In this document: positions 1 to 64,000 of the stretch, piece after piece
Layout: each line of letters begins with the position of its first letter
How positions within the stretch are numbered: position 1 is the first letter of the stretch
Source: Streptomyces sp. ST2-7A
GTDB lineage: Bacteria; Actinomycetota; Actinomycetes; Streptomycetales; Streptomycetaceae
Direction of reading: 5' to 3'
NCBI RefSeq assembly: GCF_021390475.1
Contig: NZ_JAJUWS010000023.1
Span: 1 to 64,000 of the forward strand
Length of the DNA: 64,000 nucleotides
Translations under genes and position numbers: made by a program
The notes under the pieces: model-generated
Told to the model about the DNA's origin: nothing
What the model saw: the letters and a program-made list of their open reading frames with translations, nothing else
The model's database searches: none

Positions 1-2
1 CC

Positions 3-2120
3 CCCAACCCCACGATCCCCCGGCCGGCTCCTTTCCCCCCGCCGAACGGCGGCCGGGCCAGTGCCGTCCGGCGCGCGGTGGCCCTCGCCGGCGCGACGCT
101 GCTGGCACTGCTCGCCGTCCTGACCGGCGCGGGCCCGGCCGCCGCGCACGCCTCCCTGACCGGTTCCACGCCGGAACGGGACAGCGTGCTGGACGACGCC
201 CCGGTCGGCGTGGAGCTGACCTTCTCCGAGGAGGTCGGCGTCTCCGGCGACTCGATCCGGGTCCTCGACCCCACCGGGGAACGGATCGACGACGGCGAGG
301 TGACCGGCGGATCCGGCGCCTACTCGGTGGGCCTGAACCCCGACCTCCCGGACGGCACCTACACCGTGGTCTGGCAGGTGGTCTCGGCCGACAGCCACCC
401 GGTGGGCGGGGCGTTCACCTTCTCCATCGGGGCGCCCTCCCCCACCGCCGTGGCGATGCCGGAGACCACGGTCGGGGGCGGCCTGCCGGGCTTCCTCTAC
501 GACACCGCCCGGTGGACGGCGTACGCGGGATTCCTGCTGCTGGTCGGCGGGGCGGCCTTCGTGCTGCGCTGCCGGCCGGAGGCGGCGGGGTTCCGTCCGG
601 TGCAGCGACTGATCGTGCTGGGCTGGACGCTGATGACGGGGGCCTCCCTCGCCCTGCTGGTGCTGCGCACCCCGTACCTGACCGGGGAGATGGCGGACAT
701 CACCCGGCTGTCGGCGGTGCGGGACGTGGTGACGGAGGGATGGGGCACGGCCCTGGTCTCCCGGCTGCTGCTGCTCGCGGCGGCGGGGATGTTCCTGGCG
801 GTCCTGCTGGGCACCTGGGCCCGGTTGACCGTCCCACCGGCGGAGGCGACGACGGACGGGGACACGGCGGCGGACACGGCGGCGTCCGCCGGAACGGGCA
901 CCGTCGAGAAGCCGTCCGCGACGGACGGCGCCGGTGTCCCCGGTGTCCCCGGGGACACCGGTGGGAGCGAGGCCGAGCGCCGCGAGGCGGCCCGGCGCGA
1001 CCTCTCCTTCGGCCTGACCGTCGGCGGCGGCATCGTGGCCTGTGGCCTGGCCGCCACCTGGGCGCTGTCCGAGCACGCCTCCACCGGCCCGCAGACCTCC
1101 GTCGCCATCCCGATGGACATCGTGCACCTGCTGGCCGCCGCCGTCTGGCTGGGTGGTCTGGCGACACTGGTACTGCTGTTGTTCCGCGACCCCGCCCTGC
1201 CCGGCGAGACGGTGCGACGGTTCTCCCGCCTGGCCTTCGGCAGCGTGGTGCTGCTGGTGGTCACCGGCGTCTACCAGTCCTGGCGACAGGTCGGCTCGGC
1301 GGACCTGCTCTTCTCCACCGACTACGGGCAACTGTTGGTCGCCAAGGTCGCGCTGGTGCTGTTGTTGCTGGCCGTGGCGTGGATCTCGCGCCGCTGGACC
1401 GCGCTCCTGACCGACCCCGGGCCGGGCGCGCCGGCCGGGCCCGCCCCGGGGCCCGGGGCCGGACGGGACACCGGTGACGACACCGATGGGGGGTCCGGTG
1501 AGCCGGTCGCGGTCGCCGTCGGCGGAACCGGGGACGAGGAGCCGGCGGTGGATCCGGCGCGAGCGGCGCAGCTCGCCCGCCAGCGCACCGCCGTACTGCG
1601 GGCCGGAAGACGCCGGGAGCTGACGGCCGCCCCCCACCGGGCCGGCCTGCGCCGATCGGTGCTGACGGAGACCCTCATCGCGGTGGTCGTGCTGGTGGTG
1701 ACCACCGCGTTGACCGGCACGCCCCCGGCGCGCACCGCCGCCGACGCGCCGGCGGAGGCCGGGACGGCCGTACCGGCGGAGGGCGTCTCCCTGGAGCTGC
1801 CGTTCAGCACCGGCGGCCCGAACGGCACCGGGACCGCGCTGGTGGACGTGGAGCCCGCCGTCACCGGCGAGAACGTCCTGCACGTGCGCACGGTGGACGC
1901 CGACGGGGAACCGATGTCGGTGGAGGAGGTCCGGGTGGCGCTGGTGCTGCCGGCCGAGGACATCGGACCGCTGCGCTTCGAGCCGCTGCGGATCGACACC
2001 GGCCACTGGACGGTGGCCGACATGCAATTGCCGCGCCCCGGCGAATGGGGGCTCTCCCTGACCATCCGGACCTCGGAGATCGACCAGATCACCGAGACCG
2101 ACATCCTGTCGATCGGCTGA
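3..2120 (+). CDS. CopC/CopD-type copper resistance protein (YcnJ-like), 5' end outside window
   Basis: Membrane protein predicted to bind and move copper at the cell surface. The frame is open from base 3. A GTG at 78 is an internal candidate, but arginines followed by a hydrophobic stretch lie just upstream and the signal peptide looks continuous, so the true start is probably off the window. After the signal peptide the mature part begins with His at about 147 (HASLTGSTP), the copper-binding N-terminus of CopC domains, followed by a beta-sandwich ending near 430. About eight membrane segments of the CopD family follow (about 500-1400 and 1660-1710), broken by a low-complexity loop at 840-1000 and another at 1410-1620. 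A soluble C-terminal domain of about 110 residues follows. The DyP peroxidase starts 4 bases after the stop, suggesting one transcript. Family call is firm; direction of copper movement is not shown. Confidence 0.88.
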   Translation, partial: PNPTIPRPAPFPPPNGGRASAVRRAVALAGATLLALLAVLTGAGPAAAHASLTGSTPERDSVLDDAPVGVELTFSEEVGVSGDSIRVLDPTGERIDDGEVTGGSGAYSVGLNPDLPDGTYTVVWQVVSADSHPVGGAFTFSIGAPSPTAVAMPETTVGGGLPGFLYDTARWTAYAGFLLLVGGAAFVLRCRPEAAGFRPVQRLIVLGWTLMTGASLALLVLRTPYLTGEMADITRLSAVRDVVTEGWGTALVSRLLLLAAAGMFLAVLLGTWARLTVPPAEATTDGDTAADTAASAGTGTVEKPSATDGAGVPGVPGDTGGSEAERREAARRDLSFGLTVGGGIVACGLAATWALSEHASTGPQTSVAIPMDIVHLLAAAVWLGGLATLVLLLFRDPALPGETVRRFSRLAFGSVVLLVVTGVYQSWRQVGSADLLFSTDYGQLLVAKVALVLLLLAVAWISRRWTALLTDPGPGAPAGPAPGPGAGRDTGDDTDGGSGEPVAVAVGGTGDEEPAVDPARAAQLARQRTAVLRAGRRRELTAAPHRAGLRRSVLTETLIAVVVLVVTTALTGTPPARTAADAPAEAGTAVPAEGVSLELPFSTGGPNGTGTALVDVEPAVTGENVLHVRTVDADGEPMSVEEVRVALVLPAEDIGPLRFEPLRIDTGHWTVADMQLPRPGEWGLSLTIRTSEIDQITETDILSIG

Positions 2121-2124
2121 TCCC

Positions 2125-3678
2125 GTGAACCTCCGAAGGACCCGCCCCGCACGCACCGGCCCCCCGCGCGACGACGGCACCCCGTCTCACGGCGCCGGTG
2201 ACGACACCGCGCACCCCGACACCCCGCGCCCCGGTACCGCCCGGGCCGGGAGCGCCCGCACCGGCGAGGGCGACAGCGCCACCCCCACCGCCGCCACCGC
2301 ACGCCACGGCACCGCACGCCACGGCACCGCGCGCCCCGGCCCGACGCGTGCCGAGGCCGCACGCGCCCGCGCCGCCGGGACCGCCCCCGGCGTGGCCGGC
2401 ACCGGGCCCGAACCGGCCGCCCCCGGCGCCGGCGTGCGGGCCGGTGTCTCCCGGCGCCGCCTGCTCGGCACGGCCGGCGCGGCGGGCGCGACCGGCCTGG
2501 CCGTCGGGGCCGGCGGCGGCAGGCTGCTCACCGGTCCCGACGGGGCGGCCGACCCGAACGCCCCGGGCGGGACCGCGCCGCTCTCCTCCGTCGGTGCCAC
2601 CCGTCTCGACTTCCACGGCACCCACCAACCGGGCATCACCGGACCCGCCCGCGCGCACGGCGAACTGCTGGCCTTCGACCTGCTGCCCGGCGCGGGGCGC
2701 GGGGAGGCCGCGGCGCTGCTGCGGCGCTGGTCCCGGGCGGCCGAGGCGATGATGGCGGGCGAGGCCCCGGACGCGGACAACGGGGTCGCCGGCGGCACCG
2801 GACCCTCCGGTCTCGCGGTCACCCTCGGCTTCGGCCACGACTTCTTCGACGCGGTCGGCCTGGTCGACGCCCGGCCCCGGGCACTGGACCCGCTGCCGGA
2901 GTTCTCCGCCGACGCACTGGACCCGGAGCGGTCCGGCGGCCAGCTGTGGATCCAGGTGGAGGCGGACGACCCGACCATCGTCTTCCACGCGGTGCGCACC
3001 CTCCAGCGGGCCGCCGGCGGCACCGCGCGGGTGCGCCACCGGATGGCCGGCTTCAACCGGGCCCCCGGCGCGGCCTCCGGGGAATCGGGCCCCCGCAACC
3101 TGATGGGTCAGATCGACGGCACCAACAACCCCCGTCCCGAACAGGAGGACTTCGCCGGGCGGGTGTTCGTGCCCGCCGACGGGGAGCCCGCCTGGATGGC
3201 GGGCGGCAGCTACGTGGTGGTCCGGCGGATCCGAATGCTGCTGGACTCCTGGGAGGAGGAGCCGACGGAGACGCAGGAGCGGATCCTGGGCCGCCGGAAG
3301 ACCGACGGGGCACCGCTGACCGGGGGCGGGGAGACCTCGCCGGTGGACCTGGCGGCGGTGGACGAGCGGGGCCGGCCGGTGATCCCCGCCGACGCCCACG
3401 TGCGGGTCTCGGCACCGGAGAGCAACGGCGGGGCGGCGATGCTGCGGCGCTCGTACTCCTACCACGACGGCTTCACGGAGGACGGCTCCCCCGACGCCGG
3501 CCTGTTGTTCGTCTGCTGGCAGGCCGATCCGGTGCTGGGTTTCGTGCCGGTGCAGCGGAAGCTGGACCGGGGGGACGCGCTGTCGGCGTTCATCCGGCAC
3601 GAGGCGAGCGGCCTGTTCGCGGTGCCCGGCGGCGCCGAACCCGGCGGATACGTCGGGCAACGCCTGCTCGAAGGATGA
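2125..3678 (+). CDS. efeB: Dyp-type haem peroxidase / EfeB-like deferrochelatase, Tat-exported
   Basis: Haem peroxidase of the DyP superfamily, expected to be exported folded. The Tat motif SRRRLLG followed by a hydrophobic Ala/Gly stretch lies at about 2449-2520. The family motif GXXDG is present as GQIDG at about 3105-3120. A His in DAHVRVSAPE (about 3400) is the likely haem ligand, and the family C-terminal signature GLLFVCWQADP follows. The GTG at 2125 would put over 100 low-complexity residues before the Tat motif, including a doubled 15-bp repeat at 2299-2328. GTG codons at 2392 or 2434 give more normal leader lengths and are better starts. It follows the copper protein by 4 bases. EfeU and EfeO, the iron-uptake partners, are not next to it, so the efeB name is by similarity only. 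Confidence 0.87.
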   Translation: MNLRRTRPARTGPPRDDGTPSHGAGDDTAHPDTPRPGTARAGSARTGEGDSATPTAATARHGTARHGTARPGPTRAEAARARAAGTAPGVAGTGPEPAAPGAGVRAGVSRRRLLGTAGAAGATGLAVGAGGGRLLTGPDGAADPNAPGGTAPLSSVGATRLDFHGTHQPGITGPARAHGELLAFDLLPGAGRGEAAALLRRWSRAAEAMMAGEAPDADNGVAGGTGPSGLAVTLGFGHDFFDAVGLVDARPRALDPLPEFSADALDPERSGGQLWIQVEADDPTIVFHAVRTLQRAAGGTARVRHRMAGFNRAPGAASGESGPRNLMGQIDGTNNPRPEQEDFAGRVFVPADGEPAWMAGGSYVVVRRIRMLLDSWEEEPTETQERILGRRKTDGAPLTGGGETSPVDLAAVDERGRPVIPADAHVRVSAPESNGGAAMLRRSYSYHDGFTEDGSPDAGLLFVCWQADPVLGFVPVQRKLDRGDALSAFIRHEASGLFAVPGGAEPGGYVGQRLLEG

Positions 3679-3721
3679 GATCGAGCGGGCCGGGGCACCG
3701 GGGAGCCGCTACCGTGGCGGC

Positions 3722-4669
3722 ATGACTGCCGGCCGCTATACGTATCTGGGCCCGGAGGGCACCTTCACCGAGGCCGCGCTGCGCACGCTGCCGGAGGCCG
3801 CGACCCGCGAACTGGTGCCGATGGTATCGGTGCCGGCCGCGCTGGACGCGGTGCGCAACGGCGAGGCGGGGGGCGCCCTGGTCCCGATCGAGAACTCGGT
3901 CGAGGGCGGCGTGACCGCGACGGTGGACGAACTGTCCTCCGGTGAACCGCTGTTGATCTACCGTGAGGTGTTGCTGCCGATCGCCTTCGCGTTGCTGGCC
4001 CGCCCCGGCACCGAGTTGGACGCGATCAAGACGGTCACCGGGCACCCGGTGGCGCAGGCGCAGGTGCGGCGGTGGCTGCAGCGGAACCTGCCGGACGCCC
4101 AGTGGGAGTCGGCGGCCTCCAACGCCGACGGGGCGCGACTGGTGCAGGAGGGGCGCTTCGACGCGGCGTTCGCCGGGGAGTTCGCGGCGGTGACGTACGG
4201 GTTGGAGCCGCTGGTCACCGACATCCACGACGCGCAGCACGCGGTGACCCGCTTCGTGCTGGTCGGACGGCCCTCGCGGCCGGCCGCGCCGACGGGTGCG
4301 GACAAGACCTCGGTGGCGCTGTGGCTGCGCTCGGACCGGCCGGGCGCGCTGCTGGAGGTGTTGCAGGAGTTCGCGGCCTGCGGGGTGAACCTCATGCGGA
4401 TCGAGTCGCGGCCGACCGGTGAGGGTATCGGACGGTACTGCTTCCAGATCGACTGTGAGGGGCACCTGGCGGATCGCCGGGTGGGCGAGGCCCTGATGGG
4501 GTTGCACCGGCTCTGCTCGGAGGTGCGCTTCCTCGGATCGTACCCGCGCGCGGACGGAGCGCGACCCACCCTTCACCCCGGTACCACGGATGCGGACTTC
4601 GTGGCGGCGGCGGAGTGGGTGCACCGCAGCCTGGACGGCCGGCCGGGCGAGGTCCGTCCGCCGCGCTGA
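3722..4669 (+). CDS. pheA: Prephenate dehydratase
   Basis: Converts prephenate to phenylpyruvate in phenylalanine synthesis (cytoplasm). The 315-residue length is normal for a monofunctional actinobacterial enzyme with no chorismate mutase domain. Visible motifs: N-terminal GPEGTFTEAAL, substrate-site VPIENSVEGGV near residue 60, and the catalytic TRF in AVTRFVLVG near residue 176. A C-terminal ACT domain starts near residue 198, with GALLEVL and the ESRP motif used for phenylalanine feedback. The ATG at 3722 is the start in Streptomyces-type homologues. It stands between the DyP gene and a long gap before serS. Confidence 0.97.
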   Translation: MTAGRYTYLGPEGTFTEAALRTLPEAATRELVPMVSVPAALDAVRNGEAGGALVPIENSVEGGVTATVDELSSGEPLLIYREVLLPIAFALLARPGTELDAIKTVTGHPVAQAQVRRWLQRNLPDAQWESAASNADGARLVQEGRFDAAFAGEFAAVTYGLEPLVTDIHDAQHAVTRFVLVGRPSRPAAPTGADKTSVALWLRSDRPGALLEVLQEFAACGVNLMRIESRPTGEGIGRYCFQIDCEGHLADRRVGEALMGLHRLCSEVRFLGSYPRADGARPTLHPGTTDADFVAAAEWVHRSLDGRPGEVRPPR

Positions 4670-5624
4670 GCCCCTCCGTCCCGGGGTGCCGCGGGATGCC
4701 CCGGGGCGTGCTGGAGGTCGTTCCCCGGGGAGCGGACCGGGGCGGATTCGGGGTAGGGTTCCCTCTCCTCCCCGTTGATCGGACGAGCGACCGCCGGAGG
4801 CCCTCCCGACACTTCGCCGGGCCGGGGTTCCGGGAGTGTGGGGGGACGGGAATCGTTCCGGTTTCCCGTGGTGTTCCGTGCCGACCGGCCCGTCGTGTTC
4901 ACCGGCGTGACGATCCTCCCGGAGCGCTCCCGACCGGCATCCGGTGGGATGCCGGCCGTTGTCCGACCGGCGAACTCTCCCCCGCCCGGGACTTTCCGCT
5001 TCGTGAACAGCCGGCGCCGAGTTTTCCACAGGAAGCTTCACCCGCCTGTGAATAAGTCGATGTTGACGAAGTCGCAAAGCGGACATTTCACCCTCAGCTC
5101 CCCAGGGTGATCGAGGATATCCCCAGCGTCGATTCCGCCCTCTCGTGTCAATCTGTTTTACTTAGGTCACACTGGAGGGGGACCACAAAAGGGACAAAAC
5201 CGGAATTCCCTCAGGCAAACCGGGCGAATCACCATGAGCCGACCAACCCCCTCCGGAGTTTTCCACACCTTCGAGCGATGCCCTGTGGAAAAGCATGTGG
5301 ACGAGTCACCGGCTGTGGATGTACGCGGAGATCCGGGTATCGCGGAGTATCAACTCAGGCCCGAGCATATCCCGCATAGACCACCATTCCGCGCCATTTG
5401 CCACATGAGGGACAAAGAGCCCTAATCGGGCATAACGCTTCATTCGCCCATGATCTACCGCGCACCCCGGCAGCCCTGCATCCCTCGCACGGCCGCCGAC
5501 CCCGCCGAACACCCCTGGTCCGCGCATCGTGACCGAACGTGACAAGTCCACCGGGGCCCCCGGGGGCCCGCCGGCCCGACACCGGCGGTCCCGGGCCGGC
5601 GGGGTTCCCCGGTAGCCTGGGGGC
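4670..5624. other. Long intergenic region pheA-serS with DnaA-box-like nonamers
   Basis: About 950 bases with no convincing gene. The left part (4670-5010) is GC-rich and featureless. From about 5020 to 5430 the base composition drops and DnaA-box-like nonamers appear (listed separately). The last 200 bases should hold the serS promoter. I found no T-box or other riboswitch signature. Confidence 0.7.
5022..5322. promoter_or_regulatory. Cluster of five DnaA-box-like nonamers
   Basis: Read directly: TTTTCCACA at 5022-5030 and 5259-5267; its exact inverse TGTGGAAAA at 5284-5292; TGTGGACGA at 5296-5304 (reverse TCGTCCACA, fitting the degenerate Streptomyces DnaA box); and TGTGGATGT at 5314-5322. 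Four boxes fall within 64 bp (5259-5322): one on the plus strand facing three on the minus strand. Streptomyces DnaA prefers TTGTCCACA, so most of these differ at one to three bases. A role in binding DnaA is inferred from sequence and location only. Confidence 0.6.
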
Positions 5625-6935
5625 GTGATTGACCTTCGCCTGCTCCGTGAGGACCCCGACCGAGTCCGCGCCTCCCAGCGCGCCCGCGGCGAGGACGTCG
5701 ACCTCGTCGACGCCCTGCTCGCCGCCGACGAGCGGCGTCGGTCCTCCGGCAGTCGCTTCGACGAGCTGCGGGCCGAGCAGAAGCGACTCGGCCGGCTCAT
5801 CCCCCGTGCCGAGGGTGGGGAGCGCGCCACCCTGCTGGCCCGGACCGGTGAGTTGGCGGCCGGCGTCAAGGCCGCCGACGCCGAGCGCGACGAGGCCGAC
5901 GCCACCGCGCGGGAGTTGCTGCTGCGGCTGGGCAACCCGGTGCACCCCGAGGTACCCGTGGGCGGCGAGGACGACTTCGTCGTCCGCGAGACGCACGGCA
6001 CCATCCGCGACTTCGACGCCGAGGGCTTCCCCGCCCTGGACCACCTCGAGCTCGGCACCCGTCTGGGCGCCATCGACATGGAGCGCGGCGCCAAGGTCTC
6101 CGGCTCCCGCTTCTACTACCTGACCGGCGTCGGTGCCCTGCTCGAGCTGGCCCTGGTCAACGCCGCCATCGCCCGCGCGATGGCGGCCGGCTTCACTCCG
6201 ATGCTCACCCCCGCGCTGGTCAAGCCGCGTGCCATGGAGGGCACCGGCTTCCTCGGCCAGGCCGCCGACGACGTGTACCACCTCGAGAAGGACGACGCCT
6301 ACCTCGTCGGCACCTCCGAGGTCCCGCTCGCGGCCTACCACATGGACGAGATCCTCCCCGCCGAGAGCCTGCCGCTGCGGTACGCCGGCTTCTCCCCCTG
6401 CTTCCGCCGCGAGGCCGGCAGCTACGGCAAGGACACCCGGGGCATCTTCCGGGTCCACCAGTTCGACAAGGTGGAGATGTTCTGCTTCGTGGCCCCCGAG
6501 GAGGCCGAGGCGGAGCACGAGCGGTTGCTCGGCTGGGAGAAGGAGTGGCTGACCGCCCTGGAGCTGCCGTTCCGGGTGATCGACGTCGCCTCCGGCGATC
6601 TGGGCGCCTCCGCCACCCGCAAGTACGACTGCGAGGCGTGGATCCCCACCCAGGGCAAGTACCGCGAGCTGACCTCCGCCTCCAACTGCACCGAGTTCCA
6701 GGCCCGCCGGCTGCGGGTGCGGATGCGCGAGGGGAAGACCACCCGCCCGCTCGCCACCCTCAACGGCACGCTGTGCGCGGTACCGCGCACCATCGTCGCC
6801 CTGCTGGAGAACCACCAGCTGCCGGGCGGCGCGGTGCGGGTGCCGGAGGTGCTGCGTCCGTACCTCGCCGGCCGGGAGATCCTGGAGCCGACGGCGGGCG
6901 GGACCGGCGCGGCGGGCGGGACGACCGGCTCGTGA
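5625..6935 (+). CDS. serS: Seryl-tRNA synthetase
   Basis: Class II aminoacyl-tRNA synthetase charging tRNA-Ser. The 436 residues include the N-terminal antiparallel coiled-coil arm (about residues 25-100, rich in Arg, Glu and Leu) that contacts the tRNA long variable arm. The TSEVPL substrate loop is near residue 230. Class II motif 2 is [14 protein letters not shown] near residue 260, and motif 3 is [19 protein letters not shown] near the C-terminus. The GTG start opens with the typical [12 protein letters not shown]. The HAD phosphatase gene starts inside the stop codon (GTGA overlap), so the two are translationally coupled. Confidence 0.98.
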
Positions 6936-7753
6936 GCGGCCCGACGGGATTTCCCTTCGGGCTGGTCGCCACCGATCTCGACGGCACCCTGCTGTGCTCG
7001 GACGGCACGGTCTCACCGCGCACCCGCAAGGCGATCCGCGCCGCCCGGGAGGCCGGGGCGCTGCACATCGTGGTCACCGGCCGGGGCGTGCCCTGGACGC
7101 GCCCGGTGCTGGACGCGCTCGGCTACACCGGCCTGGCGGTCTGCGGGCAGGGCGCCCAGCTGTACGACGCCGGTGAACACCGGCTGCTGACCTCGGTGAC
7201 CCTGGACCGGGAGATCGCCCGCCGGGCGGTCACCGCGCTGGAGTCCGAGTTGGGACCGATGTGGGTGGCCGCGAGCCGGGACGGCATCGACGGGGCGGTG
7301 ATCGTGGACCCGGCCGGGTTCACGGTGGAGCCGGCCCGCGACGGCGCCCTGCCGACCCTGACCTACACCGACCGGGCCGAGCTGTGGGCGGAGCCGCTGG
7401 CCAAGCTGTACCTGCGCCACCCGGGGCTGGGGGACGACGAGCTGGCCGGCGCCGCGCACGAGCTGGTCGGTGGATCGGTCGGCATCGTCATGGCCGGACC
7501 CGGCACCGTGGAACTGCTGCCGCTGGGACTGTCGAAGGCCACCGGGCTGTCGATGGCCGGACGCCGGCTCGGCGTGCGCGGCGAGGAGACGATCGCGTTC
7601 GGCGACATGCCCAACGACATACCGATGTTCGGCTGGTCGGCGCACGGCGTGGCGATGGGTGACGCCCACCCGGAGTTGCGGGCGGTCGCCGACGAGGTCA
7701 CCTCCGGCTGCGACGAGGACGGCATCGCCGAGGTGCTCGAGCGGCTGCTGTAG
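6932..7753 (+). CDS. HAD-superfamily Cof-type phosphatase
   Basis: Predicted Mg-dependent phosphatase of the HAD IIB (Cof) group; substrate unknown. The nucleophile motif DLDGTLL is near residue 15, a Thr-Gly-Arg motif (VVTGRG) follows, and the C-terminal metal site is [10 protein letters not shown] near residue 228. At 273 residues it has the usual length. The GTG at 6932 overlaps the serS TGA by 4 bases, and longer upstream extensions would only re-read serS. A second Cof-type gene lies at 13399. Confidence 0.92.
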
Positions 7754-7778
7754 TCGGCCGACACCAACGGCGAACCAC

Positions 7779-7843
7779 GTACGGCGACGGGCCGGGCCCG
7801 GGGAACGCGCGTCGCGTTTCCCGGGCCCGGCCCGTCGCCGTAC
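7779..7843. terminator. Bidirectional terminator hairpin, about 31-bp stem
   Basis: Near-perfect inverted repeat from GTACGGCGACGG (7779) to CCGTCGCCGTAC (ending 7843), with one G-T pair and a 3-base loop around 7811. It lies between two converging units, serS-HAD (+) and the ABC operon (-). There is no U-tract, as is usual in high-GC actinobacteria. Confidence 0.85.
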
Positions 7844-7858
7844 CCCGCCGGTGGGCGG

Positions 7859-8626
7859 TCACTCCCCCGTCATGGTGAGGGCGCGCAGCCGCCGCATCGC
7901 GTACCAGGTCGCCGCGCCGGTGGTGACGCACAGCAGGACGACGCCCAGTGTCAGGGACACCTCGGAGGTCACCATCCCGCCCTCGGCGATCCGCGCCGCG
8001 ACGGACAGCGACCACTGCTGCACGCTGAGGGTCTGCGCACCGGGCACCAACTGCCCGAACAACGCCTCCCACACCAGCGCGTAGATCAGGCCGATGACCA
8101 CCGCGTTGCGCGAGATCACGCCGAGCAGCAGGAAGATCGCGCCGTAGGCGACCGAGGCGATCGCCGCCGCTACGGCGAAGGCCACCGCGATCCGCCGGCC
8201 GTTCTCGTTGAGCAACACGCCGGCGAGCAGGATCGACGGCACGGTGAAGAGCATGGTGACGCCGATGGCGACGACCAGTTTGGTGAGGACGATCGTGGAA
8301 CGGCGCACCGGCGTGGCGAGCAGGTGCGCGATGGAGCCGTCGTCGATCTCGGGGGCGATCGCGCCGGTACCGGCGACGACGCCGATCAGCGGCACCATCG
8401 CGGCCAGCGCGAAGCCGTTGAGGATCTCGACGGCCGCCCGGTCGTCGACCCCGGCCTGGAACCGGACGAGGGCGGCGATGATCAGCAGCAGGACGGGCAG
8501 GGCGAGCAGGATGAGCGCCCTGCGACGGCCCAGCAGCGCGCGACGGGTCAGCCGCGCGACGGTCGGGTGGTAGAGGCGCGGTCCGGCGGGTGCTCGGCCG
8601 GCCCGGTTCTGGGTGGTGACGGACAT
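7859..8626 (-). CDS. ABC-2 type transporter permease
   Basis: Integral membrane subunit of 255 residues. A short Arg-rich N-terminus is followed by about six hydrophobic segments typical of ABC-2 exporters (the first is ALILLALPVLLLIIAALV). It starts 12 bases after the stop of the ATPase gene at 8639 and is the last gene of a four-gene operon running 11602 to 7859. Its partner ATPase is most likely that immediate upstream gene. Substrate cannot be read from sequence. Confidence 0.88.
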   Translation of the reverse strand: MSVTTQNRAGRAPAGPRLYHPTVARLTRRALLGRRRALILLALPVLLLIIAALVRFQAGVDDRAAVEILNGFALAAMVPLIGVVAGTGAIAPEIDDGSIAHLLATPVRRSTIVLTKLVVAIGVTMLFTVPSILLAGVLLNENGRRIAVAFAVAAAIASVAYGAIFLLLGVISRNAVVIGLIYALVWEALFGQLVPGAQTLSVQQWSLSVAARIAEGGMVTSEVSLTLGVVLLCVTTGAATWYAMRRLRALTMTGE

Positions 8627-8638
8627 CGGACGGACTCC

Positions 8639-9556
8639 TCAGGCGCTGACCAGGTAGGCGAAGACGCTCTCCAGCGACTCGTCCGAGGGCGAGACGGTGA
8701 GCAGACGGACCCGGTGGTCCCGGGCCAGACGGGGCAGGCGCTCCGCGAAGCGGAGGAAGTCGCCGGCCTGGACGCGCAGCGCGTTCTCCGCCGCGTCGAA
8801 CTCGATACCGCTGACCGAGGGGTCGGCGATGAGCGCGGCGGCCAGGACACGGTCGTCGTCGGAGCGGATCAGGTACCGGTGCGGGCGGTTCGTCATCAAC
8901 CGCCGGATGCGGCGGAAGTCGCCGGAGGCGGCGTGCCGGCCGGCGACGATCACCTCGATGTGCGAGGCGAGCTGCTCGACCTCCTCCAGGATGTGGGAGG
9001 AGAACAGCACGGTGCGGCCCTCGGCCCCCATGCCGCGCAGCAGTTCCATCAGCTGCATCCGCTGGCGCGGGTCCATGCCGTTGAAGGGCTCGTCGAGCAG
9101 CAGCACGGTCGGATCGTGCACCAGGGCGGCGGCCATCTTGACCCGCTGGCGCATCCCCTTGCTGTAGCCGGAGACGCGCCGGTCGGCGGCGTACTCCATC
9201 TCCACGGTGGCCAGCGCCCGGTCGGTCGCGGCGCCGGGCTCGGGCAGCCCGTGCAGTTCGGCGGCGGCCCGCACGAACTCACGGCCGGTGAGGAAGTCGT
9301 ACATCCCCTCGCTCTCGGGGACCAGCCCGATGGAGCGGTAGGCCTCGGGGTTGCGCCAGATGACCCGGTCGTCCAGGGTGACGCGGCCGGTGGAGGGGGC
9401 CAGGAAGCCCGCCATCATGTGGATGAGGGTCGACTTGCCGGCGCCGTTGGGACCCAGCAGGCCGGTGACGCCGGGGCCGATCTCGAGGCTGATGTCGTTG
9501 ACGGCGACGACGTTCCCGTACCAGCGGGAGACCTTGTCGATGTGCAGGGTGGCCAC
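8639..9556 (-). CDS. ABC transporter ATP-binding protein
   Basis: Nucleotide-binding subunit of 305 residues. Walker A GPNGAGKST is near residue 38, the ABC signature appears as SGYSKGMRQRV, and Walker B is VLLLDEPF. A C-terminal domain of about 80 residues is typical of ABC-2 exporters. The GTG at 9556 lies 2 bases after the stop of the upstream permease; longer reading frames would overlap that permease and look non-coding. It probably works with the permease at 7859. Confidence 0.92.
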   Translation of the reverse strand: MATLHIDKVSRWYGNVVAVNDISLEIGPGVTGLLGPNGAGKSTLIHMMAGFLAPSTGRVTLDDRVIWRNPEAYRSIGLVPESEGMYDFLTGREFVRAAAELHGLPEPGAATDRALATVEMEYAADRRVSGYSKGMRQRVKMAAALVHDPTVLLLDEPFNGMDPRQRMQLMELLRGMGAEGRTVLFSSHILEEVEQLASHIEVIVAGRHAASGDFRRIRRLMTNRPHRYLIRSDDDRVLAAALIADPSVSGIEFDAAENALRVQAGDFLRFAERLPRLARDHRVRLLTVSPSDESLESVFAYLVSA

Positions 9557-9558
9557 GG

Positions 9559-10506
9559 TCAGATCCCGACCTTCCGGTAACGGCGCGACAGGAGCAGCAC
9601 GCACAGGGCGGAGACACCGAGCGCGACCAGCAGGAAGACCAGGCCGACGGCGGTGTCCGGCTCGGTGCCCGACGGGTAGTTGGAGGTGCCGCCCAGGAGC
9701 GCCGCCTGGAGGCCGTCCAGCAGGGTGCCCGGCGAGAGCAGGCCGAGCCAGGTGACGGCGGTCGTGCCGCCCTGGTCGTGGAGCACCCACTGCACGCTGA
9801 CCACCGCGAAGTAGGGGATGGTCAGCACGGCGATGACGGCGGCGACGCCGAAGCCGCGGCGGGGGGTGAAGGAGGCGATGAGCAGCGCGATGCAGGCGTG
9901 CAGGATCGCGAAGATCACCGCCAGTGCCAGGCCCTGGCCGTACATGCGGGTCTGGTCGGCGAAGTCGAGTTCGCCGAGCAACGCGCCGATCCACATGATG
10001 GTCAACGGGATCGCGGTGAAGAGGAAGAGCGCGGCGGTCAGCGCGCCGAGCTTGGCCAGCACGTAGTCGACGCGCTCGATGGGGCGCGAGAAGTACAGCG
10101 GGGTGGTGTGGTGGCGCAGGTCCAGGGAGACCATCTGCGGCGCCGCCAGCGCGATGTACAGCGCGACGAGCTGCGCCATGTACAGCGGGTACTCGCTGTA
10201 ACGGATCGGGAGTTCGTCCAGGCCGACGGTGAGGGCGACCGCGACGAAGATGACCGCGGGGAAGCAGACGATCCCGAAGAGGATGAACGGCATGATCTTG
10301 GAACGGGCCGAGCGGCCCAGTCCGTAGGCGCCGCGCAGGGAGTGCTCGAAGAGGGCGCGGCGGCCGGCGGAGCGGCCCAGGCGTTCGCCGGAGTAGCCGC
10401 GGTAGCCGATGTCGTGGATGCGGGCGTCGCCGCGTCCGCCGTCACCCGGTGCGTCGGCGGTGGCGGTCGGGGCTCCGGAGGGCGTGCCGGGGGTCTCAGC
10501 GGACAT
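9559..10506 (-). CDS. ABC-2 type transporter permease
   Basis: Membrane subunit of 315 residues. A cytoplasmic N-terminus of about 60 residues contains HDIGYRGYSGERLGR, a motif seen at the start of many actinobacterial ABC-2 permeases. About six membrane segments follow. The start overlaps the end of the upstream ATPase gene by 11 bases, so translation is probably coupled. Partner ATPase is most likely the product at 10496-11602. Substrate unknown. Confidence 0.88.
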   Translation of the reverse strand: MSAETPGTPSGAPTATADAPGDGGRGDARIHDIGYRGYSGERLGRSAGRRALFEHSLRGAYGLGRSARSKIMPFILFGIVCFPAVIFVAVALTVGLDELPIRYSEYPLYMAQLVALYIALAAPQMVSLDLRHHTTPLYFSRPIERVDYVLAKLGALTAALFLFTAIPLTIMWIGALLGELDFADQTRMYGQGLALAVIFAILHACIALLIASFTPRRGFGVAAVIAVLTIPYFAVVSVQWVLHDQGGTTAVTWLGLLSPGTLLDGLQAALLGGTSNYPSGTEPDTAVGLVFLLVALGVSALCVLLLSRRYRKVGI

Positions 10507-11602
10507 CGGCGGTGGCTCCCTTCCGCTCGTCGGGGGCGGCCTGCGTCGAGGGCCGTTGTTGGAAGACCTCGGCGATGCGGTGGCGGCGCTGTTCCATGCG
10601 GACCAGGCCCAGGCCGAGGTCGGCGACGGTGTCGCGGACGAGGTCGTGGGTGTCCCGGGTCCCGTCGGCCGAGGTGGCCGGGGCGACCGGGGCGGTGTCC
10701 GGTGTGACGCGCGGGTCGGCCGGGTCTCCCGAGGGGGAGGACGCGGACGCGCGCGGGTCGGTCGGCGGGTTCACCGGCTTCGGGGCGGTCGGCTCGGCCA
10801 GTTCGACCAGCAGCCGTCGGCCGGGCTCCTCGACGACGGCCAGTCCGGCGGCGGTCAGGGCCTCGCGCAGCGCCGCCGCGCCGTTGGGGTGGGCGTCGGT
10901 GTCGGTGACCTCGACGGCCAGCGAGCCGATGGTGGCGGTGAAGCCGGTGGTGGCCTGCGAACTCAGCAGCTTCCCGCCGTCGATGACGACGATGTGGTCA
11001 CAGGTCCGTTCCAACTCCCCGAGCAGGTGGGAGGTGACGAGCACCGAGATCCCGAAGTCGGTGTGGATCCGGCGGATCAACCCGAGCATCTCGTCGCGGC
11101 CGGCCGGGTCCAGGCCGTTGGTCGGCTCGTCCAGCAGCACCAGTTCGGGGTCGTGCACCAGCGCCTGGGCGAGCTTGACCCGCTGCTTCATGCCGGTGGA
11201 GTAGCCGCCCATCGACCGGTAGCGCTCCTCGTAGAGCCCCACGTGCCGGAGGGTGTCGGCGGTCCGCTCCCGGGCGGCGGTGCGCGGCAGGCCGGACATC
11301 CGGGCCATGTGCACCACGAACTCGGTGGCCGAGACGTCCGGTGGCAGGCAGTCGTGTTCGGGCATGTAGCCGACACGTTCGCGGATGGCGGAGCCGTCGC
11401 GCGCGCTGTCGCGGCCGAGCACCCGGGTGCTGCCCTCGGAGGCCGGGGCCAACCCCAGCAGGATCTTGATCAGGGTGGATTTACCGGCGCCGTTGGCGCC
11501 CACCAGACCGGTGACCCCCGGCCCGATGTCCACGGTCAGCCGGTCCAGCGCGGTAACCCCGGGGTACCGCTTGCTGAGGCTGTGGGTCTCGATGACTGTC
11601 AC
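10496..11602 (-). CDS. ABC transporter ATP-binding protein, first gene of operon
   Basis: Nucleotide-binding subunit of 368 residues. Walker A GANGAGKST is near residue 39, signature GGYSTGMKQRV, Walker B LVLLDEPT, and an H-loop in VTSHLL. The C-terminal 120 residues are a variable domain ending in a Pro/Thr/Ser-rich stretch. The GTG at 11602 begins VTVIETHSLSKRYPG, a standard ABC start; upstream extension gives only low-complexity sequence. It leads the operon 11602-7859 with two ATPase-permease pairs. Confidence 0.91.
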   Translation of the reverse strand: MTVIETHSLSKRYPGVTALDRLTVDIGPGVTGLVGANGAGKSTLIKILLGLAPASEGSTRVLGRDSARDGSAIRERVGYMPEHDCLPPDVSATEFVVHMARMSGLPRTAARERTADTLRHVGLYEERYRSMGGYSTGMKQRVKLAQALVHDPELVLLDEPTNGLDPAGRDEMLGLIRRIHTDFGISVLVTSHLLGELERTCDHIVVIDGGKLLSSQATTGFTATIGSLAVEVTDTDAHPNGAAALREALTAAGLAVVEEPGRRLLVELAEPTAPKPVNPPTDPRASASSPSGDPADPRVTPDTAPVAPATSADGTRDTHDLVRDTVADLGLGLVRMEQRRHRIAEVFQQRPSTQAAPDERKGATADVR

Positions 11603-12292
11603 AGGCCCGACGGTAGACCCCCGGGGCCCCCGGAGTCGTCCCCCCGTGGGGGCACCCGCCGGGGGGAGCGGGTCGGTCCGCAGGGGGACCCGGGGTCCGC
11701 CGCCGGTCGGCCGCCGGGGCGGAACGCCCCCGGCTTCCCCCGGGGGTGGAACCGGGGAAACCCCGGGGTCGCGCGGTGGAACCGCCGGCACGGCCGGCCG
11801 GGATCGCCGCAACGGCCGGGTCGGGCAACGGGATCGCCGGCCGGGGCGGCGGACCCGACGCCCCGGTGGCCCCGGCGTGGTTCCGCTCCCCGGAGGTCGG
11901 GCCGGCGCGTCCGGGCCGGGGCCCGGCGACCCGCGATCCGCGATCCGCGATCCGCGATCCGGGGACGCACACCCGCCGAACAGCCACACCGGGCAACGAA
12001 GTGCTCGGGCCCGGAACCGACGAACCCGACACCCCGGATCCGGACCGGGGAACCGGCGACTTCCCAGCCGGGGCACTCGCCGGGCCGAACCGTCGCACCG
12101 GACGACGAGGGGGTCGGCTCCCGGTCGGCGAACCCGACGGCCCGGATCCGGAAAGCGGGGAACGTGAACCGAGGGGCCGAAGACCTCCCGCCCGGCCCCG
12201 GCGCGGGACCGACTCGGCGGGACCGGGCCGGGGGCCGACAGCCCACGCGCCGGGGGCACGCGCCGGGGCCGAACCGTCGCACCGGACGACGA
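11603..12292. repeat. GC-rich intergenic region with tandem and dispersed short repeats
   Basis: No convincing gene. It contains four perfect tandem copies of the 7-mer CCGCGAT (11931-11958). A perfect 30-bp direct repeat beginning GGCCGAACCGTCGC lies at 12083-12112 and 12267-12296. An imperfect pair built on CGAACCCGAC..CCGGATCCGGA lies near 12020 and 12129. The promoter of the ABC operon should lie at the left end. Long frames through here are low-complexity Pro/Arg/Gly. Confidence 0.75.
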
Positions 12293-12318
12293 GGGGCCGG
12301 GCCCGGCCCCGGGCCGGG
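12293..12318. terminator. GC palindrome downstream of the LLM oxidoreductase gene
   Basis: An 18-bp perfect palindrome, GGGGCCGGGCCCGGCCCC (12293-12310), overlaps a second self-complementary run ending at 12318, directly after the stop of the gene at 12320. A hairpin terminator for the minus strand is the simplest reading. Confidence 0.6.
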
Positions 12319-12319
12319 C

Positions 12320-13270
12320 TCAGCGGGTGAGCTGGGCCGGCCCCTCGGAGGCGATGCGCTCGAAGACCTCCTGGTCGGCCTCGAACGGCGAGTCGGGGAT
12401 CGGCCAGTGCAGCGCCAGCTCGGTGAAACCGAGTTCGGCGGCCCGACCGGTGAAGTCGACGAAGGCGTCGAGGGAGCGCAGCGGCCGGTGCGGGGTGAAG
12501 CCGGTCAGCAGGATCCGTCCCAGCGCGGCGGGCTCCCGACCGGCCTCCTCGCAGATGGCCTCCAGCCGCTCGACCTGACGGGCCAGATCGCGCCAACCCT
12601 GCTCCTCGCCCGCCGTCGGGTCGCCGGCCGGATCACCGATGGTGACCCATGCCTGGCCGTGGCGGGCCGCCAGCCGCATACCGCGCGGCCCCCCGGCGGC
12701 GACGGCGAAGGGCAGTCGGGGCCGCTGGACGCAGCCGGGGATGTTCCGCACCTCGTGGGCGGAGTAGAAGTCGCCCCGGTAGGAGACACCGGTCGGACCG
12801 CCCTCGCTCAGCAGCCGGTCCAGCAGGGGGACGAACTCCGTGAAGCGGTCGGCACGTTCACGCGGGGTCCAGGCGTCGTGCCCCAGGGCGGTGGCGTCGA
12901 AGCCGGAGCCGCCGGCACCGATGCCGAGGGTGACACGACCGCCGGAGACGTCGTCCAGGGTGATGAGTTCCTTCGCGAGGGTGACCGGGTGACGGAAGTT
13001 GGGCGAGGTCACCAGGGTGCCCAGGCGCATCCGATCGGTCACCGTGGCGGCGGCGGTGAGGGTGGGCAGGGCTCCGAACCACGGGCCGTCGCGGAAGGAG
13101 CGCCAGCTCAGGTGGTCGTAGGTGTAGGCGGTGTGGAAGCCCAATTCCTCCGCGCGCCGCCAGGTGTCCCGGCCGCCGTCGGCCCAGCGCCGCACCGGCA
13201 GGATCACGGTGGACAGGCGGGGGATGCCGGGGGTCGACGGGAGCGGGGCGTAGCAGTCGGAATCAGCCAT
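12320..13270 (-). CDS. LLM-class (F420-dependent type) flavin oxidoreductase
   Basis: Luciferase-like monooxygenase fold, about 316 residues; such proteins usually use F420 or FMN. Family features include the N-terminal AEELGFHTAYTYDHLSW, the TLVTSPNFRHPVTLAKELITLDDVSGGR segment (split here by its PV and LD turns) and GIGAGGSGFDATALG around residues 85-135. The ATG at 13270 starts MADSDCYAPLPS; an in-frame upstream start at 13339 would add 23 basic residues and cannot be excluded. The gene stands alone between two gaps. Substrate unknown. Confidence 0.85.
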   Translation of the reverse strand: MADSDCYAPLPSTPGIPRLSTVILPVRRWADGGRDTWRRAEELGFHTAYTYDHLSWRSFRDGPWFGALPTLTAAATVTDRMRLGTLVTSPNFRHPVTLAKELITLDDVSGGRVTLGIGAGGSGFDATALGHDAWTPRERADRFTEFVPLLDRLLSEGGPTGVSYRGDFYSAHEVRNIPGCVQRPRLPFAVAAGGPRGMRLAARHGQAWVTIGDPAGDPTAGEEQGWRDLARQVERLEAICEEAGREPAALGRILLTGFTPHRPLRSLDAFVDFTGRAAELGFTELALHWPIPDSPFEADQEVFERIASEGPAQLTR

Positions 13271-13398
13271 GGGGGGCAGCCTAGGCCCTCCGGCCGGCCG
13301 GGGGACGCCGATCGGCCATGGCGCAAAGCGGCGCACCACGGCTCACCCGGGCTCACACCCGCACACATGTGCCGGCATATGCGCGATGATGTACCGCT

Positions 13399-14304
13399 GT
13401 GACCTCTCCCTCCTGCCTCTCCGCCTCCGCCCTTTCCGACCGCATTCGTCCGAAGATGATCGCCACGGATCTGGACGGCACACTTCTTCGTCGTGACAAG
13501 ACCGTCTCCGACCGAACCAGGGCAGCCCTGGCCGCCGCCGACGCCGCGGGCATCGAGGTGGTCTTCGCCACCGGCCGCCCCCTGCGGTGGTTGCGGGTGG
13601 TGGAGGGCGTGCCCGGGGCGTCCACGGCGGTGTGCGCCAACGGCGCCGTGGTGGCGGACCTGCGCCCCGACGGACATCGCGTGACCCGACTGCGCCCCCT
13701 GGACACCACCGCCGCGCTGCGCGTCGTCGCCGCGCTGCGCGCCGTGGCACCGGGCACCTCCTTCGCCCTGGAGAGCACCGAGGGCATGTGTTACGACCCC
13801 GATTACCCGCCGCTCTTCCCCGACCCGGGCGCGGCCGTCGGCCCCATGGAGGACCTGCTGAGCGGGGCGATCGGCCCGGCCGCCGCACGGGACACCGGAC
13901 CCGGTGGGCCGCCCACCGTGGTCAAACTCCTCGCCCACCACTCCGAGCTGGAGCCCGACCGCTTTCTCGACCTGGGGCGCGGGGCCGCCGCCGGGGACGC
14001 CGATGTGACCCGTTCCAGCCCCACGGCCCTGCTGGAGATCAGCGGCGCCGGGGTCACCAAGGCCAGCACGCTGGCCGCCCACTGCGCGCACCGCGACATC
14101 TCCCCCACCGAGGTGGTGGCCTTCGGGGACATGCCCAACGACCTGGAGCTGCTCTCCTGGGCCGGCGCCGGGTTCGCCATGGCCAACGCCCACCCCGACG
14201 TGCTCGCCGCCACGCCGTGGCACACGGCGGACCACGAGGAGGACGGGGTGGCGATGATCATCGAGCGACTGCTGGAGCTCCCGGCCCCGCCGCCCGGCCC
14301 CTGA
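13399..14304 (+). CDS. HAD-superfamily Cof-type phosphatase
   Basis: A 301-residue HAD IIB phosphatase related to, but distinct from, the protein at 6932. The nucleophile motif is DLDGTLL near residue 24, FATGRP near residue 55, a conserved Lys in TKASTLAAH, and the metal site GDMPNDLELL near residue 250. The start is GTG at 13399; ATG at 13456 is too close to the catalytic Asp to be preferred. Substrate unknown. Confidence 0.9.
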   Translation: MTSPSCLSASALSDRIRPKMIATDLDGTLLRRDKTVSDRTRAALAAADAAGIEVVFATGRPLRWLRVVEGVPGASTAVCANGAVVADLRPDGHRVTRLRPLDTTAALRVVAALRAVAPGTSFALESTEGMCYDPDYPPLFPDPGAAVGPMEDLLSGAIGPAAARDTGPGGPPTVVKLLAHHSELEPDRFLDLGRGAAAGDADVTRSSPTALLEISGAGVTKASTLAAHCAHRDISPTEVVAFGDMPNDLELLSWAGAGFAMANAHPDVLAATPWHTADHEEDGVAMIIERLLELPAPPPGP

Positions 14305-14628
14305 ACCGCCGCCCGGCCCGGTTACCGCTGTCGGCGACGACCCGGCGGACGAGCGGCGCGCACCTCCGGGCGACGGGGACGGTGCTCCCGACCCGGGTCG
14401 CTCCCGCGAGCCAATATCTCGAAGTCCGGCTCGGCGGTGATATTCGGTGGCTTTCCCGGGCCTTCTGGCCGTGCGGCTCATCGCACGCCTTCTCCATGGG
14501 TGACTGCGCGAGTGCGCGGCAGATGAAGGCAGCTGGAGGTTCTGTGCGGCACAAGTCCGCCGCTCATGCCTCATGTTGACGGCAGAGGCACCTGAACAGG
14601 TGATTCGGTACCACTGCCGTATCGAAGC
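14305..14628. other. Intergenic region, possible gene relic
   Basis: About 320 bases with lower G+C than its surroundings and no intact gene. On the minus strand (about 14554 to 14305) a reading frame contains VPVARRCAPLVRRVVADSG. This loosely resembles the N-terminal helix of the small HATPase anti-sigma-like proteins that often sit beside DUF397 genes. The match is by eye and weak. Confidence 0.3.
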
Positions 14629-14922
14629 TCACCCAAATGAGTGACTCTGTGCGGTTGCGTGAGTCCCGCATCCGGGCCCCGGGTAGCGGGGAGAGGGGAT
14701 GCCGACGGCGCGAGGCCGGATGGCTCGGTCCGTGACGGCCGCGATGAAGGTGTTCCAGGCCGGGGCGGAGAGGTTCAGGCCGGGGACGGCGGTGTCCTTG
14801 GAGTCTCGGACGGCGAGGCCGCCGGGGATGGGGGCGACCTCCACGCAAGCTTCACCGCCGTTGCTGTAGGAGGACTTGCGCCAGTCGGTGGGCGCCGGGG
14901 CGGTGATGTGGTGAGGGGTCAC
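14629..14922 (-). CDS. DUF397 domain protein
   Basis: Small protein (97 residues) of the DUF397 family, usually paired with an XRE/DUF5753 regulator in Streptomyces. The signature WRKSSYSNGGEACVEVA is at residues 14-30, then AVRDSKD, then a Trp-x-x-Phe near residue 58. After the domain there is an unusual tail of about 35 residues ending in a His/Ser-rich stretch; typical members end sooner, so the original stop may have been lost. The GTG start overlaps the upstream remnant's stop (GTGA). Confidence 0.82.
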   Translation of the reverse strand: MTPHHITAPAPTDWRKSSYSNGGEACVEVAPIPGGLAVRDSKDTAVPGLNLSAPAWNTFIAAVTDRAIRPRAVGIPSPRYPGPGCGTHATAQSHSFG

Positions 14923-15140
14923 GGGATGCTTCCTTCCATGGTTTTCCCGGTGGTCTCCCGGGAGTCGTCCACCGACAGTGCGGCGGCCGGGACCCGGTCG
15001 AAGGCGGTCTCGAAGACCTTCACGTCGTCATCGGCCTCCACGAGGTATCCGTCGCGCGGATTCTCCGGGAAGACGACGGTGGGCCAGGGGCGGGAGAGTC
15101 CGACGACTTCGAACAGACCGAGCACGCCGGGGGCGTGCGG
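14919..15140 (-). pseudogene. C-terminal remnant of an XRE/DUF5753 regulator
   Basis: Only the last 70 or so residues of a DUF5753 ligand-sensing domain can be read. APGVLGLFEVV is followed by DGYLVEADDDVKVFETAFDRV and AAALSVDDSRE, the family C-terminal pattern. Upstream in the same frame the sequence becomes Pro/Arg-rich with no HTH domain and no start, so the N-terminal 200 residues are missing or frame-shifted. The stop overlaps the DUF397 start by 4 bases, the normal arrangement of the intact pair, which supports it being a decayed partner. Confidence 0.55.
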
Positions 15141-15272
15141 TGGCGAGGACCGGCGGACGGACGGGGTCCGCCCCCGGGGGACCGCGGGGCCACCTCTCCG
15201 AGGGGCGTCCCGGGCAGGGGAGCGTGAAGGTGGCCGGTGAAGGCGTGCGCCCGGGCGGAGCCCCCGGCGGGA

Positions 15273-16220
15273 TCACTCCCGGCCGGTGGGGCCACCCTCC
15301 GCCGGGCTGGTGTACCGGGGGCTGCTGAACCCCGGGTGGTCGTACCCCGGCGAGTCGTATCCGCGACCCGGCTCGCGCTCGGTCCGCCCCTCGTTGGGGC
15401 CGCCGAACCCGGGGCTGCTGTAGGACAGTCGCGGGGTGCGGCCGTCCGCGCCGCCCCGGCGGGCGGGCGGACCTCCGGGACCGGACGGGTTCGAGGGGTC
15501 GGCCGGCCCGGGGGACTCCTGCGCCGTGTCGCGCAGGAAGGGCAGCAACCCGCGCTCCATGAGTGCCTTCTCCCATGCCTCCCGGGCCCGGCCCACCTCA
15601 TCCGTTTCCGCCTCCGGCGAGCCCGATTCCACGCCGACCGCGCCGGTTTCCGAACGACCGGAACCGTGTCGACGCGCGGTGATCAACAATTCCGCCCCGG
15701 CGACCAGAATTCCGATCCCCATGAGGATGAGGAAGAACCATCCGGCGCCCCGGATGGTCGCCGCCGCGACGGGTTCCGGTTCCATCAACCGCAGTAGGTG
15801 GCCGAGGGTGAGGAAGATCGCCGCCGCGATTCCGGCCAGCACCGGGAGCAGCACCGAGATCATGGCGGCCAGGCCGGCGCCGGCCTGGCCACCGGATGCG
15901 CCGGACCCCTCTCCGCGAGAGGTGTCGCGGCCCGGGGCGCGGCGGTTCGACCCGTCGGCGGGGTTCGCCGGAGCCCCGTCCGCCGGGCGGTCGCGCTCCC
16001 GGGCGTCGAGCAGGCGCCCGTACTCCACCGCCGCCACGGCGGTGATCAGCGGGGCGGCGTCCCGCGCCGTGCGGCGCAGGTTCTCGATGTCCACGCGGGC
16101 GGGCCCACGGGCGCCGGTCGAGGAGTCGCCGGGCCCGGGGTGGGTCCGGCGGAGTGCCTCGTCCAGTAGACGTTCGAACTCGGGACGATCCTCCGACAGG
16201 AGGTGACGTGCGGTGTTCAT
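15273..16220 (-). CDS. Conserved actinobacterial membrane protein, function unknown
   Basis: A 315-residue protein. An N-terminal helical segment (residues 1-70, RPEFERLLDEALRR) is followed by a charged linker and two membrane segments near residues 118-142 and 157-180. A cytoplasmic segment with a helix (REAWEKALMERGLLPFL) comes next. A C-terminal tail has repeated Tyr-Ser/Asp-Ser-Pro-Gly units (SYSSPGFGG, YDSPGYDHPGFSSP). Similar proteins are common in Streptomyces but I do not recognise a function. ATG at 16220 is the only good start. Confidence 0.78.
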   Translation of the reverse strand: MNTARHLLSEDRPEFERLLDEALRRTHPGPGDSSTGARGPARVDIENLRRTARDAAPLITAVAAVEYGRLLDARERDRPADGAPANPADGSNRRAPGRDTSRGEGSGASGGQAGAGLAAMISVLLPVLAGIAAAIFLTLGHLLRLMEPEPVAAATIRGAGWFFLILMGIGILVAGAELLITARRHGSGRSETGAVGVESGSPEAETDEVGRAREAWEKALMERGLLPFLRDTAQESPGPADPSNPSGPGGPPARRGGADGRTPRLSYSSPGFGGPNEGRTEREPGRGYDSPGYDHPGFSSPRYTSPAEGGPTGRE

Positions 16221-16693
16221 GTGGGTTTCCCCCAGTGCTCCGTTGGGCCGGGACTGCCGACCGGGCCGCCGGGAACGGGCGGAGAGCTTGTGGGCAGGAC
16301 CGATATCGTAAAGCGGTTCGCCCTTTCCGCACAGGGAATGGCGCGATGAACTCCGTTCAACGGGCCCGCTTTCGGATATTCCCCGAACCGACGGTCCGTC
16401 CGTCCCCGGGTTCCTCCCCCCGTTCGGCGGTGTTCCGCCGCACTTCGGGCCACAACGGCCTCCGCCCGGGGGAAGTGGAGAGGAAACCGACTTCGCGGGT
16501 GAGCCCCTTGATCACCGCCGGTGGGAGAGGCCGGGCACGGGGCGAATTCCGGCCGGCCGGGAGGCTCCCGGGGACGTTCCCGAGACTTCCCCGGCTCGAC
16601 GCCGGGGAAAACCCGCCCGGACCCGCGGGGCATCCGGACGGGGGAACGATCCGCCCCGAAGGGAGCACCCGCCGACGCCGCGCGCGCCGACGC
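16221..16693. other. Intergenic region, nothing recognised
   Basis: About 470 bases; frames are low-complexity and lack codon bias. The part next to 16220 (about 16290-16340) is locally less GC-rich and should contain the promoter of the membrane-protein gene. No repeat or RNA structure stood out. Confidence 0.6.
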
Positions 16694-17734
16694 TCAGTCC
16701 TCCAGGGGGAGGCGCACGACGAGCAGTGGGCCGTCCATCGTCACGCCGCCGTCCATGGCGATGGCCAGGTCGTCCGCGTACACGTGGGGAAGGCGCGGAC
16801 GCGGCGCGGGCGCGCCGTCCACCGGGTCCGGCTCGGGCTCCTCGCCGGTGAGGTAGGGGATCGGGCTGTGCCCGTGCACGACGCGCTCCCCGCCGTAGGC
16901 CGCCAACAGCTCCCGGGCGGCCTGCGCGCCACCCTCGTCCCGGAAGGCGAACCGTCGGGTGAAGTCGCGGAACAACTCCCAGGTCTCGTCCGGGTCCTGA
17001 CGCAGCAACACCTGTTTGATCGTCTCGTTGGCGTCCTCCGGTGTGGCGCCCCGGTCGAGGTAGGCCGTGGTGTCGGAGTGCAACAGCAGGTGGCCGTCGA
17101 CCACGGCGAGGGAGTCCAGGCGGGACATCCACTGCACGTGGTGGTCGCACAGACGTTCCATGTCGGCGGCCTGGCCGCCGTTGAGCATCCAGGCGGCGCG
17201 GAAGGAGGCGGTGCCGGCTCCGGAGTCCACCGGGGTGTCGCCGAAGCGGTGCGCGCCCAGCAGCAGCACCTCGTGATTGCCCAGCAGCGCCTTGCAGTAC
17301 CCACCGGCGGCGGCGGCCTCCGCGGACAGCCGCATGACCAGGTCGATGACGCCGATGCCGTCCGGTCCCCGGTCGGTGAAGTCACCGAGGAACCACAGTC
17401 GGGCGGTGCCGCCGGACCAGGCGTCCTCCGCGTCGATCAACCCGACCTCGCGCAGCGCGGCGCGCAACCGGTCGAGGTAGCCGTGCACGTCGCCGACCAC
17501 CCACAGCGGGCCGGTGCCCTCCTCCCCGCGGGTCCCGGCGACCGGCTCCGGCGCGGCGACGGCCGGCGGCGGCCCGGCGGGATAGGGAGGGGGGGCGTCG
17601 GATGCCCCCTCCCCGGGAGGGGCGACGGGTACCGTCGGCTCGACGGACGGCGGAGCCACCGTCGCCGTCGACACCCCGGTGTCCGGGGTCGTCTCCCACC
17701 TCGTCGCGGGCTCCTGGCCGGCCCCCTGAGTCAT
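16694..17734 (-). CDS. Metallophosphoesterase (calcineurin-like / PPP-type)
   Basis: Predicted two-metal phosphoesterase of 346 residues. After a Pro/Thr-rich N-terminus of about 75 residues the motifs come in order: GDVHG at 81-85, GDFTDRGPDG near residue 120, GNHE near residue 155, and GHSPIPYLTG near residue 300. This is the PPP phosphatase / diadenosine-tetraphosphatase pattern. ATG at 17734 has GGAGGGG a few bases upstream; a GTG 12 bases earlier is the alternative. Substrate (protein, nucleotide or other) cannot be told. Confidence 0.88.
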   Translation of the reverse strand: MTQGAGQEPATRWETTPDTGVSTATVAPPSVEPTVPVAPPGEGASDAPPPYPAGPPPAVAAPEPVAGTRGEEGTGPLWVVGDVHGYLDRLRAALREVGLIDAEDAWSGGTARLWFLGDFTDRGPDGIGVIDLVMRLSAEAAAAGGYCKALLGNHEVLLLGAHRFGDTPVDSGAGTASFRAAWMLNGGQAADMERLCDHHVQWMSRLDSLAVVDGHLLLHSDTTAYLDRGATPEDANETIKQVLLRQDPDETWELFRDFTRRFAFRDEGGAQAARELLAAYGGERVVHGHSPIPYLTGEEPEPDPVDGAPAPRPRLPHVYADDLAIAMDGGVTMDGPLLVVRLPLED

Positions 17735-17746
17735 CGACCCCTCCAC

Positions 17747-18564
17747 CCGTCGCGCGCCACCTCCACCGGTTCACCGCCCGGTCGTGGCGATTCCCGATGC
17801 CGTGCGCCCCATCATAGGAATCCCGGGGCGGTTTCGTGAGTCACCGGGGCCCCCGGAAGCGGGAGCGGGAGCGGAACCCGTCCCTCCGCGATCCGATCCG
17901 TTCCGCTCCGGTCACCTCCCGATCACCGACGGACGTCCCCGACGGCCATTCGTTCCCACCGGATATCCCGTCGGCGGATCGCGTCCCCGTGCCCGTCCGG
18001 CGCCCGAACGCCACCCGTTTGCCGCCCGACCGGCGAGGGTTCCCGCGGGGCCGTTCCCCGGACCGGGTCGACCGGATGACCGATGCCGGCCCGTCCACCC
18101 CACCCGGAAGGGCCGGCCTCTCCCGGTCCGGCCCCGCGAGGGGGTGCGGGTACGCACCCGTACCCACCGGCGTACCCGCACCCGTACCCACCGTCCGCGC
18201 CGGGTCGGGATGCCCGGCTCCGGTCCCAGCCGCGGTCCCGGGAAGGCGGGAGCGCCCGGAAGAACCCCCCGGAACCTCCGGGGGAAGGAACGACGGGCCG
18301 TCCGGGCAGGGGCGCACCCGGCCGGCGCCACGCCCCGGTACCCGTGCGGCACGGAGGGTTCGGGACGCGGCCCCGCCCGGGGCCCGCGCCGTCGCCCCGG
18401 GGCGGGGCTCCGGGTGCGGAGAAGGCTTCCGGGCCGGCGTCGCGATCGGGCGCGTGTCGCCCGACGCCTGCCGGGGACCCCGTGTCGGGGCCCCCGGGGC
18501 GGGGCGCGAAGGGGTGACGGCCGGGGGATGGGCCCCGCCGACCTTTCCTCCTAAAGTGTGGAGG
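17747..18564. repeat. GC-rich intergenic region before hisC with direct repeat
   Basis: About 800 bases without a convincing gene; the frame continuous with hisC is Arg/Pro/Gly low complexity. A 17-base direct repeat, CGCACCCGTACCCACCG, occurs at 18153-18169 and 18177-18193 (24-bp period). CCTCC (18549-18553) and GGAGG (18560-18564) can pair just before the hisC start, which could hide its ribosome site. Confidence 0.55.
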
Positions 18565-19695
18565 ATGAGCTCTCCGACGCCCTCGCCGATCCCCGCCACG
18601 GACGCGCAGACCGGCACCGGTCCCCGTCTGCGCGCGGTACTGGACGACATTCCGACCTACCGCCCGGGGCGTTCCGCCGGCCCCGGCACCGATGGCGGCC
18701 CGGTGCCGTACAAGCTCTCCTCCAACGAGAACCCCTACCCGCCGCTGCCCGGTGTGCTGGAGGCCGCGACCACCGCGGCCGGCACGTTCAACCGCTACCC
18801 GGACATGTTCTGCGGCGCGCTGATGGCCGAGCTGGCGGAGCGGTTCATGGTGCCGGTGGAGCACCTGGCGACCGGTACCGGCTCGGTCGGGGTGGCCCAG
18901 CAACTGCTCCAGGCCACGGCCGGCCCGGGCGACGAGGTGATCTACGCCTGGCGTTCCTTCGAGGCGTACCCGATCATCACCCGGATCTCCGGGGCGACCT
19001 CGGTGCGGGTGCCGCTGACCGCCGGCGAGGAGCACGATCTGGACGCGATGGCGGCGGCGATCACCGATCGCACCCGGCTGATCTTCGTCTGCAACCCCAA
19101 CAACCCGACCGGGACCGCGATCCGCCGCGCGGAGTTGGAGTCCTTCCTCAACCGGGTGCCGGACGACGTGCTGGTGGTGCTGGACGAGGCGTACCGGGAG
19201 TTCGTGGACGACCCGCTGATCCCCGACGGCCTGGACCTGTACCGGGAACGGCCCAACGTCTGCGTGCTGCGGACCTTCTCCAAGGCGTACGGTCTGGCCG
19301 GCCTGCGGGTCGGCTTCGCGGTGGCGCACGCCCCGGTGGCGGACGCGCTGCGCAAGACGGCGGTGCCGTTCGGCGTGAGCGGCATCGCGCAGGAGGCGGC
19401 GATCGCCTCGTTGCGCGCGGAGCCGGCGTTGCGGGAGCGGGTGGCGGCGCTGGTGGCCGAGCGGGGTCGGGTCTCGGCGGAGCTGTCCGGGCAGGGTTGG
19501 ACGGTGCCGGAGACCCGGGCGAACTTCGTGTGGCTGCGGCTGGGGGCGGAGACGGTGGAGTTCGCGGCGGCCTGCGAGGCGGCCGGGGTGCTGGTGCGGC
19601 CGTTCCCGGGCGAGGGGGTGCGGGTGACCATCGGCGAGCCGGAGGCCAACGACCTGTTCCTGCGGGCCGCGGCGGGGTTCCGCAAGGGCCGGTAG
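18565..19695 (+). CDS. hisC: Histidinol-phosphate / aromatic aminotransferase
   Basis: PLP-dependent class I/II aminotransferase, 376 residues. It transfers the amino group to imidazole-acetol phosphate or to aromatic keto acids. Evidence: [16 protein letters not shown] near residue 50, NPNNPTGT near residue 175, DEAYREF, and the PLP lysine in [15 protein letters not shown] at about residue 240. It is not in a his operon; an isolated second copy of this type in Streptomyces may act on aromatic amino acids, like the nearby pheA pathway. The start MSSPTPSP at 18565 has GGAGG directly adjacent, unusually close. Confidence 0.88.
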
Positions 19696-20107
19696 GCCCG
19701 ATCGGGGAGTCCGCCGGCGCCCGGGAGGGACCCGGCGCGCGCCCTACCGTATGGGGGCCGGCGCGGAACCGTCCACGGACGGGCCGCGCCGGTCCAGCCC
19801 GTTTCCGGGCGTGGTCGGGGCTCGTGGAGCGCGGGGGGACCGGAGGGATCCGGGCGAGACCGGTCTCACACCCCCCGGGCACGGATGGTCCGGGGGCATG
19901 GGGGATACTTGCTTGTGAATGTGAATACGTTCACAAGCTGGCCTTGTCGTGTTCGCTGCCCACCTTCTCGTCCCATCGTGTCCCGAGCGGATGGGTCGGA
20001 CGGATCCGGCGTTTCGGGAGATTCCTCCCCCGACCCGGAACCCGACCGCCCGTCCCCGACCGGGAACCGACGGCCGGGGACGGGCGCCGAAGAAGGAGAG
20101 CACCACC
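19696..20107. other. hisC-cydA intergenic region / cyd promoter
   Basis: About 410 bases. The left part contains GC-rich self-complementary sequence. The right part contains the Rex-type operator at 19911-19938 and a long untranslated leader before the cydA ribosome site (GAAGGAG near 20091). No gene is supported. Confidence 0.7.
19911..19938. promoter_or_regulatory. Rex-type redox operator upstream of cydA
   Basis: TGTGAATACGTTCACA at 19920-19935 differs at one base from the Streptomyces Rex consensus TGTGAACNNNTTCACA. A second inverted repeat shares its right half: GCTTGTGAA (19911-19919) pairs with TTCACAAGC (19930-19938). Rex is an NADH-sensing repressor known to control cyd genes in Streptomyces, so this should couple bd-oxidase expression to NADH/NAD ratio. 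Confidence 0.88.
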
Positions 20108-21676
20108 GTGGACCCAACCGCCGCGGCCACAGCCATGAACCTCACGGGCGATCTCGTCGGTCTCGCCCTCGCCGACGAGACCCTCGCCCGGTGGCAGTTC
20201 GGCATCACCACCGTCTACCACTTCCTCTTCGTCCCACTGACGATCTCCCTGGCGACCCTCGTGGCCTGTCTCCAGACCGCCTGGGTGCGCACGGGGAAGG
20301 ACCGCTACCTGCGGGCCACCAAGTTCTGGGGCAAGCTCTTCCTGATCAACATCGCCATGGGCGTGGTCACGGGAATCCTCCAGGAGTTCCAGTTCGGCAT
20401 GAACTGGTCCGACTACTCCCGCTTCGTCGGCGACGTGTTCGGCGCCCCGCTCGCCTTCGAGGCGCTGATCGCCTTCTTCTTCGAATCCACCTTCATCGGC
20501 CTGTGGATCTTCGGCTGGGACAAGCTGCCCAAGAAGCTGCACCTGGCGACCATCTGGATGGTGGCGGTCGGCACGATCCTGTCCGCCTACTTCATCCTCG
20601 CCGCCAACTCCTGGATGCAACACCCGGTCGGCTGGACCTACAACGAGGAGGCGGGCCGGGCCGAACTCACCGACTTCGTCGCCGTCCTCACCCAGAACAC
20701 CGCCGTCGCCCAGTTCTCCCACACCATCACCGCCGCCTTCCTCACCGGCGGCGCCTTCGTCGTCGGCATCGCCGCCTGGCACCTGCGCAAGGGCCGGCAC
20801 ATCGAGGTGATGCGCACCTCGCTGCGGATGGGCCTGGTCACCATGGTCGTCGGCGGCCTGCTCACCGCCGTCAGCGGCGACCACCTCGCCAAGATCATGT
20901 ACGAGCAGCAGCCCATGAAGATGGCCGCCGCCGAGGCCCTGTGGGACACCGAGGGCCCCGCCCCCTTCTCCGTCTTCGCCATCGGCGACGTCGACGAGGG
21001 GCGCAACGTCGTCGCCCTGGAGATACCCGGCCTGCTCTCCTTCCTCGCCCACGGCAACTTCTCCGACCCGGTGCCCGGCATCAACGACACCAACGAGGCC
21101 ATGCGGGCGGAGTTCGGCCCCGGCGACTACCGGCCCAACATCCCGGTCGCCTACTGGAGCTTCCGCTGGATGATCGGGTTCGGCATGACCTCCTTCGCGC
21201 TGGGCGTCGTCGGACTGTGGCTCACCCGCCGCAGGATCTTCCTCTCCGACCGCCTCCGCGAACGCGCCGCCGACACCGAACGGGTACCGCCCCTGGCCCT
21301 GACCCGCGACGGCGAACTCGGGCCGACGCTCACCCGCCGGTACTGGCAGCTCGCCTTCCTCACCCTCGCCTTCCCGCTGGCCGCCAACGCCTGGGGCTGG
21401 ATCTTCACCGAGATGGGCCGTCAGCCCTGGGTGGTCTACGGGGTGCTGCCCACCTCGGCGGGCGTCTCCCCCAACGTCTCGCAGGGCGAGGTCATCCTCT
21501 CCATGAGCGTCTACACGGCGCTGTACGCGGTGCTCGCCGTCATCGAGGTCAAACTCCTGGTCAAGTACGCCAAGGCCGGACCACCCGAGCTGACCGACGC
21601 GGACCGCAACCCGCCCACCCGCATCGGCGGCCACGACCGCGAGGACGCCGACCGCCCCATGGCCTTCTCCTACTGA
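20108..21676 (+). CDS. cydA: Cytochrome bd ubiquinol/menaquinol oxidase subunit I
   Basis: Haem-carrying subunit of the high-affinity terminal oxidase in the cytoplasmic membrane. Of 522 residues, ARWQFGITTVYHFLFVPL near residue 28 carries the His haem ligand equivalent to E. coli His19. FSHTITAAFLTGGAFV carries the second His, and FRWMIGFGM the Met ligand region. About nine membrane segments are visible. GTG at 20108 has GAAGGAG 7-10 bases upstream; longer N-termini would run through the operator leader. First gene of cydA-cydB-cydCD. Confidence 0.96.
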   Translation: MDPTAAATAMNLTGDLVGLALADETLARWQFGITTVYHFLFVPLTISLATLVACLQTAWVRTGKDRYLRATKFWGKLFLINIAMGVVTGILQEFQFGMNWSDYSRFVGDVFGAPLAFEALIAFFFESTFIGLWIFGWDKLPKKLHLATIWMVAVGTILSAYFILAANSWMQHPVGWTYNEEAGRAELTDFVAVLTQNTAVAQFSHTITAAFLTGGAFVVGIAAWHLRKGRHIEVMRTSLRMGLVTMVVGGLLTAVSGDHLAKIMYEQQPMKMAAAEALWDTEGPAPFSVFAIGDVDEGRNVVALEIPGLLSFLAHGNFSDPVPGINDTNEAMRAEFGPGDYRPNIPVAYWSFRWMIGFGMTSFALGVVGLWLTRRRIFLSDRLRERAADTERVPPLALTRDGELGPTLTRRYWQLAFLTLAFPLAANAWGWIFTEMGRQPWVVYGVLPTSAGVSPNVSQGEVILSMSVYTALYAVLAVIEVKLLVKYAKAGPPELTDADRNPPTRIGGHDREDADRPMAFSY

Positions 21677-21695
21677 GCGGCGAAAGGAACGCACC

Positions 21696-22826
21696 GTGAA
21701 TCCCGTCGAACTCGCGCAGAGCGCCCTCGAGCCGCACGCGTTGAACATCGTCTGGTTCTCCCTGATCGCCGTCCTGTGGATCGGCTACTTCTTCCTCGAG
21801 GGCTTCGACTTCGGCGTCGGTGTGCTGACCCGGGGCCTGGCCCGCGACCGCCGCGAACGCCGGGTGCTGATCAACACCATCGGCCCCGTCTGGGACGGCA
21901 ACGAGGTCTGGCTGCTCACCGCCGGCGGCGCCACCTTCGCCGCCTTCCCCGAGTGGTACGCCACCCTCTTCTCCGGCTTCTACATCCCGCTGCTGATCAT
22001 CCTGATCTGCCTGATCGTGCGCGGCGTGGCCTTCGAGTACCGGTCCAAGCGACCCGAGGAGAACTGGCAGCGCAACTGGGAGCACGCCATCTTCTGGACC
22101 TCCCTGCTGCCCGCCTTCCTGTGGGGCGTGGCCTTCGCCAACATCGTGCGCGGCGTCCCGATCGACGCCGACGGCGAGTACGTCGGAAACCTCTTCGACC
22201 TGCTCAACGGCCACGCGCTGCTCGGCGGCGCCGTCACCCTCGCCCTCTTCACCTTCCACGGCGCGGTCTTCGTCGCGCTCAAGACGGTGGGGGACATCCG
22301 GCGGCGGGCCCGCGCCCTGGCCGGCGGCCTCGGGGCGGTCACCGCCGTCCTCGCGGTGATCTTCCTGGGGTGGACCCAACTGGGCGCCGGCACCGCCTGG
22401 TCGCTGCTCGCCATGGTGATCGCCGCGGGCGCGCTGGTCGCCGCCCTGGTCGCCAACCGGGCCGGGCGCGAGGGCTGGGCCTTCGGCCTCTCCGGCGTCA
22501 CCATCGCCGCCGCCGTGACCATGCTCTTCCTGACCCTCTACCCCGCGGTGATGCCCTCCTCGCTGAACGCCGAGTGGGACCTGACCGTGGTCAACGCCTC
22601 CGCCACCCCCTACACCCTGACGATCATGACCTGGGTCGCGGCCATCGCCACCCCGATGGTGCTGCTCTACCAGGGCTGGACGTACTGGGTGTTCCGCAAG
22701 CGGATCGGGGTGCAGCACCTCGCCCCCGACCCGCACGGTCCCGCCGACGACGGGACCGGGGGAGGCGGCGGGACGGGCGACCCGTCCGGACCGACCGCCC
22801 CCGCACGGAAACCCGGATCGCCATGA
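21696..22826 (+). CDS. cydB: Cytochrome bd oxidase subunit II
   Basis: Second membrane subunit of the bd oxidase, 376 residues, with the family N-terminal GYFFLEGFDFGVGVL and GPVWDGNEVWLL. About eight or nine membrane segments are followed by a Gly/Pro-rich tail of about 30 residues. GTG at 21696 follows cydA by 19 bases with GAAAGGA upstream. The stop overlaps the cydCD ATG (ATGA), so the genes are coupled. Confidence 0.96.
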   Translation: MNPVELAQSALEPHALNIVWFSLIAVLWIGYFFLEGFDFGVGVLTRGLARDRRERRVLINTIGPVWDGNEVWLLTAGGATFAAFPEWYATLFSGFYIPLLIILICLIVRGVAFEYRSKRPEENWQRNWEHAIFWTSLLPAFLWGVAFANIVRGVPIDADGEYVGNLFDLLNGHALLGGAVTLALFTFHGAVFVALKTVGDIRRRARALAGGLGAVTAVLAVIFLGWTQLGAGTAWSLLAMVIAAGALVAALVANRAGREGWAFGLSGVTIAAAVTMLFLTLYPAVMPSSLNAEWDLTVVNASATPYTLTIMTWVAAIATPMVLLYQGWTYWVFRKRIGVQHLAPDPHGPADDGTGGGGGTGDPSGPTAPARKPGSP

Positions 22827-25800
22827 AGCCCGTGGACCCCCGCCTCCTCCGCCACGCCCGCGCCACCCGCGGGTTCCTCGTCGGATCGGTCCTGCTCGGC
22901 CTCCTCAACGCCGGCCTGGTCATCGCGCAGGCCGTGTTGATCGCCGACATCGTCGTCGGCTCCTTCCAGGGGGGCCTCGGCTCCGACGAGCCGACCGGCC
23001 CCGTGGCGCTGCTCGCCGCCACGGCGGTGGGCCGCGCCCTGGTCTCCTGGCTCACCGAGCGCGCCGCCCACCGGGCGGGCGCGGCCGTCAAGTCCGAACT
23101 GCGGATGCGGCTGGTCGAACACGCCGCCGCGCTCGGCCCCGGCCGGCTCGACCACCGCCGCAGCGGCGAACTCGCCGTCCTCGCCGGACGCGGCATCGAC
23201 GCACTGGACGACTACTTCGCCCGCTACCTGCCCCAACTCGGCCTCGCCGTCGCGGTGCCCGCCGCAGTGCTCGCCGTCATCCTCATCGAGGACCGGGTCT
23301 CGGCCGCGATCATCCTCGGCACCCTGCCGCTGATCCCCCTGTTCATGGTGCTCATCGGCTGGGCCACCCGCTCCCACATGGACCGGCAGTGGCGCCGGCT
23401 GACCCGGCTCTCCCACCACTTCCTGGACGTGGTCGCCGGCCTGCCCACCCTCAAGGTCTTCGGCCGCTCCCGCGCCCAGGTGGAGAACATCCGGGCCATC
23501 ACCGCCGACTACCGCCGCACCACCGTGCGCACCCTGCGCCTGGCCTTCCTCTCCTCCTTCGCGCTGGAACTGCTCGCCACCATCTCGGTGGCGCTGGTCG
23601 CCGTGACCATCGGCATGCGCCTGGTGCACGGCGAGATGGACCTGCACACCGGTCTGGTGGTGCTGATCCTGGCTCCCGAGGCGTACCTGCCGCTGCGCCA
23701 GGTCGGCACCCACTACCACGCCGCCGCCGAGGGACTCTCCGCCGCCGACGAGGTGTTCGGAGTGCTGGGGACCGAGCGCCCCCGCCCCGGCACCGACCCG
23801 GCCCCCGACGCGCGGACCGCCGAGCTGCGGTTGGAGCGCGTCACCGTGCGGCGGGAGGGCCGCGCCGGCGAGGTGCTGCGGGAGGTGGACCTGACCCTGC
23901 GGCCCGGCGAGACGGTCGCCGTGGTCGGCCCCTCGGGCGCCGGCAAGACCACCCTGATCAACGTGCTGCTGGGCTTCGTGCGGCCGGAACCGGGCGGCCG
24001 GGTGCTCGTCGGGGACCGCGACCTCGCCGACCTCGACCCCGCCTCCTGGCACCGGCAGGTGGCGTGGGTGCCCCAGCACCCCCACCTGTTCGCCGGGACC
24101 ATCGCCGAGAACGTCCGGCTGGCCCGTCCCGACGCCGACGACGAGGCCGTGCGCCGCGCCCTGCGCGACGCCGCCGCCGACGCGGACCTGCCCCCGGAGC
24201 GCCGGGTGGAGGAGGGCGGCACGGGCCTGTCGGCCGGGCAACGACAGCGCGTCGCGCTGGCCCGCGCCCTGCTCACCGAGCGGCCGGTGCTACTGCTCGA
24301 CGAGCCGACCGCCGCGCTGGACGGCCTCACCGAGGCGCGGGTGCGCAAGGCGCTGCGGGGAGCCGCCGCCGGACGGACGGTGCTGATCGTCACCCACCGG
24401 CCGGCCCTGCGCGACCTCGCCGACCGGGTGGTGGAACTGCCGCCGCCGACACCGCTCCCGGCGGAGACCGCCGGGGCCGGGAGCCCGGCCGGGGCGGCCG
24501 GGGCGGCCGGGGCCCGGGACACGGGCGACGCGGGCGACACGGGCGACGCGGACGGACCGACCGGCACGACCCCCGGCGCGGCCGGCCCGGCCGAACCCAC
24601 CACCGGAACCGGCTCGGGCGCCGGGGCCGCGACCGGTCCCGGGCGCGCCAGCGGAACCGGCGGCCCGATCCACCCGGGGCGGGAGTCCGGGTCCGCCGAT
24701 CGGCGGACCGCCGGGTCGGCGCACGTCCCCGGCCGCGACCTCCCCTCCGGGGCGGTCCCCGCCGCCGGGGCGGGCCGTTACCGGGTCACGTCCGACACCC
24801 CCGTCGGCGACGCGCTCGCGGGCCGGGACGCGGCGGCGTCCCCCGTCGGCGGGTCCGAGGCGCCCGTCCCGGCCCCGGTCGGCACCCACCGGGAGCCGAC
24901 CGCGCCCGGCGGATGGATCCTCGGCGACTTCCTCGGCGCCCCCGCCGACGGCGACACCCCCACCGACCCCGCCGCCACCTCGACGGCCGGGCCCGCCGCC
25001 CGCGCGCCGCGCCGCCTCCCGCCGATCGGCCGGACCACCGGCGCCCGCCGCCTGCTGCGCGACGCCGCCCGCCCCCGGGCCGGCCGGCTCGTCCTGACCG
25101 CCGCGTTCGGCGCCCTGGCCCTGGCCTCCGCGACCGGCCTGATGGCCGTCTCCGGCTGGCTGATCTCCCGGGCCTCCGAGCAGCCGCCGGTCCTCTATCT
25201 GATGATCGCGGTCACCCTCACCCGCACCTTCGGCATCGGCCGGGCCGTCTTCCGGTACGTCGAGCGGTTGCTGGGCCACGACGCGGTGCTGCGGATGCTG
25301 GCCGACCTGCGGGTGACCGTCTACGGGCGGCTGGAGCGACTGGCCCCCGCCGGGCTGCGCCGCACCCGGCGCGGCGACCTGCTCTCCCGCCTGGTCTCCG
25401 ACGTGGACGCCCTCCAGGACCACTGGTTGCGCTGGTTGCTGCCGGCCGGCGCGGCGGCGGTCGTCTCCACGGCGGCCGTGATCTTCACCGGATGGTTGCT
25501 GCCGGGCGCGGGCGCGGTGCTGGCCGCCGGTCTGCTCGCCGCCGGTGTCGGCGTCCCCCTCCTGACGGGGGCGATCGCCCGCCGCACCGAGCGGCGGCTC
25601 GCCCCGGCCCGGGGCCGGCTGGGCACCCGGGTGGTGGACCTGCTCACCGGCACCGGTGAGCTGACCGTCGCGGGCGCGCTGCCCGGCCGCATCGCGGCGG
25701 TGCGCGACAGTGACCGGGAGCTGACCGGCCTGGCGGCCCGTTCCGGCTCGGCGACCGCCTCGGCGGCGGGGCTGGGCGCGTTGGCCGCCGGCCTGACCGT

Positions 25801-26899
25801 GGCCGCCGCCGCCCGGGTGGGGGCGGACGGCGTGGCCTCCGGCGCTCTGGCCGGGGTGTGGTTGGCGACCGTGGTGATGGTGCCGCTGGCCGCGTTCGAG
25901 GCGGTCAACGGCCTGTCGGTCGCCGTGCAGCACCGGCAGCGCGCGGGTCGGGCGACCGAGCGGGTGGCCGAGGTGCTGGACACGCCGGATCCGGTGCGCG
26001 AGCCCGCCGAACCGGCGGAGCCCCCGGCCGGGCCGTTCCCGCTGGTGGTGCGCGGTCTGACCGCCCGCCACCCGGGGCAGTCCCCGGACGCCGCGCCGGC
26101 CCTGTCGGGCGTGGACCTGGAGCTGACGCCGGGCCGCCGGATCGCCGTGGTCGGCGCCTCGGGGGCGGGCAAGACGACGCTGGCGCTCTGCCTGCTGCGC
26201 TTCCTGGACCCGGAGGCCGGCGGATACACGCTCGCCGGCGTCGACGCGACCTCCCTGCGCGGGGAGGACGTGCGGCGGATGGTCGGCCTGTGCGCGCAGG
26301 ACGCCCACCTCTTCGACAGCACGCTCCGGGAGAACCTGCGGCTCGCGCGCCCCGGCGCGACGGACGGAGAGCTGCGCGCGGTTCTGCGCCGGGCGCGGCT
26401 GCTGGAGTGGGTGGACGAGCTGCCGGCCGGTCTCGACACGTCGGTCGGCGAACACGGCGCGGAGTTGTCCGGCGGCCAGCGGCAGCGTCTGGCGCTGGCC
26501 CGGGCCCTGCTGGCGGACTTCCCGGTGCTATTGCTGGACGAGCCGGCCGAGCACCTGGACACCGACACCGCCGACGCGCTGACCGCCGACCTGTTGGCGG
26601 CCACCGCCGACCGCACCACGCTGCTGATCACCCACCGGCTGGTCGGCCTGGAGGAGGTGGACGAGTTGCTGGTGCTGGACGGCGGGCGGGTGGTGCAGCG
26701 CGGCCCGCACGCGGAGTTGGCGCGGCGCCCCGGACCGTTCCGGCGGATGCTGCGGGCGGCCGACCCCGACGCGAACGCGGGCGCCGACGCGACCCCGGGC
26801 GCTGTCCCGGATGACGGGCCCCCCGGGAGCGCACACCTCACGAAATCTCATGAGAGCCGCACATCCGGACACAGCCGACTTTCCTCGCGGGTCGGGTGA
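22823..26899 (+). CDS. cydCD: Fused CydD-CydC ABC exporter required for bd-oxidase assembly
   Basis: A single 1358-residue chain with two complete ABC half-transporters; in E. coli CydD and CydC are separate. The pair exports cysteine/glutathione and supports haem insertion into cytochrome bd. Half 1: membrane domain about residues 15-320, Walker A GPSGAGKTT near 369-377, signature LSAGQRQRVALARALL. Half 2: membrane domain from about 745, Walker A GASGAGKTT near 1111-1119, signature LSGGQRQRLALARALL and LLLDEPAEHLD. The linker between them (about 540-735) is an unusually long Gly/Ala/Pro/Thr stretch. ATG overlaps the cydB stop. Confidence 0.95.
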   Translation: MKPVDPRLLRHARATRGFLVGSVLLGLLNAGLVIAQAVLIADIVVGSFQGGLGSDEPTGPVALLAATAVGRALVSWLTERAAHRAGAAVKSELRMRLVEHAAALGPGRLDHRRSGELAVLAGRGIDALDDYFARYLPQLGLAVAVPAAVLAVILIEDRVSAAIILGTLPLIPLFMVLIGWATRSHMDRQWRRLTRLSHHFLDVVAGLPTLKVFGRSRAQVENIRAITADYRRTTVRTLRLAFLSSFALELLATISVALVAVTIGMRLVHGEMDLHTGLVVLILAPEAYLPLRQVGTHYHAAAEGLSAADEVFGVLGTERPRPGTDPAPDARTAELRLERVTVRREGRAGEVLREVDLTLRPGETVAVVGPSGAGKTTLINVLLGFVRPEPGGRVLVGDRDLADLDPASWHRQVAWVPQHPHLFAGTIAENVRLARPDADDEAVRRALRDAAADADLPPERRVEEGGTGLSAGQRQRVALARALLTERPVLLLDEPTAALDGLTEARVRKALRGAAAGRTVLIVTHRPALRDLADRVVELPPPTPLPAETAGAGSPAGAAGAAGARDTGDAGDTGDADGPTGTTPGAAGPAEPTTGTGSGAGAATGPGRASGTGGPIHPGRESGSADRRTAGSAHVPGRDLPSGAVPAAGAGRYRVTSDTPVGDALAGRDAAASPVGGSEAPVPAPVGTHREPTAPGGWILGDFLGAPADGDTPTDPAATSTAGPAARAPRRLPPIGRTTGARRLLRDAARPRAGRLVLTAAFGALALASATGLMAVSGWLISRASEQPPVLYLMIAVTLTRTFGIGRAVFRYVERLLGHDAVLRMLADLRVTVYGRLERLAPAGLRRTRRGDLLSRLVSDVDALQDHWLRWLLPAGAAAVVSTAAVIFTGWLLPGAGAVLAAGLLAAGVGVPLLTGAIARRTERRLAPARGRLGTRVVDLLTGTGELTVAGALPGRIAAVRDSDRELTGLAARSGSATASAAGLGALAAGLTVAAAARVGADGVASGALAGVWLATVVMVPLAAFEAVNGLSVAVQHRQRAGRATERVAEVLDTPDPVREPAEPAEPPAGPFPLVVRGLTARHPGQSPDAAPALSGVDLELTPGRRIAVVGASGAGKTTLALCLLRFLDPEAGGYTLAGVDATSLRGEDVRRMVGLCAQDAHLFDSTLRENLRLARPGATDGELRAVLRRARLLEWVDELPAGLDTSVGEHGAELSGGQRQRLALARALLADFPVLLLDEPAEHLDTDTADALTADLLAATADRTTLLITHRLVGLEEVDELLVLDGGRVVQRGPHAELARRPGPFRRMLRAADPDANAGADATPGAVPDDGPPGSAHLTKSHESRTSGHSRLSSRVG

Positions 26900-26914
26900 T
26901 TCTAGGCTCACACC

Positions 26915-28648
26915 ATGGCAGAGACAGTGCGGCACCGGTCCGCCGACCGACCGGGATCCCCCGGCGGATCGAACGGGGGGCCGTCCGGGAACGCCGACAC
27001 CCCGCAGGGGAGCTCCCCCGAGCTGGCCGGACGCATCCCCCGCCTGCTGCGCGCCATGGTCACCATCGGCGGTGACGTCGAACTGCACACCCTGCTCGAC
27101 CGGGTCGCCGAGGCCGCCGCCGAACTGGTCGGCGCCCGCTACATCGGGATCGGCGTCCTGGACGAGGAGGGCGGCATCGGGGAACTGGTCACCCGGGGCG
27201 TGGAGCAGGAGGTCATGGACCGCATATGGAACCTGCCCGACCGGGACCGGCGGATCTCCGTGATGCTGGAGAGCCCCCGCCCGGTCCTCATGGACGACAT
27301 GAGCGAGGACCCCCGGTACACCGGGCTGCCCGGCCCCGACGGCGTCCCCGCCATCCGCTCGCTGATCGGCGCCCCCATCCGGGTGCACGGCGCCGGCTTC
27401 GGCGCCCTCTACCTGGGCGACCCCCGCGCCGGGATCTTCACCCGCGACGACCTCCAGCTGTGCCAGATCCTCGCCACCGAGACCGGCATCGCGATCGGCA
27501 ACGCCCGGCTCTACGAGGCGGTGCGCCAGCGGGCCCGATGGATGGACGGCAGCGCCGAACTGTCCACCTCCCTGCTCTCCGGGGACGGCGACAACGCGCT
27601 GGCGGTCGTCGCCGAACAGGCCCGCCGGTTGGCCGACGCCGACGCCGGCCTGGTGCTCCTCCCCGACGAGGACGGCGGCCTGGTCGTGGTCGCCGTCAGC
27701 TCCACCGAACCCGCCGGACTGATCGGTGCCGAGATCCCCCCCGGTGACTGGGCCAACGAACTGCTGCTCTCCGGCGATCCGGCGTTCGTCGAGCACACCG
27801 AGGACGACCCCTGGCGCTCCACCCACCTGGCCGGCCGGTACGGGCCGAACATGCTGCTGCCGTTGGGCAGCGACGGTGAACTGATCGGTGTGCTGTCCGT
27901 GCCGCGCGCCCCCGGCGCACCCCGCTTCACCTTCGCCGAACGGGCGATGGCCACCCAGTTCGCCCAGCAGGCGGCGCTGGCGCTGCTGCTCACCGAGGCC
28001 CGCCGGGACCGCGAACAGCTCGCCGTCTACGCCGACCGCGACCGGATCGCCCGGGACCTGCACGACCTCGTCATCCAACGACTGTTCGCCACCGGGATGC
28101 TGTTGGAGAGCGCCCGGCGCGCGGCCGGGGAGCCGCGCCTGTCGGCGCGCATCGGCAAGGCCGTGGACGAACTCGACGCCACCATCCAGGAGATCCGTAC
28201 CGCCATCTTCGCCCTGCAACAGGGCCCGGAGGACGCGCCGACCGGCCTGCGCACCCGGGTGCTGCGGGAGACCGGGACGGCCGCCCGGTCCCTGGGCTTC
28301 CAGCCGTCCGTCTCCTTCGTCGGACCGGTGGACGCCCGGGTGGACGACCTGATCGCCAAGAACATGATCGCGGCGGTGCGCGAGACGCTCTCGAACGTGG
28401 CCCGGCACGCCGGCGCCAGCCGGGTGGAGGTGGTCGTCGACGTCACCGAACCGCTGCCGGACGGTCGGCCCACGGTTCGACTGACCGTCGCCGACGACGG
28501 GGTCGGCCTGCCGCCGGACGGGACGGGGCGGCGCAGCGGGCTGGTGAACCTGCGGCGACGGGCTGAGTCGCTGGGCGGCGGCGTGGAGTACGGCCCCGGT
28601 CCGGACGGCCGGGGCACCTCGGTCCGCTGGTGGTCCCCCCTGGGGTGA
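26915..28648 (+). CDS. GAF-domain sensor histidine kinase (DevS/DosS-like), orphan
   Basis: Cytoplasmic two-component kinase, 577 residues. Two GAF domains (about residues 45-200 and 215-365) are followed by a HisKA_3 dimerisation domain with the phospho-His in ARDLHDLVIQRLF at about residue 383. A C-terminal ATPase has a DDGVGLPPDG box. The layout matches mycobacterial DosS/DosT oxygen and redox sensors. Lined up by eye, GAF-1 has Val where DosS has the haem-ligand His, so haem binding is doubtful. It starts 15 bases after cydCD, so it may share the cyd transcript. No response regulator is adjacent. Confidence 0.9.
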   Translation: MAETVRHRSADRPGSPGGSNGGPSGNADTPQGSSPELAGRIPRLLRAMVTIGGDVELHTLLDRVAEAAAELVGARYIGIGVLDEEGGIGELVTRGVEQEVMDRIWNLPDRDRRISVMLESPRPVLMDDMSEDPRYTGLPGPDGVPAIRSLIGAPIRVHGAGFGALYLGDPRAGIFTRDDLQLCQILATETGIAIGNARLYEAVRQRARWMDGSAELSTSLLSGDGDNALAVVAEQARRLADADAGLVLLPDEDGGLVVVAVSSTEPAGLIGAEIPPGDWANELLLSGDPAFVEHTEDDPWRSTHLAGRYGPNMLLPLGSDGELIGVLSVPRAPGAPRFTFAERAMATQFAQQAALALLLTEARRDREQLAVYADRDRIARDLHDLVIQRLFATGMLLESARRAAGEPRLSARIGKAVDELDATIQEIRTAIFALQQGPEDAPTGLRTRVLRETGTAARSLGFQPSVSFVGPVDARVDDLIAKNMIAAVRETLSNVARHAGASRVEVVVDVTEPLPDGRPTVRLTVADDGVGLPPDGTGRRSGLVNLRRRAESLGGGVEYGPGPDGRGTSVRWWSPLG

Positions 28649-28725
28649 GCCGCCGGAGACCGGGCGACGGAGCCCTTGATCCACATGAAGCACATGGTGA
28701 GGCTTGCAGGGCGGCAAAAAACGCA

Positions 28726-28736
28726 TCACACTGTGA
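28726..28736. promoter_or_regulatory. Palindrome just before the toxin-antitoxin operon
   Basis: TCACACTGTGA is a perfect 11-bp palindrome ending 3 bases before the antitoxin ATG at 28740. Antitoxins commonly repress their own operon, so this is a candidate operator; it also overlaps the space where a ribosome site would lie. Confidence 0.45.
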
Positions 28737-28739
28737 AGC

Positions 28740-29042
28740 ATGGCCACGCCCACCCGGAAGAGCATCCCGATAACGGAAGAAGACCAGTCCATCGCGACCC
28801 GAATCCGCGACACGGACAGCAGTGAACGTGCGGCTCTCCTCGCACTGGGAGTGGAGCTGTCCTCACGCCCCTCCGAGGCCGAGGTTCTTCATGCCCTGCT
28901 CACCGCGGGGCGCAAAGCCGTCGAAGAGGGAGCGATGCTCCACGGCTACGCCGCCCTCGCCGCACAGGAGGATGAGGAGGATCGCGAGTTCCACGCGGCC
29001 GTGCGCGGGCGACGACGCGGCACCGGGGAAGAGGAGGCGTAG
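28740..29042 (+). CDS. Putative antitoxin of a PemK/MazF module
   Basis: A 100-residue acidic, mostly helical protein (EEDQSIATRIRDTDSSERAA, then an Ala/Glu-rich C-terminus). It sits directly upstream of a PemK-like toxin gene with a 2-base gap, which is the main basis for the call. It has no clear match to Phd or AbrB types; the middle SEAEVLHALLTAGRKAVEEG looks like a ribbon-helix-helix-like or coiled element. Codon use is less GC-biased than in its neighbours, suggesting acquisition. Confidence 0.65.
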   Translation: MATPTRKSIPITEEDQSIATRIRDTDSSERAALLALGVELSSRPSEAEVLHALLTAGRKAVEEGAMLHGYAALAAQEDEEDREFHAAVRGRRRGTGEEEA

Positions 29043-29044
29043 CC

Positions 29045-29362
29045 GTGTCGGAGATCATTCCGATCAGAGGACGGGTTTACACGGCCGATGTGGGCCATGG
29101 CAGGAAGCCCTGGCTGGTCGTCTCGAACAATGCCCGCAACACTCGGCTCAAGGACTGTCTCGCCACACGCATCACCACGAGTACCAAGCCCCCCCTTCCC
29201 TCGATCGTGGAGTTGAGCACCGCCGATCCACTCGTGGGAAGAGTGTTGTGCGATGACCTCGTCAACCTCTATCGGGACGAACTGCTGGAAGATCGCGGGG
29301 CCCTGTCCCACCACACCATGGTGAAGGTAAGCCAGGGACTCCGAGCCGCCCTGGCCATCTGA
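29045..29362 (+). CDS. PemK/MazF-family toxin (mRNA interferase)
   Basis: A 105-residue protein matching the MazF/PemK fold. RGRVYTADVGHGRKPWLVVSN forms the first strands (shown here up to the conserved VVSN), followed by RITTSTKPPLPSIVEL, then VLCDDLVNL and a C-terminal helix. Family members cut RNA and are neutralised by the upstream partner. GTG at 29045 has GGAGGCG upstream, overlapping the antitoxin end. Lower third-position G/C than housekeeping genes around it fits a horizontally acquired module. Confidence 0.85.
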   Translation: MSEIIPIRGRVYTADVGHGRKPWLVVSNNARNTRLKDCLATRITTSTKPPLPSIVELSTADPLVGRVLCDDLVNLYRDELLEDRGALSHHTMVKVSQGLRAALAI

Positions 29363-29364
29363 GA

Positions 29365-29391
29365 CCTCCCCGTTCCGGGTGTACGGGGAGG
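29365..29391. terminator. Terminator hairpin after the toxin gene
   Basis: CCTCCCCGT (29365-29373) pairs with ACGGGGAGG (29383-29391) across a 9-base loop, immediately after the toxin stop. A tandem 9-bp repeat, CCATGGATT twice, follows at 29406-29423. Confidence 0.75.
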
Positions 29392-29513
29392 GGTGCCCCG
29401 AAGGACCATGGATTCCATGGATTCACTCTCATGGGCAGGTGAGGGGCCGGCAAGCCGGGAGGGATGGGCGACAACCGCCGGCGATCGGGTCGTGATGTGC
29501 CTGGCGTGAGGCC

Positions 29514-30089
29514 ATGTCCCCCTCCTCGGCTTCCCCGGCTTCCTCCACTTCCGACTCCCCCTCCCCGCACGCCGATTCCTCCGACCACGGGCACGGGGGT
29601 ACCGGTCCGTCCCGCCGCGTCCTGATCACCGGGGGCGGGACCGGCATCGGCCTGGCCGCCGCCCGGGCCTTCGCCTCCTCCGGCGACCGCACCCTGCTGG
29701 TCGGCCGTCGATCCGAGGTGATCGAGCGGGCAGCCGCCGCCATCGACGGCGCCGGGGCGTTCACCGCCGACCTCACGGAACCCACCGGGGCCGCCGCCCC
29801 GGCCGACGCCGTCCGGGAGCGGTGGGGCGGGGTGGCGGAGACGGTCAACGGCCGGGCGGGCACCCCGGAGGACGTGGCGGCCACCCCGCACCGGCTCGCC
29901 TCCCCGGCGGCGGGGGGGCACGTCACCTCGCAGATCATCCGGGTCAACGGCGGTGCCGAGCGCGGTCACCGACCCGCCCCGCGCGCCGGGACCCCCACTT
30001 CCGGCTTCCGTGCCGATCCTCCGGGGCCCGATCCCCCGGGACCCCGGAGGATCGGGAGATCGGCGCGGCCACATAGGTTGTGTTCCTAA
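29514..30089 (+). pseudogene. Short-chain dehydrogenase with the catalytic core deleted
   Basis: The frame starts like a classical SDR: VLITGGGTGIGLAAARAFA (Rossmann nucleotide loop), then LVGRRSEVIERAA and AVRERWGGV. It then jumps directly to the C-terminal pattern GRAGTPEDVAATPHRLASP and VNGG. The NNAG motif and the Ser / Tyr-x-x-x-Lys active site, roughly 110-130 residues, are absent, so an in-frame internal deletion is the simplest explanation. The C-terminal tail runs on past the normal end through a hairpin. No catalytic function is expected. Confidence 0.75.
30013..30055. terminator. Hairpin between SDR relic and padR
   Basis: A 14-bp stem, CCGATCCTCCGGGG pairing with CCCCGGAGGATCGG, with a 15-base loop. 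It lies within the over-long 3' end of the dehydrogenase relic and just before the padR promoter, suggesting the original gene ended before it. Confidence 0.7.
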
Positions 30090-30112
30090 CTAGATCGGTG
30101 TTCAATACGTGT

Positions 30113-30490
30113 ATGGCCACCGACCGCAGAGCCAGTTGGCTCAAAGGCGTCCTCGACCTGCTCGTCCTCGCCTGCCTCACCGAGGAGGAGAGCTACGGCT
30201 ACGAGATCGCCCGTCGACTGGAGGAGGCCGGACTCGGCACCATCCGGGGCGGCACCCTCTACCCGGTGCTCAACCGACTGGAGGAGGCGGGCCTGCTCGA
30301 CGCCGAGTTCCGCGCCGCCGAGCGCGGGCCGGGCCGTCGCTACTACCGACTCACCGACGCCGGCACCGCCGTCCTGCGGGAGCAGGGCGCGGCGTGGGCG
30401 GAGTTCCACCGTCTCGTCGGTGAACACCTCGCCAACGGGCTCACCGGGGGACCCGCCGGGGGACCCACCGAGGGAGGACCGACCGCATGA
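30113..30490 (+). CDS. PadR-family transcriptional regulator
   Basis: Winged-helix repressor of 125 residues. KGVLDLLVLACLTEEESYGYEIARRLEEAG is the recognition region (given here as the LDLLVLACL and SYGYEI cores), followed by IRGGTLYPVLNRLEEAGLL and GPGRRYYRLTDAG. The ATG at 30113 is preferred; a GTG at 30080 would add 11 residues. The short direct repeat GTGTTC at 30080-30085 and 30098-30103 and the near-palindrome ATACGTGTAT just before the ATG could be operator parts. The stop overlaps the next gene's ATG (ATGA). Confidence 0.92.
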   Translation: MATDRRASWLKGVLDLLVLACLTEEESYGYEIARRLEEAGLGTIRGGTLYPVLNRLEEAGLLDAEFRAAERGPGRRYYRLTDAGTAVLREQGAAWAEFHRLVGEHLANGLTGGPAGGPTEGGPTA

Positions 30491-31305
30491 CCACCGAACG
30501 GGGGAACGACGAGATGGGCACCACGAACGCCACCGGCGGAACGGGCACCGCGAACGGCACCGGATGGTTCACCGAGTTGGCGGAGGAACTGCGCCGGCGG
30601 GGGATGGCCGAGCGGCGGGTCGGCGAGACCGTCACCGAACTCTCGGACCACCTGCTGGACAGCGGCGCGGACCCGGCCGACGAGTTCGGCCCCGCCGCCG
30701 ACCTGGCCGCCCGCCTCGCCGGCGACGGCACCGGCCCGACCGACGGCGACGCCCTCCCGGAGAGCGCCGACGACGCCGGGGCCCGCGAGTGGCGCTTCGT
30801 CTGCGACCAGTACGTGGACCGCGATGTCCTCAACCGCCAGGGGGACCTCGGCTGGGAGGTGGTCCGCATCGACGCGCTCGGTCGCTTCGTCTGCCGGCGC
30901 GACCCGGCGGAGCCGCTGCGCTGGGAGTACCGGCGCGAGGTGGTGCGTCGCCGCGAGCGCGGGGAGCACGCGGCCGAACTGGCCCCGGACGGCTGGGAGC
31001 CGTGCGGGTACTGGCTGTACATGGCGTACTACAAGCGGCCGTTGTCGGCGGCCACCGGTACGGCCGGGGCGCTGGAGCCGGGTGACGCCGAGCCGGGCCG
31101 CCCGTGGTACTTCGGTCGACGGGTCCGGGTGATGTACCTCGCCTGCGGCGTCGTGCTGCTGTGCACCGTTCCCGGCGTCTTCCTCAACGGCGGCCCGGAT
31201 ACCGCGACCTGGATCGGCGCGGCCGTGGGCGGGGTCATCGGCGGGGGCGTGGGCTGGTGGGCCATGCGCCGGGACATCGTGCGCGGCGTGCGCGACGACA
31301 TCTGA
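30487..31305 (+). CDS. Membrane protein co-transcribed with PadR regulator
   Basis: A 272-residue protein. N-terminal residues 25-90 form a helical domain (ELAEELRRRGMAERRVGETV, LSDHLLDSG) like the HAAS-type domains found beside PadR regulators. The middle (about 100-185) is Trp/Tyr-rich (GDLGWEVVRIDALGRFVC, YWLYMAYYKRP), resembling DUF2812-like sensory partners. Two membrane segments lie near residues 215-235 and 240-258. Coupled to padR by ATGA overlap; such pairs usually sense envelope or drug stress, but the signal here is unknown. Confidence 0.82.
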   Translation: MTTERGNDEMGTTNATGGTGTANGTGWFTELAEELRRRGMAERRVGETVTELSDHLLDSGADPADEFGPAADLAARLAGDGTGPTDGDALPESADDAGAREWRFVCDQYVDRDVLNRQGDLGWEVVRIDALGRFVCRRDPAEPLRWEYRREVVRRRERGEHAAELAPDGWEPCGYWLYMAYYKRPLSAATGTAGALEPGDAEPGRPWYFGRRVRVMYLACGVVLLCTVPGVFLNGGPDTATWIGAAVGGVIGGGVGWWAMRRDIVRGVRDDI

Positions 31306-31317
31306 GACCGGGGGGAG

Positions 31318-31364
31318 GGCCGTCGGGACGGGGGCGCACGGGGGTCGCGCCCGTCCCGACGGCC
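31318..31364. terminator. Bidirectional terminator between converging genes
   Basis: GGCCGTCGGGACGGG (31318-31332) pairs perfectly with CCCGTCCCGACGGCC (31350-31364), a 15-bp stem between the membrane-protein gene (+) and the thiamine-binding gene (-). Confidence 0.85.
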
Positions 31365-31370
31365 GGACGG

Positions 31371-31664
31371 TCACTGCGCCAGGTACCGCTCCACGGTCTC
31401 CACCTTCGAGGTCAGACCGTCGGTGACGCCCTCGCGGATGTCCGCCTTGAGCACCACGCTCACCCGGGAGGAGCGGGCCCGCACCGCGTCCACGGCCCGC
31501 CGGACGACGTCCATCACCTCGTCCCACTCGCCCTCGACGCTGGTGAACATCGCGTCGGTGCGGTGGGGCAGGCCGCTCTCGCGCACCACCCGCACCGCCT
31601 CGGCCACCGCCTCCCCCACGTCCTCGCCGGTGCCGATCGGGGTCACCGAGAACGCCACGATCAC
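31371..31664 (-). CDS. MTH1187/YkoF-type thiamine-binding protein
   Basis: Small ferredoxin-like fold protein of 97 residues: [20 protein letters not shown], then [21 protein letters not shown], then [12 protein letters not shown] and VETVERYL. Members bind thiamine or its pyrimidine precursor. A thiC gene 0.8 kb upstream supports a thiamine-related role. GTG at 31664 has AGGGAGGA about 6 bases upstream; longer reading frames have no coding character. Confidence 0.88.
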
Positions 31665-31870
31665 GTCGTTCCTCCCTGCTCCGCGCGTTCGCGCGCGGCT
31701 CGCCGCCTGTCGTCGCCGTTCGCGGCCGACCGACCCGTACCGTGCCGGCCGGCCGCGACACCGCGCGCCGGGGACCGGTGTCCCCGGCCCCCATCGTGCC
31801 CGGCCCGGACGGCGGAAAGCCCGCTCCCGCGCGGGGCAGCCGGGCGGGAGCGGGCGGTGCGGGTCTCCTC

Positions 31871-32305
31871 TCAGGATGTGGACTCCGGCAGGAGTCCGAG
31901 TTGACCGAGGAACTCCACGCGGTCGAAGTAGACGCGGTGCTCGACGATGTGCCCGTCCGCGACGGTGGCGCGATCGCAGCTGACGACCCGGATGCGCCGG
32001 CCGGTCGGAGGGATCCTCTCCCCGTCGGGGGCGCTGAGCGGGCCGGTGTTGGTCCCGACCATGAATCCCTCGTCGATGGCGGAGTCGCCGTCCTCGTGGA
32101 GGGCGAGCGGCTCGAAGGAGGCGTCGGGCACGGCGTCGATGAACTGACGCCAGTACTCGACGATCCGCTCCCGCCCCCGGAGTTCCCCGGCGTCCGGGGT
32201 GACGACCACGGCGTCCTCCGCGAAGCACTCCGCGACGGTCTTGAGGTCCCGGGTCGTGGTGAGCGCCTCGGTGAGGCGGTCCATGACCTCGCGTGCCTGT
32301 CCCAT
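31871..32305 (-). CDS. SnoaL-like / NTF2-fold protein
   Basis: A 144-residue protein of the NTF2-like superfamily. N-terminal helices with [21 protein letters not shown] are followed by [20 protein letters not shown] and the beta sheet [27 protein letters not shown]. Family members are small-molecule isomerases, cyclases or binding proteins; no catalytic role can be assigned. It lies between thiC and the thiamine-binding gene, on the same strand, but with gaps of 182 and 206 bases. Confidence 0.82.
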
Positions 32306-32427
32306 GATTCACCTCCCATCGTGCGGAGGTCCTTCCACCGTACATCCGACAAAAGCCGCACAACAGGTGTCGCAGGGAGGAACGCGCCCCCGGGCACCGC
32401 GCCGCGCCCCGATGCCGTCGGGACACG

Positions 32428-32463
32428 GCGCGGGCCACCCCCGGGGTGGGGGACGGCCCGCGC
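32428..32463. terminator. Terminator hairpin after thiC
   Basis: GCGCGGGCC (32428-32436) pairs with GGCCCGCGC (32455-32463), with an inner CCCCC/GGGG pairing that extends the stem. It lies about 25 bases beyond the thiC stop on the minus strand. Confidence 0.75.
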
Positions 32464-32487
32464 GCGGGTACCGCGAAAGGGGCGGGA

Positions 32488-34525
<2,038 letters not shown>

Positions 34526-34611
34526 CGCGATGTCACATGAACGTCCCTCACGCTAACGGCACACCGGTGGGGATGGCCAGGGGGCACCCCCTCTCTTGCG
34601 ATGATCCTCCC

Positions 34612-35952
34612 GTGAAGCCTCCCCACAGCACACCCGAGAGCCACGGTCCGCACGGGCACGGTGACGACCCCGGCGACGCGTTCGACGCGCACGCCCACCC
34701 GCACGGGCACACCCACCAACACGGCCCCGCCGCCCCCGTCTCCGGCCGGCTGCGCCGGGTGATCGCGGCGGTCCTGGTGCCGTTCGCGGCCTTCGTCGGC
34801 GTCGGCATGCTCCTGCTGTGGCCCGGCGGTGTGCCCGACCAGGACGACCGCACCGGCGTCGGATTCGACCGGCAGATCCAGGACGCCCGGGTGACCGAGG
34901 TGCGGGAGGCCCCGTGCGCGGACCTCGGGGTGGCGGTGCGGCAGGGGGTGAGCGGACCGTGCGAGCTGGCCACGGTGGAGGTGACCACCGGCCCGGACGC
35001 GGGCCGCACCTTCGAGGAGGTCGTCCCGCCGGACGCCACCCAGCGCTTCGACACCGGCCAGGAGGTGAAGGTCGCCTACGCGCCCGACGCCCCGGAGGAG
35101 TTGCAGTACTCCGTCTTCGACGTCGAGCGGTCGGTGCCGATCCTGCTGCTCGCGGCGATCTTCGCGGTCGCGGTGGTGCTGGTGGGCCGGCTGCGGGGAT
35201 TCCTGGCGCTGATCGGTCTGATCGTCAGCTTCGCGATCCTGACGCTGTTCATCCTCCCGGCGATCCTGCAGGGCTCCAATCCGCTACTGGTCGCGGTGAT
35301 CGGCGGCAGCGCCATCATGTTGGCGACGCTCTACCTGTGCCACGGATTGACCGCGCGCACCTCGGTCGCGGTGTTGGGAACGCTGATCTCGTTGGTGCTG
35401 ATCGGCTTCCTGGGCTCGGCGTTCATCGACTGGGCCGCCCTGTCGGGCAACACCAACGACCAGACCGGGCTGGTGAACGCGCTCTACCCCGACATCGAGA
35501 TCCGGGGCCTGCTGCTGGCCGGCATCCTGATCGGCTCCCTGGGCGTGCTCGACGACGTGACGGTCACCCAGACCTCCGCCGTGTGGGAACTCAAGCAGGC
35601 CGAGCCGGACGCGAGCTGGCTGAAACTGTACCGAGCGGGGATGCGGATCGGTCGGGACCACATCGCCTCGGTGGTGAACACGCTGGTGCTGGCGTACGCG
35701 GGTGCCGCGCTGCCGCTGCTGCTGCTCTTCTCCATCGCCGGGCAGAGCGTGGGAACCGTCGCCTTCAGTGAACTGGTGGCCGAGGAGATCGTGCGCACCA
35801 TGGTGGGTTCGATCGGGCTGGTGGCCTCGGTGCCGATCACCACCGTCCTGGCGGCGCTGGTGGTCAGCGCCGACCGGGAGGGAGTACTGCCCTCCCCCGG
35901 CACGGCGCCGGGCCGGGGCGGCGGGGGACGCCGGCGGCGGGCCCGCCGCTGA
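34612..35952 (+). CDS. YibE/F-like integral membrane protein
   Basis: A 446-residue membrane protein. The N-terminal 40 residues are His-rich (HGPHGHGDD, HAHPHGHTHQHG), a likely metal-binding tail. One membrane segment near residue 55 is followed by a 110-residue extracytoplasmic domain. About seven more segments form the YibE/F domain (VGRLRGFLALIGLIVSF, GVLDDVTVTQTSAVWEL). The C-terminus is Arg/Gly-rich. GTG at 34612 is preferred; ATG at 34537 would begin next to the thiC riboswitch. Divergent from thiC. Transport role is assumed but substrate unknown. Confidence 0.88.
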   Translation: MKPPHSTPESHGPHGHGDDPGDAFDAHAHPHGHTHQHGPAAPVSGRLRRVIAAVLVPFAAFVGVGMLLLWPGGVPDQDDRTGVGFDRQIQDARVTEVREAPCADLGVAVRQGVSGPCELATVEVTTGPDAGRTFEEVVPPDATQRFDTGQEVKVAYAPDAPEELQYSVFDVERSVPILLLAAIFAVAVVLVGRLRGFLALIGLIVSFAILTLFILPAILQGSNPLLVAVIGGSAIMLATLYLCHGLTARTSVAVLGTLISLVLIGFLGSAFIDWAALSGNTNDQTGLVNALYPDIEIRGLLLAGILIGSLGVLDDVTVTQTSAVWELKQAEPDASWLKLYRAGMRIGRDHIASVVNTLVLAYAGAALPLLLLFSIAGQSVGTVAFSELVAEEIVRTMVGSIGLVASVPITTVLAALVVSADREGVLPSPGTAPGRGGGGRRRRARR

Positions 35953-36019
35953 CGGCGCGGGCCGGGGGGCCGGCGGACCCCGGGGATCGGCGGACGACCG
36001 ACGCCGGCCGGCGGCTCCG

Positions 36020-36235
36020 CTACCAGCCCCCGGAACCCGACGAGGAGGACGAGGAGAACTTCCGCACCAGGAAGATCACCAGGGCCACCAGGACGGCGAA
36101 GACCAGGATCTTGAACGCCAGACCCACCACGAAGGCGATCAGGTCGAGCAGCAGCCCTCCGAAAACCGCCAGGGCCAACAGCGGAATGACCACCCACCGC
36201 ACCCACCACGGCAGGCTCATGAAGGTGTCCTTCAT
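36020..36235 (-). CDS. DUF5326-type small membrane protein
   Basis: A 71-residue protein with MSLPWWVRWVVIPLLAL then two hydrophobic helices and a C-terminal RKFSSSSSSGSGGW tail, the pattern of a Streptomyces-specific small membrane family. ATG at 36235 (MKDTFMSLPWW) is better than the GTG-like start 7 codons earlier. Function unknown. Confidence 0.8.
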   Translation of the reverse strand: MKDTFMSLPWWVRWVVIPLLALAVFGGLLLDLIAFVVGLAFKILVFAVLVALVIFLVRKFSSSSSSGSGGW

Positions 36236-36459
36236 CGCCGACTCTCCTCTCCACATGTCGCTCGGGACCGGGAAGGGCGGGCGGCGCGCCGGATGCGCCG
36301 CGAGGAACGCCTTCCCTTCATCCCACCGCCGATGCTAGGCGGCGTCCGTACCGGACGGGGGCCCGCGACCCCTCGTTGGTCCCTGAGCGAACCCCTACGG
36401 GGCCCGGGGCCGCCGGAGGCCCGGCGGAGGCCGGTGGAAGGGCTCCGAAGGTCGCCGGA

Positions 36460-36780
36460 TCAGCTCTCCGGGGGAGAGAAGACCACCAGGACCCGCAGGT
36501 CCTCGGTGATGTGGTGGAAGCGGTGCGGGACGCCGGCGGGCACGTACACCACGCTGCCCCGGCCCACCTGGACGGTCTCCTCACCGACCGTGAGCGAACC
36601 CCGGCCACTGACCACCACGTACACCTCGTCCTCGCGGTGGGGCGACTGCGGGTCGGGCTCCCCCGCGTTGAGCGCGTACAGCCCCACCGACATGTTCCGT
36701 TCGCGCAGGAACTGCAGGTACGCCCCATCGTTGGCGAGGCGCTCCGCCTCCAGTTGGTCGAGTCGAAACGCCTTGATCAC
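36460..36780 (-). CDS. Small cupin-domain protein
   Basis: A 106-residue single-domain cupin. The two cupin motifs are readable: HREDEVYVVVSGRGSLTVG (metal His and Glu) and VVYVPAGVPHRFHHI (second His). A helical N-terminus of 45 residues precedes it. It could bind a metal and act on a small molecule or bind a ligand; the substrate is unknown. GTG start at 36780. Divergent from the holin-like gene at 36849. Confidence 0.85.
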   Translation of the reverse strand: MIKAFRLDQLEAERLANDGAYLQFLRERNMSVGLYALNAGEPDPQSPHREDEVYVVVSGRGSLTVGEETVQVGRGSVVYVPAGVPHRFHHITEDLRVLVVFSPPES

Positions 36781-36848
36781 GCCGTCATCCCCGTCATACC
36801 CGCCTGCCCTCTTGCCCCGGTACCGGTGTCGTCTGGAACGATCCCCAT

Positions 36849-37220
36849 ATGACGAACCTTCTGATCAAGTTCATCGCCAACGCGCTGGCGTTGGCCGCGG
36901 CCGTCTGGCTGGTCGGTGGCATCTCCCTCGGTGGCGAGAGTGCGGAAACCGGCAGCCAGGTCCTGACCCTGGTGATCGTCGCGCTGATCTTCGGCCTGGT
37001 GAACCTCTTCGTCAAGCCGGTCCTCCAGTTCTTCGCCCTTCCCCTGCTGATCCTCACCCTCGGGCTGTTCGCCCTGGTGATCAACGCCCTGATGCTGATG
37101 CTGACCGGCTGGCTGGCCGGCGGTTCCTTCCAGGTGGACGGTTTCTGGTCCGCGCTGCTCGGTGGTCTGATCATCTCCATCGTCACCTGGGCGGTCACCT
37201 CCCTGCTCGACCGGGAGTGA
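36849..37220 (+). CDS. Phage-holin-4_2-family (YvlD-like) membrane protein
   Basis: A 123-residue protein with four membrane helices, including the family stretch GLVNLFVKPVLQFFALPL and LGLFALVINALMLML. Members are widespread in bacteria and are not phage lysis genes; function unknown. ATG at 36849. A terminator hairpin follows. Confidence 0.88.
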   Translation: MTNLLIKFIANALALAAAVWLVGGISLGGESAETGSQVLTLVIVALIFGLVNLFVKPVLQFFALPLLILTLGLFALVINALMLMLTGWLAGGSFQVDGFWSALLGGLIISIVTWAVTSLLDRE

Positions 37221-37225
37221 CCCGC

Positions 37226-37260
37226 CGGCCCGGGGCGCGACCGGGGTTCGCCCCGGGCCG
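37226..37260. terminator. Terminator hairpin
   Basis: CGGCCCGGGGCG (37226-37237) pairs with CGCCCCGGGCCG (37249-37260), a 12-bp stem just after the holin-like gene. Confidence 0.8.
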
Positions 37261-37383
37261 ATCTCCTGCCGGTGCCCCGTGGTCGCGCCGGTGAGCCGGT
37301 GAACGGTGGGGTTCGGGCGGTCGGCGGATGGGGCGGCGCGAGCCCACTCACGGGGCGCGGCACGCACCACTACCCTGTCGCAC

Positions 37384-38049
37384 ATGCCCGATTCCCCGTC
37401 CGAACCGGTGACCGACCCCGCGCGTCCGACCGACCACCGCGCCACGCGCCGTATCCGCACCCGCACCGACCCCTCGGTGCGGGTGTGTTTCGTCTGCACC
37501 GGCAACATCTGCCGCTCCCCCATGGCCGCCGCCGTGCTGCGCGAACGCCTGGCCGAGGAGGGCCTGACCGATCGGGTGGCGGTGGAGAGCGCCGGGACGG
37601 ACGGGTGGCACGCCGGGGACCCCGCCGACACCCGGGCCGCCGCCACCCTGCTGGCCGCCGGCTACGACGCCGGGCACACCGCCCGCCGTTTCGAGGCCGA
37701 CGAGTTCCCCCGCCACGACCTGGTGGTCGCCCTGGACACCGGCCACCTGCGCCGCCTGCGCGCGCTCGCCCCCGGACCGGCCGAGGCGGCACGGGTGCGA
37801 CTGCTGCGGTCCTTCGACCCGTCGCCGGGGGCCCACCGCCTGCCGGACGTCCCCGACCCCTACTGGGGCGAGACGGAGGCCTTCGCCGAATGCCTGGAGA
37901 TGATCGAGGCGGCGATGCCGGGTCTGCTCACGGAGATCGGGGAGCTGCTCCCCGACCGGGGCGGCGACAGCGACGAGGACGGCGACCGTGACGACGCCGG
38001 AGCGGCCCACCGCGGCGCGGATCACGGCGGGGCACCCCGTCCGGGGTGA
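37384..38049 (+). CDS. ptpA: Low-molecular-weight protein tyrosine phosphatase
   Basis: Cytoplasmic tyrosine phosphatase of 221 residues. The active-site P-loop CTGNICRS has the catalytic Cys at about residue 38 and Arg at 44. The general acid Asp is in VPDPYWGE near residue 158. The N-terminal 30 residues and the Asp/Gly/Arg-rich C-terminal 35 residues are extensions not needed by the fold. ATG at 37384; starts further upstream would read through GC-rich non-coding DNA. Known Streptomyces PtpA influences pigment and secondary metabolism; not shown here. Confidence 0.9.
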   Translation: MPDSPSEPVTDPARPTDHRATRRIRTRTDPSVRVCFVCTGNICRSPMAAAVLRERLAEEGLTDRVAVESAGTDGWHAGDPADTRAAATLLAAGYDAGHTARRFEADEFPRHDLVVALDTGHLRRLRALAPGPAEAARVRLLRSFDPSPGAHRLPDVPDPYWGETEAFAECLEMIEAAMPGLLTEIGELLPDRGGDSDEDGDRDDAGAAHRGADHGGAPRPG

Positions 38050-38251
38050 CACCGGCAAACCGGCGCCCGGGCGCGCGCCCGGGCGAACCGCTCGGGGGTC
38101 CTCGCCCCCACGTCCCTCCCCGGCGGGGGTTACGGTGCGCGGTGCGGGGCGGTGACACGCGCCGCCCGGGCCGGGTGACCACCGGCACCGCGAGGCATCA
38201 CACGCACCCCGACCGGCGGTCGGCGGGGCGCGGCGAGAAAGGCGGAGAGGG

Positions 38252-39511
38252 ATGACGGGGAACAACGGGGGCCCGGTGGCGCGGAACGCGGCCACGGGGG
38301 CGGGCCGCGGGGACGCGGGGGGCACCGGGGGCACCGCCCCGGGACCCACCGGCGAGGCGACCCGGGCCGTGCACGCGGGTCTGCCGGAGGCGGAGCCGTA
38401 CCGGGCGCCGATGCCCGGACCGGTGCTCGCCGCCCACTACCACCTGCCGGGCGATCCGACGGGTGCCGAGTACGCCTACGGTCGGGACTCCAACCCCACC
38501 TGGACCGCCCTGGAGCGGGCCGTCGCCGAGCTGGAGGACCCCACCGGCGGGGCCCGGGCGGTGGCGTTCGGTTCCGGCATGGCGGCCATCTCCGCCGCGT
38601 TGCTCGCCCTCACCGGGCCCGGTGACACCGTCGTCCTCCCGGCCGACGGCTACAACCTGCTGCAGCGGGTGCGGGAGCGACTGGAGGCCGGCGGCGTGAC
38701 CGTGTCGACCGTTCCCACCCCGGGGCCGGAGGCACTGCGGGCCGTGGAGTCCGCGACCAACCTGCGGATGCTGTGGCTGGAGACCCCCTCCAACCCCGGG
38801 CTCGACGTCTGCGACGTGCGGGAACTGGCGGCGGCGGCGCACGCCCGGGGCGCGCTGGTGGCCGTGGACAACACCCTCGCCACGCCGCTGGGCCAGCGCC
38901 CGCTGGAACTGGGCGCCGACCTCTCGGTGGCCAGCGGCACCAAGGCCCTCAACGGCCACGGGGACGTGCTGCTCGGCTACGTCGCCGCCCGGGACGCCTC
39001 GGTGATCGAGCGGGTGGTGGGATGGCGCAAGATCGTCGGCGCCATCCCCGGCCCGATGGAGGCGTGGCTGGTCCACCGCGGCCTGGCCACCCTGGAGCTG
39101 CGCACCTCCCGCCAGCAGACCAACGCGCTCGCGGTGGCCGAGGCCCTGTCGGACCGGACCGCGACCCGGGGGGACGTGACCGGCGTGCGGTACCCGGGGC
39201 TGCCCGGTGACCCGGCGCACGCCCTCGCCGCGCGGCAGATGCGGCGCTTCGGTTGCGTGATCGGCTTCACCCTGCCCGACCGGGGGTTCGCCGAGCGGTT
39301 CCTGGCCGCGCTGCGGATCGTGGAGGAGGCCACCAGCTTCGGCGGGGTGCGCTCCACCGCCGAGCGGCGGGGCCGGTGGACGACACCGGGCGGCGCGTCC
39401 GCGGACGCGGTGGCCGAGGGCTTCGTACGGATGTCGATGGGCGTGGAGGACCCGGCGGACCTGGTCACGGATGTGCGGCGGGCACTGGAGATCGCGCGCG
39501 GGGGCGCCTGA
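38252..39511 (+). CDS. Cys/Met-metabolism PLP enzyme (cystathionine gamma-lyase/synthase type)
   Basis: A 419-residue PLP enzyme of the trans-sulfuration family. FGSGMAAISAALLAL (cofactor phosphate region), WLETPSNPGLDVCDV, and the PLP lysine in SGTKALNGHGDVLLG at about residue 231. C-terminal SFGGVRSTAERR binds the substrate carboxylate. Lyase, gamma-synthase and related activities cannot be separated by eye, though actinobacterial homologues are usually called cystathionine gamma-lyase. The N-terminal 40 residues are Gly-rich. Confidence 0.9.
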   Translation: MTGNNGGPVARNAATGAGRGDAGGTGGTAPGPTGEATRAVHAGLPEAEPYRAPMPGPVLAAHYHLPGDPTGAEYAYGRDSNPTWTALERAVAELEDPTGGARAVAFGSGMAAISAALLALTGPGDTVVLPADGYNLLQRVRERLEAGGVTVSTVPTPGPEALRAVESATNLRMLWLETPSNPGLDVCDVRELAAAAHARGALVAVDNTLATPLGQRPLELGADLSVASGTKALNGHGDVLLGYVAARDASVIERVVGWRKIVGAIPGPMEAWLVHRGLATLELRTSRQQTNALAVAEALSDRTATRGDVTGVRYPGLPGDPAHALAARQMRRFGCVIGFTLPDRGFAERFLAALRIVEEATSFGGVRSTAERRGRWTTPGGASADAVAEGFVRMSMGVEDPADLVTDVRRALEIARGGA

Positions 39512-39656
39512 CCCCACCATCGCGCGCCGGGGCGTTCCGGGGTGTCGGTCCGGGGCCCGTGCGCGCCGGTGCTCCGGTGCCCCGGCGCGACGCCCGGCGG
39601 CGACGGATCGGCGGCGGCGAGGTTTGGCCCGGGCCCGGGCCGGCGAGATCCCTCCC

Positions 39657-40196
39657 ATGACCGACGCGCCATCCGTGGTCAAGCGCACCGCCCGGGCCAT
39701 CCTCCTGGACACCGGGCCCCCCGGGTGCGGGGAGCGGCCCCGTGCCCCCGAGATGATCGTCATCAAGCGGACCAAGCCCGGCATGGCCCCGTATTGGATC
39801 ACCCCGGGCGGCGGCGTGGAGCCGGGGGACGCCACGGTGCTGGACGCCCTGCACCGCGAGGTGTTCGAGGAACTGGGCGCCAAGGTCACCGATGTGGTCC
39901 CGGCCTTCGTGGACACCGTGCCGATCGGCCCCGCCGACGGGCACGAGGCGTTGCGGGCAGCCGGACCGCACGCGGTGAAGGTGCAGCACTTCTTCGTCTG
40001 CCGTCCCGCCTCCATCGATCCCTCCCTGCGGCACGGTCCGGAGGTGGACGAGCCGTGCGGCGAGTACGAGACGGTGCGGTTGCCGTTCACCCGGGCCGGG
40101 CTGTCCTCGGTGAACCTGGTGCCGGAGACGCTCTACCGATACCTGATGCGGAACATTCCCGGCGTCCTCTCCCTGCTCGCCCCCGACCTGCGCTGA
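39657..40196 (+). CDS. Nudix hydrolase
   Basis: A 179-residue Nudix-fold protein that would cleave a nucleoside diphosphate-linked compound. The Nudix box reads GGGVEPGDATVLDALHREVF followed by EELGA; REVFEELG is intact. The usual Glu before the 7-residue spacer is replaced, with an Asp one position further away, so the box has an 8-residue spacer. Conserved C-terminal residues LSSVNLVPE follow. ATG at 39657. Substrate unknown. Confidence 0.87.
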   Translation: MTDAPSVVKRTARAILLDTGPPGCGERPRAPEMIVIKRTKPGMAPYWITPGGGVEPGDATVLDALHREVFEELGAKVTDVVPAFVDTVPIGPADGHEALRAAGPHAVKVQHFFVCRPASIDPSLRHGPEVDEPCGEYETVRLPFTRAGLSSVNLVPETLYRYLMRNIPGVLSLLAPDLR

Positions 40197-40737
40197 CGCC
40201 CCGTGTCGGAGGTCGCCGGAGTCCGTGCCCGGGGACGCGACACCACCGTGTCGGCCCTCGTGTCGTCGCCGGACGTGCGCACGGCCGGCGACGGGGCCCG
40301 GAGGCCCGCCCCGCACCGGGCCGCGCAGGCTCCCACTCCGGGGAACCGATGGGCGCCCGGCACCTCGCGGCACCCTCCCGAACCCCCGCCGCCACGCCGC
40401 GCCCGGCGCCGAACCGACCGCACGAGCCATACCACCGAACGGCCGCACCGCCGCGGGGATCCACCGGCCACGGAGCACGCCCGCCCGACCGCGCCGACTC
40501 CCGCGCGGGGAAGGCGGGAGGCACCCGAAACGTCGCCGCGCCCTTCCGGACCCCCGACATCACGCCGCCTCCGGCGCCCCCGGTGATCCACCGGCGACGG
40601 GACGCCCGCGCCGAGGGTCTCACCCCTCCGTCGGCACCGTGCCGCACCGTTTCCGGTCCTCGCCGCCGGGCCACGGCGCGTCGGCGGGACCCTGGACCCG
40701 GGACCCGGTCCGGCCGACCACGGCCACGGTCGCCGGC
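40197..40737. other. Intergenic region, nothing recognised
   Basis: About 540 GC-rich bases between the converging Nudix and PPOX-like genes. Frames are Arg/Pro-rich on both strands with no coding bias; no clear hairpin or repeat was found by eye. Confidence 0.6.
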
Positions 40738-41937
40738 TCAGCGACGGGCGCCGAACCAGTCGGCGGGCCCCGTACGGGTCGGATATCCGTACCGCGCGCC
40801 GCGCCGTTCGACCTCGGCCACCAGTCGTGCCGCCTCCGCGAGCCAGGCCGCCGAGGTGGGCGACACCGCCGCTCCGGGGACGGTGCCCGACGGGCCGTCC
40901 TGCGCCCCGACACCGGTGTCGGGGCGCGCGCGCCGGTTCTGGGCCTCCCGGGCGGCGCCGAAGAACTCACCGGTGCGGGCCGCCCCCACCGCCCCCGCGC
41001 GGGAGACCGTGAGGTCGTCCCCTCCGGGCGCGTACGTCCCGTCATCGGCGGCCCGGGCACCGGGCACACCCGCACCGGGCGATCCGTGGCCCGCGCCGAC
41101 CGGCTCGACCGGGTCGCGCGCCCACGAGGGTCGGTGTGTCGGCGGGGTGACATTCCCACCCGCCGCGGAGACGGCGGCGGCGCGCACCCGGTCGTGCGAG
41201 CCGGGGGAGCGCACCGGCAGCGGCCCGGGGTGGGCGGGGCGCGCGGGGGCGGGTGTCCGGTCGATCTCCGTGGTTCCCCGCGCGGATGATCCGGCCGAGG
41301 AGTCGGCCGGAACCTTCGCGGGGCGCTCGACCGCCGGCAACGGGGCGGTCGGTCCGATTCGCAGGACCAGGCCGTCGGGGGCGTCGGGGGTCTCCGGCGC
41401 GTACCGGAAGACCTCCTCCACGTCGAGTCGCACCCACAGCGGGGCCTCGGTGTCCGGCGCCATCAGGTCGGGGAATTGGAGTCGCATCTGTTCGGGGAGC
41501 AGCACCCGGGCGCGTCCGTTGACCCGCATACCGGTGCCCGCCGGGCCGTGCGCGCCATCGGCGTCGATCGCCAGGAGGCCGGCCCGGGGGTTCTCGGTGA
41601 TGTTCCCGACCGACGCGTGCACACCGCGGCCCGTCCCGACCGGGAACAGCAGCGTGCGGTCGTCGGGCACCCGCAGGAAGCCGGGCGCGCCGGAGCGGAT
41701 CGAGCAGTCGCACGCCCCCTCGCGGTCGGCCGTCGCCAGGAAGAAGACGCGCTGCCGGGAGAGCAGGGCCCGCAGCCCGGCGTCGAGGTGGTCGCGCAGT
41801 TCGTCGGCGTAGAAACGCTCGGCCCGTTCGGTGGTGCCCAGGCGTTGCTGGATCGCCCGTTCACCGTCGTTCCCGGGACGCGCCCGGGGTATCAGCGATC
41901 CCGGTCGAGCCCCGACCACACTGTTCACATCCGTCAC
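40738..41937 (-). CDS. PPOX-like (pyridoxamine-phosphate oxidase fold) FMN-binding protein with long C-terminal extension
   Basis: About 399 residues. The split-barrel FMN domain occupies about residues 25-185: LRALLSRQRVFFLATADREG, CDCSIRSGAPGFLRV, NPRAGLLAIDADG and GRARVLLPEQ. A low-complexity Pro/Ala/Gly stretch of about 150 residues follows, then a conserved-looking end, WLAEAARLVAEVERRGARY..DWFGARR. Start is GTG 41937 or GTG 41928; longer frames are non-coding. Members are oxidoreductases or flavin/haem-binding proteins; the activity is not readable. Confidence 0.82.
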   Translation of the reverse strand: MTDVNSVVGARPGSLIPRARPGNDGERAIQQRLGTTERAERFYADELRDHLDAGLRALLSRQRVFFLATADREGACDCSIRSGAPGFLRVPDDRTLLFPVGTGRGVHASVGNITENPRAGLLAIDADGAHGPAGTGMRVNGRARVLLPEQMRLQFPDLMAPDTEAPLWVRLDVEEVFRYAPETPDAPDGLVLRIGPTAPLPAVERPAKVPADSSAGSSARGTTEIDRTPAPARPAHPGPLPVRSPGSHDRVRAAAVSAAGGNVTPPTHRPSWARDPVEPVGAGHGSPGAGVPGARAADDGTYAPGGDDLTVSRAGAVGAARTGEFFGAAREAQNRRARPDTGVGAQDGPSGTVPGAAVSPTSAAWLAEAARLVAEVERRGARYGYPTRTGPADWFGARR

Positions 41938-42515
41938 CCCTACCGCGTCCGTCACGCCCTGTACCGCGTCGACGGTGTGCGTCGGCGCGCACCACGACGG
42001 ATCCGCCGCACACCGCGCCGTACGGCGCCCACCCGGCGCGGGCACACCCCGGGGGGTGCCGCGGCACCGTCCGGCGGCGGGCGGGTGAAGGGGGCGGTGA
42101 TCCGGCGCCCCGACGGAGGGACGGGACCGCGCACTTCGGGGTACGGGCGGCTCCGACGCGCACCTCGGCGGGAGGTGGTCCGTCGTGCCGCACACATCCT
42201 CACATCACCCGATTACCCAACGCCAGACCGATGGTGGATTCAACTTGACTCAACTTACAATCCACGCAACTTATATGACGATCCGTCATTCAATGTCCAC
42301 ACCCTCGTTCATACCCCCGTCCACACCCGCTCCACGGGCCCCTCCATTCACCCGTCCGGTACACCTCGGGCGCCCCACCCCTCCGGTACGGCGCCCGGCC
42401 GTGCACCCGGATCGTCACGAACCGATCCGCGCCCGGCAACGTTCCCCTCCCACTCCCCCGGGCGCCGGCGCACCGTCCCACCCTGCTCACGCAGGCGACG
42501 ACACGGGGAGAGCGC
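41938..42515. promoter_or_regulatory. Divergent control region with a low-GC island
   Basis: About 580 bases. At 42190-42300 G+C drops sharply. That island contains three direct CAACTT hexamers (42241, 42251, 42267) and the interrupted palindrome ATGACG-ATC-CGTCAT (42275-42289). A TTGACT hexamer at 42245 could be a -35 element. It lies between the minus-strand PPOX-like gene and the plus-strand gene starting at 42516. The bound regulator is unknown. Confidence 0.5.
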
Positions 42516-42940
42516 GTGGAACCACCGCAGGCGGATGGCTCGGGGGACATCGGCGGCCGGGAGGACGCCCGGGTCGGGGAGGGCGGGGGAGCGCCGGGCA
42601 CCGGTCCCCTCACCACCGTCCAGGAGCCGGCCGGCGGCGAGATGGGCGAAGTGGTGGGAGCTGTCGAGACCAGCGCGATCGACGACCTCCTCGGGATCGA
42701 CCACGGCTGCGCGGAGACGCTGCGCCCGGAGGAGGTCATCGACGCGGCCGGCGTGACGCCGCGGGTCGTCGAGACCCGGAGCGTGGAGGTCGACCGGCCG
42801 GACGACGGCTGCCCCGGGACACCGTCCACACGATGCATCCGGAAGAGAAGGGGGACGGCTCCGACACCATCCGGGTGGACTCCGACCAACCACCGCGGGA
42901 GGATGTCGAGGACGCCGAACACCCGGAGCGGAGCGAATGA
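42516..42940 (+). pseudogene. Small acidic protein gene split by a frameshift, upstream of GNAT
   Basis: From GTG 42516 (GGGGAGAG just upstream) a frame with strong G/C third positions encodes an acidic protein (VVGAVETSAIDDLLGIDHG, then RPEEVIDAAGVTPRVVETRS). Around 42805-42825 the coding signature leaves this frame and continues in the -1 frame: DTVHTMHPEEKGDGSDTI, then PPREDVEDAEHPERSE and TGA at 42938-42940. That stop overlaps the GNAT ATG (ATGA). Joined, it would be about 140 residues. A mutation or sequencing slip in the CCCCGGG run near 42812 is the simplest cause. Alternatively a 35-residue ORF starts at ATG 42833. Family not recognised. Confidence 0.55.
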
Positions 42941-43479
42941 CCCAACCCCCGCGTACCTCACCGGTCCCACCCCCGTCGCCCTCACCGCGGTCGTCGTCAC
43001 GACCGTCACCCGGCGGGGACGGGGCGGGTGTCCGTCCGCGTCGCGCCCGGGCGGAGGACCTCCCGGCGATCGTCGCCATGCTCGCCGACGACCCGCTGGG
43101 CGCCCGCCGCGAGAATCCCGACGACCCCGCCCCCTACCGGGATGCCTTCGAGCGGATCGCCGCCGACCCGGCCCAGTCCCTGCTCGTCGCGGAGCGGGAG
43201 GCGGACGGGAAGGTCGTCGGCACCCTCCAACTGACCGTGATCCCGGGGTTGTCCCGGTGTGGCTCCGACCGGGCCCTGATCGAGGCGGTGCGGGTGCACG
43301 CCTCGGAGCGCGGGTCCGGCCTCGGCACCCGGTTGGTGGAGTGGGCGATCGCGGAGGCCCGGCGCCGGGGATGCGCGATGGTGCAGTTGACCTCGGACGC
43401 CGCCCGGGAGGACGCGCACCGTTTCTACGAACGGCTGGGCTTCGTCCCCTCCCACGTGGGCTTCAAGCTCCCGCTGTGA
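42937..43479 (+). CDS. GNAT-family N-acetyltransferase
   Basis: A 180-residue acetyl-CoA-dependent transferase. After a Pro/Ser-rich N-terminus of 35 residues the fold begins VRPRRARAEDLPAIVAML. VVGTLQLTVIPGLSR and the acetyl-CoA loop VRVHASERGSGLGTRLVEWA (motif A) follow, then AHRFYERLGFVPSHVGF. Substrate unknown. The ATG overlaps the stop of the preceding small gene, implying coupling. A hairpin follows at 43487. Confidence 0.88.
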   Translation: MTQPPRTSPVPPPSPSPRSSSRPSPGGDGAGVRPRRARAEDLPAIVAMLADDPLGARRENPDDPAPYRDAFERIAADPAQSLLVAEREADGKVVGTLQLTVIPGLSRCGSDRALIEAVRVHASERGSGLGTRLVEWAIAEARRRGCAMVQLTSDAAREDAHRFYERLGFVPSHVGFKLPL

Positions 43480-43486
43480 GCCGGCC

Positions 43487-43518
43487 CCCGGGGCCGCACC
43501 GGGACACGGGGCCCCGGG
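43487..43518. terminator. Terminator hairpin after the GNAT gene
   Basis: CCCGGGGCC (43487-43495) pairs with GGCCCCGGG (43510-43518) across a 14-base loop, directly after the GNAT stop at 43479. Confidence 0.65.
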
Positions 43519-43567
43519 TGTCCGAAACCTTCAAGACCGGTGGCGCCCACCCGCCTACCCTCGCCGC

Positions 43568-44074
43568 ATGAGCACCTCATCCAGTACCTCGCCCGACACC
43601 TCCTTCGGCCCGTCCTCCAGCCGCTCCGTGCCCGCCGTGACCCCGCGCGTCGACATGGTGGGGTTCGTGACCGCCGACCTGCGCGCCTCCCTGGCCTTCT
43701 ACCGCCGACTGGGCATCGACGTCCCCGTGGACGCCGAGGGCCCGCACGTGGAGGCGACGCTGCCCGGTGGCCCGCGGATCGCCTGGGACACCGAGGAGTC
43801 GATGCGCTCCCTCGCCCCGGGGTGGACCCCGCCGACCGGCAGCCCCCGCATGGTCCTGGCCTTCCACTGCGGGACCCCGGCCGGCGTGGACGCGCTGTAC
43901 GCGGAGCTGACCTCCGAGCGTCCCGCCGCCGCCGAGCGGGCCCCGTGGGACGCGCCCTGGGGCCAGCGGTACGCCGTGGTGCGGGACCCGGACGACATCC
44001 CCGTGGACCTGTTCGCCCCGCTCACGGAGGCGTCCGACGAAGCTCCCGCAACGGAACCCCCGCCAGTGTCCTGA
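43568..44074 (+). CDS. VOC-family (glyoxalase/bleomycin-resistance fold) protein
   Basis: A 168-residue protein of the vicinal-oxygen-chelate superfamily: VDMVGFVTADLRASLAFYRRLG, then GPHVEATLPGGPRIAWD, and YAVVRDPDDIPVDLFAP at the end of the second module. Members bind metal and small substrates, act as dioxygenases or glyoxalases, or sequester antibiotics; none can be chosen here. The last 53 bases overlap the end of the convergent AraC-type gene. Confidence 0.87.
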   Translation: MSTSSSTSPDTSFGPSSSRSVPAVTPRVDMVGFVTADLRASLAFYRRLGIDVPVDAEGPHVEATLPGGPRIAWDTEESMRSLAPGWTPPTGSPRMVLAFHCGTPAGVDALYAELTSERPAAAERAPWDAPWGQRYAVVRDPDDIPVDLFAPLTEASDEAPATEPPPVS

Positions 44075-45014
44075 TCTCGCGCGACAGGTGTGGTTGGTCG
44101 GCGTAGCCGGCCAGGTGGGCCGCCTCGGCGAAGGTCCGGCCGGCGTCGATCATCACCAGGGCGCGGCGCATCCGCAGCACCCGGTGCAGGGTCCGGGGGC
44201 CGTAACCGAAGGCCGCCAGGCAGTGGCGGTGCAGCCGGCGCTCGCCGAGCCCCAACCGCTCGGCGAGTTCGGCCACGCCCAACCCCGGGCGGGCCGCGGC
44301 CCGCGCCACCGCCCGCAACCGGGGATCGACCGGGGGAGCGGCGCGCAGCCGGACCGCCGCGTGTTCCTCCAGTACCGCGCCGGGTGTCGCGGCGTGGGCC
44401 AGTCGGTCCTCCAGTTCACGCACCTCGGCGGCGGGCCACAGCTCCGTCAGGGGGATCCGGGCGTCACGGAGTTCGACCGCCGGTACCCCGAGGACGAGGG
44501 GAGCGGTACCGGGCGGGAACCGCAACCCCAGCCAGTCACGGCCGGGTGGATCGTGCGCGAGATGGGCCCGGGTGTCGGGGCCGGCGACCAGCAGGCGGCC
44601 CTCGCTCCACAGCAGGTCCATGCAGCCGTCGGGGAGGACGCGGGCGGTACCGGACACCGGGCGGGGCGGTCGGCTCCACAGGGTGCCACCGACGGCGGGT
44701 GCGGGGCGCTCGCGGTAACCGTGATCCGTCGCCGGGGGCCCGGCGGGATCGGCGCCGGGTTCATCCGGTTTCCCCGGGTGCTCCGGGTCGGCACCGGATG
44801 GACACTCCGCCCGCGCCCATCCACGGGCCGACGCGGGGCGGGCCGGGGGAGCCGGCCGCGTCCCGCCTCCGGGGCCGGTGGGACGCGGGGCCGCCCCGTG
44901 GGTGTCGGGCGAGGGGCGTTCCTCCCGCTCCGACACTCCCCGTCCCGGCACCGGGGTGGGGGCCCGTCGGTTACGGGGCCGGGCCGGTGCGGACGGGAGC
45001 GCCCGGCGGGACAT
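44022..45014 (-). CDS. AraC-family transcriptional regulator
   Basis: A 330-residue regulator. The C-terminal AraC DNA-binding domain has both HTH motifs: LGVAELAERLGLGERRLHRHCL and TFAEAAHLAGYADQPHLSREIR. The middle (about residues 100-215, ARVLPDGCMDLLWSEGRLLVAGPD) is the ligand-binding region often annotated DUF6597. The N-terminal 95 residues are Pro/Arg-rich and a GTG at 44936 could be the real start. The ATG shares its A with the marR stop (TGATG), supporting the longer form and coupling. The 3' end overlaps the VOC gene. Confidence 0.85.
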   Translation of the reverse strand: MSRRALPSAPARPRNRRAPTPVPGRGVSEREERPSPDTHGAAPRPTGPGGGTRPAPPARPASARGWARAECPSGADPEHPGKPDEPGADPAGPPATDHGYRERPAPAVGGTLWSRPPRPVSGTARVLPDGCMDLLWSEGRLLVAGPDTRAHLAHDPPGRDWLGLRFPPGTAPLVLGVPAVELRDARIPLTELWPAAEVRELEDRLAHAATPGAVLEEHAAVRLRAAPPVDPRLRAVARAAARPGLGVAELAERLGLGERRLHRHCLAAFGYGPRTLHRVLRMRRALVMIDAGRTFAEAAHLAGYADQPHLSREIRTLAGVPLRELRRTPP

Positions 45015-45475
45015 CAGAGGCGGCCCGGCGCGTGGTGGCGCAGCAGGCGGGTGAGGAGGTCGGCGAACCGATCCCGATCCTCGGAGGCGAGGGGGGCGAG
45101 CAGGCGATCCTGCACCTCGTCCAGCGCCTTTCCGGTGCGTCGCGCCTGTTCACGACCGGCGGGGGTGACGGTGACGACGTTGCGTCGGCGGTCGGTGGGG
45201 TCGGGGCGGCGTTCCGCGTGGCCGCGTTCGACCAGTTCGTTGAGGGCGGCGACGACGTCGCTGCGGTCGATGCCGCAGCGACGGCCGAGGGCCGCCTGAC
45301 TGGCGGGACCGCCCTCCTCGAGAGCGACGAGCAGGGCGTAGTGGTAGCGACCGGCGCCGGCGGCGGCGAAGGCGTCACGGGCCAGGTGGGCGGCGTGGTC
45401 GGACAGTCGGGTCAGCAGCCAACTGGGGGTGGTGCGCAGTCGCTCGGGGGCGCGGTCGTCCGCCGGGGTGGTCAT
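45014..45475 (-). CDS. MarR-family transcriptional regulator
   Basis: A 153-residue winged-helix regulator. LDRSD-type recognition region AALGRRCGIDRSDVVAALNELV, wing GHAERRPDPTDRRRNVVTVTPAG, and C-terminal dimer helices. It is divergent from a DHA2-type MFS pump and a nested palindrome lies between them, the usual arrangement for a MarR repressor of a drug exporter. Downstream and coupled to the AraC-type gene. Confidence 0.92.
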   Translation of the reverse strand: MTTPADDRAPERLRTTPSWLLTRLSDHAAHLARDAFAAAGAGRYHYALLVALEEGGPASQAALGRRCGIDRSDVVAALNELVERGHAERRPDPTDRRRNVVTVTPAGREQARRTGKALDEVQDRLLAPLASEDRDRFADLLTRLLRHHAPGRL

Positions 45476-45506
45476 GGGGCGAGCCTACCGCCGCGCTTTC
45501 CCACTT

Positions 45507-45560
45507 GTTGGTCCGACCCACGATATGTATGTTGGTAGGGCCAATATTGGAATGACCAAC
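45507..45560. promoter_or_regulatory. Nested palindromic operator between marR and the MFS pump
   Basis: GTTGGT (45531-45536) and ACCAAC (45555-45560) flank the perfect palindrome CCAATATTGG (45541-45550); both share the centre 45545.5. A third GTTGGT half-site lies at 45507-45512, 24 bases away. The local drop in G+C suggests both promoters lie here. Assignment to the MarR product is inference from position. Confidence 0.75.
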
Positions 45561-45706
45561 TTTGTCAAGCGGTAGCCCGTCTCGCCCCCGTCACACCTGC
45601 CACCTCCGCCGAGCCCGCCGAGCCCGGACCGCGCCGACGCCCCCGCCCGGGCGCCACCACCTCGTCTCCGCCGCGTACCGGGGCGGCACCATCCCGAGGA
45701 GTCCCC

Positions 45707-47386
45707 GTGCCCCTTCACCCCGCCGATCCGGCTTCCACCCCGGACCTCCCATCCGGTCCGGTCCCCACCCACCACCCCTCCGTCCCACCGATGACGCCAC
45801 CGGCGTCGATCCCGACACCCGGCGCCGACGCGGGGACAGGCGCCCGTTCCGCAGCCGGAGGCGGAACGGGAACGAGTACCGGGAGGGGGCCGGCTACCGG
45901 GGCCGGAACGCACGCCGGTGCCGGGATCCGGATCGGGACCCGGATCGGAACGTCCGCAGGCGCCGGGACCGGAACCGGCGCGGGTACCGGGGTGAGGACC
46001 GGGGGCGATCTCGGCGCACGTCGCTGGTGGGCCCTGGTCGCCGTGGCCGTCGGCCAACTGATGATCGCCGCCGACGCCACCGTCCTGCACATCGCCCTGC
46101 CATCGATCCAGCCCGACCTCGGCCTCGGGGACGGCACCCGTCACTGGCCGATCACCGCCTTCGCCCTCGCATACGCCGGGCTGCTCCTGCTCGGCGGTCG
46201 GCTCTCGCCGATCCTCGGACGCCGCACCTGTCTCCTGGTCGGACTCGGGGGCTTCACCGCCGCCTCACTCCTGGCCGGTCTCGCCCGGGACCCGGGGACA
46301 CTCATCGCCGCCCGGGGGCTCCAGGGGGCCTTCGGCGCCCTCTACACTCCATCGGTCCTGGCCCTCCTCGGCACGACCTTCACCGTCCCGGTGGATCGCG
46401 CCCGGGCCTTCGGGATCTACGGCACGATCATGGGATCGAGCTCCGCCGTGGGGATGGTGCTCGGGGGCACCCTCACCGCATGGGCGGGGTGGCGCTGGAG
46501 TCTCCTGGCGGCGGTTCCCATCGCGCTGATCGCGATCGCCGGCGTCCTGTTGACCGTGCGCGCCGACGCGCCGGGCGACCGGAGGCGGCTGGATGTACCG
46601 GGTGCCCTGCTCGGCACCGCCGGACTGATCGCCTTGGTACACGGATGCGGCCGCGCGGGCACCGCGGGCTGGGACGATCCACTGACACCCCTCTCCCTCG
46701 TCCTCGGCATCACCCTGCTGGCCGCCTTCGTCCGGGTTCAGCGGCGGTCATCCCACCCACTGCTTCCGCTCCGGCTCTTCGCGGACCGCGCGCGGCTCGT
46801 CTCCTACCTGTCGGTGTTCGCCATGGCGCTGGGCACCTTCGCGGGGTTCTTCCTCCTCACCTTCGCCCTCCAGGACGCCCGGGGCCTCGATCCGCTGCGG
46901 ACCGGGCTCGCCTTCCTGCCCTATCCCCTGGCCATGATCATCGGCGTCCGGTACCTGCGCCGCCTGTTGGAGCGGGTGCCGCCGCACCGACTCCTCATCC
47001 CCGGCCTCCTGCTCACGGGGGCCGGGCTCGCGCTCCTCCCGGCTCTCGGCCCGGACAGCCCCTACCCCACCCACATCCTGCCGATCTTCGCCCTGTTCGG
47101 CCTCGGCGGCGCGGCCGTACTGGTGACCGCCAACAGCACGGCGACCCGGAACGCCGGACCGGACACCGCCGTGGCCGGGGCTCTCGTCATGATCTCCATG
47201 CAGGTCGGCTCGGCACTCGGGGTGGCCGGCCCGGGGGCGTTGGCCGCCGCGGCGGCGGCCGGGGACGATTCCGTCACCGGCGTCATGCACGGCTACGGGA
47301 TCGCCGGGGTCGCGACGGCCGGCGTGCTCGTGGCGACCGCGCTCCTGGTGTTCGGCCTCTCCCGATCCGGACGCCGTTTCACGTGA
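45707..47386 (+). CDS. MFS drug transporter, DHA2-like (14 membrane segments)
   Basis: A 559-residue proton-driven exporter. The N-terminal 100 residues are a Pro then Gly/Thr-repeat cytoplasmic tail. The transport domain starts RRWWALVAVAVGQLMIAADATVLHIALPSIQ with motif D1-like ADATVLHIALP. Motif A is present as GGRLSPILGRRTCLL, and motif C-like GSSSAVGMVLGG follows. About 14 hydrophobic segments fit the DHA2 group. The N-terminal tail is unusual and a later start is possible. Probably repressed by the divergent MarR protein. Confidence 0.9.
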   Translation: MPLHPADPASTPDLPSGPVPTHHPSVPPMTPPASIPTPGADAGTGARSAAGGGTGTSTGRGPATGAGTHAGAGIRIGTRIGTSAGAGTGTGAGTGVRTGGDLGARRWWALVAVAVGQLMIAADATVLHIALPSIQPDLGLGDGTRHWPITAFALAYAGLLLLGGRLSPILGRRTCLLVGLGGFTAASLLAGLARDPGTLIAARGLQGAFGALYTPSVLALLGTTFTVPVDRARAFGIYGTIMGSSSAVGMVLGGTLTAWAGWRWSLLAAVPIALIAIAGVLLTVRADAPGDRRRLDVPGALLGTAGLIALVHGCGRAGTAGWDDPLTPLSLVLGITLLAAFVRVQRRSSHPLLPLRLFADRARLVSYLSVFAMALGTFAGFFLLTFALQDARGLDPLRTGLAFLPYPLAMIIGVRYLRRLLERVPPHRLLIPGLLLTGAGLALLPALGPDSPYPTHILPIFALFGLGGAAVLVTANSTATRNAGPDTAVAGALVMISMQVGSALGVAGPGALAAAAAAGDDSVTGVMHGYGIAGVATAGVLVATALLVFGLSRSGRRFT

Positions 47387-47428
47387 AACATCGCACGCCG
47401 CCGACCGACCCCGGTTGCCCGACGGGCG

Positions 47429-47761
47429 TCACCCCTCCCCGGCGCGGGAGGCCCGCCGGGCGAGCTCCCGCCGAGCCTCCCGCCACACCCGCTCGAATTC
47501 CTCGACCGTCAACCACTCCGGTTCGTGCCCCTCCCACTCCGAGACGGGAAGCTCCGTGGTTTCCCCGTACCCGGCGACATACGCCGCGGCGGTTCCGGCA
47601 CGCCACGCCACCTCCCACTCCTCCGAGTCCGCGGCCGTCACGGGGATCCGGTCGGGCCCCCTGAGTTCCACCTGCCGGCGAACCCCGCCGTCGTCTCCCA
47701 CTTCGAAGAGGAACAGCAGGTCCCCCTCCGCCCAGTGGCAGCGCATCCACGTCGTCACCAC
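47429..47761 (-). CDS. Small acidic Trp-rich protein, function unknown
   Basis: A 110-residue protein: VVTTWMRCHWAEGDLLFLFEV, then VRRQVELRGPDRIPV, EWEVAWRAGTAAAYVAGYG, and ELPVSEWEGHEPEWLTVEEFE. Similar short proteins occur in Streptomyces, but I cannot name a function. GTG 47761 is chosen; ATG at 47746 is the alternative. It is separated from the upstream sigma-factor gene by a 64-bp perfect palindrome, so it should have its own promoter. Confidence 0.72.
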   Translation of the reverse strand: MVTTWMRCHWAEGDLLFLFEVGDDGGVRRQVELRGPDRIPVTAADSEEWEVAWRAGTAAAYVAGYGETTELPVSEWEGHEPEWLTVEEFERVWREARRELARRASRAGEG

Positions 47762-47864
47762 GCCATCATGCCAACCGCTCCCGGCCCGGGCGTCGGCCGA
47801 ACACTCACCCCGACTCCGGGCCGGCACCTCACCCGAGGGGTGACGGCGCGCCCCCGCTATGAGC

Positions 47865-47928
47865 CCGGTGACCCGCACCCCGCTCCCCGTGTCGCCGGCG
47901 ACACGGGGAGCGGGGTGCGGGTCACCGG
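47865..47928. terminator. 64-bp perfect palindrome (32-bp arms, no loop)
   Basis: Every base from 47865 (CCGGTGACCCGCACC...) to 47928 (...GGTGCGGGTCACCGG) pairs with its mirror position around 47896.5, centre GTCGCCGGCGAC. It begins 34 bases after the sigma-factor stop on the minus strand and ends about 100 bases before the next start. A strong terminator is the default reading; a protein-binding or recombination site is possible. Confidence 0.85.
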
Positions 47929-47961
47929 AGGTCCGGCGGCGCGCTCCGTGTCGGCCGGGAA

Positions 47962-48858
47962 TCACCGCAGGGTGAGCGGGGTCTCCGACTCGACGCGGCG
48001 CAGCTTCTCCGGATTGCGCACGTAGTAGAGGCCGGTGACGCGGGCCTCCTCGACACGGGCCGCCAGAACTCCGTCGATCTCCCCGTCCAGGCACATCAGG
48101 AGAGCCGGATTGCCATTGACCACGGTGGGAATGACGGTGACCGGGAGTTCGTTCCTGCCGAGACCGCCGCCCAGGTAGCGAACGACCTTGTCGGCGCCGA
48201 TGATCGGTCGCAGCGCGGCCTGCCTGATGCCGCCTCCGTCGGTCACCAGGACGACCTCGGGGGCGAGCACGTCCAGGAGTCCCTGCAGGTTCCCGGTTTC
48301 GATCGCGCGCCGGAACGACTCCAGAACCGCCCTGGCCTCACCCGGCGGGACCGCCCGGCGGGGGCGGCGGGCGTCGACGTGCCCACGGGCGCGGGACGCG
48401 ATCCGGCGAACGGCCACGGGGGTCTTGTCGACGGCGGCCGCGATCTCGTCGTAGCTCACCTCGAAGACCTCGCGGAGCACGAAAACGGCGCGCTCGGTCG
48501 GTGACAGCGTCTCCAGGACGAGCATCATCGCCATCGACACGCTCTCGGCGAGCTCCACGTCCCGGGCGACATCCGGCGCGGTCAGCATCGGCTCGGGCAG
48601 CCAGGGGCCGACATACGTCTCCTTGCGACGGCTCATGGTGCGCAGCCGGTTGAGCGACTGCCGGGTCGTGACGCGGATCAGGTAGGCGCGCCGGTCGCGC
48701 ACCTGCTCCAGGTCCACCCCGGACCATCGAAGCCAGGTTTCCTGGAGGACGTCCTCCGCGTCGGCCGCCGATCCGAGCATCTCGTACGCGACGGTGAAGA
48801 GCAGGTTCCGGTGGGCGACGAACACCTCGGTCGCCGCGTCGGTGACGTGCTCGCTCAT
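47962..48858 (-). CDS. ECF41-type sigma factor with C-terminal SnoaL-like domain
   Basis: A 298-residue extracytoplasmic-function sigma factor. Region 2: VAYEMLGSAADAEDVLQETWLRW. Region 4: LSPTERAVFVLREVFEVSYDEI. The signatures of the ECF41 group are present: YVGPWLPEP between the regions, and DGGG in the C-terminal NTF2/SnoaL-like extension (about residues 185-298), which controls activity in place of an anti-sigma factor. ATG at 48858. The neighbouring FAD oxidoreductase gene is the kind of COE-group target expected for ECF41. Confidence 0.9.
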   Translation of the reverse strand: MSEHVTDAATEVFVAHRNLLFTVAYEMLGSAADAEDVLQETWLRWSGVDLEQVRDRRAYLIRVTTRQSLNRLRTMSRRKETYVGPWLPEPMLTAPDVARDVELAESVSMAMMLVLETLSPTERAVFVLREVFEVSYDEIAAAVDKTPVAVRRIASRARGHVDARRPRRAVPPGEARAVLESFRRAIETGNLQGLLDVLAPEVVLVTDGGGIRQAALRPIIGADKVVRYLGGGLGRNELPVTVIPTVVNGNPALLMCLDGEIDGVLAARVEEARVTGLYYVRNPEKLRRVESETPLTLR

Positions 48859-49054
48859 GGCCCCAACCTCTTTTTCTCGCGTCTTCCCCGCGCCCGGCCT
48901 CTGCCGTCGGCGGTCTCGAGCCGTGCGTCCACGGCCGGATTCTTTTCCCGGATCGCCGTGCCGCGGCGCCCCGCATCGGGGCGACACCCGCACGACGGCG
49001 AGCCGGGCAACGTACCGATCGACCGGAACGGCCACGGTTACCCGGGTGGGACGG

Positions 49055-50302
49055 CTACACCGCGCGCTCGGCGGTCGCCGGTGTCCCGCCTTCCCCGGCC
49101 CGCAGCAGCCGTCGGCGCCCGGCGTCCGTGAACCTCCGGGCGCGCGAACCGGGTTCGGCCGCCTCGTCCGCCAATTGTTTGACGGTGTGCCCGCAGATGA
49201 ACTCCTTGAGCTTCGCGCCGGCGCGGCCGCCGAGATGGAATCTGTTGGCGGTGTCGTCGCGACGGGCGAATTGGAAGACACCGACACCACGACCCAGGCT
49301 GATGCACTGGCCGGCGAACGCCACCCCGAGCGGCTCGGGGTGCTCGCCCGCGATCCGACTGACTACCGTGTCGGCGGCTTGCGGACCCAGCTGAACCGCG
49401 GCCTGGCAGCTCATCCGAAACGGCAGATCGGAGGGCGCGGCCGAATCGCCGGCCGCGACGATGCGCGGGTCGTCCACGCTCGTCAACGTCTCGTCCGTGA
49501 GCAGCCGGCCGAGGGTGTCGGTGCTCAACCCGCTGCGCGCGGCCAGGTCCGGTACCCCGAAGCCGACGGTCCACACGGTCACCCCGCTCGGCAGCTCGCG
49601 GCCGTCGTCGAGTCGCACGGCCTCGTGGGTCACCTCGGTCACCGTCGCCCCGGGGCCCTCGATCACGGTCACCCCGAGCGTGACCAGCCGCTTGGTCACC
49701 GAGCGGCGCACCCGGGGGTGCAGGTACGGGCCGAGTACCCGGCCGCACACCAGGGTCACGGCCCGGCCGCCCTCCGCCAGTTCGGCGGCGGTCTCGATGC
49801 CGGTCGGACCGGCCCCGACCACCGTCACCGGTGCCGTGGCGGGGGTGGCGTCGAGGGCCGCCCGCAGCCGCTCGGCCTCCTCCAACCCGGCGATCGGGTG
49901 GGCGAACTCGGCGGCCCCGGGCACCCTCGGCTCGGCACTGCCACTGCCCACCGCGTAGATCAGATGGTCGTAGCCGAGCGTGCCGCCGGCCGCGAGCCCC
50001 ACCTCCCGCCCGGGGGCGTTGATCCGGGTCACGGTGTCGACGACCAGCCGGACGTCGCCGGCCAGGATGTCCCGGTACTCCACGACCGCGTCGTCGGTGC
50101 CGGCCACCAGTTGGTGCAGGCGGATCCGCTCGACGAAGGTCGGGCGCGGATTGATCAGCGTCACGGCCACGTCGTCGCGTCGCGTCAGGCGGTTGGCCGC
50201 CAGGACGCCCGCGTATCCGCCGCCGATCACGATCACATCGGTTTTCCCGGTGCTCTTCCCCGTGGTTCCGCCGGTGCTTCTCCCGGTGCTTCTCTCGCGC
50301 AC
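49055..50302 (-). CDS. FAD-dependent NADH dehydrogenase-like oxidoreductase
   Basis: A 415-residue two-dinucleotide-binding flavoprotein. FAD loop VIVIGGGYAGVLAANRL lies near residue 20, the NADH loop VTVVGAGPTGIETAAELAEGG near residue 165, and the C-terminal FAD motif IVAAGDSAAP near residue 295. This matches NDH-2-like or ferredoxin-reductase-like enzymes; electron acceptor unknown. GTG 50302 has AAGGAG upstream. An ECF41-type promoter sits at 50337-50363, and the ECF41 sigma gene is the next gene downstream. Confidence 0.9.
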   Translation of the reverse strand: MRERSTGRSTGGTTGKSTGKTDVIVIGGGYAGVLAANRLTRRDDVAVTLINPRPTFVERIRLHQLVAGTDDAVVEYRDILAGDVRLVVDTVTRINAPGREVGLAAGGTLGYDHLIYAVGSGSAEPRVPGAAEFAHPIAGLEEAERLRAALDATPATAPVTVVGAGPTGIETAAELAEGGRAVTLVCGRVLGPYLHPRVRRSVTKRLVTLGVTVIEGPGATVTEVTHEAVRLDDGRELPSGVTVWTVGFGVPDLAARSGLSTDTLGRLLTDETLTSVDDPRIVAAGDSAAPSDLPFRMSCQAAVQLGPQAADTVVSRIAGEHPEPLGVAFAGQCISLGRGVGVFQFARRDDTANRFHLGGRAGAKLKEFICGHTVKQLADEAAEPGSRARRFTDAGRRRLLRAGEGGTPATAERAV

Positions 50303-50336
50303 GATGTCTCCTTCGGTGCCGGATGGTCGCCCCGAA

Positions 50337-50363
50337 GACACCGCGAAATCGATTCTTGTGACA
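50337..50363 (-). promoter_or_regulatory. Candidate ECF41 promoter before the oxidoreductase gene
   Basis: On the minus strand TGTCACA (50363-50357) is followed after exactly 16 bases by TGTC (50340-50337). The published ECF41 promoter motif is TGTCACA, 16 bases, CGTC, so there is one mismatch in the -10. It lies 35-61 bases before the GTG start, a sensible place. Confidence 0.65.
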
Positions 50364-50501
50364 CCCGCACACCATAATGTGACGCGGATCACTCCCGATG
50401 CCGGACCCGGGGCCCCGGCGTCGCCGTGGGAGGGCCACCCCGGCATCGTGTCCATCGATGTGCGGGCGCGCTGCCACTCCTCGCGGGGCGACACGGCGGC
50501 G

Positions 50502-51941
50502 CTAGAAGCCGCCCTCCATGTTGACGAAGCGGGAGTAGTGGCCCTGGAAGGCAACGGTGATGGTGGCGGTGGGGCCGTTGCGGTGCTTGGCGACGATCAG
50601 GTCGGCCTCACCGGCACGCGGGGACTCCTTCTCGTAGGCGTCCTCGCGGTGGAGCAGGATCACCATGTCGGCGTCCTGCTCGATGGAGCCCGACTCCCGC
50701 AGGTCGGAGACCATCGGCTTCTTGTCGGTGCGCTGCTCCGGGCCACGGTTGAGCTGGGACAGCGCGATGACCGGGAGCTCCAGCTCCTTGGCCAGCAGCT
50801 TGAGGTTTCGGGACATCTCCGAGACCTCCTGCTGCCGGGACTCCGGGCGCCGGGACCCGCCGCTCTGCATGAGCTGGAGGTAGTCGATGACGACCAGGCG
50901 CAGGTCGTGCCGCTGCTTCAATCGGCGGCACTTGGCGCGGATCTCCATCATGCTCAGGTTGGGCGAGTCGTCGATGAACAGCGGGGCCTCGTTGACCTCG
51001 GCCATCTGCCGGGCGACGCGGTTCCAGTCCTCGTCGGTCATGCTGCCCGAGCGCATGTGGTGCAGGGCGACCCGGGCCTCGGCGGAGAGCAGGCGCATGG
51101 CGATCTCGTTGCGCCCCATCTCCAGGGAGAAGATCACGCTGGGCAGATTGTGCTTGATCGAGCAGGCGCGCGCGAAATCCAGGGCGAGGGTCGACTTACC
51201 CATCGCGGGACGAGCGGCGATGACGATCATCTGGCCGGGGTGCAGGCCGTTGGTCAGCGCGTCGAGGTCGGTGAACCCGGTGGGCACACCGGTCATCTCG
51301 CCGCTGCGGTTGCTGATCGCCTCGATCTCGTCGAGAGCGCCCTCCATGATGTCGCCGAGCGGCAGGAAGTCCTCCGCCGTGCGCTGCTCGGTGACGGCGT
51401 AGATCTCGGCCTGCGCGGAGTTGACGATGTCGTCCACGTCGCCATCGGCGGCGTACCCCATCTGAGTGATGCGGGTACCGGCCTGCACCAGGCGGCGCAA
51501 CACCGCGCGGTCGTGGACGATCTCGGCGTAGTACTCGGCGTTGGCGGCCGTGGGCACGGTCTGCACCAGCGAGTGCAGGTAACCGGCGCCACCGATCTTG
51601 GCCAACTCGCCGCGCTTGGTCAGTTCGTTGGCGACCGTGATGGGGTCGGCGGGCTCGCCCCGGGCGTAGAGGTCGAGGATCGCCGTGTAGACCGTCTCGT
51701 GGGCGGGCTTGTAGAAATCGTGGCCCTTGATGGCCTCGACCACGTCGGCGATGGCGTCCTTGGACAGCAACATGCCGCCCAGCACGGACTGCTCGGCGTC
51801 GAGGTCCTGGGGCGGGAGCCGCTCGAAGGCCGCCCGCTCCTCGGAGCCGTCCTCCCAGCGGGGGGAGCCGGTACCTCCGCGCCGGGGTGCCGGGGGCGCG
51901 CTCTCGGCCCACTCGCCCTCGGCGTACTCCAGATCCGCCAT
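50502..51941 (-). CDS. dnaB: Replicative DNA helicase DnaB
   Basis: Hexameric helicase that unwinds DNA at the fork, 479 residues. The N-terminal domain (LPPQDLDAEQSVLGGMLLSKDA) binds primase; a linker is followed by the RecA-like domain with Walker A in ARPAMGKSTLALDFARA. Walker B is in LRLVVIDYLQLMQ, and the C-terminal GPTATITVAFQGHYSRF matches. No intein is present. ATG at 51941 has GGAGGGAGGG a suitable distance upstream; longer frames are non-coding. The upstream region carries DnaA-box-like sites, so its transcription may respond to DnaA. Confidence 0.97.
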   Translation of the reverse strand: MADLEYAEGEWAESAPPAPRRGGTGSPRWEDGSEERAAFERLPPQDLDAEQSVLGGMLLSKDAIADVVEAIKGHDFYKPAHETVYTAILDLYARGEPADPITVANELTKRGELAKIGGAGYLHSLVQTVPTAANAEYYAEIVHDRAVLRRLVQAGTRITQMGYAADGDVDDIVNSAQAEIYAVTEQRTAEDFLPLGDIMEGALDEIEAISNRSGEMTGVPTGFTDLDALTNGLHPGQMIVIAARPAMGKSTLALDFARACSIKHNLPSVIFSLEMGRNEIAMRLLSAEARVALHHMRSGSMTDEDWNRVARQMAEVNEAPLFIDDSPNLSMMEIRAKCRRLKQRHDLRLVVIDYLQLMQSGGSRRPESRQQEVSEMSRNLKLLAKELELPVIALSQLNRGPEQRTDKKPMVSDLRESGSIEQDADMVILLHREDAYEKESPRAGEADLIVAKHRNGPTATITVAFQGHYSRFVNMEGGF

Positions 51942-52520
51942 GCGGGCCCGCCCTCCCTCCCGGCTCACCGGGCCGCGGGCCCGCGGCCCGTCACCCGTCG
52001 GAACATGCTGAACGTGATCGACGCGGGCCGACCCGGAGTGATCGCGATGAACCCGCCGCGCCGGTGATCCGGTGATCCGACGGTTCGTTCCGTCGCTGTC
52101 CACAGTTGTACGCCACGGCACCGACAGGCACCGTTCGGGGGCCGCGTCCGCCGTCGTCGGGGGACCCGGGACAGACCTGCGGGCGCCCCACGGTACGTGC
52201 TCCGGCGGTGCCCGCCAAACCGGTTATCCACAGGCTGGGGGCAACGCCTGTGGACAGCGCCCCGGACACTGTGGAAGAACCCCCGTTTTCTGTGGACCTC
52301 TCAGGGGATGACATTGTGGATTCTCCCGAAAGATAATCAGAAAACCTGTGCTGACCTGCGGTGATGCGATGACCTTCGACACCGACCCGAGACTGTCGAA
52401 AAAAGTTCGCGGACCATGCCCCGCGCGCGCCGGACGGGAGAGCGGTTCACGCCCCTCCCACACAGAGGTAAGGGTCACAAAACCATTGCATCCATTACCT
52501 GTGGATGCTTGGATCATCGC
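51942..52520. other. dnaB-MATE divergent intergenic region
   Basis: About 580 bases without a gene. It carries divergent promoters and the DnaA-box cluster described separately, and includes a short AT-richer segment (about 52320-52350, GAAAGATAATCAGAAAA) next to the boxes. Confidence 0.7.
52096..52508. promoter_or_regulatory. Cluster of seven DnaA-box-like nonamers upstream of dnaB
   Basis: CTGTCCACA 52096-52104; TTATCCACA 52224-52232 (identical to the E. coli high-affinity box); TGTGGACAG 52249-52257; TGTGGAAGA 52270-52278; TGTGGACCT 52291-52299; TGTGGATTC 52315-52323; TGTGGATGC 52500-52508. The first three fit the degenerate Streptomyces box (T/C)(T/C)(G/A/C)TCCACA exactly; the rest keep the TCCACA core. 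Five boxes fall within 100 bp at about 21-25 bp start-to-start spacing, near two helical turns. Confidence 0.7.
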
Positions 52521-53954
52521 ATGAGCCCACCCCCCGCGCGTCGGTCCGCGCCCCCCGGCGAGCCCGCCGGGGCCCCGACCGGGAAGAACGCGGTCACCAC
52601 GCCCGACGGGGAATCCTCCCGCGCCACCCGACGACGGATCGCCCGCCGGTACGACCGGGAGATCCTCGCCCTCGCGCTGCCCGCCTTCGGCGCGTTGGTC
52701 GCCGAACCCCTCTTCCTCCTCGTCGACAGCGCCATGGTCGGTCACCTCGGCACCGACCGCCTCGCCGGCCTCGGTGTCTCCGCCGCGCTGCTGACCACCG
52801 GCGTCAACATCTTCGTCTTCCTCGCCTACGCCACCACCGCCGCCGTCGCGCGCCGTCTCGGCGCCGGCGATCTGCCCGCCGCCCTCCGCCAGGGCGTGGA
52901 CGGGATCTGGCTGGCGCTGTTCATCGGCCTGGCCGTGGCCGCCGCGCTGATCCCCGGCGCCCCGGCCCTGGTCGACCTCCTCGGCACCTCCGCCGAGGCC
53001 ACCCCGCACGCGGTGACCTACCTGCGGATCAGCGCGCTCGGCATTCCCGCCATGTTGATCGTGCTCGCCGCCACCGGGGTGTTGCGCGGACTACAGGACA
53101 CCCGCACCCCGTTGTACGTCGCCATCGGTGGTTTCACGGCCAACGCCGCGCTCAACGCCCTGTTGATATACGGCGTCGGCCTCGACATCGCCGGCTCGGC
53201 CTGGGGCACCGTCATCGCCCAGGTGGGCATGGCGGCGGTGTACCTGACCGTGGTGGTGCGCGGCGCCCGCCGACACGGCGCCCCGCTGCGCCCGGACGCG
53301 GCGGGCATCCGGGCCTGCGCCCGGGCCGGCACCCCACTGTTGATCCGCACCCTCTCGCTGCGGGCGGTACTGCTCATCGCGACCGGCGTCGCCGCCCGGC
53401 TGGGCGACGTCTCCATCGCCTCCCACCAGGTGGCCCTCACCATCTGGACCCTGACCGCCTTCGCGCTGGACGCCATCGCCATCGCCGGGCAGGCCATCAT
53501 CGGCCGCCTGCTGGGCGCGGACGACGCGGCCGGGGCCCGGGCGATGTGCGCCCGCATGGTGCGCTGGGGGATCGGTTCCGGAGTGGTGCTCGGCGTCCTG
53601 ATCGCCGCGGGCAGCCCGCTGATCGTACGGATCTTCAGCCCCGACCCGGAGGTGCACCGGGCGTTGCTCCCGGTGCTGCTGATCGTGGCGGTCACCCAGC
53701 CGATCGCCGGGGTGGTCTTCGTCCTCGACGGGGTGTTGATGGGCGCCGGGGACGGCCCCTACCTGGCGGGGGCGATGCTGGTGACCCTCGTCGTCTTCGC
53801 TCCCGCGGCCCTGTTGGTGCCGGTGCTCGGGTGGGGCGTGGCCGGTCTGTGGTGGATGGTGGCGGGGCTGATGATGATCACCCGGATGGTGACCCTGGGT
53901 CTGCGGGTGCGGGCCGGACGCTGGATGGTCACCGGCGCGGTCCGCGCCCGCTGA
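52521..53954 (+). CDS. MATE-family (DinF-type) efflux transporter
   Basis: A 477-residue cation-coupled multidrug or metabolite exporter with 12 membrane segments. YDREILALALPAFGALVAEPL opens the first helix and AGLGVSAALLTTGVNIF follows, with GRLLGADDAAGARAM in the second half. The N-terminal 40 residues are a Pro/Arg tail. ATG at 52521 lies within sequence carrying the last DnaA-box-like site. Divergent from dnaB. Substrate unknown. Confidence 0.9.
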   Translation: MSPPPARRSAPPGEPAGAPTGKNAVTTPDGESSRATRRRIARRYDREILALALPAFGALVAEPLFLLVDSAMVGHLGTDRLAGLGVSAALLTTGVNIFVFLAYATTAAVARRLGAGDLPAALRQGVDGIWLALFIGLAVAAALIPGAPALVDLLGTSAEATPHAVTYLRISALGIPAMLIVLAATGVLRGLQDTRTPLYVAIGGFTANAALNALLIYGVGLDIAGSAWGTVIAQVGMAAVYLTVVVRGARRHGAPLRPDAAGIRACARAGTPLLIRTLSLRAVLLIATGVAARLGDVSIASHQVALTIWTLTAFALDAIAIAGQAIIGRLLGADDAAGARAMCARMVRWGIGSGVVLGVLIAAGSPLIVRIFSPDPEVHRALLPVLLIVAVTQPIAGVVFVLDGVLMGAGDGPYLAGAMLVTLVVFAPAALLVPVLGWGVAGLWWMVAGLMMITRMVTLGLRVRAGRWMVTGAVRAR

Positions 53955-54062
53955 GGACGGGAGTCCGGCGGGACCCGGTGGACCTCCGGCACATCGACCC
54001 GCCCCGTTCCGGGCCGCCGGGCGGCACGGAGGCCTCGGACTCCCCGCCCCCGGACACGACGA

Positions 54063-54103
54063 AGCGGTCCGGGGGACATCACACGGATGTCCCCCGGACC
54101 GCT
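54063..54103. terminator. Bidirectional terminator, 18-bp perfect stem
   Basis: AGCGGTCCGGGGGACATC (54063-54080) pairs fully with GATGTCCCCCGGACCGCT (54086-54103) around a 5-base loop, between the MATE gene (+) and rplI (-). Confidence 0.9.
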
Positions 54104-54186
54104 CGAATCGTCACGGGCCGGCGCCGGGCCGACCCCGCCGCGCCACGATCGCCACGCGGGCGGATCGGGGCGGACGCCCGGGGGCG

Positions 54187-54636
54187 TCACTTGGAGGCGT
54201 CGACCTCCAGGCCGACGTTGGCCACGACCTCGGGGTGCAGGCGAACCGAGACCTGGTGGGTACCCAGGCTCTTGATCGGCCGGCCGAGCTCGATGCGGCG
54301 CTTGTCGATGTCCGGACCACCGGCGTTCTTCACCGCGGAGGCGATGTCGGCCGGGGTGACGGAACCGAAGAGGCGACCGCCCTCGCCGGCGCGAACGCGC
54401 AGACGAACCTTGACACCCTCGATCCGGCCCTTGACCTCGTTGGCCTGCTCGATGGTGGCGATCTCACGGATCTTGCGGGCCCGGCGGAGCTGGTCGACGT
54501 CCTTCTGGCCGCCGCGGGTCCACCGGATGGCCACCCCGCGGGGCAGCAGGAAGTTGCGGGCGTAGCCGTCCTTCACCTCGACGACATCGCCGGCGGCACC
54601 GAGGCCGGGGACCTCACTGGTCAGGATGATCTTCAT
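54187..54636 (-). CDS. rplI: 50S ribosomal protein bL9
   Basis: Structural protein of the large ribosomal subunit, 149 residues. It opens [21 protein letters not shown] and [13 protein letters not shown], the family signature, followed by the long connecting helix and the C-terminal RNA-binding domain ([14 protein letters not shown]). Last gene of rpsF-ssb-rpsR-rplI, 16 bases after rpsR. A terminator hairpin follows. Confidence 0.98.
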
Positions 54637-54652
54637 GTCTCGTCACCCTTTC

Positions 54653-54889
54653 TCAGCGCGCGGTGGAGGTGTAGGGCAGCAGAGCCATCTCACGGCTGTT
54701 CTTCACGGCCGTGGCGACGTCCCGCTGGTGCTGGGTGCAGTTGCCGGTCACCCGGCGGGCACGGATCTTGCCACGGTCGGAAATGAACTTCCGCAGCAGG
54801 TTCGTGTCCTTGTAGTCGACGTAGGAGATTTTCTCCTTGCAGAACGCGCAAACCTTCTTCTTCGGCTTGCGCACAGGCGGCTTCGCCAT
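54653..54889 (-). CDS. rpsR: 30S ribosomal protein bS18, Cys-containing form
   Basis: 78-residue small-subunit protein: [20 protein letters not shown], then [22 protein letters not shown]. The CxxC pair plus the Cys and His in NCTQHQ form the zinc-binding (C+) version. Streptomyces usually also has a Cys-free paralogue elsewhere that is zinc-regulated; only this one is seen here. 42 bases after ssb. Confidence 0.97.
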
Positions 54890-54931
54890 GGTGTCTCTCC
54901 GTTAAAAGATCAGGAAGCTTGGGGGAGCCCG

Positions 54932-55543
54932 TCAGAAGGGGGGCTCGTCCGAGTAACCACCGCCCGAGCCACCGCCCGAGCCGCCACCGGGGCCTCCGCC
55001 CCAGCCGCCACCAGCGCCGCCACCCTGGCCACCGCCGGACGGACCCGAGGTCGCCCACGGGTCGTCGGCCGGACCGTCCTGGCGACCGCCGCCGCCCTGA
55101 CCGCCGGGGCTTCCGCCCCAGCCGCCCTGGCCGCCGCCGTAGCCACCACCCTGGCCACCACCCTGGCCGCCACCGCGACCGGCGGTCTTGGTGACCTTGG
55201 TCGTGGCGTTGCGCAGGCTGGGACCGACCTCGTCGACCTCCAGCTCGAAGACCGTCCGCTTGATGCCCTCGCGGTCCTCGTAGCTACGCTGCTTCAGCCG
55301 GCCCTGAACGATGACCCGGGTGCCCTTGGTGAGGGACTCGGCGACGTTCTCGGCCGCCTGTCGCCAGACCGAGCAGGTGAGGAAGAGGCTCTCGCCGTCC
55401 CGCCACTCACTGGTCTGCCGGTCGAAGATGCGGGGGGTGGACGCGACACGAAACTTCGCGACCGCCGCACCGGAGGGGGTGAAGCGCAGCTCGGGGTCGT
55501 CGACGAGATTGCCGACGACCGTGATGACGGTCTCGCCTGCCAT
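54932..55543 (-). CDS. ssb: Single-stranded DNA-binding protein
   Basis: 203 residues. An N-terminal OB-fold (about residues 1-120: [38 protein letters not shown] given as the core) protects single-stranded DNA. A long Gly/Gln-rich flexible tail ([14 protein letters not shown] repeats) ends in the acidic tip DEPPF that recruits replication and repair proteins. Within the rpsF-ssb-rpsR-rplI operon; 160 bases separate it from rpsF, so an extra promoter is possible. Confidence 0.97.
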
Positions 55544-55703
55544 GGGGGAACCTCTCGGCGGGTGCTAACTGCTGGTGCTGCGATGATGACAGGGGCCTGT
55601 GACACCCGCGGTGATCCACTGTCCGGCGGGGATGTCCGGCAGGACATCCGACGCGTGAGCGGTTCGTCGCGGAGCACGGCCCGGGCCCGGGAGGAGCCGG
55701 GGC

Positions 55704-55994
55704 TCAGTGGGTGGCGGGGCGGAGCACCTTGGTGCGGAGCACGGACTCGTTCAGATTCATCTGACGGTCCATCTCCTTGACCACGGCCGGCTCGGCCTGG
55801 ATGTCGAGCACCGCGTAGAAGCCCTCGGGCTTCTTGTCGATCTCGTAGGCCAGGCGGCGGCGACCCCAGGTGTCCACCTTCTCGACCTTCCCGTTGCCCT
55901 CGCGGATCACGGTGGCGAAGCTCTCGATCAGGGGGGCGATGGAGCGCTCCTCCAGCTCGGAGTCGAGGATGATCATCACCTCGTAGTGGCGCAT
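55704..55994 (-). CDS. rpsF: 30S ribosomal protein bS6
   Basis: 96-residue small-subunit protein: [17 protein letters not shown], then [17 protein letters not shown] and [23 protein letters not shown] at 55994 has GGAGGTGGG about 10 bases upstream. First gene of the ribosomal/ssb operon; reading frames extending upstream are not coding. Confidence 0.98.
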
Positions 55995-56331
55995 GTGGAA
56001 CCCACCTCCTTCGGACTCGACGGCCACGGACGTTCCGTGGCAGGAGGTTCTCACGCGTCCCGCGCCGCGCCCGGGCGCCGACCCTCCCCCGGAGCCCCAC
56101 CGACGCGACCGCCCCCCGGGGGGGCGACGACGATCGGGAGCGGGACGCCGGCGCTCCGAGCGCACCGAACGGCTCGGGATCGAGCCGGGGACGGGACGCG
56201 CGGTGCCGGGGAGTGTCGAACGGACACCGACACGATGCGGACACCACAGCCTACCCGTCGCGGCCGTCCGGTTGAAATCCGGGCAGAAGCCGCCACACTC
56301 GTGGGTACCGGCACACGCCAGGAGGTGCGTC

Positions 56332-56628
56332 ATGGCCCATGCCCAGCGCAGCCCGTTGTCGCTGCTCAACACCGACGGCCGCGCCCATCCCCGGGAGAAC
56401 GCGCTCGCCTTCGTGACCCTCGCCCTGGGGCTCGTCGCGGTCCTCAGCGGCTTCTTCACCGGCCTCCACGCCCTCGCCTCGTGGGTGGGACTGGTCGGTG
56501 TCGTGGTGGGCGGCTGGGGACAGATGGTCTCCGCGACCACCGGTGAGCGCTTCCTGCTCGTCATCGGGATGGGCGGTTCCGCCCTCGGGCTGTACCTCGG
56601 GATCGTCAACGGCGGGTTCCTGTCCTGA
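56332..56628 (+). CDS. Small membrane protein, function unknown
   Basis: 98 residues: [19 protein letters not shown], then three hydrophobic segments ([57 protein letters not shown]). A strong GGAGG lies 6 bases before ATG 56332. Divergent from rpsF. Similar proteins are conserved at this position in Streptomyces, but their role is unknown. Confidence 0.85.
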
Positions 56629-57305
56629 ACCGCCCGGCCCTCCGGGGGAGCCCCCCTCCGGGGGCGCACCCGGCCCCGGGGCGCGTCCCGCCCGGGGCCG
56701 CCCGGCTCGGCGCGTCCCGCCGCCCCGTTCCCCCCGCGGTACGCCCGCCCCCGGGCGGCGGGCTCCGGCCGGCCCCGGGCGGGGAAACGATCCATCGCCC
56801 CGCACACCGGGCACCCCACCACCCCGTGCCACCGTCCCGGACGGCACCGGGCCCCGCACGCCGGCATCGGATCCGCGCCGTGCGCCCACTGCCGGACCCC
56901 GATCACGGGACGGTGGGGAAGTGAACCCGCCGTGGCCGCCCCACCATTCCGGAGGGCCCCGTGCCCGGCCGGGAGGTGAACCCCGCGCATCACACGCCGG
57001 CGACCCCACCACCGCGCCACCGGCCTCCTGGCGGGCGCCGGCGCCACGCCGTGCGCCACGGAGCGCGCACGGAGCGCGTGTGGGGCACACCGGGCGCGCC
57101 GGAAGGGTGACGGCGCACACATTCCTCCCCCGCGCTCCCCGGTCCTCCCGGCACCCGACCCCATCACCTCTCCCCGTGCTCCTCCGACGCCCTTCCCGCA
57201 CCTTCCGGTCCCGGTGAGGCCCCCGGAGGGCCACCTCGGCCCAATCCCCGCCGAGTAGGCTTCCGGCCAGACCCTGCGAAGTGCCCGCCGGAGGAGCGCC
57301 CCGAC
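56629..57305. other. Intergenic region, nothing recognised
   Basis: About 680 very GC-rich bases. No frame shows coding bias. Short inverted CCGGGG/CCCCGG runs just after 56629 may end the upstream transcript. The right end holds the promoter and GGAGGAG ribosome site of the FemX-like gene. Confidence 0.6.
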
Positions 57306-58439
57306 ATGAGCCCGACCCTGAGGACCATCAGCCGCGAGCAGCATCTGGCGTACATCCGCTCGCTGCCCTCGGCCAGCCACATGCAGGTGCCGGCCTGGGG
57401 CGACGTGAAGTCGGAATGGCGCTCGGAGTCGCTGGGCTGGTTCGACGGCAACGACCGGCTGGTCGGCGTCGGGCTGGTGCTCTACCGGCAGTTGCCCAAG
57501 GTCAAGCGGTACCTCGCCTATCTGCCCGAGGGCCCGGTCATCAACTGGTTCGCCCCGAACCTGGAGGAGTGGCTGCGCCCCATGCTGGCCCACCTCAAGC
57601 AGCAGGGCGCCTTCTCCGTGAAGATGGGCCCGCCGGTCGTGATCCGCCGCTGGGACGCCAAGGCGATCAAGGCCGGCATCCAGGACCCCGAGGTCAAGCG
57701 GCTGCGCGACGTGGAGGCCACCCAACTGGAGCCGCGCGCCTTCGAGGTCGCCGACCGGCTGCGCCGGATGGGCTGGCAGCAGGGCGAGGACGAGGGCGCG
57801 GGCTTCGGTGACGTGCAGCCGCGCTACGTCTTCCAGATCCCGCTGCGCGACCGCTCCCTGGAGGAGATCCACAAGGACTTCAACCAGCTGTGGCGACGCA
57901 ACATCAAGAAGGCCGAGAAGGCGGGCGTGGTCGTCGAGCGGGCCGGCTACGAGGACCTGGAGGAGTGGCAGCGGCTGTACGAGATCACGGCCGAACGCGA
58001 CCGCTTCCGCCCCCGCCCGCTGTCGTACTTCCAGCTCATGTGGCGCGCGTTGAACGCCGAGACCACCTCCCCCGTGGAGGAGGACCGGATGCGGCTGTAC
58101 ATCGCCCGTCACGAGGGCGAGGCGGTGGCCGCGGCGACCATGCTCGTGGTCGGCGGGCACATCTGGTACTCCTACGGCGCCTCCGCCAACCACAAGCGGG
58201 AGGTGCGGCCCTCCAACGCCATGCAGTGGCAGATGCTGCGCGACGCCCACGCCATGGGTGCCCACACCTACGACCTCCGGGGCATCGGTGACATCCTCGA
58301 CGAGTCCGACCACCTGTTCGGTCTGATTCAGTTCAAGGTCGGCACCGGGGGAGAAGCCGCCGAGTATCTGGGCGAGTGGGACTTCCCGCTCAATAAGCTG
58401 TTGCACAAGGCGCTCGACATCTACATGTCGCGGCGCTGA
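57306..58439 (+). CDS. femX: FemX/FemAB-family peptidoglycan bridge aminoacyl ligase
   Basis: 377-residue transferase with two GNAT-like folds. It uses aminoacyl-tRNA to add the interpeptide bridge residue (Gly in Streptomyces) to lipid II on the inner face of the membrane. Evidence: [37 protein letters not shown], the [17 protein letters not shown] segment, [21 protein letters not shown] and the C-terminal YMSRR. The alanine-racemase-like gene follows on the same strand, and a class A PBP lies 3.7 kb on, suggesting a cell-wall neighbourhood. Confidence 0.92.
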
Positions 58440-58692
58440 GCCGTCGGTCCCCGGCCCCGCGCGGATTCCGTCGCCCACCACCCGCCCGGCCGTCCCGTCC
58501 CCACCGGGACGCGGAGGGGCGGGGGACGGTCCGGGGGAGACGGACCGGTGGGAGACGGACCGCGAACGCCGGGCCCCACCACCGGCGCCCCGTGCACCAC
58601 CCCGCGTCGCCGCGGGTCCCGTCGTCCAGCCGATCCGTCCCGGGTCACCGACCCGCCCGTGCGGCCCCGCCGCAGAAAGGTGTTCCTCCGCC

Positions 58693-59724
58693 ATGGCGCT
58701 CACCCTGTACGTCGACACCGACCGCTGGCGTGCGCACCAGCGGTCCGTGCTGGTCGACTTCCCGGATCTCGTCCCGGTCTGCAAGGGCAACGGCTACGGC
58801 TTCGGCCACGAGCGGTTGGCCGAGGAGGTCTCGCTGCTGGACCTGCCGATGATCGCGGTCGGCACCACCTACGAGGCGGCCCGCATGCGCGAGTTGTTCA
58901 GCGGTGACATCCTCGTGCTGACTCCGTACCGTCGCAACGAGGAACCCGTGCCGCTGCCGGACCGCGTGGTGCGCTCCGCCTCCTCGGTGGACGGCGTGTA
59001 CGGGCTGGTCGGCTCGCGGGTCGTCGTCGAGGTGATGAGCTCCATGCGCCGGCACGGCGTGACCCCCGGCGAGTTGGGCAAGCTGCGGGCCGCCCTGGAG
59101 GACGTGCGCCTGGAGGGCTTCGCGATCCACCTCCCGCTGGACCGCACCGACGGCACGGACGCCGTGGAGGAGGTCATCGGCTGGATCGACCGACTGCGGT
59201 CCGCCCGGCTGCCGCTGGAGACGATGTTCGTCAGCCATCTCAGCGGTGAGGAGTTGGCCCGTCTGCGGCAGCAGTTCCCGCAGACCCGCTTCCGGGCCCG
59301 GGTCGGGACCCGGCTGTGGCTGGGCGACCACGAGGCGACGGACTACCGGGGCACCGTGCTGGACGTCACTCCGGTGGCCAAGGGCGACCGCTTCGGCTAC
59401 CGGCAGCAGAAGGCGCCGGGGGACGGCTGGTTGGCGGTCGTCTCCGGTGGCACCTCGCACGGGGTGGGGCTGGAGGCGCCCAAGGCGCTGCACGGCATGA
59501 CCTCCCGGGCCAAGGGGGTCGCGCGGGCGGGCCTGGCGACGGTGAACCGCAACCTCTCGCCGTTCGTGTGGGACGGCAAGCAGCGGTGGTTCGCGGAGCC
59601 GCCGCACATGCAGGTGTCGATCCTCTTCGTGCCCGGTGAGGCCGCCGGGCCGCAGGTGGGGGACGAGATGCGGGCGATCCTGCGGCACACCACCACCCAG
59701 TACGACAGGGTCGTGGAGAGCTGA
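58693..59724 (+). CDS. Alanine-racemase-like PLP enzyme
   Basis: 343 residues with the fold-type III PLP barrel. The PLP lysine is in [17 protein letters not shown] at about residue 31 (compare KANAYGHG in Alr). [17 protein letters not shown] follows, and a C-terminal part with [14 protein letters not shown] lies where Alr has its beta domain. Length and motifs differ from true Alr, so racemase activity on alanine is uncertain; it may act on another amino acid or be a non-catalytic relative. 253 bases after femX, same strand; a joint role in cell-wall precursors is inference. Confidence 0.85.
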
Positions 59725-59849
59725 GGACCGCACCGGGGGTTCCGGGGGCCCGCCCGGCCCTCCCCCGCGCCCCGACGGATCCCGACCGCGGAGACGGTGG
59801 CGGGCCCCGCGTCACACGGCGGCCGATCGGCCGCCGACCGGGTCGTCGA

Positions 59850-60932
59850 TCAGCTGTCGATCTCGCCCCGGATGAACTTCTCGACCTCGTCGCGGGCCAC
59901 GTCGTCGAAGTACTGCACCGGCGGGGACTTCATGAAGTAGGAGGACGCGGAGAGGATCGGGCCACCGATGCCCCGGTCCTTGGCGATCTTCGCGGCGCGC
60001 AGGGCGTCGATGATCACGCCGGCGGAGTTGGGGGAGTCCCAGACCTCCAGCTTGTACTCCAGGTTCAGCGGGGCGTCACCGAAGGCGCGACCCTCCAGGC
60101 GGACGTAGGCCCACTTGCGGTCGTCCAGCCAGGCCACGTAGTCGGACGGGCCGATGTGGACGTTCTTCTCGCCCATGTCGCGGTCGGGGATCTGGGAGGT
60201 GACGGCCTGCGTCTTGGAGATCTTCTTGGACTCCAGCCGGTCGCGCTCCAGCATGTTCTTGAAGTCCATGTTGCCGCCGACGTTCAGCTGCATGGTGCGG
60301 TCCAGGATGACGCCCCGGTCCTCGAACAGCTTGGCCATCACGCGGTGGGTGATGGTCGCGCCCACCTGCGACTTGATGTCGTCACCGATGATCGGCACAC
60401 CGGCGGCGGTGAACTTGTCCGCCCACTCCTTGGTGCCGGCGATGAAGACGGGCAGCGCGTTGACGAAGGCCACGCCCGCGTCCAGGGCGCACTGCGCGTA
60501 GTACTTGGCGGCGTCCTCGGAACCCACCGGCATGTAGCAGACCAGCACGTCGGCGCGGGTCTCGCGGAGCACCTGCGTCACGTCCACCGCGGGCTCGTCG
60601 GACTCGACGATGGTCTCGCGGTAGTAGCGGCCCAGGCCGTCGCGGGTCTCGCCGCGCTGGACGTTCACACCGGTCGGCGGGACGTCACAGATCTTGATGG
60701 TGTTGTTCTCACTGGCGCCGATGGCGTCGGCCAGGTCGATGCCGACCTTCTTGGCGTCGACGTCGAAGGCGGCGACGAACTCGATGTCCCCGACGTGGTA
60801 CTCGCCGAACCGGACGTGCATCAGGCCCGGGACCTTGCTGTCCGGGGCAGCGTCCTTGTAGTACTCGACGCCCTGTACCAGCGAGGCGGCGCAGTTGCCC
60901 ACGCCGGCGATGGCTACGCGAACCGAACCCAT
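59850..60932 (-). CDS. ino1: Inositol-3-phosphate synthase
   Basis: NAD-dependent enzyme converting glucose-6-phosphate to myo-inositol-3-phosphate, feeding phosphatidylinositol and mycothiol in actinobacteria. 360 residues, the short actinobacterial form. It has the N-terminal NAD loop [52 protein letters not shown], and catalytic lysines near [17 protein letters not shown] PadR-type regulator gene lies 51 bases upstream on the same strand and may share the transcript. Confidence 0.96.
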
Positions 60933-60983
60933 TCCGGTTGCTCCCTAAATGTTCTCGACGATTCCCCGCGTCCTCGCGGGGTT

Positions 60984-61694
60984 TCAGGTGGTGGTGTCCT
61001 CGGAGGGATCCGGTCCGGCGTCGCCCCGTTCCCGGGGCGGGCCGTCCGGTTCTCCCGGCGATGACGGGGTGGCGGAGGCGGAGGTCTCGTCGGCCCCCGA
61101 CTCACCGGACGTCGGACGACGCCCCCGTCGGTCGCGTCCTTCCCGCTCGCTCTCGATCAGCTCGTTGAGCCAGCGGACCTCGCGCTCCACGGATTCCATT
61201 CCGTGGCGCTGCAACTCGAGGGTGTAGTCGTCCAACTTCTCGCGGGTGCGGGCCAGCGAGGCCCGCATACGGTCCAGCCGTTCCTCCAGCCGGCTGCGAC
61301 GCCCCTCCAGGACGCGCATCCGCACATCGCGGGAGGTCTGTCCGAAGAAGGCGAAGCGCACGCCGAAGTGCTCGTCCTCCCAGGAGTCGGGCCCGGTCTG
61401 GGCGAGCAACTCCTCGAAGCGCTCCTTGCCCTCGGCGGTGAGACGGTAGACGATCCGCGCCCGACGTCCGGTGAGCGGGGCTGCGACCGGTTCCTCCGGG
61501 CCGTGGCCCGATTCCTCGGTCAACCATCCCTGCCCCACCAGCGTTTTCAGACACGGGTAGAGGGAGCCGTAGCTGAAGGCACGGAAGACGCCGAGGGAGG
61601 TGTTCAGTCGCTTGCGCAGTTCGTAGCCGTGCATCGGGGCTTCGCGGAGCAGGCCGAGAACGGCGAACTCCAGCACGCCGGAGCGCCTGCTCAT
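60984..61694 (-). CDS. PadR-family transcriptional regulator
   Basis: 236-residue regulator. N-terminal winged helix: LEFAVLGLLREAPMHGYELRK, then FRAFSYGSLYPCLKTLVGQGWL and ARIVYRLTAEGKERFEELL. A long C-terminal coiled-coil (RVLEGRRSRLEERLDRMRA) is followed by a Pro/Ser/Gly tail. A 21-bp palindrome at 61826-61846 upstream is the probable autoregulatory site. It is followed by ino1, so it may control inositol synthesis; inference from position only. Confidence 0.92.
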   Translation of the reverse strand: MSRRSGVLEFAVLGLLREAPMHGYELRKRLNTSLGVFRAFSYGSLYPCLKTLVGQGWLTEESGHGPEEPVAAPLTGRRARIVYRLTAEGKERFEELLAQTGPDSWEDEHFGVRFAFFGQTSRDVRMRVLEGRRSRLEERLDRMRASLARTREKLDDYTLELQRHGMESVEREVRWLNELIESEREGRDRRGRRPTSGESGADETSASATPSSPGEPDGPPRERGDAGPDPSEDTTT

Positions 61695-62174
61695 GGAGAG
61701 TCGCCACCTCCGTCCGCATAGCGCCGTCGTGCCCGTTCATGCCGTGTTCCGTACCGATGCCGGGGCGATCGATCGATCATCGATCCCCTTCCACTGCCCG
61801 CCCGCGAGGGGTGGTGTACCGACCCGATGTATCGAGTCGATACATCTGAACGATAGAACGCCGCGGAGGGTACGGCAAGAAGAAACGGGGGCGACGGGAG
61901 GGTGAAGGGGATCACATCCGGGATTCCCCGCACACACGTTGTCTCCTATGCCGGAAATGCGCGCGAAAGGCATGTTCCCTCCCTGCGTACGCTGGTGCCG
62001 TGCAGCACACATGCGGGGCAGCCGGGAACCACGGGGCGCGCGGAAGCGTCCTCCTCCGTGGTGTCGTGTGCCCTGAGCCGTTGGCTGAAGCACACATCGG
62101 GGGAGTGGAGTGGCCGGCGGCGACGGATACCGCCGGTCCCAGACGTCTGTGTCCGTCCTAGGAGAAGCTGTCCC
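61695..62174. other. padR-PBP divergent intergenic region
   Basis: About 480 bases without a gene. It holds the PadR-type palindrome (61826-61846), a cluster of overlapping GATC/CGAT repeats (about 61766-61787) nearer padR, and the promoter of the penicillin-binding-protein gene. Base composition drops around the palindrome. Confidence 0.65.
61826..61846. promoter_or_regulatory. PadR-type palindromic operator
   Basis: GATGTATCGA-G-TCGATACATC is a perfect 21-bp palindrome (10-bp arms, one central base) 132 bases before the padR ATG. PadR proteins commonly bind ATGT..ACAT-type dyads, which the arms contain. Confidence 0.75.
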
Positions 62175-63998
62175 ATGAGCGAGCACCGTCGCAAGCCGCC
62201 GCAGTCGCGCGGCCGCCGCGCCGCGGGATCCTCCGGCCGCCGGGCCGCCCCGCCGCCCGGTGGACACCGGGGGGAAACGTCGGCCTTCGGCAACGAAGGC
62301 CCGGAGGGCCCGCCGGGCGGCCGCGCCGGGTCCCGCCGCGCCCCGCAGGGCGGCGGTCGTCGGCGCGCCGCCGGAGGTGCCGCCGCACTGGGTGCCGGAG
62401 GCGCCGCCGCGGCCCTGCCCGCCGGCCGCTCCGGGCGCCGACGGGCCCCCGAGATGCCGGAGAAGAAGCGCCTGATCGACTACCCCCGGGCGGGGAAGTA
62501 CGGCGCGTGGCGCTGGATCCCGTCCTGGAAGCAGTGGCTCGCCGCCGCGGTCGCCTGCTGCGGCATGATGCTCGGCATGGTCGGCCTGGCCTACGCGATG
62601 GTCGATGTCCCCGACCAGAACATCGCGGCCAAGCAGCAGAAGAACGTCTACCACTGGGCCGACGGCACCCAGATGGTGGTCGCCGGTGGCGGTGAGTTCA
62701 ACCGGCAGAACATCCCGCTGGAGCAGATGCCGACGCATCTGCAGGAGGCGGTGATCGTCGCCGAGAACCACACCTTCCGCGACGACAGCGGTGTTGACCC
62801 GGTGGGCATCGCCCGCGCGGTGGTCAACATGGCCCGCGGCGGCAACACCCAGTCCGGTTCGACCATCACCCAGCAGTTCGTCAAGAACAACTTCCTCACC
62901 CAGGAGCAGACCCTCGAGCGCAAGTTCAAGGAGCTGATGATCTCCGTCAAGGTGGGGACCCAGATGGAGAAGGACGACATCCTCGAGGGGTACCTCAACA
63001 CCGCCTACTTCGGACGCGGCGCCTACGGCATCCAGGCCGCCTCCCACGCCTACTACGGCAAGGACGCGGAGAAGCTCGACCCGAGCGAGGCCGCGTTCAT
63101 GACCACCCTGCTCAAGGGCCCGGACTACTACGACCCGGCCGGTGGCACCCGGGGCGAGGGCGCCGCGCAGGAGAACCTGGAGCGGGCCGCCGACCGGTGG
63201 GCCTGGGTGCTGGACCGACGCGTCGAGGTGGGCACCCTCGACACGTCGGAGCGCCGGGAGTACAACGAGTTCCCGATGCCCAAGCCGCCGCGCACCGCCA
63301 CCGAGAAGGCGGGCCAGATCGGCTACCTGACCGACCTCGTCGACGGCTACATCACCGCCAACGAGATCCTGACCGTCGAGGACCTCGCCCGCGGCGGCTA
63401 CCAGATCCACACCACCTTCGACCGCCAGAAGATGAAGGAGATGGAGGACGCGGTCAAGGAGGTCATGGAGAACTTCGACCCCGAGGAGCGGGAGGCCGAC
63501 CGCTACGTGCAGTTCGGCGGCGCCGCGGTGGTGCCGAAGGACGGCGCGATCGTCGCCCTGTACGGCGGTGTCTCGGCCACCGAGCACTTCGTCAACAACG
63601 CCAACCGCGAGGACGTACAGGTCGGTTCGACCTTCAAGCCGTTCGTGTTGGCGGCGGCGCTGCGCGACGGTGTCCGCGACCCGCTCAAGCCGGCCGACCA
63701 GCCCGACGACGCCCGCACCCCGCTCTCCCCGGAGAGCGTCTACAACAGCGAGAACGGGCTCCTCATCGAGTACTGGAACGGTGAGGTCTGGAAGGGCGAG
63801 GACCCGGACACCGGCGAGGACGTGGAGCTGCGCCAGAACAACTTCGAGGGCAACGAGGAGGGTGAGATCACCCTGCGCCGGGCCATGGAGGTCTCGGCCA
63901 ACTCCCCCTTCGTGCAGCTGGCGATGGACATCGGCATCAACCGGGTGGCCCGGGCCGCCATCGACGCCGGTCTGCGCGAGGGCAGCCTCGGCCCCCAC
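62175..63998 (+). CDS. Class A penicillin-binding protein (transglycosylase/transpeptidase), 3' end outside window
   Basis: Membrane-anchored peptidoglycan polymerase; 608 codons visible, open at the right edge. A basic, low-complexity cytoplasmic N-terminus of about 115 residues is followed by one membrane segment (WLAAAVACCGMMLGMVGLAYAM, core shown as LAAAVACCGMMLGMVG). Glycosyltransferase (GT51) domain: catalytic Glu in VAENHTFRDDSGVDP at about residue 197 and QSGSTITQQFVKN. Transpeptidase: Ser-x-x-Lys in GSTFKPF at about residue 485 and Ser-x-Asn in SANSP at about 574. The KTG motif lies beyond the window. ATG 62175 has GGAGAAG upstream. Confidence 0.95.
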   Translation, partial: MSEHRRKPPQSRGRRAAGSSGRRAAPPPGGHRGETSAFGNEGPEGPPGGRAGSRRAPQGGGRRRAAGGAAALGAGGAAAALPAGRSGRRRAPEMPEKKRLIDYPRAGKYGAWRWIPSWKQWLAAAVACCGMMLGMVGLAYAMVDVPDQNIAAKQQKNVYHWADGTQMVVAGGGEFNRQNIPLEQMPTHLQEAVIVAENHTFRDDSGVDPVGIARAVVNMARGGNTQSGSTITQQFVKNNFLTQEQTLERKFKELMISVKVGTQMEKDDILEGYLNTAYFGRGAYGIQAASHAYYGKDAEKLDPSEAAFMTTLLKGPDYYDPAGGTRGEGAAQENLERAADRWAWVLDRRVEVGTLDTSERREYNEFPMPKPPRTATEKAGQIGYLTDLVDGYITANEILTVEDLARGGYQIHTTFDRQKMKEMEDAVKEVMENFDPEEREADRYVQFGGAAVVPKDGAIVALYGGVSATEHFVNNANREDVQVGSTFKPFVLAAALRDGVRDPLKPADQPDDARTPLSPESVYNSENGLLIEYWNGEVWKGEDPDTGEDVELRQNNFEGNEEGEITLRRAMEVSANSPFVQLAMDIGINRVARAAIDAGLREGSLGPH

Positions 63999-64000
63999 AA

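Follow-up and report, generated by a model that had tools for sequence, protein, structure and literature searches.

In mycobacteria, DnaA is known to bind at the gene of the replicative helicase. Five regions are strongly enriched by M. tuberculosis DnaA, including Rv0057 upstream of dnaB, and ChIP-seq of M. smegmatis DnaA recovers homologs of the same five regions (PMC7738170). The M. tuberculosis DnaA variant I282T is described as binding less upstream of dnaB, with under-expression of dnaB (PMC7738170). DnaA of Caulobacter is also bound upstream of dnaB (cited in PMC7738170). The Caulobacter case places DnaA upstream of the helicase gene, as proposed here for Streptomyces, in a distant phylum.

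Clusters of DnaA boxes also occur outside origins, and according to a review, untimely initiation is held in check by such clusters in both B. subtilis and S. coelicolor (PMC5742627). The datA and DARS sites of E. coli and the B. subtilis clusters share with the array described below that all are non-origin DnaA-box clusters; unlike them, the present array is tied to a predicted gene promoter. Three S. coelicolor clusters near oriC, named H69, H24 and D78, were reportedly described by Smulczyk-Krawczyszyn in 2006, with the focus on D78 and initiation control. From the cosmid names, we take H24 to be probably the dnaB cluster and D78 to be the cluster between pheA and serS.

Here we analyze a candidate DnaA-box array between dnaB and a divergent MATE-family transporter gene of Streptomyces sp. 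ST2-7A. The window, i.e. the whole stretch of DNA analyzed, comprises 64,000 nucleotides of contig NZ_JAJUWS010000023.1. Like H69, H24 and D78, the array is a DnaA-box cluster near oriC in a Streptomyces. It has the same gene and the same side in common with the mycobacterial dnaB site, and differs from it in box number, order and spacing. In the open-licence literature on DnaA and dnaB, Streptomyces DnaA-box clusters and titration, no statement was found on the class-wide reach or the rigid spacing of the dnaB boxes. DnaA binding at dnaB is already known; what appears to be new is that the boxes are conserved across the class and kept in a rigid phase.

The box array between dnaB and the MATE gene

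A preliminary description, made from the letters of the window, reported seven TCCACA-core nonamers at 52096-52508 between dnaB (minus strand) and a MATE gene (plus strand). All seven cores are found, Pfam matches support both flanking genes, and five boxes form a row with core starts 22, 21, 21 and 24 bp apart (Table 1). Seven cores in 413 bp compare with a mean of 0.29 in dinucleotide shuffles, and none of 5000 shuffles reaches seven. The whole 64 kb contains 34 TCCACA cores, and the dnaB–MATE region is the densest spot. In the 6.18 Mb genome, the pattern TCCACA / TGTGGA / TGTGGA with short gaps occurs in two places, one upstream of dnaB and one in the pheA-serS cluster (the reversed pattern, used as control, gives 0 matches), and the pattern - / - / - occurs in the dnaB region, next to dnaA, and at a single place on each of two further contigs.

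Table 1. Genes, candidate DnaA boxes and predicted promoter elements of the dnaB–MATE region, in window coordinates. Offsets are relative to the anchor box; those in brackets refer to relatives with unshifted spacing.
Feature	Position	Strand	Basis or remark
dnaB, replicative DNA helicase	50502..51941	-	Start codon at 51941; Pfam DnaB_C (E 1.1e-108) and DnaB N-terminal domain (E 3.1e-36)
Isolated box-like nonamer CTGTCCACA	52096..52104	+	In predicted dnaB leader
Predicted -10 of dnaB promoter (TACCGT)	52190..52195	-	TANCGT counts and column conservation
Predicted -35 (TTGGCG in the window; consensus TTGGCT), 17-bp spacer	52213..52218	-	TTGG columns 0.96-0.99 conserved in 84 regions
Candidate DnaA box 1, anchor, TTATCCACA	52224..52232	+	5 bp upstream of predicted -35
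Candidate DnaA box 2, CTGTCCACA	52249..52257	-	+22; register common to nine genomes with the same shift
Candidate DnaA box 3, TCTTCCACA	52270..52278	-	+43 (+32)
Candidate DnaA box 4, AGGTCCACA	52291..52299	-	+64 (+53; there relatives have mostly TGTGCA)
Candidate DnaA box 5, GAATCCACA	52315..52323	-	+88 (+77; TTGTCCACA in many relatives)
Distal candidate DnaA box, GCATCCACA	52500..52508	-	+273 (about +251); adjoins MATE start
MATE-family transporter gene, divergent from dnaB	52521..53954	+	Pfam MatE (E 2.5e-45)

The DnaA-box consensus of Streptomyces is YY(G/A/C)TCCACA, and three of the seven boxes match it, as had been stated. The high-affinity DnaA box of S. coelicolor, TTGTCCACA (PMC4285127), is absent among the seven. 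The boxes of the window are weaker than those of relatives (prefixes AGG, GAA and TCT), which counts against a regulatory role of the array here. The nonamer at 52096 had been counted as a member of the cluster and has to be set apart: it is not conserved among 61 genus regions, where a box between dnaB and the anchor occurs only in the window and in one relative (L009), at differing places, and it is probably lineage-specific or a chance occurrence. A short hairpin at 52488-52508, just before the MATE start, contains the distal box and was flagged by a scan as resembling a minus-strand terminator; a search of the region for known structured RNAs gave no Rfam match up to E 1.

Conservation within Streptomycetaceae

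The genus sample consists of the window and the best-scoring 60 of 80 relatives found (61 regions), and the other family sample of 29 regions from 51 other-genus genomes, with all 16 other genera included. Loss of the boxes upstream of dnaB in relatives had been named in advance as the observation that would speak against a functional array. Instead, the TTATCCACA anchor is present in 61/61 genus regions, and conservation extends to the class (see below). Over both samples, 84/90 Streptomycetaceae regions have the anchor upstream of dnaB. Among the six without it, one (L085) is a truncated contig with almost no upstream DNA, and the other five, from two genera (L084, L092 and L094-L096), have 4-8 boxes each in a different order, an exception that counts against the model proposed below.

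Behind the anchor, the spacing of TGTG half-boxes is fixed in 84/84 anchored regions. A half-box lies at +11 in 83/84, at +32 and +53 in 74/84 (at +43 and +64 in the remaining ten), and a fourth at +77 in 70/84 (+76 in four, +88 in ten). Full TGTGGA cores are rarer than half-boxes (78 regions at +11, 71 at +32 and 50 at +77), and position +53 has TGTGCA in nearly all anchored regions. A distal TGTGGA is found at +250 to +273 in 83/84, exactly at +251 in 66. Over 74 aligned regions, mean identity is 97% in the box cores vs 77% elsewhere. The anchor with half-boxes at +11, +32 and +53 occurs once per genome in 104/121 family genomes (the reversed-pattern control gives 0 in all 121), and a by-eye comparison places it within 600 bp of dnaB in 49/49 of these genomes for which the place of dnaB is known. 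The genome of the window is outside the 104 because of its 11-bp shift. Outside Streptomycetaceae, the rigid +11/+32/+53/+77 array was found in none of the sampled regions. By its box density beyond chance and its conserved boxes and spacing, the dnaB array qualifies as a putative extra-origin DnaA-box cluster.

A further conserved stretch lies at about +130 to +162 from the anchor (e.g. in L010 and L016), with TCCAC-GGCTGTG followed by AGAAAAACTT; it looks like paired weak boxes, and is poorly preserved in the window. In relatives (e.g. G037, G047, G050 and G063), the open frame of dnaB is often far longer than usual and its match is split, mostly near residues 250 or 420, the pattern expected of inteins.

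Helical phase of the array

An 11-bp insertion between anchor and array is observed in the window and in nine other genomes. In a tree of DnaB plus MATE (61 rows), the window groups with the unshifted L009 (local support 0.97) while the nine shifted genomes form their own clade (support 1.0); because the window and the nine-genome clade fall apart in the tree, the two insertions look independent. Otherwise the spacing of the main array departs by no more than 1 bp, in four genomes. In contrast to this spacing, the distance from the anchor to the start of dnaB ranges between about 140 and 390 bp; these values are approximate, as the start codons of relatives were extrapolated from the match. 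Insertions of 11 bp, i.e. one helical turn, together with the fixed spacing suggest a constraint on the helix face of the boxes, as read from few events.

The predicted dnaB promoter

A conserved TTGGCT-like hexamer lies 5 bp from the anchor on its dnaB side and is followed, after a 17-bp spacer, by TACCGT, which together resemble the -35 and -10 elements of a promoter reading towards dnaB. A TANCGT motif that has a box 25-90 bp upstream is seen in 56/61 genus regions vs 1 on the opposite strand and in 20/29 other family regions vs 3, with a median distance of 37 bp from box core to TANCGT. Among named dnaB loci (the best 80 of the matches listed), the combination is present in 24/31 from Streptomyces vs 1 on the opposite strand, and in 24/42 from other genera vs 3. 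The boxes thus have a fixed place relative to the predicted promoter in Streptomycetaceae. The geometry is not established class-wide, because the corresponding count in the class sample is 8/31 vs 4 on the opposite strand. In alignments of mycobacteria, and in those of Amycolatopsis and relatives, boxes do lie upstream of an element resembling TA(G/C)CGT that is conserved.

A consensus promoter scanner run on the region did not report the conserved minus-strand dnaB site. It did report a plus-strand promoter-like site at 52308-52337 (ATGACA, 18, GATAAT; 10 of 12), which overlaps box 5, faces the MATE gene and could serve it. In S. coelicolor, dnaB lies within the modelled HrdB regulon (PMC6344877), which fits the predicted promoter by analogy.

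dnaB loci across the class and phylum

The class sample comprises 31 regions from 26 other families, taken from 56 class genomes outside the genus. In these 56, dnaB was matched at the cut-off in 44 and not in 12; 13 of the 44 were left out, several with split matches or contig ends. A box lies within 350 bp of dnaB in 31/31 class regions, and two or more in 29, where two regions are counted with only 141 bp (L103) and 89 bp (L116) of upstream DNA. Box density is 9.5 per kb in the 350 bp upstream of dnaB vs 0.69, 0.25 and 0.31 in the next bins. In the phylum outside the class (the best 30 of the matches), boxes are patchy, occurring in 13/27 regions at a density of 2.3 per kb vs 0.2-0.3.

The named dnaB loci (again the best 80 of the matches listed) have boxes in 73/80 and two or more in 70, at 7.5 per kb vs 0.8; the 11 mycobacterial loci with the ordinary dnaB setting have 1-4 boxes each. 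Seven of the 80 are boxless (L250, L251, L252, L255, L259, L262 and L270). These have neither rplI nor MATE upstream, while one or the other is present in 63/73 loci with boxes. We observe here a link of the boxes to the chromosomal dnaB setting, and infer that the boxless loci are accessory copies. One (L250) is a plasmid record, frames upstream of L250 and L252 have matches to replication-initiation families of phage type (E about 2e-5), those upstream of L259 give weak matches of the same type (E 0.002), and L270 has an upstream phage-family DNA-binding protein (E 3.9e-18); the neighbour scan gave no family match for the upstream frames of L251, L255 and L262. A mobile-element setting is therefore suggested for at best four of the seven. 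In six, an open frame fills most or all of the upstream stretch examined, which leaves these copies hardly any promoter region there, if any, so the missing boxes partly reflect missing intergenic DNA, and the contrast between boxless and boxed loci is weaker than a like-with-like comparison. The DnaB proteins of the boxless loci are 69-80% identical to the query.

The putative origin and other box clusters of the genome

A DnaA domain is encoded at G000:C23:91747, and ten cores at 94046-94544 of the same contig are taken as oriC; on this basis the dnaB array lies about 42 kb and the pheA-serS cluster about 89 kb from the origin. The preliminary description had paired the pheA-serS cluster (window 5022-5320) with the dnaB array as a companion site. 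The distance of 47 kb is as stated, but the two differ in distribution and show no evolutionary match: among serS loci (the best 30 of the matches, minus L196, which lacks upstream DNA), the pheA-serS cluster is present in 4/4 own-genus genomes, and a single box occurs in 1/25 other class genomes. In the class sample this cluster is restricted to its own genus, which suggests that the dnaB array is probably the older of the two.

A site outside the window, at G000:C14:86918-87123 (L003:2919-3124), has five DnaA boxes 3' of a crgA gene, and four of the five are TTATCCACA. Among crgA loci (L003 together with the 30 best from 57 genomes), 29/31 have boxes within 400 bp 3' of crgA, including 25/27 from outside the genus, at a density of 5.8 per kb vs 0.32 in control DNA; upstream of crgA, boxes occur in 4/31 loci, with no enrichment. 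The place of this 3' site resembles that of the DnaA site between Rv0010c and Rv0011c of M. tuberculosis, the latter being presumably crgA. The Rv0010c-Rv0011c site is described as having no obvious correspondence in other species (PMC7738170).

A proposed model for DnaA control of dnaB

The region is best explained as a DnaA-binding regulatory array attached to the promoter of the chromosomal dnaB gene, most likely activating dnaB, a reading to which we assign a probability of about 0.7. Conservation and analogy with mycobacteria support DnaA binding at the array. Through it, DnaA probably controls the amount of helicase made, as the preliminary description had proposed. Such control agrees with the promoter-like arrangement seen in Streptomycetaceae and with what is reported on binding and expression in mycobacteria. 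In the proposed mechanism, the box-binding domain of DnaA would occupy the anchor, which adjoins the predicted -35 on its upstream side, together with the phased boxes beyond the anchor, and boxes occupied on roughly one helix face would control transcription of dnaB. Plentiful active DnaA would then give more transcription from the housekeeping promoter, so that helicase supply would be matched to initiation and follow the amount and nucleotide state of DnaA. Given the distance of about 42 kb between the locus and the putative oriC, helicase supply would also be tied to origin copy number.

Activation is the most likely sign because the boxes lie upstream of, and not over, the predicted promoter; this geometry is complemented by the I282T variant. 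Against the proposal it must be counted that the I282T effect is that of one protein variant in another genus, and we infer the promoter, the sign and the application to Streptomyces sp. ST2-7A from comparison.

Alternative explanations

An unlikely alternative is that the array is mainly a sink for DnaA, or a datA-like inactivation device limiting initiation, and that its place beside dnaB is incidental. The B. subtilis and S. coelicolor clusters described as repressors of untimely initiation (PMC5742627) provide a precedent, and the dnaB locus lies some 42 kb from the putative oriC. Incidental placement, however, leaves unexplained why boxes occur upstream of dnaB in every class region, and why, in Streptomycetaceae, their distance from a conserved promoter-like element is constant. 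Titration may operate on top of dnaB control.

DnaA might instead repress dnaB from the array, by looping or by oligomerizing into the promoter. In several bacteria, dnaA is repressed by its own product, and the distal box near MATE is kept at about 24 helical turns, a spacing that would allow a loop. The conserved boxes nevertheless leave the predicted -35 and -10 free, and the less-binding M. tuberculosis variant goes with lower, not higher, dnaB expression (PMC7738170), which makes repression distinctly improbable.

It is very unlikely that the array serves the divergent MATE gene. The last conserved box is immediately next to the start of MATE, and the promoter-like site facing MATE overlaps box 5 in the window; but MATE was not found beside dnaB in 22/31 class regions (two with under 150 bp of upstream DNA), and all 22 have boxes. 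Their persistence there rules out a MATE-only element.

A second or relic replication origin is more doubtful still. The window combines boxes with an AT-rich patch, which had been described as adjoining the row and is present, though only mild (60-bp bins of 50-57% GC). In relatives, 30-bp bins in and beyond the array range from 0.29 to 0.59 AT, highest at the distal box, and two bins beyond the array have values of 0.52 and 0.59. Over 74 relatives, however, the mean AT content of the array proper is 40%; dnaA has its own adjacent box cluster elsewhere on the contig; and in other families the boxes keep to dnaB, mostly in its reading direction (82/99 class boxes vs 10/18 in control DNA). The earlier suggestion of origin-like unwinding is unsupported, as is origin function. 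Chance clustering, for which nothing speaks beyond the shortness of the motif, is ruled out by the shuffles and by conservation over a class.

Implications

A broader reading, which we advance tentatively and consider doubtful as a whole, is that actinomycetes possess a class-wide hard-wired circuit, in which DnaA, bound to an array in helical phase, would activate the helicase gene of the chromosome, and the distal box some 24 turns off would allow a DnaA loop across the dnaB–MATE region. Accessory dnaB copies in mobile-element settings would escape this control, and the array and the class-wide site 3' of crgA would belong to a set of ancestral DnaA sites coupling initiation, helicase supply and the neighbourhood of a division gene.

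One rigid, conserved array beside dnaB offers a small mutational target for asking whether DnaA sets the helicase level, a question that applies to antibiotic producers and laboratory mycobacteria alike. The likeness to the mycobacterial binding data points to a model that may be shared across the class.
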